Below the pieces are notes generated by a model that saw nothing but the letters and a program-made list of their open reading frames with translations, ran no database searches and had not been told where the DNA came from. This document shows positions 1-37,629 of a DNA stretch of 37,629 nt, piece after piece. Numbering within the stretch: position 1 is the stretch's first letter; the number at the start of each line of letters is the position of its first letter. The stretch is from the IMG/VR virus record IMGVR_UViG_3300032284_001602, positions 1-37,629 of that record; one strand, given 5' to 3'. Source of the stretch: a virus. The translations under genes were made by a program, and so were the position numbers.

Positions 1-315
1 AAAAAGACAGCGCATGCTAATAGCGGCGCGTTGCTCACCCTCAAAACTTGGTTGGAAGCTGATTCGCTTGGCTACTGCGCCAAGGAGCTACGCTCAGAAT
101 CGCTTGACCGGCTCCTAACGGAAGCGGTCAACGAGCACGCCGCGCTTCTAGCGTGCAAGGCTGCTTTAGCGGATGCTGAGTGGCTGCTTCGCAAGCTGGC
201 GGTCAACTGGAAGGAAGCGGGTTCAATGAAGGACAGCGCGCTCCGCAGTGCCGATAATGCACGGGAAGCCCTCGCGGCTCTGGCCACGGCCCAAGCCGGG
301 AAAGGGACGCTGTGA
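1..315 (+). CDS. Hypothetical protein, probably 5'-truncated by the window edge
   Basis: The reading frame is open from base 1 through the stop at 313-315, so the true start probably lies outside the window. A TTG at 31 is the first possible internal start (94 residues). The visible protein is Ala/Leu/Glu-rich and looks helical, with no motif I recognise. Its stop overlaps the GTG start of the next gene (GTGA at 312-315), which suggests translational coupling. Function is unknown. Confidence 0.55.
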   Translation, partial: KKTAHANSGALLTLKTWLEADSLGYCAKELRSESLDRLLTEAVNEHAALLACKAALADAEWLLRKLAVNWKEAGSMKDSALRSADNAREALAALATAQAGKGTL

Positions 316-530
316 ATGCTCTCGACGTGAAGAAAGGCGACCGGCTGATCCTGAAGGGAACCGGAATCACGAACGACCTTGAGCCGCTGACAATCCTTGT
401 TCCGGGAACCGAGGTGACTGTCATTCGCAAAACACGGGATGCCTATTTCCAACTTGAAACCCTGAATGGCCGTCGTGCGTTTGCGTTTGCCAGCGATCTT
501 AGGCCGCGCGTGGACAGGGCCAAAGACTGA
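312..530 (+). CDS. Small hypothetical protein, possibly beta-barrel
   Basis: This is a 72-residue ORF starting at GTG 312, inside the stop codon of the upstream gene and preceded by a purine-rich AAAGGGA sequence that can serve as ribosome binding site. The sequence alternates short hydrophobic strands with Gly and charged turns (KKGDRLILKG, GTEVTVIRK, YFQLETLNG), which gives an SH3-like beta-barrel impression. That fold is only an inference. It ends about 320 bases before the next rightward gene, so it closes the first small operon. No specific function is recognised. Confidence 0.6.
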   Translation: MNALDVKKGDRLILKGTGITNDLEPLTILVPGTEVTVIRKTRDAYFQLETLNGRRAFAFASDLRPRVDRAKD

Positions 531-572
531 CCGTCCGCGCCCCTGCTCCGGCGGGGGTGCTGGCGGGGAGTC

Positions 573-698
573 TTAAAGGCCAAGACGACGACGGAGCCAC
601 CCGGACAGCGGCAGGCCGGCCAAAGAGGCATCCGCCACCACTCGGGAAAACTCCGGGGCCGTGACGCGAAGGGCGATAAACCGGGACTTCGTGACCAT
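573..698 (-). CDS. Small ribbon-helix-helix (Arc/MobC-like) DNA-binding protein
   Basis: Read leftward from ATG 698, this gives a 41-residue protein with pattern K-x-RFIALRVTAPEFSRVVADA followed by LAGLPLSGWLRRRLGL. That is the layout of short ribbon-helix-helix proteins: a strand of alternating residues (RFIALRV), an acidic helix, then the 'GLPLSGWLR' helix. A GGAAGG sequence lies about 9 bases upstream of the ATG. The frame stays open further upstream to ATG 809, but that extension would run through the palindromic control region, so the short start is preferred. It is the only leftward gene in the first 9.7 kb and diverges from the gene at 854, which fits a local repressor. The family assignment is from pattern recognition. 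Confidence 0.5.
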   Translation of the reverse strand: MVTKSRFIALRVTAPEFSRVVADASLAGLPLSGWLRRRLGL

Positions 699-741
699 TA
701 GCTTCGGCCTTCCTAGATTTGATTTTTGTTTCACAATTAAG

Positions 742-773
742 TTGACCCACTGTTGCCTTATTGTGTAACACAA
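742..773 (+). promoter_or_regulatory. Rightward sigma70-like promoter overlapped by a 13-bp palindrome (operator candidate)
   Basis: Within the roughly 320-base space between 530 and 854 there is TTGACC (742-747), a 16-base spacer and TGTAAC (764-769), a plausible -35/-10 pair for the gene at 854. The -10 region sits inside the inverted repeat TTGTGTAACACAA (761-773), 6-bp arms around one base. A repressor bound there would block the promoter. The flanking DNA is markedly AT-rich compared with the rest of the window. A further weak hairpin (GTCCC 791-795 with GGGAC 803-807) lies in the leader. The divergent ribbon-helix-helix gene is the obvious candidate ligand; this is inference. Confidence 0.45.
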
Positions 774-853
774 ATCCAGCAAAAACAAACGTCCCTGTTG
801 TGGGGACAAAACGCACCGGCGTCACCCGGCAAAACCAGTGAGAGAGACTGAGA

Positions 854-1771
854 ATGAAAACTGTATTCAAGAGTTCGGAATTGCCCCATTTGTGGGCACA
901 CGGCAAAATCACCAACGGCACCTGTCCCAGCGCCATGAGCGTTTCGGGAAGCGTGCTTAAGAGCTACGCAACGGCGATTGCTGAGCGTGTTGGCAACGAC
1001 ACCACGGGCAAGGATGTTTACTACCTGCTAAACGGGCGCAGTTTCAGCGTCACCACGTCTAGCCACCAGTCCGACGCACGCCGGGCCATTCCGCACGGGG
1101 CTCTGGTGTTCACGCTGGAGGCTGATCGGGGTTCCTACAAGCTGTCTGGTGATTCGCGCAAGGCCACGGGAGACGCAGTGTTCTGCTATGCTGTCCGCAG
1201 GTCTGCCGAGATGCAGGCGAAAGCGCCACGGGCCACGGCGAACAAGGAGTATTACGAAGCGGAAGCCTTGGCATGGCTGAACAAGGCCGCTGAAGCATCG
1301 GACTTCTTCGGCCTCCGTCGCAAGGTTGACGGCGAGACTGTCGCCCGGCTGGTAAAGGCGGAGAAGGCCGCACGGGCGAAGCTGGAAAAGCGCCGGAAGG
1401 AAGAGCAGGCCCGGCGCGATGCGGCGGCGCGTGAGCAAGTGGAGGACTGGCTGACCGGGGTGTCCAATTTTTACCCGTACAATATCGGCGGCGGCGACAG
1501 GCTTCGGGTTGTCGGTGAGATCGGGCGCAAGGAATGCCACATTGAAACCTCAAAGGGTATTCGGCTGGAGGCTCGTATCGCCGAAGTATCTTGGCGCTTC
1601 ATCATCCGCCACCGCTCGCAGGGCTGGCATCGCAACGGTGAAACGTTCGCCATCGGTGACTGGCAGTTAGACGCTGTGAACGCTGACGGCATCGTTGCCG
1701 GCTGCCACCGGGTTTCATGGACTGAGATTGACCGCGTGGCGAAGCTTGCCGGATGGGAGGTGCTGCCGTGA
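854..1771 (+). CDS. Phage protein of unknown function with PHLWAH-type N-terminus
   Basis: This is a 305-residue protein. The N-terminal part has ELPHLWAHG near residue 10 and a later stretch YLLNGRSFSVTTSSHQSDARRA. It resembles a widespread phage and bacterial family of unknown function that starts with a 'hLWAH' motif and continues with a 'SYSVTTxxHxS' motif (from memory; no search done). A Lys/Arg/Glu/Ala-rich helix around residues 165-195 looks like a coiled coil, and the C-terminal third is Trp-rich. It is first in its operon, downstream of the promoter and palindrome at 742-773. GAGAGA lies upstream of the ATG. Confidence 0.7.
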   Translation: MKTVFKSSELPHLWAHGKITNGTCPSAMSVSGSVLKSYATAIAERVGNDTTGKDVYYLLNGRSFSVTTSSHQSDARRAIPHGALVFTLEADRGSYKLSGDSRKATGDAVFCYAVRRSAEMQAKAPRATANKEYYEAEALAWLNKAAEASDFFGLRRKVDGETVARLVKAEKAARAKLEKRRKEEQARRDAAAREQVEDWLTGVSNFYPYNIGGGDRLRVVGEIGRKECHIETSKGIRLEARIAEVSWRFIIRHRSQGWHRNGETFAIGDWQLDAVNADGIVAGCHRVSWTEIDRVAKLAGWEVLP

Positions 1772-2244
1772 ACCCCAAGGCGTCTCTATGCGCGGCGTTA
1801 CGCCAGTTCATCAACCAGCCTCCCCGCCTGAGCTGGCAGGATTACACGGATGCGAAGAGCTACCGGGCGGCAAGGAAGCTGGCGGCGCGGGATAGGAGCG
1901 ATGCGCTGGCGATGCTGAGGGTGTGCGAGGTGACGCCGGGGGTTACTGAGGCCGGGCTGTTGCTGGCTTGGTCTGGCGTGCCCCGGCTCATGCTGGCTTA
2001 TGGCTCTGATGGGCGGGTAAATATCCTTTACCGGCAGGAACGGTCATGGCCTCTGGAATACCGCCGTGCCGTCTGCATGGTGCTGGCGGCGGCGCTGAGG
2101 GGGTACTGGTGGAGCGAGCGGCCACCCTGCACGCGAACCACGGAGCTTCCCCTTTGGGACGGCCTCACTTCTGACGCTTGGCTCCTCCGCCGCGCCACTG
2201 CCGAGCTGGGCGGGGCCGTGGCAGTGAGGTGGTTTTCAAACTGA
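1768..2244 (+). CDS. Hypothetical protein
   Basis: This 158-residue protein is translated from GTG 1768, which overlaps the previous stop (GTGA). GGGAGG at 1755-1760 is 7 bases upstream of this GTG, which makes it a better start than the in-frame ATG at 1753 that lies within the previous gene. The protein is Ala/Leu/Arg-rich with several Trp residues. I recognise no family. Tight coupling to the 854 gene suggests that the two are co-expressed. Confidence 0.65.
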   Translation: MNPKASLCAALRQFINQPPRLSWQDYTDAKSYRAARKLAARDRSDALAMLRVCEVTPGVTEAGLLLAWSGVPRLMLAYGSDGRVNILYRQERSWPLEYRRAVCMVLAAALRGYWWSERPPCTRTTELPLWDGLTSDAWLLRRATAELGGAVAVRWFSN

Positions 2245-2276
2245 GTAGTTTAACGCGGTAAAAACTGAGCAATAAC

Positions 2277-3101
2277 ATGAGCGGCAAAAAACTGATTACA
2301 CTCCAACAGGCAATCGCCGTGCGCGATGCCATCAAACCCGGCCTTGTCAAAGGCGTCGGGAAACCTGTCCCCGGCCAGATGTGTGTCGAGGCCGCTGTCT
2401 GCTACGCGCTGGGGCAGCCTCACGGCGATGATCCCGAATGCGTGGCCCCATCTGTGCGCGCTTTCAAGATCGCACTGAATGATTCCGACTGGCCTTCGGA
2501 ACAGGCCCGCGCTGACGGGCTTATGGAGATCGGCATTGCCCAGCTTGGGACGCGTGGGGAGATTGACGAAAAGGAGTTCGCCAAGAAACTGGCGGAGCTG
2601 ACGATTCGACGGATTCTTCCGATTTCGCTGCGCGCCTTGGCTGCGATTCCGTTCTTTGCTGGTGAGCACGCAGAGAAGCTGAATGCGTGCGCTGACTTTT
2701 GCGAAAAGGAAGGAAGTGAGGCGGCGGCGAGGTCGGCGGCGAGGTCGGCGGAGTCGGCGGCGAGGTCGGCGGCGTGGTCGGCGGAGTCGGCGGCGGAATC
2801 GGCGGAGGCGGCGGCGAGGTCGGCGGAGTCGGCGAGGTCGGCGGCGAGGTCGGCGGAGGCGGCGGCGAGGTCGGCGAGGTCGGCGGCGAGGTCGGCGGAG
2901 GCGGCGGCGAGGTCGGCGGAGGCGGCGGCGTGGTCGGCGGAGTCGGCGGCGTGGTCGGCGTGGTCGGCGGCGTGGTCGGCGGAGGCGGAAAAGAAGCACG
3001 GCATTCTTAAGCTGGCTGCATCCATCGGCGCTGAAGCCCTCCGTCATGTCAAGGCGCGTGGAGTTGAGCTTCTCGACGAGATCACCAAGGAGGGGCTATG
3101 A
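2277..3101 (+). CDS. Conserved phage-type protein with C-terminal Ala-Ser-Arg/Glu/Trp low-complexity repeat
   Basis: This is a 274-residue protein. The first ~140 residues contain GQMCVEAAVCYALGQPHGDD, then PECVAPSVRAFKIALND and LGTRG. This matches the layout of a family frequent in phage and bacterial genomes (MCVxEAVAYxxGxPxSDxPxCVxPVxxAFxxxxND...LVGTRG), of unknown function. Residues ~148-240 are a tract of A-A-R-S, A-E-S and A-W-S units, followed by a short ordinary tail. The start at 2277 follows a 32-base gap with no clear Shine-Dalgarno sequence. The stop overlaps the next gene by ATGA. The family match is from memory; the repeat is seen directly. Confidence 0.75.
   Translation: MSGKKLITLQQAIAVRDAIKPGLVKGVGKPVPGQMCVEAAVCYALGQPHGDDPECVAPSVRAFKIALNDSDWPSEQARADGLMEIGIAQLGTRGEIDEKEFAKKLAELTIRRILPISLRALAAIPFFAGEHAEKLNACADFCEKEGSEAAARSAARSAESAARSAAWSAESAAESAEAAARSAESARSAARSAEAAARSARSAARSAEAAARSAEAAAWSAESAAWSAWSAAWSAEAEKKHGILKLAASIGAEALRHVKARGVELLDEITKEGL
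2721..2988 (+). repeat. GC-rich codon-phased low-complexity repeat tract
   Basis: About 270 bases are built from GCG, GCG-AGG-TCG, GCG-GAG-TCG and GCG-TGG-TCG codon blocks in irregular order (12-base core GCGGCGAGGTCG). The tract contains almost no T except within TCG/TGG and has no stop codon in five of the six reading frames, which creates several long spurious ORFs. The units stay in multiples of three, so length changes would leave the host gene in frame. It has no spacers and is not a CRISPR array. Confidence 0.9.
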
Positions 3102-3217
3102 CGGCAACGGGAAGGCTGATCCAACTGGCCTCCGAAATCGCATGGCAGGAAGTAGAGCCGCCATGGTGGATTGAAATGATGGAATACAAACGCAACTTGC
3201 CGGAGTCTCAAGAATGA
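3098..3217 (+). CDS. Tiny hypothetical protein (39 residues)
   Basis: An ATG at 3098 overlaps the stop of the repeat-containing gene (ATGA) and AGGGG lies just upstream, giving a 39-residue peptide. It begins MTATGRLIQLASEIAWQEVE and contains PPWW. Its stop overlaps the start of the next gene (ATGA at 3214-3217). The double 4-base overlap is the main support for its being translated. The sequence is too short to assign a function. Confidence 0.5.
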   Translation: MTATGRLIQLASEIAWQEVEPPWWIEMMEYKRNLPESQE

Positions 3218-3399
3218 AACAGGAACTCTACTACGCCTGCATGGGTATGCTGTCCGCCGCTGTGGTAATCGCCGCCGCCCTTGGCGTCCTGATCCTCTGG
3301 CACTCCGAAGGGCGCGTGGGCCGGTGGTGGCGATACTGGAGGGGGACGAGCAGGAACGCCAAGAGGCCGCTGGCCCGAACTGTCAGGAGGGTTAAGTGA
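3214..3399 (+). CDS. Small single-pass membrane protein
   Basis: This 61-residue protein has a hydrophobic segment at about residues 8-29 (CMGMLSAAVVIAAALGVLIL) followed by a strongly basic C-terminal half with several Arg and Trp residues. The positive-inside rule predicts an outside N-terminus and cytoplasmic tail. It is coupled to its neighbours on both sides by 4-base overlaps. It could be a membrane-acting early peptide; nothing in the sequence identifies a holin. Confidence 0.6.
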   Translation: MKQELYYACMGMLSAAVVIAAALGVLILWHSEGRVGRWWRYWRGTSRNAKRPLARTVRRVK

Positions 3400-3536
3400 A
3401 ACCCTGCCCCCGCTGCAAGCTCCCCATGTTCTATTCGGACCGGTGGGTATGCGAGAACCCGGTTTGTAAGCCCGTGAAGAAAGAGACGCTTTATTTTGGA
3501 AGCGCCAGTGCGATTAGGAACACCACGAGAAAATGA
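3396..3536 (+). CDS. Small zinc-ribbon protein (46 residues)
   Basis: GTG 3396 is preceded by a full AGGAGG at 3385-3390 with a 5-base spacer, which fixes this unusual start. The product begins KPCPRCKLPMFYSDRWVCEN and continues with PVC. Two CxxC-like knuckles (C-P-R-C and C-E-N-P-V-C) separated by 13 residues are typical of a zinc ribbon in small phage proteins that may bind nucleic acid or regulate transcription. The start and stop overlap the neighbouring genes by 4 bases. The exact role is unknown. Confidence 0.6.
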   Translation: MKPCPRCKLPMFYSDRWVCENPVCKPVKKETLYFGSASAIRNTTRK

Positions 3537-3781
3537 CCACCGAACAGAGAGCCAACGCCGGAGAGGAGCAGCGCCGGGACGATCCTTGCGAATGCAAGTC
3601 GCGCCCGTTCGTCAGTGACTCCCGCGTCCGCAGCGGAACCCGTCGCCGGAACTACGTTTGCATGACCTGCGGCGCACGCTGGGCGACCGTGGAGCTGCCG
3701 CTTCCGTCACGCCTGCACTCCTCGCGGGTTAAGCTTGCCGTCGCCGAAAACATCATCACCACGAGTTACAAACCGCTATGA
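3533..3781 (+). CDS. NrdR-like zinc-ribbon protein
   Basis: This 82-residue protein has the segment C-E-C, then RPFVSDSRVRSGTRRRNYVC, then M-T-C-G-A-R-W-A-T-V-E. It follows the NrdR zinc-ribbon pattern (C..C....VxDSRxxxxxxxRRRxxCxxCgxRFTTxE) closely. Cellular NrdR represses ribonucleotide reductase genes and has a following ATP-cone domain; that domain is absent here. The stand-alone ribbon therefore suggests a DNA-binding or decoy role rather than nucleotide sensing. ATGA overlaps join both neighbours. Confidence 0.6.
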   Translation: MTTEQRANAGEEQRRDDPCECKSRPFVSDSRVRSGTRRRNYVCMTCGARWATVELPLPSRLHSSRVKLAVAENIITTSYKPL

Positions 3782-4113
3782 CCACCCCACCCGAAACCGT
3801 CCGCGCAGAGTTTGAGGCGTATATCCTCACGCTCGGTTACTCGAAGCACAGCCTTATCCTGTTTGAGCCCCCTAATTGTCTGCCGGAGAACAAATGCAAA
3901 TATATTGACAGCCGCGTTCAACAAGCATGGCTCGCCTACAGCGCCGCCACCCTCGCCGCCGGGGAGCGGGAGCGGAGGGTTGTGGAGGCGTTGGAGAATC
4001 TGATGGGCGATGTCTATCGGCTATTGATAAGCGGCGATGCCGGCAATTGGCACCCTGATTCACTCGACGCCGCCCGCTCAGTCCTCGCCGGGCTGAAGAA
4101 AGGAGAGGTGTGA
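3778..4113 (+). CDS. Hypothetical phage protein
   Basis: This 111-residue protein has an N-terminal FEAYI...LGY region and the stretch VQQAWLAYSAATLAAGERER. It recalls small early phage proteins of the 'FExW...Y...xxAWxAW/YxxA' type that have no known function (from memory). It overlaps both neighbours by 4 bases. A purine-rich AAAGGAGA near its 3' end serves as ribosome binding site for the next gene. Confidence 0.6.
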   Translation: MTTPPETVRAEFEAYILTLGYSKHSLILFEPPNCLPENKCKYIDSRVQQAWLAYSAATLAAGERERRVVEALENLMGDVYRLLISGDAGNWHPDSLDAARSVLAGLKKGEV

Positions 4114-4328
4114 GCCCTAAACTTGAATCGGTAAGCCGGGAATGGCTGCTTTGGAGTGCGATTGAGCACATGTCTTACACACGTCGAAGAAAGTCGGCGT
4201 TATGGATGCTTGTAAAGGATGTGACTGGATACGGTTCTACTTCTGCAACCCAGCTTTGCGTGGAGCTTAACTGGAACCCTGAGGCCAAAGGAACCGATCC
4301 GGTTCCGACTCCGAAAGGCACCCCATGA
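4110..4328 (+). CDS. Small hypothetical protein
   Basis: This 72-residue ORF starts at GTG 4110 within the previous stop, with AAAGGAGA immediately upstream. It has an N-terminal helical region rich in Trp/Arg and a Pro-rich C-terminus (PVPTPKGTP). No family is recognised. Its stop overlaps the following ATG. Confidence 0.55.
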   Translation: MSPKLESVSREWLLWSAIEHMSYTRRRKSALWMLVKDVTGYGSTSATQLCVELNWNPEAKGTDPVPTPKGTP

Positions 4329-4660
4329 CCCACGACGCACACAAAAAGGCTCTGGCGCGGATGCTGCCGGAGCGAATCTGCATTCAAACAGATGAAGGAA
4401 TTTTTATCGGTCTACTTTGGTTGCATCGAAGAAAGATATTCGATCAATCAGCAGTCCTCGACACCGAGCTTTCCTTCATTGTCAACGAGATTGAGCTGGG
4501 GCTAACGAAACGAGAGGATCGCTTTGCTTATGCTCTTTATTTGCAAGACGCCTTTGCGCCAACTGGCTCTTACATTTTAGATGATTTTAACCTTGCCACC
4601 GCCCCATGGCACATCCGCACCGAGGCGCTGGCAAGGATGAAGGGGATTGAGATCAAATGA
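4325..4660 (+). CDS. Hypothetical protein
   Basis: This 111-residue protein is less GC-rich than its neighbours (codons such as TTT, ATT and CAA are common), so it may have a different history. It contains QTDEGIFIGLLWLHRRKIFD and an acidic middle region. No known motif was seen. It is coupled by ATGA to the genes on both sides. Confidence 0.6.
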   Translation: MTHDAHKKALARMLPERICIQTDEGIFIGLLWLHRRKIFDQSAVLDTELSFIVNEIELGLTKREDRFAYALYLQDAFAPTGSYILDDFNLATAPWHIRTEALARMKGIEIK

Positions 4661-4827
4661 GAACATACACAAGCACAGAAGAAACTCGAAACGCCATGCT
4701 CAAAGAACTTGAGCTTGAGAAGTTCAAAACACCTGACCAATTCGCACAGACCGAAGTGGAGCGAAAGGCCCTCAACTGGTGCGCGGCCTACCTGCGGGCC
4801 GTTGGGAAGTGGGAGCCTACTGTATGA
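4657..4827 (+). CDS. Small hypothetical protein (56 residues)
   Basis: ATG 4657 overlaps the previous stop and the stop at 4825-4827 overlaps the next ATG. The product is charged and probably helical (MRTYTSTEETRNAMLKELEL at the N-terminus, then an LNWCAAYLRAVGKW segment). Support comes from the overlap chain and sensible composition. No function is assigned. Confidence 0.5.
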   Translation: MRTYTSTEETRNAMLKELELEKFKTPDQFAQTEVERKALNWCAAYLRAVGKWEPTV

Positions 4828-4985
4828 CCTACCGCCAACGCCACGCCAACTGGACCGACCCCATGGGCCGCAAGGCCATGGCAGAGACGCGCCGGGCTAC
4901 CAAGGCTTACGTCGAAAAGAACCGCATAAAACGAAACCGCAGCTTGACACCTATCTATCTCAGGGAGATAGTATCCAAAACATGA
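4824..4985 (+). CDS. Small basic hypothetical protein (53 residues)
   Basis: This reads from ATG 4824, overlapping the previous stop, to TGA 4985, which in turn overlaps the ATG of the XRE regulator. The peptide is Arg/Lys-rich (MTYRQRHANWTDPMGRKAMA and a KNRIKRNR stretch), so it could bind nucleic acid. Its last 14 codons contain the complete promoter and palindromic operator of the downstream regulator, so this coding sequence has a dual role. Confidence 0.5.
   Translation: MTYRQRHANWTDPMGRKAMAETRRATKAYVEKNRIKRNRSLTPIYLREIVSKT
4944..4972 (+). promoter_or_regulatory. Consensus-like promoter with embedded 17-base palindromic operator
   Basis: A perfect -35 TTGACA (4944-4949) is followed, after 17 bases, by GATAGT (4967-4972, 4 of 6 matches to TATAAT). 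The inverted repeat CTATCTCAGGGAGATAG (4955-4971, 7-bp arms, 3-base centre) fills the spacer and covers the -10. Transcription would be expected to start near 4979, about three bases before the ATG at 4982, so the message would be essentially leaderless. The placement is what is expected of an autoregulated Cro/C1-type gene. Promoter activity is inferred from sequence only. Confidence 0.55.
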
Positions 4986-5170
4986 GCATGGAATTTAAAG
5001 ATCGCCTGAAGAAATGGCGTGCCGGCGCGGGCATGACGCAGCGCATGGCCGCGCTGGTCTGCTGCGCTTCCAAAAGTGCCTACGCGCATTGGGAGGAGGG
5101 GGAGCGAAAGCCCCTGCCGATCATTGAGAAGCTGCTGGTAAAATTTGTGATTGGAGAAGAGCGAGAATAA
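4982..5170 (+). CDS. Cro/C1-type (XRE) helix-turn-helix regulator
   Basis: This 62-residue protein contains a complete small HTH domain: FKDRLKKWRAGAGMTQRMAA, then LVCCASKSAYAHWEEGERKP. The T-Q start of the first HTH helix, the S-A-Y-x-H-W-E-x-G turn and the R-x-P that follows are the family hallmarks. There is no C-terminal oligomerisation domain, so it resembles Cro rather than full-length C1. It lies directly behind a promoter overlapped by a 17-base palindrome, its likely own operator. On readthrough transcripts it is coupled to the upstream gene by ATGA. It may control the early genes or a lysis/lysogeny decision. Confidence 0.75.
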   Translation: MSMEFKDRLKKWRAGAGMTQRMAALVCCASKSAYAHWEEGERKPLPIIEKLLVKFVIGEERE

Positions 5171-5175
5171 AAACT

Positions 5176-5949
5176 ATGAGCGCAAAAAATAAACAAATTC
5201 ATTGCACAAAGGACTATTCAATGTTCCTTCAGGATGAAACAAATCGCGATGTCAGGACCAACAAGAAACTGCTGAATTCCATGCAAAAGCATGGCTTTCT
5301 TCCAGAGCATCCACTGGTGGTGGTGAGCACTGAAGGAAAAAAGTTCAAGGTCCGGGATGGAGGGCACCGGCTGGTAGTGGCCAAGGAATTGAAAATTCCG
5401 GTGCATTACGTGGTGTCCGATAATGATGAGATTGAAATCTCATTCATCAACGATACGCAGCGTTCTTGGTCCCGTGCTGACTTTGTAAGCAGCTACGTCC
5501 GTCAAGGGAACAAGCACTTCATTGAACTTGCAAAGTTTTGCGACCAGCACGGAATCGCGCCGGGGATCGCCGCAAAGCTGCTGGGCGGGGACAGCCGGCA
5601 GATCAAGGATGGAACCTTCATTGGTTGCCAATTCACCTACGCTTTGGAAGTGCTGAGGGTCGCCGCCTGCGCGGGCCAGCACGTATCATGGAGCAAATGC
5701 TCTCATTTCCTTGGGGCAATCCATATGGTCCTGAAATACTCCTCCGCCAACATTAATACGCTCTGTGACCGTATTTCAACCAATGGCGGCTTGCTGAAGC
5801 AGCAGGCGAAGACGAGCGCGTTCATTGAAATGCTGGAGACCATCTACAATCATCGCACCCGTGATTTGCTACCGATCCGATGCCAGATCGAAACGGCCCG
5901 TCGGGAGCTTTCCGCAGCCTGCATGTCCAAAAACAGGGCAACGAAATGA
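5176..5949 (+). CDS. ParB-like protein (ParB/Srx-type N-terminal domain)
   Basis: This 257-residue protein shows the ParB N-terminal pattern: a helix ending GFL, a PLVV strand, then FKVRDGGHRLVVAKELKIPV, with D61-G-G-H-R65 as the conserved nucleotide-pocket-like motif. The middle carries helices that could form a DNA-binding domain (FCDQHGIAPGIAAKLLGG). ParB-family proteins bind palindromic parS sites and act in DNA partition or regulation, and phage relatives also act as regulators or nucleases. The region is less GC-rich than its surroundings. It overlaps the next gene by ATGA, and that gene contains an 18-bp perfect palindrome. Whether this protein has CTPase or nuclease activity cannot be told from sequence alone. 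Confidence 0.7.
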   Translation: MSAKNKQIHCTKDYSMFLQDETNRDVRTNKKLLNSMQKHGFLPEHPLVVVSTEGKKFKVRDGGHRLVVAKELKIPVHYVVSDNDEIEISFINDTQRSWSRADFVSSYVRQGNKHFIELAKFCDQHGIAPGIAAKLLGGDSRQIKDGTFIGCQFTYALEVLRVAACAGQHVSWSKCSHFLGAIHMVLKYSSANINTLCDRISTNGGLLKQQAKTSAFIEMLETIYNHRTRDLLPIRCQIETARRELSAACMSKNRATK

Positions 5950-6527
5950 GTCCTACAATCTTAACTGGAACGGAGGCGAAGCGCCTCGAATCGCTGGAGG
6001 CGTGCATCCGCCGGGGGCAGAAAACCTTCGTGGAGATCGGGCTGGCATTGGAGACCATTCGGGACGAAAAGCTCTACCGTTCGGATTTCTCGACGTTTCA
6101 GGACTACTGCAAGGAAAAGTGGGGTTGGGATCGGCAGCGGGCAATTCAGCTCATAAATGCTTCCGCTGTGGTGAAGTCGCTTCCCGCCAATGTAAACAAT
6201 TGTTTACAAACCGAAAGCCAAGCCCGCGAGCTGTCCAAGGTTGAACCCACTAAGCGCGATGAAGTTCTGGCCAAGGCTGCGCAGAGCGGAAGCGTGACGG
6301 CGAAGAGCATCAAAGCGGCGGCATCTGTGTCTGGCCCCAAGCCGGAGACTGAGGCTGTGCCAACTACTTCCGCTGAATTCGCAACCGCCGCCGGCCAGTC
6401 CGGCAATCCCTATGATACGCGCATCTATCAGCTCGTAAACGACATTGCTGATGAGCAGGATGAAAGTGTAAAATCAGCCGCAATCACGTTACTGGAAAAG
6501 CAAGTCGCTTGGCTGAAGGGAAATTAA
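5946..6527 (+). CDS. Phage/plasmid-type DNA-associated hypothetical protein carrying an internal palindrome
   Basis: The start is ATG 5946, overlapping the ParB-like stop; the product is 193 residues. The N-terminal ~75 residues (RGQKTFVEIGLALETIRDEK, F-Q-D-Y-C-K-E-K-W-G-W, then R-A-I-Q-L-I-N-A-S) match a family I know from phages and plasmids, often beside ParB or recombination genes. The family's function is not established. Residues 82-88 (NVNNCLQ) are encoded by a perfect 18-bp palindrome. The C-terminal part is Ala/Ser-rich and ends in a helix. Position next to a ParB-like gene suggests a role in DNA handling; this is inference. Confidence 0.65.
   Translation: MSPTILTGTEAKRLESLEACIRRGQKTFVEIGLALETIRDEKLYRSDFSTFQDYCKEKWGWDRQRAIQLINASAVVKSLPANVNNCLQTESQARELSKVEPTKRDEVLAKAAQSGSVTAKSIKAAASVSGPKPETEAVPTTSAEFATAAGQSGNPYDTRIYQLVNDIADEQDESVKSAAITLLEKQVAWLKGN
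6191..6208. promoter_or_regulatory. 18-bp perfect intragenic palindrome, possible parS-like or operator site
   Basis: TGTAAACAATTGTTTACA reads identically on both strands. It is AT-rich (14 of 18) inside a GC-rich gene and uses codons unusual for this window (GTA, AAT, TGT, TTA), so the DNA rather than only the protein seems to be under selection. It lies 242 bases downstream of the ParB-like gene's stop. The length and symmetry fit a dimeric protein's binding site. The ligand is unknown; ParB-like or ribbon-helix-helix/XRE proteins encoded nearby are candidates. Confidence 0.55.
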
Positions 6528-6530
6528 CCT

Positions 6531-6704
6531 ATGACCTTCACGACCGAACTTCCGAAGGTGGCGGGCGCTTATTGGTGGAAGCGCGGTGAGTGGGCACCGG
6601 CAATGCTTCGCGAGCTGACGCCTACGCAAGACGGCCTTGTTGTAATCCAAACAGGGGTTCCTGTTGCCGAACCAACCGCCGCAAACACGGCACCAAAAAC
6701 ATGA
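6531..6704 (+). CDS. Small hypothetical protein (57 residues)
   Basis: It runs from ATG 6531, three bases after the previous stop, to TGA 6704, which overlaps the next ATG. The first half looks structured (MTFTTELPKVAGAYWWKRGE, then WAPAMLREL) and the C-terminus is Pro/Ala/Thr-rich. The 'AYWWK...GEW' arrangement is reminiscent of small phage proteins of unknown function. GAAGGG lies upstream of the start. Confidence 0.5.
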   Translation: MTFTTELPKVAGAYWWKRGEWAPAMLRELTPTQDGLVVIQTGVPVAEPTAANTAPKT

Positions 6705-6922
6705 GCACTGACAAAACCACATCAAATACACCCGCCATCTACGGAGCCATCTGGCTTCTGATGGCCATCGCCACGGCCATGATCGGCCACCGCGTCAACG
6801 ACAGCCTCTTCTGGGCCATCGTGGACTTCTTTTTCTGGCCGCTCGCTTGGGCCAAGTGGCTGATCTGCCAGCAGGTGAACATCAGCATCATCCGCGAGAC
6901 TTTCGCATTCTTTCTTCGTTAA
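6701..6922 (+). CDS. Small two-helix membrane protein
   Basis: This 73-residue protein has two predicted membrane segments: about residues 12-30 (AIYGAIWLLMAIATAMIG) and 37-58 (FWAIVDFFFWPLAWAKWLIC). They are separated by a short HRVNDS loop, with a charged tail after them. Such a hairpin topology would fit a holin-like or other membrane-modifying phage protein. It sits in the early recombination operon rather than with the lysis-like cluster at 32.5-33.7 kb, so a lysis role is not favoured. It is coupled by ATGA to the previous gene. Confidence 0.6.
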   Translation: MSTDKTTSNTPAIYGAIWLLMAIATAMIGHRVNDSLFWAIVDFFFWPLAWAKWLICQQVNISIIRETFAFFLR

Positions 6923-6942
6923 CCCCACAGCATCCCGTTTCT

Positions 6943-7962
6943 ATGTCCACTGAACTCGCAGTCACCAATTCCAAGCAGCTCCAAGAGTATCTTGGCAAAT
7001 CACGGCAGGCGCTCATCAACGCGCTTCCGAAACACCTGAACGCTGACCGGATGATCCGGCTTGCGCAGACGGCTTACAGTACCACCCCGGCGCTCCGCAA
7101 ATGCACGCCGCAGAGCATCCTTGCATCGCTGGTGGTGTCCTCACAGCTAGGGCTTGAGCCGGGCGTCGCCGGGCAGTCCTACCTGATTCCCTATGGCACA
7201 ACCTGCACGCTGGTTCCCGGCTGGCAGGGGCTTGTCGGCCTGCTGAACAACACAGGCCGGGCTACGGCATGGACCGGGGCCGTATATGACGGAGACCTGT
7301 GGGAATTTGAGCTGGGCAGCAACCCGAAGTGCCGGCACGTACCGGGCCACAACTATGGCGACCCGGATGCGCTTCGATGGGTGTACGCCTGCGGTCGCGT
7401 GAATGGCTCTGAGCAGTCCGTGATCGAGGCGTGGCCGGTGGAGCGCGTGCTGAAGCACCGGGACAAGTTCAACAAGGTTGGCCAGCGGCACTACTCGTAC
7501 AACAACTTTGAGATGTACGCCCGCAAGGTCGTGCTGCTTCAGGTGCTCAAGTACATGCCGCGTTCCATTGAGCTGAACGGGGCCATCACGGCGGCAGATG
7601 CGGCGGAGATGGGCCGCAGCACCACCGTGGACAACGGCGTGGTAATTGAGGTGGATACGGGTGAATCCGGTTCAGGGGAGGCTCCGAAGTTTGCCGCTAC
7701 GCCTCAGAAGGTCACCACGGCAAAGCAGGCGGTAGTGCAGGAAGCCGCTCCGCAGGAAGGCGGCATGAACCTCCCTAAAGCCATCCGTGGGCTGCTGGCG
7801 GGCTCCGGGTTCACGGAAGAGGCGTTCCTTGCATACCTGAAGTCCGGTCTGGCCCTGTTCTCGTCGTGCCACACCCTCGAACAGGCCGTTGCCGCCGATC
7901 CGACCACGCTGCGGAAGATGACTGAGAGCTGGGGTGAGGTGGAGAAGGAGATGAAGGCGTGA
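6943..7962 (+). CDS. recT: RecT-family single-strand annealing protein
   Basis: The 339-residue product starts at ATG 6943. RecT hallmarks are visible: P-K-H-L-N-A-D-R near residue 25, the 'CTPQSILASLVVSSQLGLEP' segment, then QSYLIPYG..CTLVPGWQGL and the later YARKVVLLQVLKYMP. RecT proteins coat single-stranded DNA and promote annealing and strand invasion in phage recombination, working with a 5'-3' exonuclease. The exonuclease candidate lies one tiny ORF downstream. The C-terminal ~90 residues form a variable linker plus a small helical region. No Shine-Dalgarno sequence is evident before the start. The alternative longer ORF upstream overlaps the membrane-protein gene and is not needed. 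Confidence 0.93.
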   Translation: MSTELAVTNSKQLQEYLGKSRQALINALPKHLNADRMIRLAQTAYSTTPALRKCTPQSILASLVVSSQLGLEPGVAGQSYLIPYGTTCTLVPGWQGLVGLLNNTGRATAWTGAVYDGDLWEFELGSNPKCRHVPGHNYGDPDALRWVYACGRVNGSEQSVIEAWPVERVLKHRDKFNKVGQRHYSYNNFEMYARKVVLLQVLKYMPRSIELNGAITAADAAEMGRSTTVDNGVVIEVDTGESGSGEAPKFAATPQKVTTAKQAVVQEAAPQEGGMNLPKAIRGLLAGSGFTEEAFLAYLKSGLALFSSCHTLEQAVAADPTTLRKMTESWGEVEKEMKA

Positions 7963-8012
7963 GTGCCGACTACAAAGTGGAAGACGGACTTCCGGTAATC
8001 AACGCACCATGA
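7959..8012 (+). CDS. Possible 17-codon coupling ORF between recT and exonuclease
   Basis: A GTG at 7959 overlaps the recT stop, and a 17-residue frame (MSADYKVEDGLPVINAP) ends in a TGA overlapping the exonuclease ATG. Both junctions are the 4-base overlaps typical of this operon. It may be a genuine micropeptide or simply a device that hands ribosomes from recT to the exonuclease gene. Evidence is positional only. Confidence 0.25.
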   Translation: MSADYKVEDGLPVINAP

Positions 8013-8866
8013 CCCCCCTAACCCCAGACCTGATCGGCATCCATACCTCGATGCCCGCAGAGCAGTACCACGCCTTCAACGGCGCATCTGCTTCCCGCCT
8101 GATGAAGCTCTGGCGCTCTACCCCGGCGCATCTCAAGCTGGCTCTGGACGAGCCTTTCGAGCCAACGCCCGCGATGATGATCGGAACGCTGGGGCACGCG
8201 CTGGTGCTGGAGCCGGAGAAGCCGCTGCCGAGGCTGCGAGTGTTGCCGGAGAAATACCGAAATGACGACGGTGAATTGAAGCCGTGGAGTGGAAACGCCA
8301 AGGCGTGCAAGAACATCATCGCTGAGGCCAAGTCCGATGGCTTCATACCCATCAAGCAAGACGACTACGACAACGCCCACGCCGCCGCTGCGGCTCTAGC
8401 GAAGCATTCCCTCATCGCCCCCGTCCTCAAGGACTGCGAGACGGAGCTGACGCTGATTACGCGAGACGAGACGAATGACGTGTACGTGCGCTGCCGGTTC
8501 GACGTGGTTCCGAATGGAGATTTCTTGGCTGACTGCAAATTTACGGGCCAACTAGACGACCAGTGGCCGAAACACGCGTACAATTCCGGCTACCACATTC
8601 AAGCCGGCTTCAACCTCCTCGTCTGGAATGCCTGCTGCGGCGCTGACACGCCAAAGACGGGATTCAAGTTTCTGGTGGTCGAAAACAAACCGCCGTTCGA
8701 CGTGCGTGTGTTCACCTGCACGCCGGAGTTCATTGAGGCCGGGCGCGTGGAGGCTATCCGGTTACTTAAGGTGTACGCCGCCTGCGAGCGCACCGGAATC
8801 TGGCCGGGGAGTCCGGCGGTGGAGTCGGAGTGCGGGTTGCCGGGGTGGGTGAACCGGAAGGAGTGA
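8009..8866 (+). CDS. PD-(D/E)XK exonuclease, RecE/exonuclease VIII type
   Basis: This 285-residue protein begins with MPAEQYHAFNGASASRLMKL and MIGTLGHALVLEP, the conserved N-terminal block of RecE-like nucleases (H63). The active-site core is visible as an E-T-E-L strand, then VRCRFDVVPNG with D165, then FLADCK with D175 and K177. Such enzymes degrade the 5' strand of duplex DNA, leaving the 3' tails that RecT binds; both functions together support recombination-dependent replication or repair. It is located directly after recT. The full-length E. coli RecE N-terminal region is absent, as usual for phage forms. Confidence 0.85.
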   Translation: MTPLTPDLIGIHTSMPAEQYHAFNGASASRLMKLWRSTPAHLKLALDEPFEPTPAMMIGTLGHALVLEPEKPLPRLRVLPEKYRNDDGELKPWSGNAKACKNIIAEAKSDGFIPIKQDDYDNAHAAAAALAKHSLIAPVLKDCETELTLITRDETNDVYVRCRFDVVPNGDFLADCKFTGQLDDQWPKHAYNSGYHIQAGFNLLVWNACCGADTPKTGFKFLVVENKPPFDVRVFTCTPEFIEAGRVEAIRLLKVYAACERTGIWPGSPAVESECGLPGWVNRKE

Positions 8867-8869
8867 ACT

Positions 8870-9133
8870 ATGACTGCAACAATTGGAGATTTGAACGGTA
8901 AATATTACGGCACACCAATTCTAATCACACTGGATGACGGCACTAAGGCTGAAATCGAAGTGTGGATACACAATGGTAAATGCGAGGCATCGAAAAGATA
9001 CCTAGAGGACTGCGGATGTAAAACCACTGAAGAGGCATGCAGGGAAGAGTTTATTTGCGACCGCCATTACGAGAGTGCAATCTGCTACAAGATTTGCACC
9101 CTGATCGTAAACGCAATAAATAAGGCGGCTTAA
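8870..9133 (+). CDS. Cys-rich hypothetical protein
   Basis: This 87-residue protein is markedly AT-richer than its neighbours. It has a beta-rich first half (YYGTPILITLDDGTKAEIEV) and six Cys in the second half (CGC, C, C...C...C), which suggests metal binding or disulfides. The codon use unlike that of the surrounding genes points to separate acquisition. No family is recognised. Confidence 0.6.
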   Translation: MTATIGDLNGKYYGTPILITLDDGTKAEIEVWIHNGKCEASKRYLEDCGCKTTEEACREEFICDRHYESAICYKICTLIVNAINKAA

Positions 9134-9144
9134 ACACTGACTCC

Positions 9145-9330
9145 ATGACCCCCTTCTTCCCCTCCGAAGACGACTTCACCCCGCCATGGGACCACGAGCA
9201 GCTGGCCAACGAACAGGCGGCTGTGCGAAGACGACGCGCACGGGATGCGGACTCGATGGCTGAAACTGGAATTCCGTACTACGATCAAGACGACGAAAAC
9301 GAATCATCATGCAAACAAAACACCCCCTAG
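9145..9330 (+). CDS. Small acidic hypothetical protein
   Basis: This 61-residue protein is rich in Asp/Glu with an Arg cluster in the middle (VRRRRARD). It overlaps the next gene by 22 bases, longer than the 4-base overlaps elsewhere. No motif is recognised. The 11-base gap before it has no strong ribosome binding site. Confidence 0.45.
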   Translation: MTPFFPSEDDFTPPWDHEQLANEQAAVRRRRARDADSMAETGIPYYDQDDENESSCKQNTP

Positions 9331-9734
9331 AAATCATCCTTGAAAACCTCCTGCTGGCGATCCCGGCGCGTGGAGCGGTCAAGGCCACGGAACGCGAGGC
9401 TGCCAAGGCGGCGCTGGAAGAGTGGCGTAAGCTGCCGCAGCCGGAGGCGGACACTGAACTGACGGACTTGCGGGCTTTGAAAGAGGCCGTGCGCAAGGCG
9501 CTGACTTGGGGTCCGCCACAGGCGGAGCCGCTGCCGTCTCGGGAACAGGCGTTCCGTGACTATTCGCTGCCTTCAGGAACCCCCCGCATGGTACAGGCTC
9601 AGGCCGTCCAATCATCCAACCCGCCCCCGCCGCAGAACTGGAAGCGTGCGGAACCGGTGAAGCCGGCCACTGCCGCACAGACCTTGGCCTCGGGTGTCGT
9701 GCAGGCGGCGAGGGTGATGCCGGCACAGGGTTAA
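9309..9734 (+). CDS. Hypothetical protein, last gene of the rightward early block
   Basis: This 141-residue protein has a helical N-terminal part (AAKAALEEWRKLPQPEAD) and a Pro/Gln/Ala-rich C-terminal part likely to be disordered. Its TAA at 9732-9734 shares bases with the TTA stop complement of the convergent leftward gene. No function is recognised. Confidence 0.6.
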   Translation: MQTKHPLEIILENLLLAIPARGAVKATEREAAKAALEEWRKLPQPEADTELTDLRALKEAVRKALTWGPPQAEPLPSREQAFRDYSLPSGTPRMVQAQAVQSSNPPPPQNWKRAEPVKPATAAQTLASGVVQAARVMPAQG

Positions 9735-9907
9735 TCTTCAGCGCGCTCGCGGCCTTTTGCGGCCCAATGGGCCATCTTCTCTGCGCCGTACTTCTTACGG
9801 CCAATAGAGGCCGCGAGCGCTTTCGGGTCATTGACGCCTTTCTTGGCGAGCTTGGATGCGAGTTCTTGGAAGCGACCGCCGTTACCGAGCTTCATCTTGT
9901 CGTTCAT
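9731..9907 (-). CDS. Small basic hypothetical protein (58 residues)
   Basis: Read leftward from ATG 9907, which overlaps the stop of the 907-residue gene (ATGA), to TAA at 9731. The product is Lys/Gly/Ala-rich (MNDKMKLGNGGRFQELASKL; then KKGVNDPKALAASIGRKKYG). The 'GGRF..L...L..KGV.DP.ALAASIGRKKYG' layout resembles small phage proteins found beside virion genes. The coding sequence contains a 12-bp inverted repeat that may act as a transcript-end hairpin. It is the last gene of the leftward operon. Confidence 0.65.
   Translation of the reverse strand: MNDKMKLGNGGRFQELASKLAKKGVNDPKALAASIGRKKYGAEKMAHWAAKGRERAED
9743..9820. repeat. 12-bp perfect inverted repeat at the convergent operon junction
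   Basis: GCGCTCGCGGCC (9743-9754) and GGCCGCGAGCGC (9809-9820) are exact reverse complements, with a T-A pair and a wobble extending the stem inward across a 54-base loop. It lies where the rightward early and leftward late operons meet. No ordinary short terminator hairpin was found between them, so this GC-rich stem could slow or end transcription from either side. No T-run follows it, so intrinsic termination is not established. Confidence 0.4.
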
Positions 9908-12627
9908 GGTGTGTTCGATACCGCTTCAGCGAGCGCCTTGGTTTCCGGCTCGGTGAGTTTCGAGAACGGAGTGGCGGCAATCTTCCGCAGTGAGTTGTTG
10001 TTGAGAATTTTTCCGGCCAGAGCGAGGCGAACTCTGGGAAGCGATAGGTTTGCCCGCAAGAAAGCCAGACGGCCAAGCTGGGGAGCGCGCGCCACTTCCT
10101 CCGCATTTACACCATCACTGCCCAGCATGGACAGCATGGATTCACCCTGCGTCGGACCGGTACCCTTCAGCAGTTGGGCCGCACTCACGAGGTCGCGCAT
10201 TTTCGCCGGGCCAAGAATCTTTTGGGCGATTTCACCGCGCCGCTTGTCGGTCAAAAGGTTCAGCAGCTCGTCCGGGTCAATCACCTTCCCCCCAACCTTG
10301 GTGGATTTACGGGCGTCGTTCAGGAGCGACTCCATGAAGGTCTCCTGCAACCGACCGGCAAGTTGTGGGTCTTGCTGCTGCACGGCAGACATCATCTGGC
10401 CCACAATGTCCGGCGAGTATCCGCCCGTGCCAGCAGCCTTGATTCCGGGGCCGATCTTGTAATCGCCGCCGATGATCTTGTTGATGAGCGTCTGCGGGTC
10501 GCGTTCTACGGCAGTCAGTTTACCGCCCATCACATCGGCATAAAGCTGGTTCGACAGTGCCCTTTCCCGAAGCGCGTTCGCCTGAAATGCGCCCTGAGCC
10601 GCCTTGGCAATGTCGGGCCGCGACGTAGGTTCCAGCAGGTCATTCAACTCTTGTGGATTTGCACGAAACGAATGCAACGCATCTTCCGCACTCAGTTTGC
10701 CTGCCGACCGAATCGCCGCCTGCCGCTTGGCCAGATTCACGACCGGATCGTAATTCGGAAACATGGCCGCGAATTCACGGGGCGCATTCGCCTTGAACTG
10801 GTCCAGCCGCTTCACCACCGCACCAAGGTCGTAGGTGCCGGAAACCGGGTTGTACGCTGTCTCGTGAATCTCCTGTGCCAGTCCACGGCGAACCGAGTCC
10901 ACGACCTTCGGGTAATCCGGTCCGGCAATCTGTTTCAGCCGGTCGAAGTTGGCCTGCGCGTCAGTTCCGGTGAGGCTGGAGTATGCCTGTGCCGGTGTGG
11001 TGCCTTTGGCGACGCCAACGTCACGGGATAGAGACTGAACAAACGGGTCTTTGTAAGAGTCGGCGGTCTCCGCGTAGAGTTTTTGAGCCGCGTTGAATTT
11101 GTCTTTCAGCGTGCTCGTGGGAAGGCCATCTACGATTCCGTTGATGTCTTTTGTAAGGACGCCAACTAGCCGCCATTTATCGCGCTCTGGGATGCCGACC
11201 ATGCGAGCCGGGTCGCCGATGGATTGACGGACCAGCGTGCGATAGCGAAGCAGGTTTTCCAAACTCTGCGGAGTACTAGCGAACTGCTTGATTTGGGCAA
11301 TTTCTTTCTGGATTGCTCCCAGCGTTGCCGGAATCGGTGCTTCCGTCTCCGTGGTAAGCTTCTCGCCATTCGGGCCAAGAATGGACTTCTCGCTTGTCTC
11401 GGTGGTCTGGAGCGCCTGCGATTCCAAATCTCTGGCGAACTTCGCGGTCTCGGAAGGGGTTCCTTTCACCTTCACGAATGGATGCGCCCGAAACTCATCG
11501 TAGGCAGCGGCTACTTTGGCATCACGCCTTTCCAGTCCGTTGCCGGCGACATCCTTGACAACCTCTCCAGCCGTATGCCGGTCAGTACCGGGGCCGATCA
11601 GACCGGCACCACGCGCCGCTGTCGCTTCATCCGACAGGCTTAGGTGCTGCGAGATTTCGTTGGAAAACTTCTTGATAGCCGCGTTTGCGTTCGCGTCTAT
11701 GGGCGCAAGCTGAGACTTCAGTAGGTCACGGGTTGCCGTGGCTATTTCGGAAGGTGATGCTCCGGGAGGGGCAATCTTGGTGGCGGCGTAGATGACGGCC
11801 TGACGTGCGCCATCCATCTCGTCTGGAGGCACGGAACCGGCCACGGGTTTCTTCAGCTCTTGGACGTACTTTCCAACGGCATCTCCGGGCGTCGTTGGAA
11901 CCTCCACGCCGTAGAGCTTTTCGATGGCATCACGGGCTACGCGCCGTCCGGCAGACTCGACGGGCTCAACGAGCGGTTTCAGGATTCCGCCGGCAGCACC
12001 TCGAAGACCGGACATGACACGGGAACCAGCGGCTTCAGGGGCAACGGTAGAGGCGATGCCGCCACCGATGGCGTTGGAGGCTTTGCCGAGGATGGGACCG
12101 CCCACCGCAAGCGTTCCGGCTCCTATGGCAGTTTCTTTCGCCAGTTCGGCGGGATCAACACGACCTTCGGTGGCCTGCTTCGTGGCGTTGTAGGCGGCTC
12201 CGGCAGTGCCACCGACCAAAGCCTGACGGGCGATGTAGCCAGCCAGTGTGCGCGCGCCACCTACTGCGAGTTTCGCCGGCAAAGCCTCCGGTGCAGCAAT
12301 GGAAGCGGCATAGGGAAGCATCTTCTTAGCACCCTCAGCTTGTGCTGCTCCCTCTTCTCCGGTGCGAGCTACGGGCAGTCCGTACTGGCTGGTGCCCGCA
12401 AGCCCTTCCAGAGCGCGGTCCATGAACCCCTTCTGGGGCGCTTGCGCTGAAATCTCACCCTCCCCTTCACGGCGGCGCAGTTCGCCCACGCCCGGTTGCG
12501 ACGGAGCCTCTGATGCAGCACCATGAAGTCCAACCGCCTTGAGTACGTCCTGAGGAGACAGTTCGGTGTCGCTCGTAGCCTTGTAGGTTTGGCCAGTATT
12601 CTGGTCGGTGACCTTGTAAGTGGGCAT
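9904..12627 (-). CDS. Large ejection/internal virion protein candidate
   Basis: This 907-residue protein begins MPTYKVTDQNTGQTYKATSD, has an Ala/Gly-rich hydrophobic stretch at about residues 105-190, then long charged helical regions to the end. Size, composition and position as the third of three consecutive Ala/Gln-rich genes behind a tail-hub candidate parallel the P22 ejection proteins (gp7, gp20, gp16), which leave the virion ahead of the DNA and breach the cell envelope. No lytic transglycosylase motif was found. The homology is inferred from architecture, not from recognised sequence. It directly abuts the preceding gene and overlaps the following one. Confidence 0.55.
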   Translation of the reverse strand: MPTYKVTDQNTGQTYKATSDTELSPQDVLKAVGLHGAASEAPSQPGVGELRRREGEGEISAQAPQKGFMDRALEGLAGTSQYGLPVARTGEEGAAQAEGAKKMLPYAASIAAPEALPAKLAVGGARTLAGYIARQALVGGTAGAAYNATKQATEGRVDPAELAKETAIGAGTLAVGGPILGKASNAIGGGIASTVAPEAAGSRVMSGLRGAAGGILKPLVEPVESAGRRVARDAIEKLYGVEVPTTPGDAVGKYVQELKKPVAGSVPPDEMDGARQAVIYAATKIAPPGASPSEIATATRDLLKSQLAPIDANANAAIKKFSNEISQHLSLSDEATAARGAGLIGPGTDRHTAGEVVKDVAGNGLERRDAKVAAAYDEFRAHPFVKVKGTPSETAKFARDLESQALQTTETSEKSILGPNGEKLTTETEAPIPATLGAIQKEIAQIKQFASTPQSLENLLRYRTLVRQSIGDPARMVGIPERDKWRLVGVLTKDINGIVDGLPTSTLKDKFNAAQKLYAETADSYKDPFVQSLSRDVGVAKGTTPAQAYSSLTGTDAQANFDRLKQIAGPDYPKVVDSVRRGLAQEIHETAYNPVSGTYDLGAVVKRLDQFKANAPREFAAMFPNYDPVVNLAKRQAAIRSAGKLSAEDALHSFRANPQELNDLLEPTSRPDIAKAAQGAFQANALRERALSNQLYADVMGGKLTAVERDPQTLINKIIGGDYKIGPGIKAAGTGGYSPDIVGQMMSAVQQQDPQLAGRLQETFMESLLNDARKSTKVGGKVIDPDELLNLLTDKRRGEIAQKILGPAKMRDLVSAAQLLKGTGPTQGESMLSMLGSDGVNAEEVARAPQLGRLAFLRANLSLPRVRLALAGKILNNNSLRKIAATPFSKLTEPETKALAEAVSNTP

Positions 12628-14016
12628 TTAGTTGACCCTCTCGACGGTGACTTTTACTCCATTGCCGAGGTCGTGAACGGTCGGCTTGTTTTTGCCGTCC
12701 CCCGTGAAATTCTCCGACAAAGAGCGACCCGACTCCGACAGCTTCTTTTGCACCCGGTCCAAGTTTTCGATGTAGCTTTTGACCTGACCGCGATACTTCG
12801 GATTCGTCTCGTATCCACCTTCTTTGAGCACCTCGATCTGCTGTGCGTGCTTCTCCGATTCCGATTGCAGATAGTCTTTCACCCGTTCCCGGAACTGCGG
12901 ATTGGAAGGATCACCGATGGTCGTGAGGATGGCACCAAGTTCCGTCGGGGTGAGCGTCTTTCCGCCCACGTCGAAAGCCTTGCCGCTCGAAATCTGCGAG
13001 TAAATCTGGGCGAGCTGCTGTTCTTTCTCGCTGGTTCCAAGGATTTTGCCAGCCTTGTTCTTGATCCAGAAACCGGGTCCGAAGTCGCCTTTGTACGCGT
13101 CCACAGCGTCGTTCAGTTTTTCTATTCCGCGAACGACTTGGTTGGACTTCTGAATATCCGACTCTTGAGACGGAGAAAGAGCGAAAGGCTTCCCGCCATT
13201 GGCAATTAGCTTGCCGCGATAGTCTTCAAGTTCCTCCGGCGTCTTGTCCTTGTAGAACGGGTCCGCCTTTAGGATTCGGTCAACCTGACGCTCCTGCGGC
13301 GTCATCTGCTTGTTGAAGGTGAACGACTCGCCGGCCTTCTTCAGAGCGCGCTGGTACGCCTCGGCGTCGAACTCCTGAGTCTGCGGGTCGAAGATGGGTT
13401 CGCCGGTCTGAGCCTGAAGGGCACGCAGTTGGGATTGCTGGGAAGATTTTATGGCAGCTCGTCGAAGGTCATTCCGAACATCCCCCTGCCGCGCCATGTC
13501 GTCGGCCCGCTGCTGTGCGATGTCGATGCGCTGGCCTCCGTAGTCTTCAGCCGTATCCGCCCGCTGCTGCTGAATCCCAAGGCGTCCACGTCCAAGGTCA
13601 ATCTGCTGCTGCTGATACGGCGTAATCATCTGCCGCTGAATCACCGGCAGAACCTTCTCCAGCGCCGAGCCCGGAAATCGGGCGGCTGCTTCCGGGTAAA
13701 TCTCGCGAAGAATATCGGCTGGTTCCTTGGGCGTGTAGGGAACCCCGCCATCGGGAGTATCCTGAGCCTTCAAAGCCTCTTCGCCCTGCCGCTGCTGAAA
13801 ACGGGTCTGCAAGAACCTGCTGGCATCCTGAGCCTGCTGAAACTCCTGCTGGGTGCGCCCTTCCTGAGCCTGAGCGATGCCCTGCTGCTGTTGCGCCAGC
13901 GCCTCGTTGGCCAATGCCTCCCGGCTACGCTCCCTCTGCGCCTGCCACTGCGTGCCAATCTGAAACCCCTGTCCAAGAGGGGCCACATACGATGCTGCGT
14001 CTGGAATGTTTGGCAT
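12628..14016 (-). CDS. Gln-rich coiled-coil ejection protein candidate
   Basis: This 462-residue protein starts at 14016. Residues ~25-80 and ~125-205 are extremely rich in Gln, Ala, Arg and Glu with heptad-like spacing (coiled coil), and the C-terminal half is mixed and charged. Its stop touches the ATG of the 907-residue protein, so the two are co-translated. Position and composition fit the middle member of a podoviral ejection-protein trio. No enzymatic motif was seen. Confidence 0.5.
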   Translation of the reverse strand: MPNIPDAASYVAPLGQGFQIGTQWQAQRERSREALANEALAQQQQGIAQAQEGRTQQEFQQAQDASRFLQTRFQQRQGEEALKAQDTPDGGVPYTPKEPADILREIYPEAAARFPGSALEKVLPVIQRQMITPYQQQQIDLGRGRLGIQQQRADTAEDYGGQRIDIAQQRADDMARQGDVRNDLRRAAIKSSQQSQLRALQAQTGEPIFDPQTQEFDAEAYQRALKKAGESFTFNKQMTPQERQVDRILKADPFYKDKTPEELEDYRGKLIANGGKPFALSPSQESDIQKSNQVVRGIEKLNDAVDAYKGDFGPGFWIKNKAGKILGTSEKEQQLAQIYSQISSGKAFDVGGKTLTPTELGAILTTIGDPSNPQFRERVKDYLQSESEKHAQQIEVLKEGGYETNPKYRGQVKSYIENLDRVQKKLSESGRSLSENFTGDGKNKPTVHDLGNGVKVTVERVN

Positions 14017-14019
14017 AGT

Positions 14020-14751
14020 TCAGGGCCAGTGTTGGGTGGGGTCAAATGCGCCGCCGGAACCAGCACCGCCGAACCCACCCTGCGGATAAGCGCCAAGGAT
14101 GCCACCGCCAATCTGTTGAGCGCCAGCTCCAAGGGTTCCGAGAGCGCCCGGAGCCACCGCTGCATTCGTTGCCGCCGCCATGTTCCCGGACCGCTGCGAC
14201 TCGGTACCGGAGTAGAGCAGGGACGGATTGATGCCCAGCTGTTGCGCGATGCTGATCGGAGTGGCCATGGGCGTGCCGGAAATGAGCTGCTGTGCCTGCT
14301 GCTGACCTTGGTTCATCAGGCCAAGTGATGTGGTTCCAATGTCACGGGCGGTCAGGTTGCGTCCGGCCTGTGAACCTCCAAATCCGCCGGAAAGCCCCTG
14401 AGCGGCCCCGGAGCGTTCAAGCGCGGCCTGAACGTCGGGAGGAATCTGGCCGGCCAGCTCGCTCTGAATCTGGTTTGAGCGGGAAGACTGGATGTTGGAA
14501 TAGCCGGGGATGCTCCGGTTCAGCGCATCCTGCATCTGCTGCTGATTGAAGACGTTCTCCTGACCGGTCAGGTTGGATGCCTGAGGCAGCGCACCCAATG
14601 AGGCGTTGAGGGAGTCCGTATACGCCTTGTTAGGATCGACGTAGGGCGTCTGGGCGATGTTGTTGAGGGCGCTCTTTGTCCCTCCCGCCGACGCGGCGGA
14701 AGCGATGGTTCCGACGGCCCCTAATCCGATGGCTAGTGATGCGGCTGACAT
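14020..14751 (-). CDS. Gly/Ala/Gln-rich ejection protein candidate with N-terminal hydrophobic segment
   Basis: ATG 14751 is chosen because AAAGGAA lies immediately upstream; a longer frame to 14781 would overlap the cupin gene further. The 243-residue product has a hydrophobic N-terminus (MSAASLAIGLGAVGTIASAA), a Gln/Asn/Ser-rich centre and a Gly-rich C-terminus. It resembles the small first ejection protein of podoviruses, whose hydrophobic helix may enter the inner membrane. It overlaps the end of the cupin gene by 19 bases. Assignment is by composition and gene order. Confidence 0.5.
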   Translation of the reverse strand: MSAASLAIGLGAVGTIASAASAGGTKSALNNIAQTPYVDPNKAYTDSLNASLGALPQASNLTGQENVFNQQQMQDALNRSIPGYSNIQSSRSNQIQSELAGQIPPDVQAALERSGAAQGLSGGFGGSQAGRNLTARDIGTTSLGLMNQGQQQAQQLISGTPMATPISIAQQLGINPSLLYSGTESQRSGNMAAATNAAVAPGALGTLGAGAQQIGGGILGAYPQGGFGGAGSGGAFDPTQHWP

Positions 14752-15167
14752 AGTTCCTTTCCCTTTTGGTAGGCAAGCCACGTCGGGCTGGCCTCAAACA
14801 GTTCCGACTCCAGCTTGCCGATGTCCGTCTCCTCAGTCGCATGGAGCGTGGCGAATTCCACGTCCTCCAGCATCACGGCAACTTTTCGGGAACCGGCCAC
14901 GGACTCGAAAACGCAAGGCGCTTCAATCTCGCGAACGAGGCCTTTCATCCAGAGGCGCATCCTGCCCTTGAGCAGAACATTCGGATGCGTCGTTTTGTGC
15001 GTGTGCCCCATCAGAAGCAGGCCGGCGGGAATGCTCATGTGACGGATATACATTCCGCCGATGAAGTGATGCTGAACGGGTGGCAGTTTTTGAAGCGTGC
15101 CATCCGCCTTGGGAAGCAGCATTTCCTCCATCTGCTCCACCGGATCAATGACAGCCAAGTCGTTCAA
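14733..15167 (-). CDS. Cupin-fold protein
   Basis: This 144-residue protein has a cupin-like core at about residues 32-110: HHFIGGMYIRHMSIPAGLLL, then GHTHKTTHPNVLLKGRMRLW with the paired His residues of cupin motif 1, then a beta-rich segment ending in TLHATEETDI. Similar small cupins ('YIRxxxxPAGxxxxGHxHxxxHxNVLLKG') occur beside tail genes in podoviruses, and their role is not established. The His cluster suggests metal binding. It is coupled to the upstream structural candidate by ATGA. Confidence 0.65.
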   Translation of the reverse strand: MNDLAVIDPVEQMEEMLLPKADGTLQKLPPVQHHFIGGMYIRHMSIPAGLLLMGHTHKTTHPNVLLKGRMRLWMKGLVREIEAPCVFESVAGSRKVAVMLEDVEFATLHATEETDIGKLESELFEASPTWLAYQKGKELCQPHH

Positions 15168-16213
15168 ATGAACCCTCCAAACACCCGGCGCGGATGGGCA
15201 TCACCCCACGGCTGGGAGTTCACGGTGATCTGCTGCGGCGGCTGGTACTTGTCCAGTTCGTTGCGGAGAAGCTGGATGGCCGACTGATGGTGTCCCGAGT
15301 AAAGGTCGAACTGATGCTGATCGCGGGCATTCAGGGCCAGCATCTCCTCGCGCAACGCCTCGACATTCGTGATGAAAAGCCAGTCGGTCGGTACCAGCAA
15401 AGGCACAACCTCGAGGCGCACCAAGAATGAAGCGGCGATGCCGTTCTGGCAGTTCACCAAGGATGGCGCGCAGCCAGTGCCATAGTCCGTGCAACAGTTT
15501 CCACCTGTGACCGCCGCGTTCGCCTGACAGTAGTTCGGGAAGTTGACGAGGTACTTGCGGATGTACCACGGGGCTGTTTCGCTGGCCTCCCAGATAGCCA
15601 GCGGCGCGGACAAGGTGGTCGATGGGTAGTATGCCGTGACGTTGATCTGTGCGGTGGTGACCGGCTTCTGGACTCCCGTTAGCCCCGGCGGAAGGTACTG
15701 GTAGGCGGACTGTGCGTACCCGGCCACTAGGGTTACCGACTCCTGAACTGGTTCACCGGTCCCGGCGTCGATGCCCTGAAGAATGACTACCTTGCCGTAA
15801 TCGGCGACGGACTGCGGGTAGAGCTGGATGTAGGCCGGCGCTCCGGTCACATCCTGAAACGTGCAGACGTTGTTCCGAGGGAGCAGTTCCGGCGTCCAGC
15901 CGTATTGCTGACAGCGGTTCATGGACGGCACTGGGTAGTCCGTCTGGTACTCCCACCACTGGTTACGGATGTAAACCGAGTGCCGGCAGATGTCCATCTT
16001 CTCCACGACAGCCACGCTGCGCGGGAACGTGATGCACCCGTTGTACTGGCAGAAGCGCGCCGTGACGATGGTGCCATACCAGCGGCCCGCATCAGCCAAT
16101 GTGTGCTGCGCCCGGTTCGCCAATGCGATGAAGCGAGGGTTGCACGGCGGCAGATTGAGCGTGTCGCCCACCCCGGAGGCTTGCAGGTCTGCGAATGTCG
16201 TGCGTATTGGCAT
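15164..16213 (-). CDS. Cys-rich structural protein candidate
   Basis: This 349-residue protein begins MPIRTTFADLQASGVGDTLN. It has many aromatic residues and Cys clusters (RFCQYNGC; GNCCTDYGTGC), then a helical C-terminus with the segment EALREEMLALNARDQHQFDL. Location between fibre-like genes and the cupin/ejection genes suggests a virion component such as a tail-knob or connector subunit. I recognise no family. AAGGAC lies 6 bases upstream of the ATG. Confidence 0.5.
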   Translation of the reverse strand: MPIRTTFADLQASGVGDTLNLPPCNPRFIALANRAQHTLADAGRWYGTIVTARFCQYNGCITFPRSVAVVEKMDICRHSVYIRNQWWEYQTDYPVPSMNRCQQYGWTPELLPRNNVCTFQDVTGAPAYIQLYPQSVADYGKVVILQGIDAGTGEPVQESVTLVAGYAQSAYQYLPPGLTGVQKPVTTAQINVTAYYPSTTLSAPLAIWEASETAPWYIRKYLVNFPNYCQANAAVTGGNCCTDYGTGCAPSLVNCQNGIAASFLVRLEVVPLLVPTDWLFITNVEALREEMLALNARDQHQFDLYSGHHQSAIQLLRNELDKYQPPQQITVNSQPWGDAHPRRVFGGFI

Positions 16214-16222
16214 GGCTGTCCT

Positions 16223-17155
16223 TCAGGGAACGTAACCCATTGACACGTAGAATTGCCAGTCCGATTCGTTGGTGGCTCCGGCGGCATAGTCACCGCCCTT
16301 GATGATGACCTTGAACAGCGTGCCAGAGCAGTTCTTCTGGTACAGAATAAAACTGGTGGTGGTAGGCTCGTAATAAAAGGCGGAGGTGCCTGAAACGCTT
16401 GACTTTCCGTTGATATCATCCCTCACGAACGCCTCGGGACTCACGATGTCACCGGCTGACCATCCGTTGTTCGGGTTCAGGCATTTGAAATACACCTGAT
16501 AGAAGCTCGGAATCTGATTCAGTGGCTGCGCCACCGAAGTGTTTGCACCACCCACCGGAACGGTCTGAAGAGACGACACGAATTTCGTGGTGAGCAGGTA
16601 TCCAAAAGACGGGTTGAGCAGCTGAAAATGGGTTCCATCGTACAGCACAACGTACCAGTTTCCCGCCACAATCTGCCCGGCAGTCGTGGCGTTGGCCCCG
16701 ATCAGAAGCGTTTGCAGGGTGTAGGCGTTGACCTGAAAGGTGCTGGCAGCCGTGTTTGAATGGCCCGCCATGAACACGAACGTCATGCCCGTGACGAGAC
16801 CTGTGGCCGGAGAACCGTCCGGGTTTACTGAGACAGGAATGGTGACGCCAGTGACCTGATAGGAATTTGCGACGCCAATGTCCGCCAGTCCGGGAAAGAA
16901 GAACGTTGGCTGGTTGGGAACCCATACCCCTCCGCTTGCCCGGTACAGCTGAATAGGAGCGCCACCAACGGAAATCTGAAGCCACAGGTAGCTGGTGCTG
17001 ATGGCTGGGGCGGTTTGGGAGACGAGAACCTGCGTGTTATCCAGCCCGTTGACCGTTGCACTGAGGGCGTTGACGAAACCCTGAAACGTCAGCTGCCACG
17101 TCGCCGGGCAGAAGTTCGGCGGCAGGGAGCCGGCGGTGAAAGTGAGCGTTATCAT
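16223..17155 (-). CDS. Fibre-like virion protein, paralogue B
   Basis: This 310-residue protein starts MITLTFTAGSLPPNFCPATW. Its first ~190 residues align along their length with the 337-residue protein two genes upstream: shared FTAGSLPxNFCPxTWQxTFxGFVN; QxxVSxTAP; LWLQI; FFPGLxDxGxANxY; GLxTGMTFxFxAxHxNTxxSTFQ; NWYVVxYDGTxFQLLNP. The C-terminal ~120 residues are unrelated. The beta-rich, Ser/Thr/Asn-rich composition with a conserved N-terminus and variable C-terminus is typical of tail fibres or decoration proteins. The exact role is not known. Confidence 0.55.
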   Translation of the reverse strand: MITLTFTAGSLPPNFCPATWQLTFQGFVNALSATVNGLDNTQVLVSQTAPAISTSYLWLQISVGGAPIQLYRASGGVWVPNQPTFFFPGLADIGVANSYQVTGVTIPVSVNPDGSPATGLVTGMTFVFMAGHSNTAASTFQVNAYTLQTLLIGANATTAGQIVAGNWYVVLYDGTHFQLLNPSFGYLLTTKFVSSLQTVPVGGANTSVAQPLNQIPSFYQVYFKCLNPNNGWSAGDIVSPEAFVRDDINGKSSVSGTSAFYYEPTTTSFILYQKNCSGTLFKVIIKGGDYAAGATNESDWQFYVSMGYVP

Positions 17156-17355
17156 GGTACGACCACCTTATTGGAACGATTCAGGGAGCCAGACTTAAAC
17201 TCGAAACCGCAGTCCGCACATTTCCAGTTGTTCGCTTTCAATCGGTCGGGTGTTCCGTATTTACAAACAGGACAATCAGGCAGGCGCGCGTTCGAGCACC
17301 CTTCGGTGCTGAACCACATCCCTGATGGACTGTGAACATTCTTGACTGTGTTCAT
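17152..17355 (-). CDS. Small zinc-ribbon protein between two fibre-like paralogues
   Basis: This 67-residue protein has CPVC and, 16 residues later, CADCGFEF, a classic two-knuckle zinc ribbon. The rest is polar. It overlaps the downstream paralogue gene by ATGA and follows the upstream one by 3 bases. A zinc ribbon in a virion operon is unusual; it could have arrived with the gene duplication or act as a small regulator. The function is unknown. Confidence 0.6.
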   Translation of the reverse strand: MNTVKNVHSPSGMWFSTEGCSNARLPDCPVCKYGTPDRLKANNWKCADCGFEFKSGSLNRSNKVVVP

Positions 17356-17358
17356 GGC

Positions 17359-18372
17359 TTACTTGGAGACGTACACCTTGTAGTTCCACTTGGTGGGATC
17401 GACGAAGTAAATCTCCGGTGCGAAAGCCCCGTTACCAAGCACCATTATTTGATTGTTCGTTGATGGACCGACAATGATCCATGTGGTTATCTGAGTTGCA
17501 GAGGTACGCACCGAAAAGGCTGGAAAGCTTCCCGAGAAGGCATGACCAACAATGGCCACTTCGCCAGGGGTCATGAATTCCGTAATGGCCACTTCCTGAC
17601 CGGCGAGGAAAGAGGCATCGTCGGACAGGCATACCAGCACGGGACGAACGAATGCGGGAACGCCGGAGAACCCATGATTGTAGGTCTGGAGCAGCATTCC
17701 GGTGGGCGCAACCACATTGATCGAAACAGGTGTAGAGCTTTCCAGCACTGCAAACGCGACCGGCTGAGGAGGCGGGATCAACAAGGAGGCAACCGCCGTG
17801 ATGTCCGGGTTGAGCAGCTGGAAGTTGGTTCCGTCATACTGAACCATGTACCAGCCATTTGCCACCATGAAGCCGCTGCCAAGCTGCGCGGCCACAATTA
17901 GGATCGGAGCTGCCGCATACGTCACCGAAGCGCCGACTTTTATCTGAAAAGTGGAGTTACCCGTGTTCGCGTGCGACGCCTTGAACAGAAATGTCATCCC
18001 CGTGGTAAGGCCGGACGTGGGGACTCCGCCGGTCGTCTGGCTGATGGGCAGGTAGCTCAGGGTGACGATATACGCGTTGGCCGCACCGGAGTCTGTCAGG
18101 CCGGGGAAGAACCAGTTCTGCTGGATCGGCTCCCAGCTTCCGGTGTTTGACGAATAGGCGTAGAGCTGGACCGGAATTCCGGTGTTCGTGATCTGAAGCC
18201 ACAGGTTCGTCAGGTCAGTCGTCGGGGCAGTCATGCTGACGATGATCTGCGAATAGTTCAGGCCATTGACCGTGCCGGTGAGCGAATTGACAAATCCATT
18301 GAAGGTCTGCTGCCAAGTGGTCGGGCAGAAGTTCGTTGGAAGCGTCCCCGCGTTAAAGGTGATGGTGGCCAT
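17359..18372 (-). CDS. Fibre-like virion protein, paralogue A
   Basis: This 337-residue protein starts MATITFNAGTLPTNFCPTTW. It shares the N-terminal ~190-residue module of the 310-residue protein at 16223-17155 and differs after the N-P-D/S-I/F boundary, where it has its own ~145-residue beta-rich C-terminus. It follows the propeller-like protein by one base. A trimeric fibre or decoration role is inferred from composition and the shared-stem/variable-tip pattern. Confidence 0.55.
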   Translation of the reverse strand: MATITFNAGTLPTNFCPTTWQQTFNGFVNSLTGTVNGLNYSQIIVSMTAPTTDLTNLWLQITNTGIPVQLYAYSSNTGSWEPIQQNWFFPGLTDSGAANAYIVTLSYLPISQTTGGVPTSGLTTGMTFLFKASHANTGNSTFQIKVGASVTYAAAPILIVAAQLGSGFMVANGWYMVQYDGTNFQLLNPDITAVASLLIPPPQPVAFAVLESSTPVSINVVAPTGMLLQTYNHGFSGVPAFVRPVLVCLSDDASFLAGQEVAITEFMTPGEVAIVGHAFSGSFPAFSVRTSATQITTWIIVGPSTNNQIMVLGNGAFAPEIYFVDPTKWNYKVYVSK

Positions 18373-18373
18373 G

Positions 18374-20215
18374 TCAGTTGTAATCGTTCACGCCGCACAC
18401 TTGAACCACGGGGCATGTTCCGGTGGCCGTGCATTGGACCGTGCTGCTGGAGATGCAGGTGCTCTTGTCCAAATCACCAGCCGGCTTCTCGGGTTTCTTG
18501 TGCGCCCATGCCCGAAGCTCCTTGAACCGGCACGCACCGGTTCCGGTCACACGAATCTGGAAATTGTACCCCCAGCTGGCAGAAGTGTTCTGCTGCGGGT
18601 TTACGGCAGGGTCAGGCGTCTGGAAGGAGATGCGGTCGAATGCCAGCGGGTTTGGGAAGACGGGAGGATTGCAACCGAGATTGTTGCACACCCCGGTGAT
18701 GGAACATGCCGAGGTGCTGGCCCAAGGGGTCCATGCCGGACCGAGGGACGCCCGGTAATAGCCAAGCAGGGAGACGTTTCCGGCCACCTGATCGAACCAC
18801 AGGTCTGCACCAAGCAGCTGCTTCAGGTCCAGAGGCGAAGTTTCGTTGCTGGAAAAATCCATCGCCCGCGTCTCAAACGACCACGAAATCGGGATGTAGT
18901 TTGTGCCGTCGTAGTCCTGACGCATCCCCGGATCAAACTCCCAAAGCTCAATCTGATTCGTGTTGGCGTTTCGGACCCATGCGAATGCCCGTTCCAGATT
19001 GTTCACCGTGGCCTTGAACACGGCGTAGAATTGGTGACCTGCCCATACTCCATCCCATGCCGGAGGGCTGGTCTTCCCGACGCCACCGACATTGAAAAAG
19101 TCCATGCTGGCCAAGCCTAGGTAGTAAATGCCCGTGGTCTGGTCGCGCTGCGGTTGCACCGTGGCGAGGTAGCGGTTCTGCCACGTCATGCCGCTGCTGC
19201 CATAAAGCCAGATGGCAGCCTCACCGGCAATGGCGCGGACGACCTGCCGGCTCAGGGGAATGTTTCCCCACTGGTTCGTGAAGTCCCGGCGAGCGTAAAA
19301 GTAGGAGCGGATTTCCGAATCGGAGGATCGGAAATACATGTCCGCGTTCACGTTATCGAACCCTTCCTGACTCACGGGGCCGAAACCAATGAGCGCGTAC
19401 TGCTGAATCGGTTGCTGAAGGTTCTTCCATTCCGTCCGGTCTGTGGGCGCGTTGAAAGCGAAAATGCCCTGAGCGGTTCCAATGAGCAGGCTACCGACAC
19501 CGAGCGATGTATCGTTATTCGCCGATGCCGTGATGGACGTGATGCCGCCTTGGATTCCGGGAACGGCGAAAGACCCGCCCTCGTTCAGGAAATCATTCTC
19601 CGTGCATTGCAGAACCGAGTCACGCGGATCGGCCAAAGACAGATTACCGTTAACGATGTCTCCTCCGATGTAGTTGGAACCCTGAGCCACCCACACGCGA
19701 CCTTGGTAATAGAATGTCGGTCCGCCGGGCGGCAGTTCATGAACGTTGAGCGTGGTTGCATTGCCGTTGCTGCGGCGGGCGATGACCCCGTTCCAGAAGA
19801 TAGGCAGGTTGAGGTTGTTCTGGACGATCAGATTTCGCTCCGCCTGACAGAACCAGACGTGCGGGGTGGTCGGGTCGTTGACAATGGAAGCAGAAGTCAG
19901 CTCGGAGATCGGATAAGTGTTGTCGTTCAACCCGGTAAGAAACACGCGACCGCCGATGCTGATGCCGGCAAACACTTGACCAGAATCCGACGTGTAGGTT
20001 CCGAACCCTTGGAAAAGACCCTGAAGATAGCCGACCTGCCGGCGGACAAGACCGGGCCGGACATCGCTATAACCGGATCGGCAGACACGATTCACGGACC
20101 ATGCGGCCTGATTGCGGCTGATGAGCGTGGCGGGCAGGGACGAGTCAACTCCGCCATCCCATGCGGTGATTCCGTCGTAAACCCGATTGGGGTCATTGAT
20201 GCCGCTTGCTGCCAT
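18374..20215 (-). CDS. Tail-hub/adaptor candidate, beta-propeller-like
   Basis: ATG 20215 gives 613 residues; the open frame continues to 20680 but that part is antisense to the terminase and is rejected. The protein is beta-rich with repeated short strands and Gly/Asn/Trp turns (FAGISIGGRVFLTGLND; GGPTFYYQGRVWVAQGSNYI; GSLLIGTAQGIFAF; GFGPVSQEGFDN), then a Cys-containing C-terminus. The layout recalls podoviral tail nozzle or plug proteins such as P22 gp10 that have propeller folds, but this is impression rather than a recognised match. It is the first gene of the leftward operon and faces the terminase. Confidence 0.5.
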   Translation of the reverse strand: MAASGINDPNRVYDGITAWDGGVDSSLPATLISRNQAAWSVNRVCRSGYSDVRPGLVRRQVGYLQGLFQGFGTYTSDSGQVFAGISIGGRVFLTGLNDNTYPISELTSASIVNDPTTPHVWFCQAERNLIVQNNLNLPIFWNGVIARRSNGNATTLNVHELPPGGPTFYYQGRVWVAQGSNYIGGDIVNGNLSLADPRDSVLQCTENDFLNEGGSFAVPGIQGGITSITASANNDTSLGVGSLLIGTAQGIFAFNAPTDRTEWKNLQQPIQQYALIGFGPVSQEGFDNVNADMYFRSSDSEIRSYFYARRDFTNQWGNIPLSRQVVRAIAGEAAIWLYGSSGMTWQNRYLATVQPQRDQTTGIYYLGLASMDFFNVGGVGKTSPPAWDGVWAGHQFYAVFKATVNNLERAFAWVRNANTNQIELWEFDPGMRQDYDGTNYIPISWSFETRAMDFSSNETSPLDLKQLLGADLWFDQVAGNVSLLGYYRASLGPAWTPWASTSACSITGVCNNLGCNPPVFPNPLAFDRISFQTPDPAVNPQQNTSASWGYNFQIRVTGTGACRFKELRAWAHKKPEKPAGDLDKSTCISSSTVQCTATGTCPVVQVCGVNDYN

Positions 20216-20232
20216 TCCGGTTGAACCTAACC

Positions 20233-22044
20233 ATGTCGCGTGCCATGGTTCAAGCGGCAATGGACATCCAACGCGCACCAAAGTCAGGCACCTTCCAGCT
20301 CTACGGGCGCACGTTCCCCATCGGCACCGACCGGTTTGTGATCGAACGGGAGTGCATCCGACAGCCCGACAAGTTCCCCGGACGGAAGGATGACCTGCAC
20401 CATTACCGAGAGGCGCTGACCGCCCTGCTCCCCAAGTTTGAATGGCACCGCTGGTCGGAACTGCTGTTCGAGAACTTCGTGAAGCATGACCAAGTGGCCA
20501 TTTGCGGTCCGGGCAGCTCCGGCAAGACCTACACGTCCGCCGCGTGGGCCTACCTGAACTTCCAAATCTGGCTGTCGGAACTGACCTGCCTTGTCTCCAC
20601 GACGACCCGCGACCTGCTGCCTCAGCGTGTGTGGGGCGAGATTTGCGGCATCCACCGGGCCGCGAAAGAGATTCGCCCATGGCTGGACGGGCACATCACG
20701 GACGCGAACTACTCGCTTACGGTGGCTGGGTCCGTGGAAGGCGAAGGCCGTAGCTTCAAGGGCGGCATCAAGGGCGTGGCGTGCAAAGTTGGCCCCGACC
20801 AGTGGACCGGCATGTCCAACTACGTCGGCGTCAAGAACGAGCGGCTGCTCATCATCATGGACGAGCTTTCGCTGATGGGTTCGGGTGCCATTGACGCCAT
20901 GGCGAACCTTGCCACGGGCGGCGCGGTGTCTGTGCAGTTCATCGGCATGGGGAACCCGAAAGACCCGCTAGATTCGCTGGGCAAGCTAGGCGAACCGGTC
21001 GGCGGTTGGTCAGCCATCGGTCAGGAGAAGCGGACGCGCACATGGCCCACGCGTGACGGCGGAGTCGGCATCCAGATTTACGGACCCGACACGCCGAACG
21101 GCGACTTCCCGAGAGGCGTGAACCCGTGGCACGGAATCCTGAAGCCGGAGACGATTGAGCGGAAGCTGGCGTACTACAAGGACGCGAACGACATCAACAT
21201 GACCATGATGTACTACGGCATCATGCCCGTGCTGTCGTTGGATAAGCGCGTGCTGACCATGCAGCTCTGCGAGGATGGGAAGGCGTTTAATGAGGTGACG
21301 TGGAGCAACACGCCACTGAAGAAAGTGGCAGCTTTGGACCCCGGCAAAGTGGCGGATGGCGACCGGAAGATTTTCACCATCGGAACATTTGGAGAAGATG
21401 TCACGGGCGCTCAGATTTTGAAGCCGGAGCTGCAAGTGAACATCCCCATCGTCAACAGCACCGAGGATGTGGACACGCAGATTGTGAAGTTCGTGATGAA
21501 GATGTGCGTGGAACGTGGCATCCCGCCGGAGAACTTCGGCTACGACTCGACGGGCAATGCCACGCTGGCTTCGGAGTTCGCCCATCTTTGGAACCATAAA
21601 TGCGTGCCCATCGACTTCGGTGGCAATGCGCCCGACCGACCCGTTCGCTCCGGCGGTCAAGAGATGGAATCGCAGGCGTACCGGAACCGTGTGACGGGTC
21701 TCTGGTTCGCCGTGCGTGAGGCCGTTAAGCTGGGTCAGGTACGGGGGTTGCCGCGTGACTGCGCACAGGAAGGCTGCCAGCGCATTTACCGCGAGACGAA
21801 CAAGGTCGGTGGTGTCGTTCAGGTTCAGGTGGAACCGAAGGACGACATGAAGGAGCGGACGAAGGAGTCCCCTGACTTGATGGACAGTTTCGTGATCCTG
21901 CTGGAGATGGCGCGGCGTCACGGATTCCAGCTGGGACAGTCCAAAACGACGCCACAACGGAGTGAGAATCCGCTGCTGAAAGTGGCAAGTCGGATGCGCG
22001 AAATGCTTCGGTCGAAGGATTTGACGCCGATTTCGAATGTGTAA
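20233..22044 (+). CDS. terL: Terminase large subunit (DNA packaging ATPase/nuclease)
   Basis: ATG 20233 gives 603 residues. Walker A is GPGSSGKT (G92-T99). Walker B is LLIIMDELS with D210 and E211. The nuclease half has AALDPGK (D369), GYDSTGN (D438) and LMDSF (D551), the expected spaced acidic residues. The enzyme pumps DNA into proheads and cuts concatemers, docking on the portal. No small subunit was recognised in the window. Its start is only 17 bases from the start of the divergent tail gene and has no clear Shine-Dalgarno sequence. An upstream TTG at 20206 is possible but would overlap the divergent coding region. Confidence 0.92.
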   Translation: MSRAMVQAAMDIQRAPKSGTFQLYGRTFPIGTDRFVIERECIRQPDKFPGRKDDLHHYREALTALLPKFEWHRWSELLFENFVKHDQVAICGPGSSGKTYTSAAWAYLNFQIWLSELTCLVSTTTRDLLPQRVWGEICGIHRAAKEIRPWLDGHITDANYSLTVAGSVEGEGRSFKGGIKGVACKVGPDQWTGMSNYVGVKNERLLIIMDELSLMGSGAIDAMANLATGGAVSVQFIGMGNPKDPLDSLGKLGEPVGGWSAIGQEKRTRTWPTRDGGVGIQIYGPDTPNGDFPRGVNPWHGILKPETIERKLAYYKDANDINMTMMYYGIMPVLSLDKRVLTMQLCEDGKAFNEVTWSNTPLKKVAALDPGKVADGDRKIFTIGTFGEDVTGAQILKPELQVNIPIVNSTEDVDTQIVKFVMKMCVERGIPPENFGYDSTGNATLASEFAHLWNHKCVPIDFGGNAPDRPVRSGGQEMESQAYRNRVTGLWFAVREAVKLGQVRGLPRDCAQEGCQRIYRETNKVGGVVQVQVEPKDDMKERTKESPDLMDSFVILLEMARRHGFQLGQSKTTPQRSENPLLKVASRMREMLRSKDLTPISNV

Positions 22045-22089
22045 AAGAGTTGACAGTAAATTCGAGCCGGATGAAAGGTTTGCATCGAC

Positions 22090-22377
22090 ATGGCCCTAGG
22101 CTCCTTCAAGTTTCGACCCACCGGAAAACGAGTCCTCATCAAGCTGGAGGAACTGCCAACGACGGTGAACGGCCTCCACGTGGTCCGCGAGTCTGGCCAC
22201 AACGCCGAACGGGCACAGTGCGGACGGCTGATGGTGCACGGCACGTCCAGCAAGTGCGAAGCACCAGCCGGAAGCCGCGTCGTGGTGAACCCCTACAACG
22301 GAAAAGACTGCGTGGTGGACGGGATTCCGTTCAAGATTTTCGATGATTTCGCCGTGCTGGCGGTGGTGGAAGGCTGA
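22090..22377 (+). CDS. GroES-like co-chaperonin
   Basis: This 95-residue protein is close to cellular GroES length (97). The order of elements matches GroES: an FRPTGKRVLIKLEE opening strand, a mobile-loop-like PTTVNGLHVV (compare the GGIVL of GroES), a strand A-Q-C-G-R-L-M-V-H-G, then AGSRVVVNPYNGKDCVVDGI, and the final DDFAVLAVVEG (compare ESDILAIVEA). GroES caps GroEL during folding; phage versions (T4 gp31) replace it for capsid folding. Its place between the terminase and portal genes supports a virion-assembly role. The family call is from motif order. Confidence 0.75.
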   Translation: MALGSFKFRPTGKRVLIKLEELPTTVNGLHVVRESGHNAERAQCGRLMVHGTSSKCEAPAGSRVVVNPYNGKDCVVDGIPFKIFDDFAVLAVVEG

Positions 22378-22380
22378 TTT

Positions 22381-22680
22381 ATGATTACGATTGTGACCCG
22401 ATGTGACGGATGTGGACTGGCCCCGTTCAAGTGCCTTTGCCAAAAGAGCCACTTTAAGCAGGAGGAGGCTGTTTACCTGTATCGGGCCATCATGGCGTGC
22501 GGCAGACCGAAGCCACCGGAGCCAGTCGTTTACACCATTGCATCCAGTCCTGTCGCGGGTTTGCCAACGGGAGCCGAAATCCGGGTGGACGATTACGCTG
22601 GCATGTCGAGTTTCTCAACACCTACAGGAAGCAAAGACTGCCTCCCGAAAAAGCTAGCGGTGGCGGAGGATGGGAAGTGA
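22381..22680 (+). CDS. Hypothetical protein with N-terminal Cys cluster
   Basis: This 99-residue protein starts three bases after the GroES-like stop. Four Cys near the N-terminus (CDGCG..........CLCQ) may bind zinc; the remainder has a Pro-rich linker and no recognised motif. Its 3' end contains GGAGGA, the ribosome binding site for the next gene, and its stop overlaps the next GTG. Confidence 0.55.
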   Translation: MITIVTRCDGCGLAPFKCLCQKSHFKQEEAVYLYRAIMACGRPKPPEPVVYTIASSPVAGLPTGAEIRVDDYAGMSSFSTPTGSKDCLPKKLAVAEDGK

Positions 22681-22859
22681 GCTGCTGCCGATGCACGCCA
22701 TCTGAAGCCTCTCACATGTTCGTGTGGTGGTCATTGAACCGAGACGAAAGCCCGACACCGGAGTCTGTCTGCGAAGCCTGCAAAGCTGACATCATCGACA
22801 AGATTCATTGGGCAAAATCGAAGAACCTAATCGACTACTCGTTCACGCCGATAGAATGA
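22677..22859 (+). CDS. Small Cys-rich protein (60 residues)
   Basis: GTG 22677 follows GGAGGA (22665-22670) with a 6-base spacer and overlaps the previous stop. The product has CCRC at the start and CEAC about 28 residues later, a possible zinc site, plus MFVWWSLNRDE between them. It couples to the glycosyltransferase fusion by ATGA. Function is unknown. Confidence 0.55.
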   Translation: MSCCRCTPSEASHMFVWWSLNRDESPTPESVCEACKADIIDKIHWAKSKNLIDYSFTPIE

Positions 22860-25051
22860 ACTTCCGCATCAAGAACCCCCACGGCGTCCACCCTCCCGGC
22901 GGCTGGCAGTATCAGGAGGAGGGCTGGACCGCCCCGAGCCCGCTGGCGAACGACTGCCGCACGCAGACCGTCAACATATCCAACTTCCGCAAGCAGAACC
23001 CGCGCCTTGGACTCAGCACCCATCTGGCCGATTGCGAACAGGCGCTGTTCAACTACACCGCCGCCCGGCTGAAGTTCCATGTCAACTGGTGCGAGGGCAT
23101 GGACGACGACTCAAAAAAAAACTCGACCACTCCAAATCAACCACCCTTGTCAGCGCCTGTGCCACGTGCTCAGGGCGTCGTTAGCCGGTTTTGGGACCGC
23201 CTTAAGCAAGATGTTTCCGGCCTTGCGACTCTGGCCCGTTGGATGGGCGGTGGCGGTGATCCGGTTGAACCTGCTGTTGCTGCCACTCGCGCACAGGCTT
23301 GCCTAAAATGTCCGCATAACCAGCCCGGCAACGCGGTGGAGGCCAAGATTGCCGCCGAGATTCTAGAGCAGACTTCGCTCCGCAAGAAACTGAACCTTGT
23401 GGTTCCGGGGGAACCCGGCCTGAAGTCGTGCAACCTGTGCGGCTGCCATTTGCCGCTGAAAGTTTGGGTTCCGAACATCGCGGCATTGGAAGGTCGTCCT
23501 CCGTGGTGCTGGCAGAAGGGGGAAGTCACCAGACCCACGGGACGCCCCAAGATCAACATCCATCGCGGCGGGGCTTTTGGTGACGTGATTCAGTCTTCCA
23601 CGCTGGCTGATTCAATTGACGAGGCCGGCTACGAAGTTCATTTCCTTGCCGGCGAGGTGGAGCGGGTTTGCCTTCAGGGGCACCCATCCATTGCCAGTAT
23701 GGAGCCGGCCCCGAACGCGCCCACGATTGAGCTGGATTGGGCCTACGAACGTTCGCCGGATTTCACCAGCGTCAGCATCCAATCGCTTCTTCAGTGCAAG
23801 AACGATTATGGCCTAAGGCACCAGCGGGTTCCCCAACTGGCCTTGACCGACGAAGAAAAGCAGGAGGCGCACAACGCGCTGGCCGGACTTCCAAGGCCGA
23901 TCATTGGAATCGCGGCGGCTTCCGGCTCATGGAAGAACCGCCAGACGCACCCGGACGACTGGCGCAAGGTGGCGGAAACCATGCCTGAGGCAACGTTCAT
24001 AAGCCTTGGCCCGTGGCCGCTTCCTCGTCCGGTTCGCAACCTGAACGTGAACGGTTTCCGGCGCGTGATGGCGCTGATAAACGAGTGCGACGCCTTTGTG
24101 GGGGTGGACACCGGCTTGCTGCATGTCGCGGCGGCATTCCGAAAGCCCATGGGCGTGATTGAAGGCCCATTCCGGTCGGAGCTTCGGGTCACGGATGGTT
24201 CCGACTATCTGGCGGTCAAGGCTCCGGTGGACTGCCTCTATTGCTCCACATACACCTGCCAAAAGCATGACCCCGCAGCGCCGCCGTGTCAGCGGTTGGA
24301 CGTGGAAATGATGGCTAAGGTGATGCGGCAAAAGGTTTTTCCGAAGGGAATGTCGGTGCTGATTCCGACGATGAAAGGATGGAACCGGATTCCCAAAGTC
24401 ATTTTCTCACTACAAGGGGAATCCGAAGTTCTTTTGGGTCTGGATGGCGACGCAGTTTCGGCCAGTTTTCAACATTGTTCGGCCATTTCAATTCCCAACC
24501 CCACCGGTAAACGCAACGGCTTCGGAAAAACTTGCAACCGGATGGCTCGTTACTCATCTGGCGAGTTCTTGTTCTTCCTAAACGACGACTGCTACATGGA
24601 CCCCAATGCCGTGGAAGCCATGCTCCGGCATTTTGATGACCCTTCCGTGGGTGTGGTCGGTTGCAAGACACGCTATCCCGATGGCCGGCTCTATTTTGCC
24701 GGCTCATATCGGCCTGTCGGCGCAACCAACTTTGGCCACATCCAAGACCATCGTTTCACCCAGCCGACCGAGATGGAGTTCATCAACTTTGCGGCAGCCA
24801 TTGTGCGGCGCAAAGCTTTCTACGCGGTGGGCGGATTTGACGAGCGGTACGACTGCTATTCCGAAGATGCCGACCTCTGCCTGCGGCTGCGTCTGGACGG
24901 TTGGAAATTGATTTACGAACCGCACGCCACCGGCATCCACGACGAATCGCAAACTACATCGCCCATGAAGATGAAGCTGCTTCAGGAAGGCGAGGCGCTG
25001 TTTTCAAAACGCTGGAAAAATTACCTGCTCTCAACCCCGCCCATGCGATGA
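22856..25051 (+). CDS. Multidomain glycosyltransferase: zinc module + GT9-like + GT2-like
   Basis: This 731-residue protein has four parts. Residues 1-~75 (FRIKNPHGVHPPGGWQY) look like a small phage protein often found free-standing. Residues ~140-215 contain CLKCPHNQ and CNLCGCHLPLKVWVP, a zinc-type module. Residues ~230-495 resemble ADP-heptose:LPS heptosyltransferases (GT9): HRGGAFGDVIQSSTLADSI, IIGIAAASGSWKNR, then FVGVDTGLLHVAAAFRKP. Residues ~498-731 are a GT2-type (GT-A) domain: SVLIPTMKGWNR, FFLNDDCYMDP, VGGFDERYDCYSEDADLCLR. GT enzymes transfer sugars from nucleotide donors to glycans or proteins. An internal ATG at 24350 lies exactly before the GT2 part. The substrate is unknown. 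Confidence 0.8.
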   Translation: MNFRIKNPHGVHPPGGWQYQEEGWTAPSPLANDCRTQTVNISNFRKQNPRLGLSTHLADCEQALFNYTAARLKFHVNWCEGMDDDSKKNSTTPNQPPLSAPVPRAQGVVSRFWDRLKQDVSGLATLARWMGGGGDPVEPAVAATRAQACLKCPHNQPGNAVEAKIAAEILEQTSLRKKLNLVVPGEPGLKSCNLCGCHLPLKVWVPNIAALEGRPPWCWQKGEVTRPTGRPKINIHRGGAFGDVIQSSTLADSIDEAGYEVHFLAGEVERVCLQGHPSIASMEPAPNAPTIELDWAYERSPDFTSVSIQSLLQCKNDYGLRHQRVPQLALTDEEKQEAHNALAGLPRPIIGIAAASGSWKNRQTHPDDWRKVAETMPEATFISLGPWPLPRPVRNLNVNGFRRVMALINECDAFVGVDTGLLHVAAAFRKPMGVIEGPFRSELRVTDGSDYLAVKAPVDCLYCSTYTCQKHDPAAPPCQRLDVEMMAKVMRQKVFPKGMSVLIPTMKGWNRIPKVIFSLQGESEVLLGLDGDAVSASFQHCSAISIPNPTGKRNGFGKTCNRMARYSSGEFLFFLNDDCYMDPNAVEAMLRHFDDPSVGVVGCKTRYPDGRLYFAGSYRPVGATNFGHIQDHRFTQPTEMEFINFAAAIVRRKAFYAVGGFDERYDCYSEDADLCLRLRLDGWKLIYEPHATGIHDESQTTSPMKMKLLQEGEALFSKRWKNYLLSTPPMR

Positions 25052-25599
25052 CTGTCACTGACCGGATTGGAGAACCCAAGGAATCGTCCCGCATGGTGTG
25101 GGAGCTTTACAAGGCTACCGGCCTAGACCTCGGGTGTTGCAACGCGTCGCACACGCGCCGGCTGCCACAGATGACCTACGTGGATTTGGTGCGCCGCGAG
25201 AATCCTCCAGACGGCATGATCGAAATGGACATCCTCAAGGTGCCCAGCATGTACGTCGGAAAAAAGTTTGGCGTGGTGTACCTGCTGGATGTGGTGGAGC
25301 ATCTTTACCAAGAGCCGGCCATGAAGCTCCTGAAAGAGCTGGAGTCGATAACCGAGAGAATCGTGGTGTTCACGCCGCTGGGCGAGTTGTGGATGAACAT
25401 CGAGGACGGCCCCGGAGGCCATCATTCGGCTTGGACGCCTGAAATGTTTGAGGCGATTGGCTACGAAACTTGGACGTGGCCGCGTTATCACCAGTTTCCG
25501 AATGGCGACACCGCCGGGGCGTTTTGGGCGTGGAAGGACATCGGCAAAGAGAACTTGACGGCGGAACGGCTGTCCCAGATTGCGAGGGTGAAGATATGA
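25048..25599 (+). CDS. Class I SAM-dependent methyltransferase-like protein
   Basis: ATG 25048 overlaps the previous stop, giving 183 residues. GLDLGCC is the glycine-rich motif I and FGVVYLLDVVEHLYQEP matches the 'DVxEHL' motif of Methyltransf_11-type enzymes. The region before motif I is short (about 25 residues), so the fold may be slightly reduced. In this glycosyltransferase cassette it may methylate a sugar or lipid-linked glycan. It is coupled by ATGA on both sides. Confidence 0.65.
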   Translation: MTVTDRIGEPKESSRMVWELYKATGLDLGCCNASHTRRLPQMTYVDLVRRENPPDGMIEMDILKVPSMYVGKKFGVVYLLDVVEHLYQEPAMKLLKELESITERIVVFTPLGELWMNIEDGPGGHHSAWTPEMFEAIGYETWTWPRYHQFPNGDTAGAFWAWKDIGKENLTAERLSQIARVKI

Positions 25600-26210
25600 C
25601 CATGACCGAAATCATCGAAGCGTGCCTTGAAAGGGCGGAAGCAAAAGAATCCAGCCTGACTTCCGAGGTGATCGGAGCCGTGGGCGGATTCTGCGGGGAA
25701 AAGTTTCGCCACCTGCTGAACAACCTTGGCCATTTTTGCACTTCGTATCTAGAGATCGGATCGCTTCACGGCGCATCGCTCACATCAACCTGTTACGGGA
25801 ACGGTCTGGATGCGATTGCCATCGAAAACTTCAGCGAGTTTGACGGTAAGCGGGAAACGTTGACGGCCAACGCCAAAAAGTACGCGCCGGAAGCCTATTT
25901 GGTGTTTGGCGACTGCTGGCTTCCCGAAACCGTTGTTCAGGTTCCCGAGGGCAAAATCGACCTTTTCTTTTACGACGGCTGCCATTCCAAAGACGCCCAT
26001 GAGCGGGCATTGCGCGAGTATGCATCGCGTCTTGCCGCCGAGTTCATTTACCTTGTGGACGATTGGAATTGGCCGCATGTCAAGGAAGCGGCCATGCGTG
26101 GCATCAACGCATCGGGATACAAGGTTGTGTACCAGCGGCAGATTGCTTGCCCCGACGGTGACGGCGGAGGCTGGTGGAACGGCGTGGGGATTTTTGTATT
26201 ACGGAAATGA
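25596..26210 (+). CDS. Class I SAM-dependent methyltransferase (Methyltransf_24/TylF-like)
   Basis: This is 204 residues from ATG 25596. YLEIGSLHGASLTSTC is motif I, DAIAIENFSEFDG the acidic second strand, and KIDLFFYDGCHSKDAHERAL the D-G-x-H motif seen in the Methyltransf_24 group. These enzymes often O-methylate sugars, and metal binding by the D/H residues is common in TylF-type members. The gene is embedded between glycosyltransferases and coupled to both by ATGA, which supports glycan methylation. The actual acceptor is not known. Confidence 0.75.
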   Translation: MTMTEIIEACLERAEAKESSLTSEVIGAVGGFCGEKFRHLLNNLGHFCTSYLEIGSLHGASLTSTCYGNGLDAIAIENFSEFDGKRETLTANAKKYAPEAYLVFGDCWLPETVVQVPEGKIDLFFYDGCHSKDAHERALREYASRLAAEFIYLVDDWNWPHVKEAAMRGINASGYKVVYQRQIACPDGDGGGWWNGVGIFVLRK

Positions 26211-26959
26211 AACTTGGCGGCTCCATGATTATTCACAACGCGGTCGAATTCGATTACTGCGTTGAGATTGCGTTGCGGTCATTGCTGCCCGTGTGTGACG
26301 AGGTGGCCATTGTCGATGCCGAGTCTGATGACGGCACCCGCAGTATCCTCATGGAGTTGGTTCAGGAATTTCCCAAACTGCGCGTGCTCGCGGCCCCGTG
26401 GAAACCAAACCCCGGCGGCTGGGGCGGCTGGCTTTCTGATTTGTCCAACGTGTCGCGGCTGGCGCTCAAGGAATCGGGTTGCACGCACCACATCGGATTG
26501 CAGGCGGACGAAGTTTTGGAGGCGGTTGATCCGGCATGGTTTAGGCACTACATACAGGCCCATCCCTGCGCGCTACACCGGTTGAATTTTTGGATCGACC
26601 ACCGGCATTTGGTCCCTTCGGGCCGGGTTTGCAACGACAAGGTGATCCGTTGCGGGCCGATTGATTCGGTTTACGTCGGCGACGCCGAATCCATCCTTGC
26701 GGAAAAGCCCGTCCTTTTGGATCGGCCGCACATTTTCCACTACGGATTCATCCGGCGAACGGAAGAATACGTGGCCAAGGCCAAACCGATGCATCTTGCC
26801 TTTACCGGGACGAATTACGACCCGGCATTGGACACGATGCTGGAGGACAAACGGAAAGGTTTCGAGCAGCACATTCCGCTGTCAGCCTGCCGGGTGTTTA
26901 ACGGAGACCATCCCAATCTGGCAAAACCGTGGTTGCGGGAACGGGGGTATGACGTATGA
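26207..26959 (+). CDS. GT2-like glycosyltransferase
   Basis: This is 250 residues from ATG 26207. The N-terminus SMIIHNAVEFDYCVEIALRS, then CDEVAIVDAESDDGTRSIL, matches the GT-A opening of GT2 enzymes (the 'VDxxSxDGT' nucleotide-binding segment). HHIGLQADEVL occupies the place of the DxD motif. The C-terminal half is specific and has no second domain. It likely adds a sugar in the same pathway as its neighbours. It is coupled to both flanking genes by ATGA. Confidence 0.75.
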   Translation: MKLGGSMIIHNAVEFDYCVEIALRSLLPVCDEVAIVDAESDDGTRSILMELVQEFPKLRVLAAPWKPNPGGWGGWLSDLSNVSRLALKESGCTHHIGLQADEVLEAVDPAWFRHYIQAHPCALHRLNFWIDHRHLVPSGRVCNDKVIRCGPIDSVYVGDAESILAEKPVLLDRPHIFHYGFIRRTEEYVAKAKPMHLAFTGTNYDPALDTMLEDKRKGFEQHIPLSACRVFNGDHPNLAKPWLRERGYDV

Positions 26960-27870
26960 GGATCGCTTGGTCAGGCCGGCACACGCCCTACGCCTACATG
27001 TTCATGCGGGCGTTTCCAGAAGTCCAGTTCACCGTGAACAAATGGGACAAGATTTTCCGACCGCTGCCGCCCAATGCCACTTGGGAGCCTTGGTCGGGCG
27101 TTTACGACGCGCTTGTGACCGACCATTGGGATTTGTTTCCGATGGGAAATGTGGACGCCAAACGGACGGTGTTCATTGACCACAACGAATACGGCCACGG
27201 CCTGAACGCAGCCGATGCGGTTTTGGAAAAGGTGGACGCTTTTGTCAGCGTGTCGGAACACAAGATGTGGACGCATCGGGAACTGTGTTTCAGCCCGAAG
27301 ATGCATTGGGTGTGGTTTTGCTTCGACGAAGCCATGTTTCCGCCCCGCCGTTACGAGCTGCCCACAAGAGTCGGTTTTGTTCACAACGGATTGCACGGGG
27401 AGCAAGCCATCATCGCCAACGCAATCCTGTGGGGACACGATGCCATCGGCATCGGACACCACAACTCGGCGTTCATGGGCAAGTTGTCTTCCCCCGAAGG
27501 TCTGGACGCCTTGCTGGAGGAGACGCGAAGCCTTGCGGTTGGAATTAACATTGTGAACGGTGATTCCTGCGGCATGTCGCCAATGGAAATGATGGCGCAA
27601 GGGATTCCCGTGGTGTTTGGCGCATCGCTTGACCTGCCCCGGTTCCTATTTTCGGGGTGGAACTGCTTTATCACGCGCAACAGGGCCACGGACTCTTTGC
27701 AGGAAATGCGGGAGTACGTGAACCGGCTAGTGAACGACCCGGACCTGAATCGGCGCATGGGCGAAATGGCGCGCAAAACGGTCCTCCGGGAATTGAGCGT
27801 TGACAAGTTTCGGGCCGCATGGTCTGCGGTATTGCAATACGCGCCGGAAATGCCCAATCCTCCGCCATGA
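26956..27870 (+). CDS. GT-B glycosyltransferase (GT4-like)
   Basis: This is 304 residues from ATG 26956. The N-terminal Rossmann half contains VSVSEHKMW and a VGFVHNG linker region. The C-terminal half has DSCGMSPMEMMAQGIPVVFG, the GT4-type donor-binding motif (compare 'EGFGLxxxEAMAxGxPVV'), followed by LVNDPDLNRRMGEMARKTVL, the usual C-terminal helix. It ends with AAWSAVLQYAPEM. It closes the glycan cassette and overlaps the portal gene by ATGA, so its expression is tied to virion genes. Confidence 0.75.
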   Translation: MRIAWSGRHTPYAYMFMRAFPEVQFTVNKWDKIFRPLPPNATWEPWSGVYDALVTDHWDLFPMGNVDAKRTVFIDHNEYGHGLNAADAVLEKVDAFVSVSEHKMWTHRELCFSPKMHWVWFCFDEAMFPPRRYELPTRVGFVHNGLHGEQAIIANAILWGHDAIGIGHHNSAFMGKLSSPEGLDALLEETRSLAVGINIVNGDSCGMSPMEMMAQGIPVVFGASLDLPRFLFSGWNCFITRNRATDSLQEMREYVNRLVNDPDLNRRMGEMARKTVLRELSVDKFRAAWSAVLQYAPEMPNPPP

Positions 27871-30194
27871 GTTTCAAATCCGCCGATGACATTTGGTTCA
27901 CGATCTACCAGATGGTCTGGGCGGACGTGCCCCGCGCCGCCAACCGCGAGCGCATCAACGCGCTGGCCGTCGGTGCCCCGCCGTTCACCGAGCGCGAGGC
28001 GATGGACAACAAGATTTTCACGAACGCCAACTTCCTCGACATGCGCCGGGCCATCGCCACGGCACAGCTTCAGGACCGGCAGGCGTACCTGAAACCACCC
28101 CGGTACTTCGATTGGGCGCTCGACACCGGACCGAAGGCGAAGCGCATGGAGTGGGGCATGACCATCTCCAACGAGATCAACCGGCGGCTGAAGCGCAGTC
28201 ACAAGCTGACTGAGGTGCTGAAGTCCAAGATTTCCTCCGCCCGATTGCACGGCCCCGGCCCGTCGGTCTGGACGAAGCGTGAGGAATGGTGTCCGCATAC
28301 CCGAGGCGTGGAGGACATTCTGGTCCCATCACTGACCCTGCGTGACCGGTCGAACCTCGATTACTTCGCCGTCTTCACCACGTTCACCCTCGCCGAGCTT
28401 CGCAAGATGACTTCCGGCAAGTATGTGGACCCCGGCTGGAACATGCCGCTGGTGGACGCACTCTGCAAAAAGATGGAGACGGAGCTGGGGTCGGTGGCCA
28501 CGAACGCGCAAACGAACAACTGGCAATTCCCCGAGAAGTTCGGTCAGGACTTGGTGGAGAACAGCGCCTACATCGGCATCGACGCCGCGCCGCGCATCCG
28601 CTGCTACGACTTCTATTTCAAAAAGGAGATTCGCGGCAAGGAACAGTGGGTACGCCGCATCCTGCTGGACCGGGTGAACGAGCCTTACGCCGGCATTTCA
28701 GGTGGCGACAAGCCGGTCCAGAATGAGTTCCTGTTCAACCCCGGAAACCGCCCCTATGCGGATGACCTGAACGCCATCCTGCACGTCCTGTTCGCCGACA
28801 TGAACCCGGTGGCCCCGTTCCGGTGGCACAACGTCCGTTCGACCGGCATGATGCTGTACACGGTGGGGCATCTGGTGAACCGGATGAAGTGCAAGATGAT
28901 GGACTCTTTTGTCGAGTCGATGAACATGTACTTCCGGGTGGACGGTTCCGGCGACAAGGAACGGGTCCAGAACATCGACCTCTATAACTACGGGGTGATT
29001 CCCGATGGGGTGACGGTGATTCCGCAGCAGGAACGGCTGAACCTCAACTGGCAGAACATCCTTCAAGTGATCGGAGGAATGACCCGGAGCCTCACCGATA
29101 TGTCCTCGGTGGTGGCTGAAAACAGCGAGAATACGAATGGCCAGCCGCCCACGGCCACGCAGATTGTCGCCGACGCAAACAACCGGAACGCCATGATTTC
29201 GGATTCGATTTCCGACGGCATGGACGACATGGAGATTTTCTGGGAGCAGTTGGCCCGCAGGTTCGCCACACTGGATCACCCTGATTGCAATGCGTTTCGT
29301 CGTAAGTGCGAAGAGCAGGGTGTGGACAAGGCCATTTGGAAGAACCCGGATGCGTGGATCATCAAGGCACAGCGGTCCATCGGCGGTGGCAACAAGGCCA
29401 TTGAGATGACGATGATCGGAGAGCTTCGTGGACTGGCTCCCCAGCTTGGACCAGAGGTTCAGCGGTATATTTCAAAGCTGGCTTTTGCGATTTACTCTGA
29501 CAATCCCGGTCTCGCGGATTCCATGATGCCAGATGCAGAGGTGTCAGCATCATGGTCGATTGAAGTGGCCCGTCTGGCTTGGGGCACACTGATGCAGAAG
29601 ATTTCCGTCCCTCTAACCACCTCCGTTGACCACAAGCAATACACGGCGACCTTGATGGCCACGCTGGCCGAGGTGGTCCAAGCCGCCGTGATGGCAATGA
29701 ATGCGGGTCAGATGACCGACATGAAGACGCTGGATGGCTATGCCTTCATCTCAACGACAATCGAACAGGAGTTGCAGTTCATCGCAGGTGATGAGTCTTC
29801 CGTCCAATGGTCGAAACAGGCCAAGGATCACATGGCCCAAATCAACAACGAGCTGAAGGCGCTCATCCAGCGCACGCAGCAGGCCATGAAGGCGCAGCAG
29901 CCACAGCAAGACCCGAAGGCGGCCATTGAGGCGGCGAAGGCGCAGCAGCAGATGCAGCAGAAGGCGCAGTCGCATCAGCTCTCGCTCCAGAATCAGGCCG
30001 TGGAGTTCCAGATGACCCAGCAGCACCGCCAGCAGCAGCACGCGCTGGACACGGCCCAGCAGTTGCAGGACATGCAGCAGCAGCACACCGAGCACAAGGT
30101 TGACGTGGCTATGGACGCGGCCAAGACGGCGGCGGACATCCAGATCAAGCGCGGGAGCGCGAAGCAGGCGGCGGCTGCGACGGCGAAGGAGTGA
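27867..30194 (+). CDS. Portal protein
   Basis: ATG 27867 gives 775 residues, the size of podoviral portals (P22 gp1 is 725). The N-terminal two thirds carry a typical portal pattern: a helical start, an aromatic middle (RWHNVRSTGMMLYTVGHLVN), then the ITQ/G-x-x-M-x-x-x-T-like helical region LQVIGGMTRSLTDMSSVVAE and ATQIVADANNRNAM. Residues ~665-775 are almost wholly Gln/Ala/Lys/His helix, like the C-terminal helical barrel of P22 portals. It would form the dodecameric ring at the capsid vertex and dock the terminase. It follows the glycan cassette and precedes the scaffold candidate. Confidence 0.8.
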   Translation: MSFKSADDIWFTIYQMVWADVPRAANRERINALAVGAPPFTEREAMDNKIFTNANFLDMRRAIATAQLQDRQAYLKPPRYFDWALDTGPKAKRMEWGMTISNEINRRLKRSHKLTEVLKSKISSARLHGPGPSVWTKREEWCPHTRGVEDILVPSLTLRDRSNLDYFAVFTTFTLAELRKMTSGKYVDPGWNMPLVDALCKKMETELGSVATNAQTNNWQFPEKFGQDLVENSAYIGIDAAPRIRCYDFYFKKEIRGKEQWVRRILLDRVNEPYAGISGGDKPVQNEFLFNPGNRPYADDLNAILHVLFADMNPVAPFRWHNVRSTGMMLYTVGHLVNRMKCKMMDSFVESMNMYFRVDGSGDKERVQNIDLYNYGVIPDGVTVIPQQERLNLNWQNILQVIGGMTRSLTDMSSVVAENSENTNGQPPTATQIVADANNRNAMISDSISDGMDDMEIFWEQLARRFATLDHPDCNAFRRKCEEQGVDKAIWKNPDAWIIKAQRSIGGGNKAIEMTMIGELRGLAPQLGPEVQRYISKLAFAIYSDNPGLADSMMPDAEVSASWSIEVARLAWGTLMQKISVPLTTSVDHKQYTATLMATLAEVVQAAVMAMNAGQMTDMKTLDGYAFISTTIEQELQFIAGDESSVQWSKQAKDHMAQINNELKALIQRTQQAMKAQQPQQDPKAAIEAAKAQQQMQQKAQSHQLSLQNQAVEFQMTQQHRQQQHALDTAQQLQDMQQQHTEHKVDVAMDAAKTAADIQIKRGSAKQAAAATAKE

Positions 30195-30200
30195 TGATTT

Positions 30201-30467
30201 ATGGTTAAAAAGAAGCTGAAGAATCCGATAAAGATTAAGCCCAAGAAGACGAAAAAGCTGAAAAGGTTCGTGGAGTTCAAATCTACGCGAGTTATTTTGG
30301 AGCGCGTCTATTTCCCTGATTTGATTCGAATTTACCATTGGGAGATTGGGAGCGATCATGTTCTTCAAAAGACTTTTAGCACACGCAGTCTGAAATCGGC
30401 TCTCAAGTACGCTTCGGACCAGATGAAAGTTGAAATTGAATCTGTCCAATCAATCAACGAAGCATGA
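30201..30467 (+). CDS. Small Lys-rich hypothetical protein
   Basis: This 88-residue protein has an extremely basic N-terminus (MVKKKLKNPIKIKPKKTKKL). It is followed by an ordinary folded-looking region and is AT-richer than the flanking portal gene. The basic tail suggests nucleic-acid binding. It is coupled to the next gene by ATGA. No family is recognised. Confidence 0.55.
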   Translation: MVKKKLKNPIKIKPKKTKKLKRFVEFKSTRVILERVYFPDLIRIYHWEIGSDHVLQKTFSTRSLKSALKYASDQMKVEIESVQSINEA

Positions 30468-30772
30468 CCCCCCAAGACCTTTACCTAAACCGTGGCGACA
30501 ACCGCAAATGGTTCACCTCAACCTTCCAGAACGCCATCGCCGAAGAGGCGTTGCAGGCCGTGTTCACGCAATATTGCATCGACCTCGGTTCTGCGGTTGA
30601 CGGCGGAACCGCCATCGCCCTGAACGCCAAGCGGCAGGGTGCGGCGGAACTGTTGCAGCGCATCGCCAAGTTCACCCTCCCGCCCGAACCCCCGAAGCGC
30701 AACCCGCTCGATGAACCGCTGACCGATACCACGGTCCGCAGCGGCCCCGTTCCCGTCCGAAAACCACAATAA
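30464..30772 (+). CDS. Hypothetical phage protein next to portal and scaffold
   Basis: This 102-residue protein has a helical N-terminal region (FTSTFQNAIAEEALQAVFTQ) and a Pro-rich C-terminus. Its place between portal and scaffold candidates suggests a virion or assembly role, possibly an accessory head protein. No specific match is recognised. Confidence 0.55.
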   Translation: MTPQDLYLNRGDNRKWFTSTFQNAIAEEALQAVFTQYCIDLGSAVDGGTAIALNAKRQGAAELLQRIAKFTLPPEPPKRNPLDEPLTDTTVRSGPVPVRKPQ

Positions 30773-30784
30773 CAGTCACCTATC

Positions 30785-32125
30785 ATGCCAGAAGAAATTG
30801 AGGGCGCATCAGCCGTCGCGGACCCCTCACGCGAAATCCAACAGCCAGACCACTCCTTCCTCGACAAAATGATCGGGGACATGGAGACAAAAGAACTCAC
30901 CCGCGTTGAACCGGGGGAGAAGCCTACGGCCCCGGAGGTGGAGGAAACCGACACATCGGAAACCCCGGAGCCGGAAAAGAAGGTGGAAGCCAAGGCTCCG
31001 CCTGCCGAGGAAGAGACCGACGATCTTGGAATCGCCAAACTCATCCCGAAGAAGAAGGTACCGGCCACCCCGCCACCCACTGCCAAGACGGACGCCACCA
31101 AGGCTCCGGTCAAGACAGCTGCCGAGGAGAAACTGTCATGGGACAAGGCTCCCCACCGGCTCCGTGAGGCGTTCCAGACCACGAAGACGAAGCTGGAGCA
31201 GACCGAGGCGCAGCTCGCCGAGCGCGATGCCAAGATCAAGGCGCTGGAGGCGCGGCCCGCTTCCCCGGAGCTGGAGGCCAAGTGGAAAGCCGACCTCGAA
31301 AACGAACGGAAGGGTCGTGAGGCTGCCGAGGAAAACCTGCGTATTGTCGGTTACGAGAAGTCGCCGGATTTTGAACGGGAGCATATCCAGCCGCTGATTA
31401 AGGCTTGGAACGACACTATGGAGGAACTGGTGGATCAGGAGGTGGACGTGGATGGTGTGCCTCGCAAGACCACTGTGGACGACGTGCAAACCGTCGTCGG
31501 AATCGCGAATACCATTCAGGCCAACAAGAAAGCCCGAGAGCTATTCGGTCCCGATGCGGCCCCCGCCGTGCTGGAAGCCCGTTCCCGGCTGCGTGGCATG
31601 GAAGCCAAGAAACAGGAGGCGCTTGAGACGTGGCGCAACAAGGGCACTGAGCATCAGCAGGCCAAAGCCCGCGAGACGGAGGAATTGCAGGCGGTTGGGC
31701 AGTCGGTGTTCGACAGCCGCTACAAGTCCTACGCCGAGAAGTACCCTGAAATCTGGTCGCCGACTGACGAAAAGGAGAAGGCCGGCATGGATGCGGTCAA
31801 GGTGCTGACCGACGTGGCCCTGTTCGGTAAGGGTGTCCCGAAGTTCAACACGAACAAGGAGGCATTCGAGTTCTGGGGCAAGTCCAAGGCGGACGTGGCG
31901 GCACGGGCGGCGGCGACACCGGTCCTGCTCATCCGCAACGCGGCGCTTCAGGAGAAGATCGCCGGTCTTGAGGAGAAGCTGAAGGGCTACGAAATCAGCG
32001 ACCCCGAAGTCGGCAACAAGGGCGATGGCGAGGGCCGGCGTGCTCCGCGAAAGGAATCCAACGGCGGCGGAGGGTTCGCGGCGGCGATGGCGGCGATTGA
32101 GAATGCGCCGGGGGTGGGAGGCTGA
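30785..32125 (+). CDS. Scaffolding-like protein
   Basis: This 446-residue protein is dominated by Glu, Lys, Ala and Pro. An acidic, disordered N-terminus (~residues 1-110) leads to a long predicted coiled coil (~120-190), further helices, and a Gly-rich tail (NGGGGFAAAMAAIENAPGVG). This composition and the location after the portal fit a phage capsid scaffolding protein, which shapes proheads and then exits. The major capsid gene that normally follows is absent on this strand. The assignment is inference. Confidence 0.6.
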   Translation: MPEEIEGASAVADPSREIQQPDHSFLDKMIGDMETKELTRVEPGEKPTAPEVEETDTSETPEPEKKVEAKAPPAEEETDDLGIAKLIPKKKVPATPPPTAKTDATKAPVKTAAEEKLSWDKAPHRLREAFQTTKTKLEQTEAQLAERDAKIKALEARPASPELEAKWKADLENERKGREAAEENLRIVGYEKSPDFEREHIQPLIKAWNDTMEELVDQEVDVDGVPRKTTVDDVQTVVGIANTIQANKKARELFGPDAAPAVLEARSRLRGMEAKKQEALETWRNKGTEHQQAKARETEELQAVGQSVFDSRYKSYAEKYPEIWSPTDEKEKAGMDAVKVLTDVALFGKGVPKFNTNKEAFEFWGKSKADVAARAAATPVLLIRNAALQEKIAGLEEKLKGYEISDPEVGNKGDGEGRRAPRKESNGGGGFAAAMAAIENAPGVGG

Positions 32126-32127
32126 TT

Positions 32128-32406
32128 ATGACCCTGAAAGAAGTATCCCAGCTGCCTGACCCGCAATCGGTATTTTGCGGGCCGAGACGCAACAAGCTTG
32201 CATTCAAAAGTATGAATGGAAAGTTCGGTTTGCTATGCTTGTTCGATCACCAGCCGGACCAGTTTAAGGCAGCGCTGGAAATCGAATGCTCAAGGCGTCC
32301 CAAGTTTCAGGACTACGAACTGGTTGAAATCCCGGACCGGGACAATCCGGTTGAGTGGTTGCGAAGCCACACGCCAGAGATGAAGTGGGACCACATGAAT
32401 CCCTAA
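32128..32406 (+). CDS. Hypothetical protein at the end of the rightward virion operon
   Basis: This 92-residue protein has a Phe/Arg-rich middle (FCGPRRNKLAFKSMNGKFGL) and a C-terminal Trp-containing segment (VEWLRSHTPEMKWDH). It starts 3 bases after the scaffold-like stop. No family is recognised. About 90 bases without a gene follow before the leftward terminator. Confidence 0.55.
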   Translation: MTLKEVSQLPDPQSVFCGPRRNKLAFKSMNGKFGLLCLFDHQPDQFKAALEIECSRRPKFQDYELVEIPDRDNPVEWLRSHTPEMKWDHMNP

Positions 32407-32496
32407 GCCGGGAGTAGGACAGGCACAGAGGGCATACGCTCGGAATTCAGCGCCCACACGTCAGGCGTTGGTGCCGAAAACCCCGGAGGACGAAAA

Positions 32497-32524
32497 AGCC
32501 CCGGTCTCGCAAGAGGCCGGGGCT
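32497..32524 (-). terminator. Intrinsic terminator for the leftward operon
   Basis: A 12-bp stem (11 Watson-Crick pairs and one T-G pair; arms AGCCCCGGTCTC and GAGGCCGGGGCT) closes a GCAA loop as read on the + strand. On the - strand the stem is followed directly by TTTTT, the classic intrinsic-terminator layout, just beyond the last leftward gene (stop at 32533). In the + direction only a weak T-containing stretch follows (GATTAGTTTC), so termination of the rightward operon here is possible but less certain. Confidence 0.85.
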
Positions 32525-32532
32525 GATTAGTT

Positions 32533-32700
32533 TCAGGGTGCCGGTGGGGGCACGTAGGCGCTGTACGGCTTAATGGTCTTCAGGAGGGCGAGAATTTCCT
32601 GCGGCTGTACGTTGTCCGGCTCGTGCTTCGACCACAGCTCAACGAGGCTGATGACCTGCGGCACGCCGTACTGGATGATGAGTGGAAGGATGGCACCCAT
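32533..32700 (-). CDS. Small hypothetical protein (55 residues), last gene before the terminator
   Basis: Read leftward from ATG 32700 to TGA 32533. The product starts MGAILPLIIQYGVPQVISLV and ends with a Pro-rich YVPPPAP tail. The N-terminal hydrophobic stretch of about 18 residues may associate with membrane. It directly follows the lipoprotein gene (3-base gap) and precedes the leftward terminator, so it belongs to the lysis-like cluster. No family is recognised. Confidence 0.55.
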   Translation of the reverse strand: MGAILPLIIQYGVPQVISLVELWSKHEPDNVQPQEILALLKTIKPYSAYVPPPAP

Positions 32701-32703
32701 AGG

Positions 32704-33075
32704 TCAGAGTTTCTCGGTTGCGATGACGGAGATGAGGGCAGCGGCGGCATCTGCCGTGCTGAGAGTTCCAGAAGAGCCGGCAGCAGCCAGCGAGAGCGCG
32801 GCGGTCATGGCCTCCACGTATTTGTCGTAGGCAGCCTTCACACGGCCTTCCTTGTTGGAAAGCAGCACGGAAGCGGCCTGTTGGTCAGTTGCCGGCAGTG
32901 CCTTGATTCGTGCGCGTTCGGCAACCACGTACTGACCCCATCCGGTCATGGCGGCATCGACAGTGGTAACGGCTGAAGCCGTGGTGTTGAATGCCGTGCG
33001 CTGAGTTGAGTTCTGGCAGCCGGTCTGGCAGGAGACGAGGCCGATGCAAAAGAAGAGTGTGAGGAGTAGTTTCAT
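32704..33075 (-). CDS. Small lipoprotein, outer-spanin-like candidate
   Basis: This 123-residue protein has a lipoprotein signal: MKLLLTLFFCIGLVSC with lipobox L13-V14-S15-C16. The mature part is Ala/Thr/Ser-rich with a charged middle (WGQYVVAERARIKALPATDQ). Outer spanins are small phage lipoproteins that help fuse inner and outer membranes at lysis, and this gene lies next to a holin-like and a TM/coiled-coil gene. The size exceeds that of many Rz1-type spanins, so another lipoprotein role is possible. Its ATG overlaps the stop of the next gene upstream. Confidence 0.55.
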   Translation of the reverse strand: MKLLLTLFFCIGLVSCQTGCQNSTQRTAFNTTASAVTTVDAAMTGWGQYVVAERARIKALPATDQQAASVLLSNKEGRVKAAYDKYVEAMTAALSLAAAGSSGTLSTADAAAALISVIATEKL

Positions 33076-33263
33076 TTCGGGGTGTGATCGGTTGCGCCAG
33101 CCTGTTCGCTGGTCACGTTGTTGTCGCGGGCGAAGAGCCCGGCCAGAACGGTTCCAATCGCGGCTGCGAAATGACCGTAACGGGCAAATTCGGGAAAGAA
33201 CTCGGCGAATGCGAGCCCGCCACCGGCAAGCAGTCCGCTGACTGTGGTTTTCCAGCTTTTCAC
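33072..33263 (-). CDS. Small membrane protein, holin-like candidate
   Basis: Translated from GTG 33263, which overlaps the previous stop. The 63 residues contain KTTVSGLLAGGGLAFAEFF and GHFAAAIGTVLAGLFARDNN, then a hydrophilic V-T-S-E-Q tail. This pattern (two Gly/Ala-rich hydrophobic stretches, 'LxGLxARDNxVTSEQ') is common among small phage proteins that sit in lysis or tail-fibre regions. Holin function is an inference from this resemblance and from its neighbours. Confidence 0.5.
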   Translation of the reverse strand: MKSWKTTVSGLLAGGGLAFAEFFPEFARYGHFAAAIGTVLAGLFARDNNVTSEQAGATDHTPK

Positions 33264-33391
33264 GACTTCCGCACTCCCTTCTTCGTCAGCGAAGCGTCCA
33301 TGTATTTGCCCTGAGCGATGGGCACGGCAACGGGCAGCTTGGCCGGATCAGGTGCGGTGGTGGTCTGTGTTTTGACTTTGTTTTTGGCCAT
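33260..33391 (-). CDS. Tiny basic hypothetical protein (43 residues)
   Basis: Read leftward from ATG 33391 to TGA 33260; the stop overlaps the next GTG. The peptide begins MAKNKVKTQTTTAPDPAKLP and ends LTKKGVRKS, basic and Pro/Thr-rich. Support comes from the tight packing (3-base gap upstream and 4-base overlap downstream). No function is recognised. Confidence 0.45.
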   Translation of the reverse strand: MAKNKVKTQTTTAPDPAKLPVAVPIAQGKYMDASLTKKGVRKS

Positions 33392-33394
33392 AAA

Positions 33395-33652
33395 TTACGG
33401 TTTGGTTCGGTACAGCTCACGGTTGGAACCGATGCTGGTTGAAGTCTCGATAGTATGCACCCGCGCATCCAGATTGTCCACGCGTGTCTCCGTGCGGATC
33501 ACCCGGTCGCGGATACCCTCAAGGTTCTTCAGCTGCTCTTCCAGCCGGCCAAGGTAGATCAGCGTGCTCGCGTACATGATGAGGAACGAGAACAGACCCA
33601 GCCAGAACTTCGGGTCGTTGACGGTGTTGGCCTTCAGGTCTTCGCGGCTCAT
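33395..33652 (-). CDS. Membrane-anchored coiled-coil protein, inner-spanin-like candidate
   Basis: This 85-residue protein has an N-terminal transmembrane segment (WLGLFSFLIMYASTLIYLG, about residues 17-35) followed by a heptad-rich coiled coil (RLEEQLKNLEGIRDRVIRTE, then TRVDNLDARV). An inner-membrane anchor with a periplasmic coiled coil is the layout of i-spanins, and a lipoprotein gene lies two genes away. It could also be a small structural or holin-accessory protein. It lies just downstream of the tail fibre gene. Confidence 0.55.
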   Translation of the reverse strand: MSREDLKANTVNDPKFWLGLFSFLIMYASTLIYLGRLEEQLKNLEGIRDRVIRTETRVDNLDARVHTIETSTSIGSNRELYRTKP

Positions 33653-33657
33653 GTGGG

Positions 33658-36261
33658 TTAGACGGAAGTGATTGTCTGCCAGCCGGAGCCGGAGTTGACG
33701 CAGAGCTTGCCGAGCGTGGTGTCGAAGACGACCATTCCAGCCACGTTGGCCATGGTGGTTTTCTGGGTGGTCGTCATGTTCGGGAACCGGACACCTTGAG
33801 TGGTGCTCTGGACTTCAAGGGCGGAGGCAGCGTTAGGCGTGGTGGCAATGCCGCCGGAAACGGAGACACCAATGCCGGTCACCAGCACGTTTGCAACCCG
33901 TGTGGTTGCGCCGCTGGGAGTAGCCCTGAGCGCCAAAGTGCATCCGTGATCCGAAGAGGTCCAAGTGCCAGTAGGGGTGAAATCAATGGTCCCGCCGACG
34001 TTGTACGTCGTGGTTCCGGCAGTGACATTATCCTGTCCCTGCATTCCAAACCGGATGACCTGAGAGGTAGTTGTTGCGGTCGGAGAACCCTGTGTTCCGC
34101 CAACACCGCAGGCGTAATAAGCGGGAGCTTTTCCATAACCTATTCCGAACGCGATCATGGCGGCGGTCGAATCCATCGTGACTTCTACCTGAGCACCGCT
34201 CGAAAGTCCCGTTGAGCTGTTCACGTTGAACTGACCGGAAGACCCAAGGGTGAACTGCTTGACGGTGCCTGAAAGGGTTAGTCCGATGCTCCCGGCGGCA
34301 GTGCGCGTGATACCGGTAGTGGTGTCACCCGCGAACGTGTAGGCAACACCGCTTGCATTGCCTACAAACTGGCCTGAAGGCGTCACCGTGGTCGGAGTGA
34401 TCGCCCCCAGCGTCAGCGAGATTGCCGGCGTGGTCGTCGCCGTTGCCACCGTGCCAGATACGCCATTTGCCGTAGTCACGGACACCGAAGTCACGGTTCC
34501 ACTCGCCGCCACCGCAGCCGCCAAGGCGTTCTTGACGCTGTTCGGGGTAGCCGCCGTGGTCGTGCTCGTGCTTACGATTGAATCCGTGAGCTGGACGATG
34601 TTCGGCGCTGCCGTGGTGGCCGTAGGCTGTGAACCGGCGAACGTTATGGCACCCGTCATGGTCCCGCCGGCAATCGGCAGATAGGCCGTCACAGGGGGCG
34701 GAGGAACCGGAGGCACGAACGTCTCAATCAACGGCACCAGCGTACCGGCAGCCACCGCCGCAGCGTGCGTGTGGCCATAGCCATTCGGATGACCACCGCC
34801 ACCACCGACATCACCATCCCATGAATTGATGATGACGTAAGTGTCGCCCGGTGAAATCAGCTCGGTTCCGACCAGACCAGAGGTGAAAAGTACGTTCAGG
34901 CCGCCAACCAAGGATGGGCGATAGGCCAGAATCTGACCGTAATAATCAATTCCGAGGTGGGTCCATTTGAGCGTCGCGCCGGCCCATGTCGTTGAGCCAA
35001 CCCCGTTTGCAGAGGTGCGGATGGCGGAAATGACACTGCCAGCTCCTGCCGTGTCCGTGGCCACAACCGCTGCCGTGCTCGGATTGCGCTTCTGCAAATT
35101 CGTGACCAAAGCCAGCGAACCATTGAAATCGTAGGCGGCATCGAACGAGCTTACAAAACCGGCAAGGACATCGGAATTGTATTGCGTCCTTCCGCCTTCC
35201 GGCTTTGGGGTCTGGTTGATTGCGGTGGTCCAACCATCCGTGGAAGAAGTGCCCGGAAGCACCGTGCAACCGATGATGCTGGAAACTCCCTGTGCCCGAA
35301 TTTGAGAGACTATGGTTGCCGTCCAGCCTTCAACCTGAACCGCCGATGCCTGACCGCCAAAGAAATCATTGAATCCAAGATTGTACACGGCCAGACCGCA
35401 ATACTTTGCCGCGTAATAAATTCCGACGTAATTGGCAGGGATCGTGGCGATTGAAAATGCGCTGGAACCGCCGATACCAACATTGACGTACCCGAAATCG
35501 CTTCCCAGAGCACGGGCAAGCCAGCCTCGCTGGATGGTCGTGTCACTGTCGTTGAACCCCTGCATGATTGAGTCACCGTACCCGATGACACAGCGGTTCT
35601 TATTGTCCTTCTGGATTTTACCAGTGATGAGGCACGGGGCAAGAGCCAGCACACCAATCTGGCTTCCGTCGTTGGTGAACAGCGTGGGATCACCGGTCGC
35701 ATCCACTCCGAATGCGATGTTGTCACCGGACAGCGGCGACAGGTATCCGTTGCTCGGAAAGGAAGTGGTGGCGTTGTACGTGATGACGAACAGGACATCG
35801 CCCGCCGACAACGAAATCACCACCGAATCAGATCGCTGAATGTCCCCGTTCAACGTGAACGTGGAAGAGCCGCCGAACGTGACAGGTATCGCCGGACCGC
35901 TCGGATTCCCTAAACCATCGGCCTTCTGGAGGGAAACTTTTCCTGACCAGCTGAGTGGAAGAACGCTTCCGCCCGCCACAGTCAGACCCGCGAAGTGAAT
36001 GTGCAGCTCTGTACAGGGGGAAGTGATGACATACCGCTTCCGATAGGACGAAGCGGTCTGGGTGACGGTACCAGAGGGATAGAACGTGGTGTTTCCGTTC
36101 GTGACCAGCCCCTCGACAATTTCGCCACCACCTCCGCCAGCATTGATGTCGCACAACAGCTGGTTCATCACCGCCATCGAATCCGCTTCGGGCACGAGGT
36201 CGCGAAACCCTGCCTTGCAGGCGGCATCCATCAGGGCTTGTACGTTGCAGGAAGAACTCAT
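33658..36261 (-). CDS. Tail fibre with embedded SGNH hydrolase (esterase) domain
   Basis: This 867-residue protein begins with a ~40-residue module shared with the upstream small genes (CNVQALMDAACKAGFRDLVP). Residues ~220-510 form an SGNH hydrolase: GYGDSIMQGF with S231, G264 in GIGGSS, LGFND with N298, and GHPNGYGH with H491. These are blocks I, II, III and V of the family, which often deacetylates polysaccharides. Then come a Pro-rich linker, fibre repeats (YLPIAGGTMTGAITFAG) and Ser/Thr/Gly-rich beta sequence, ending GKLCVNSGSGWQTI. The fibre probably recognises and deacetylates a host surface glycan. The substrate is inferred. Confidence 0.85.
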   Translation of the reverse strand: MSSSCNVQALMDAACKAGFRDLVPEADSMAVMNQLLCDINAGGGGGEIVEGLVTNGNTTFYPSGTVTQTASSYRKRYVITSPCTELHIHFAGLTVAGGSVLPLSWSGKVSLQKADGLGNPSGPAIPVTFGGSSTFTLNGDIQRSDSVVISLSAGDVLFVITYNATTSFPSNGYLSPLSGDNIAFGVDATGDPTLFTNDGSQIGVLALAPCLITGKIQKDNKNRCVIGYGDSIMQGFNDSDTTIQRGWLARALGSDFGYVNVGIGGSSAFSIATIPANYVGIYYAAKYCGLAVYNLGFNDFFGGQASAVQVEGWTATIVSQIRAQGVSSIIGCTVLPGTSSTDGWTTAINQTPKPEGGRTQYNSDVLAGFVSSFDAAYDFNGSLALVTNLQKRNPSTAAVVATDTAGAGSVISAIRTSANGVGSTTWAGATLKWTHLGIDYYGQILAYRPSLVGGLNVLFTSGLVGTELISPGDTYVIINSWDGDVGGGGGHPNGYGHTHAAAVAAGTLVPLIETFVPPVPPPPVTAYLPIAGGTMTGAITFAGSQPTATTAAPNIVQLTDSIVSTSTTTAATPNSVKNALAAAVAASGTVTSVSVTTANGVSGTVATATTTPAISLTLGAITPTTVTPSGQFVGNASGVAYTFAGDTTTGITRTAAGSIGLTLSGTVKQFTLGSSGQFNVNSSTGLSSGAQVEVTMDSTAAMIAFGIGYGKAPAYYACGVGGTQGSPTATTTSQVIRFGMQGQDNVTAGTTTYNVGGTIDFTPTGTWTSSDHGCTLALRATPSGATTRVANVLVTGIGVSVSGGIATTPNAASALEVQSTTQGVRFPNMTTTQKTTMANVAGMVVFDTTLGKLCVNSGSGWQTITSV

Positions 36262-36482
36262 GGGGACCAGATGCAGAGCTGTTGCAGGGCAACGGCCATC
36301 GCGTCCTGCGGTTGCAGTGCGCGAAACTGGCCGGCGCGGTTGAGGATTTGTCCGGCAGTCTCCGTGGTGCCGGCGATGAGTGCGAGCTGGTACAGGGCCA
36401 CAGCCATGCTGTCACTGTACGGCACCAGCTGGCGAAAGCCGATGCCGTCAGTCAGAATGGCCTGCGCGGAGCATGTGGCCAT
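36258..36482 (-). CDS. Small protein made of two copies of a fibre-associated module
   Basis: The 74 residues contain two tandem versions of a ~31-residue unit: AILTDGIGFRQLVPYSDSMA then VALYQLALI, and QILNRAGQFRALQPQDAMAV then ALQQLCIW. The same unit opens the neighbouring tail fibre. The gene overlaps the fibre start by ATGA. The protein is probably a virion or fibre-attachment part; function is inferred only from the shared module. Confidence 0.6.
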   Translation of the reverse strand: MATCSAQAILTDGIGFRQLVPYSDSMAVALYQLALIAGTTETAGQILNRAGQFRALQPQDAMAVALQQLCIWSP

Positions 36483-36488
36483 GGGAGT

Positions 36489-36890
36489 TTAAATCCAGCC
36501 GGTGTTCAAGGTGACGGCGGAGGTCTTAGTAAAGATCGTCCCAAAACCGGGGGCAACAACCTGCGTGTAGAGCGTGCCCGGAGGCGCGAACACATTGCCG
36601 TTTGGAGAGACCGAACCGGTGAGGACACGGGCACCGCCGGAGCCGGCTCCGACAAGTCCGATGAGCAGCTGAAGCAGAATGGCACTCAGCATCTTCGGGC
36701 TCTGCTCAACTTCCCATTGGCCGATGGAGGCGCTGACCTGCGAGATTGTCGGCGTGTTGTCGCCAACCCCGCCGGTGTTGATGATGTTGAGCTGGTCGAT
36801 TGCCCAGCGAATCACATCGGACTCGGTGATGGGCGTGAAGACAGCCGCATTCGAGATGAGTGTCTGAACTGAAGTGGGTGCATTTGCCAT
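36489..36890 (-). CDS. Fibre-associated protein with two module copies and a fibre-tip-like C-terminus
   Basis: This 133-residue protein has two further copies of the ~31-residue unit (VQTLISNAAVFTPITESDVI..., then ISQVSASIGQWEVEQSPKML...). The C-terminus SVSPNGNVFAPPGTLYTQVV, then GFGTIFTKTSAV and TGWI, matches the 'SPeGxVxAPxGxLYxxxxGGxGTxxYxK...TGW' pattern found at the ends of many phage fibre and baseplate proteins. It may be a short fibre or chaperone-like tip. It lies 6 bases upstream of the 74-residue gene. Confidence 0.6.
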   Translation of the reverse strand: MANAPTSVQTLISNAAVFTPITESDVIRWAIDQLNIINTGGVGDNTPTISQVSASIGQWEVEQSPKMLSAILLQLLIGLVGAGSGGARVLTGSVSPNGNVFAPPGTLYTQVVAPGFGTIFTKTSAVTLNTGWI

Positions 36891-36892
36891 AA

Positions 36893-37162
36893 TTACGGTT
36901 CCTCTCCCTGTTCGCCTGCGTCTTCCTCGGGTGACTCCTTCTCGGCCGGTTCAGGCTTCTCCGGCCCGATGGACACGCCGTTGATCGCCGTGATGCAAAT
37001 CTTGCCATCCGGCTTGCGCTCCCAAGAGCACTCCGCCTGACCGGAATCGCCCTTGAGATCGGAGTCCAAATCCTGAGGCGGATTGAACTCCACCTCGCCC
37101 GACTCTTCCTCGGAATGCGCCTGACGCGCCATCGACCCCGAGGCCATTGAATAGCTGGACAT
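36893..37162 (-). CDS. Small acidic hypothetical protein
   Basis: This 89-residue protein is rich in Glu, Ser, Pro and Gly, probably disordered except for a short central strand pair (KPDGKICITAINGVSIG). It follows the partial structural gene after a 49-base gap that holds a strong hairpin. No family is recognised. Confidence 0.55.
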   Translation of the reverse strand: MSSYSMASGSMARQAHSEEESGEVEFNPPQDLDSDLKGDSGQAECSWERKPDGKICITAINGVSIGPEKPEPAEKESPEEDAGEQGEEP

Positions 37163-37170
37163 AGTTTAGA

Positions 37171-37200
37171 GGGGGTCCATCGGATTTCCGACAGACCCCC
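37171..37200 (-). terminator. Strong hairpin between two leftward genes, possible attenuator
   Basis: GGGGGTC (37171-37177) pairs with GACCCCC (37194-37200), and inner TCGG pairs with CCGA around an ATTT loop, with symmetric CA/CA mismatches. On the leftward strand it lies just after the stop of the partial gene (37212) and 8 bases before the ATG at 37162. No T-run follows, so it is more likely a partial terminator or RNA-stabilising element than a full intrinsic terminator. Such hairpins often follow highly expressed head genes. Confidence 0.5.
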
Positions 37201-37211
37201 GGTGAGTTGCT

Positions 37212-37629
37212 TCAGTTCTGCTGGAAGAACACGTCCAAAACGTTGGTGGCACCAACCGGCTCGGTGAGCTGGAGCAGCGTGCCCGTGGGATCGACCGCCC
37301 AAGTGCCAAACGTTCCAAGGAACACGTTGGCGTTGAGGTTCGTGACCAGCGTGGCCAGCGTCGCGCCCGTGATCTGGGCGTGCGTGGTGTTGTTGCCATT
37401 GACCCGCGTACTGTTTGCCGGGATCGTGTACAGGTTGTTCGCCGTGTCGATAACCGGCACCCACTGAAGGACGAACGGGCAGTACGTCGGCGTGCTGGAG
37501 TAGTTTTGCGCCGGATAACCGGGGCTCGGGTTGGTCGTGGTCACACCGTACACCGCCGGCTGTTCGCGGAGGTGGAACACCGGGATAAGGAACTCGGGAT
37601 GCTCAGGCTTCACCGACAGCTTGAAGTCG
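37212..37629 (-). CDS. Partial structural protein candidate (C-terminal part)
   Basis: The frame is open through the right edge; a GTG at 37613 is internal to it, with D-F-K-L-S-V read upstream, so the true start is probably outside the window. The visible ~139 residues are beta-rich with many Thr, Asn, Pro and Tyr (TTTNPSPGYPAQNYSSTPTY; LGTFGTWAVDPTGTLLQLTE). It is the first gene seen in the leftward block and is followed by a strong hairpin, which suggests a highly expressed virion protein, possibly from the capsid. The sequence alone does not identify it. Confidence 0.5.
   Translation of the reverse strand, partial: DFKLSVKPEHPEFLIPVFHLREQPAVYGVTTTNPSPGYPAQNYSSTPTYCPFVLQWVPVIDTANNLYTIPANSTRVNGNNTTHAQITGATLATLVTNLNANVFLGTFGTWAVDPTGTLLQLTEPVGATNVLDVFFQQN

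Follow-up and report, generated by a model that had tools for sequence, protein, structure and literature searches.

The window considered here, a viral record analysed over its full length of 37,629 bases, raises the question of why a gene for a DNA-binding protein should carry a long perfect palindrome inside its coding sequence, and of what might recognize it. The 18-bp palindrome TGTAAACAATTGTTTACA (positions 6191-6208, halves TGTAAACAA and TTGTTTACA), proposed here as a parS-like site for the protein of the same gene, lies within P0001 (5946-6527, + strand, ATG at 5946 and stop at 6527), whose 193-aa product is assigned from its model and structural matches to the ParB/KorB type of DNA-binding protein, without a CTPase domain. 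Residues 82-88 (NVNNCLQ) of this protein are encoded by the palindrome. The gene upstream (P0002; 5176-5949, + strand) overlaps P0001 by 4 bases and is ParB-like (phrog_12305, E 2.1e-25). Both a perfect 18-bp palindrome within coding sequence and a ParB-like preceding gene had been claimed in an earlier note on this locus, and both claims held. The scan for further copies suggested in the same note was run on the whole genome and returned a single copy, with no second one in the 37,629-base record even when 3 mismatches were allowed.

The palindrome is the longest in the window, the next longest measuring 14 bp, and a perfect palindrome occurs in 2 of 768 synonymous versions of the window peptide. 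Palindromes of at least 18 bp were nonetheless present in 55 of 300 dinucleotide-preserving random windows of equal length, so that the lone palindrome is weak evidence and proves nothing by itself; this frequency is the point in favour of a rival explanation in which the palindrome is a matter of chance, or else arose as a by-product, whether of peptide conservation or of a hairpin in the mRNA. It is the comparison of homologues, and not the single palindrome, that raises the observation far above chance. When 2.9 million viral contigs were scanned, the exact 18-mer was matched twice. In one contig (L003) it sits at the corresponding position of a homologue whose protein is 33-40% identical, and there too it encodes NVNNCLQ. 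The other match (L002:1563-1580) is probably fortuitous, the surrounding sequence being unrelated and no listed gene covering it; it starts 4 bases past a protease-like gene and ahead of a capsid-like gene.

Homologues could not be recovered with the window protein by itself: tblastn gave no match in the phage collection, and viral contigs scanned with the single protein yielded no relative. They were reached via an alignment of closer relatives, two other alignments being too diverse for scanning. The set of 139 unique homologues combines the viral and genome contig scans with plasmid cases, copies removed, and its sampling was steered by conserved peptides; it spans phages, plasmids, Cyanobacteria, Chloroflexota, Bacteroidota, Verrucomicrobiota, Actinomycetota and others. 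A 95-nt test region past the recognition helix (the linker) was compared with regions of equal size upstream and downstream. Of the 139 homologues, 103 had in the linker an even 18-bp palindrome in which 8 or all 9 pairs matched (68 of them perfect), as against 3 of 138 upstream and 0 of 139 downstream controls under the same criterion. With 19-bp forms, which have a central base, included, 119 of 139 genes qualify, or ~85% of the relatives examined. Synonymous recoding leads one to expect 15.6 genes matching in 8 or more of the 9 pairs and 1.7 with a perfect palindrome; the observed numbers were 118 and 80 of 138. At this position, more distant plasmid homologues have perfect palindromes of other sequence, namely TGTCGGAAATTTCCGACA in both Spirosoma and Emticicia and TGTGCGCCATGGCGCACA in Tolypothrix. 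Among the homologues the palindromes occur in several codon phases. Because the palindrome sequences differ, the codon phase varies and the recoding expectation is far exceeded, the constraint acts on the DNA and not on the peptide. Homologues fetched afterwards carried the site in 15 of 30 cases, against 2 of 30 and 3 of 30 in the controls; the lower share in this fresh set is perhaps due to its distant members.

Chance and a conserved peptide are thus contradicted by the control regions, the synonymous recoding, the fresh homologues and the varying codon phase, and can be all but discounted. The earlier note had suggested that a parS-like site or operator lay hidden in the coding DNA and was kept for its function as DNA. 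This is strongly supported, with the choice between centromere and operator unsettled, and the outcome that would have refuted it, homologues encoding the same peptide with freely varying codons, was checked for and not met. Its further suggestion that the peptide itself is conserved because of the DNA site failed, as peptides, palindromes and codon phases all differ while palindromicity at this place is kept. About 20 homologues have no recognizable palindrome, and a search near them for relocated sites found none of relevance. A cyanobacterial chromosomal family of ~340-376 aa (L192-L195) shares the domain (E ~1e-14); no palindrome was found in its linker.

The AlphaFold2 model of the 193-aa protein (pLDDT 87) predicts a ParB/KorB DNA-binding fold without the N-terminal CTPase domain. 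In the secondary structure of the model, the helix-turn-helix (6096-6179, + strand) consists of a helix at residues 51-59 and a recognition helix at 63-78, and the palindrome-coded residues come after the latter. Structural matches by VIA-align were obtained to Spo0J (Z 10.8, rmsd 2.1 over 111 residues), ParB-parS (Z 10.3), Noc-NBS (Z 9.8), KorB (Z 7.3) and SopB (Z 6.4), and the DNA-binding domain fold is the same as that of the ParB/Spo0J-parS, Noc-NBS and KorB systems. No N-terminal ParB/Srx CTP-binding domain is present: the chain starts at the helix-turn-helix and aligns only to Spo0J residues 100-214. The lack of this domain, together with the usual absence of ParA, sets the family apart from canonical ParB, Noc and KorB. 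Foldseek E-values for the model are weak (only ~0.02-0.05), a search of solved structures by sequence gave no meaningful match, and no NCBIfam match was obtained at E 0.01. The C-terminal part comprises two helices (155-192) without an informative structural match. Raf1, the Rubisco accumulation factor, scores as high as Spo0J and ParB; model residues 12-133 resemble its alpha domain (Z 10.7, ~19% identity), and Raf1 may possibly be derived from a ParB-type domain.

In a split-ParB arrangement P0002 would supply the CTPase part, but a related neighbour is found near only a few of the homologues; the idea was set aside, although it is not excluded. P0002 remains a possible, unproven partner of the 193-aa protein.

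Five residues at the start of the recognition helix, R63, Q64, R65, I67 and Q68 (6132-6149, + strand; alignment columns 56, 57, 58, 60 and 61), covary with half-site bases 2, 4, 6, 3 and 6, respectively. Covariation was computed over 77 protein clusters with 300 shuffles per pair, none of which reached the observed values. Mutual information (MI) was highest for column 57 and base 4 (1.42 vs 0.42 bits after shuffling), where R and N occur with G, followed by column 61 and base 6 (1.10 vs 0.20; R with C, Q and K mostly with A, E with G), column 60 and base 3 (1.04 vs 0.20; Y and H with T, N and R mostly with G, D mostly with A) and column 56 and base 2 (0.51 vs 0.14; R and K mostly with G). A nearest-relative test on 56 disjoint pairs (504 tests), which lessens shared ancestry without removing it, showed residue and base changing together for column 57 and base 4 (p 7e-10), column 61 and base 6 (p 9e-9), column 58 and base 6 (p 1e-6) and column 60 and base 3 (p 2e-6), with far weaker signals for columns outside the recognition helix (best 1e-4). 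Two homologues that are 98% identical outside the helix (L149 and L134) pair KTQANR with TGACACC and KRHANR with TGGGACC, and near-identical pairs of this kind speak against pure phylogeny as the source of the covariation. When the code was applied to the fresh homologues, 13 of 15, 14 of 15 and 12 of 13 base calls were correct (39 of 43 in total).

An independent point of agreement, not used in finding the covariation, comes from ParB, in which R173 bonds the G of the parS TGT and N178, five residues on, contacts parS (PMC7383237). R63, paired with the G at base 2, and Q68 reproduce this spacing; the equivalence rests on motif spacing and not on a printed structural alignment. The family palindromes further resemble parS in their TGT ends, with an arginine reading the G of TGT (PMC7383237), and differ from canonical parS in their length of 18-19 bp, their highly variable sequence and their fixed place within the gene.

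As helix and site change together, a recognition code can be read directly from sequence. Recognition of the palindrome through this helix is supported by covariation only, without binding data, and on the same inferential basis it is very likely that the palindrome is bound by the product of the gene in which it lies. The earlier note had named the upstream ParB-like protein or an XRE protein as candidate binders; this is corrected here, the recognition-helix covariation making the product of the same gene the best candidate. In the proposed mechanism, the operator or centromere of a ParB/KorB-type helix-turn-helix protein would sit just past its own recognition-helix code, two subunits would presumably bind the palindrome, one per half-site (a dimer stoichiometry that is inferred), and the residues at the helix start would read the bases, R63 base 2, Q64 base 4, I67 base 3 and Q68 base 6.

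The hairpin version of the by-product explanation was also rejected. The central pair and the second pair from the centre, both of which would fall in the loop of a hairpin, match in 84% and 98% of sites, respectively, and an RNA hairpin is ruled out by this central-pair conservation and by the covariation of bases with DNA-reading residues.

In pairs of relatives whose specificity has changed, nucleotide divergence is highest around the recognition helix and the palindrome. For L137 and L138, identity is 93-100% in the flanks and falls to 37-63% around these two elements, and a similar trend is seen in L011/L021, L149/L134 and L072/L066. This joint peak of divergence suggests that helix and site were replaced together, so that the protein stays matched to its site. 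Since helix and target fall within ~80 bp, they can be regarded as one exchangeable cassette, proposed in the window to span 6132-6208 (+ strand) on account of the joint replacement seen in relatives, and their joint inheritance or exchange would allow a replicon to switch its private address in one step, self-consistently.

What the site does for its replicon is less certain. The computation shows the site, its positional conservation, the covariation, the fold and the cassette behaviour; a centromere-like or maintenance role, plasmid stability included, is an inference that could as easily prove wrong as right. Under this proposal the palindrome would be a nucleation site marking the replicon, acting as a centromere with ParA where parA is present, as on Bacteroidota plasmids, and in this phage it would nucleate a ParA-less, replicon-specific complex maintaining or controlling the early region, where the neighbours of the 193-aa gene are the ParB-like gene, RecT and an exonuclease. 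A parA gene lies directly upstream in six loci (L004, L005, L097, L098, L105 and L031), one of them a viral contig and the rest Bacteroidota replicons. The five Bacteroidota cases have the site once per whole plasmid or genome searched, and their proteins share an N-terminal extension of ~35-40 residues; among phage contigs the site is single in 6 of 7.

A functional precedent, by analogy and without sequence comparison, is provided by ParZ of Borrelia burgdorferi, a centromere-binding protein that binds its own coding region (Takacs et al. 2022, PMC9712426); the relevant sections of that paper describe no binding motif, family-wide in-gene palindrome or helix-site covariation. Borrelia PF49 (NF033725, borfam_49) shows weak similarity in the same domain to 12 of 88 members (best E 2.6e-5), far under the curated cut-off of 60 bits, with the window protein itself unmatched. 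The PF49 of cp26, encoded beside ParA, weakly matches the family profile, and no palindrome was found in its gene. ParA partner, ParB fold, PF49 similarity and ParZ precedent favour centromere-like nucleation to a degree that leaves the balance undecided. Against it, parA adjoins only 6 of the 139 genes, a ParA profile detected none in the window, and a single 18-bp site is small for a centromere. A pure partition role would also leave unexplained the fusion of about one-fifth of members to DNA methyltransferases (Dam, N6_N4, MT-A70; e.g., L016 and L017 of alignment A6).

Because no parA was found in the window, autoregulation and replication control are not excluded. As an autoregulatory operator, a possible alternative, the site would let a dimer on its own gene lower expression as a transcription roadblock, without any partition role. 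This accords with the occurrence of the site once or nearly so, inside the gene, in whole-checked phages and plasmids, and with Oscillatoriales cyanobacteria holding extra copies in tandem arrays (repeat length ~92-96 bp) that precede the gene. Against it, the site lies deep in the gene and away from the promoter in nearly all members, the ParA partner in some members and the ParB fold indicate nucleation, and similar cyanobacterial arrays also adjoin dnaJ, so that these arrays may be dispersed repeats.

An origin within the initiator's own gene would follow the layout of lambda, in which ori lies within the O gene and its inverted-repeat sites are bound by O dimers (PMC5043065); the N-terminal domain would bind the site and the C-terminal part would recruit the replisome. 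The shared placement of binding sites inside the gene and the early-region position beside RecT and the exonuclease are in its favour. It appears unlikely, given that the record has a single site where lambda has several iterons and a replication function, that no A+T-rich opening region is seen adjoining the site, and that some members are plasmid-borne with ParA and the neighbours are not consistently helicases or loaders. Self-marking for modification, in which the domain would guide a methyltransferase to the element's own DNA, draws on matches among 88 members to Dam (9), N6_N4_Mtase (4), MT-A70 (3) and DUF5131 (1, the L006 fusion); it is very unlikely, as most members, the window protein included, keep the palindrome without a methyltransferase.

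No description of the in-gene site of this family was found in the open-licence literature searched. We lean, with reservation, towards the bolder reading that these ParB-type proteins make up a widespread family, hitherto undescribed, whose members are self-addressed by a cassette of helix and target that is exchanged as a unit. If so, the cassettes would provide phages and plasmids with private centromeres or incompatibility tags, able to diversify through swaps made in a single step, and the single case of ParZ would be extended to a broad family. Experiments are normally needed to learn which sequence a DNA-binding protein targets; as each gene here apparently carries its own target, specificity would become predictable simultaneously for a large number of proteins from phages and plasmids, and the hundreds of proteins naturally paired with their sites would allow a DNA-recognition code for the ParB fold to be derived by sequence analysis alone. 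Near-identical pairs would let the evolution of a new specificity be watched, the location of unknown centromeres on ParA-bearing Bacteroidota plasmids is suggested, and the pairs are a possible source of orthogonal protein-site combinations for DNA labelling in cells.

Some further observations concern the Oscillatoriales loci and the window itself. In L048, L050, L054, L055, L058, L060, L072 and others, the homologues adjoin transaldolase and/or glucose-6-phosphate dehydrogenase genes. The upstream tandem arrays, present at several of these loci, in some cases have G at base 4, as the helix predicts, with C in the in-gene site. The same palindrome occurs beside dnaJ in L237:2673-3080 (G001:C115; tandem 73-bp units) and in L238, and the site may possibly be carried by dispersed repeats in Microcoleus-like genomes as well. 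Elsewhere in the window, positions 2277-3101 encode a protein in which AARSAESAA-like repeats follow one another over a long tract; this stretch is also open in other frames on both strands.
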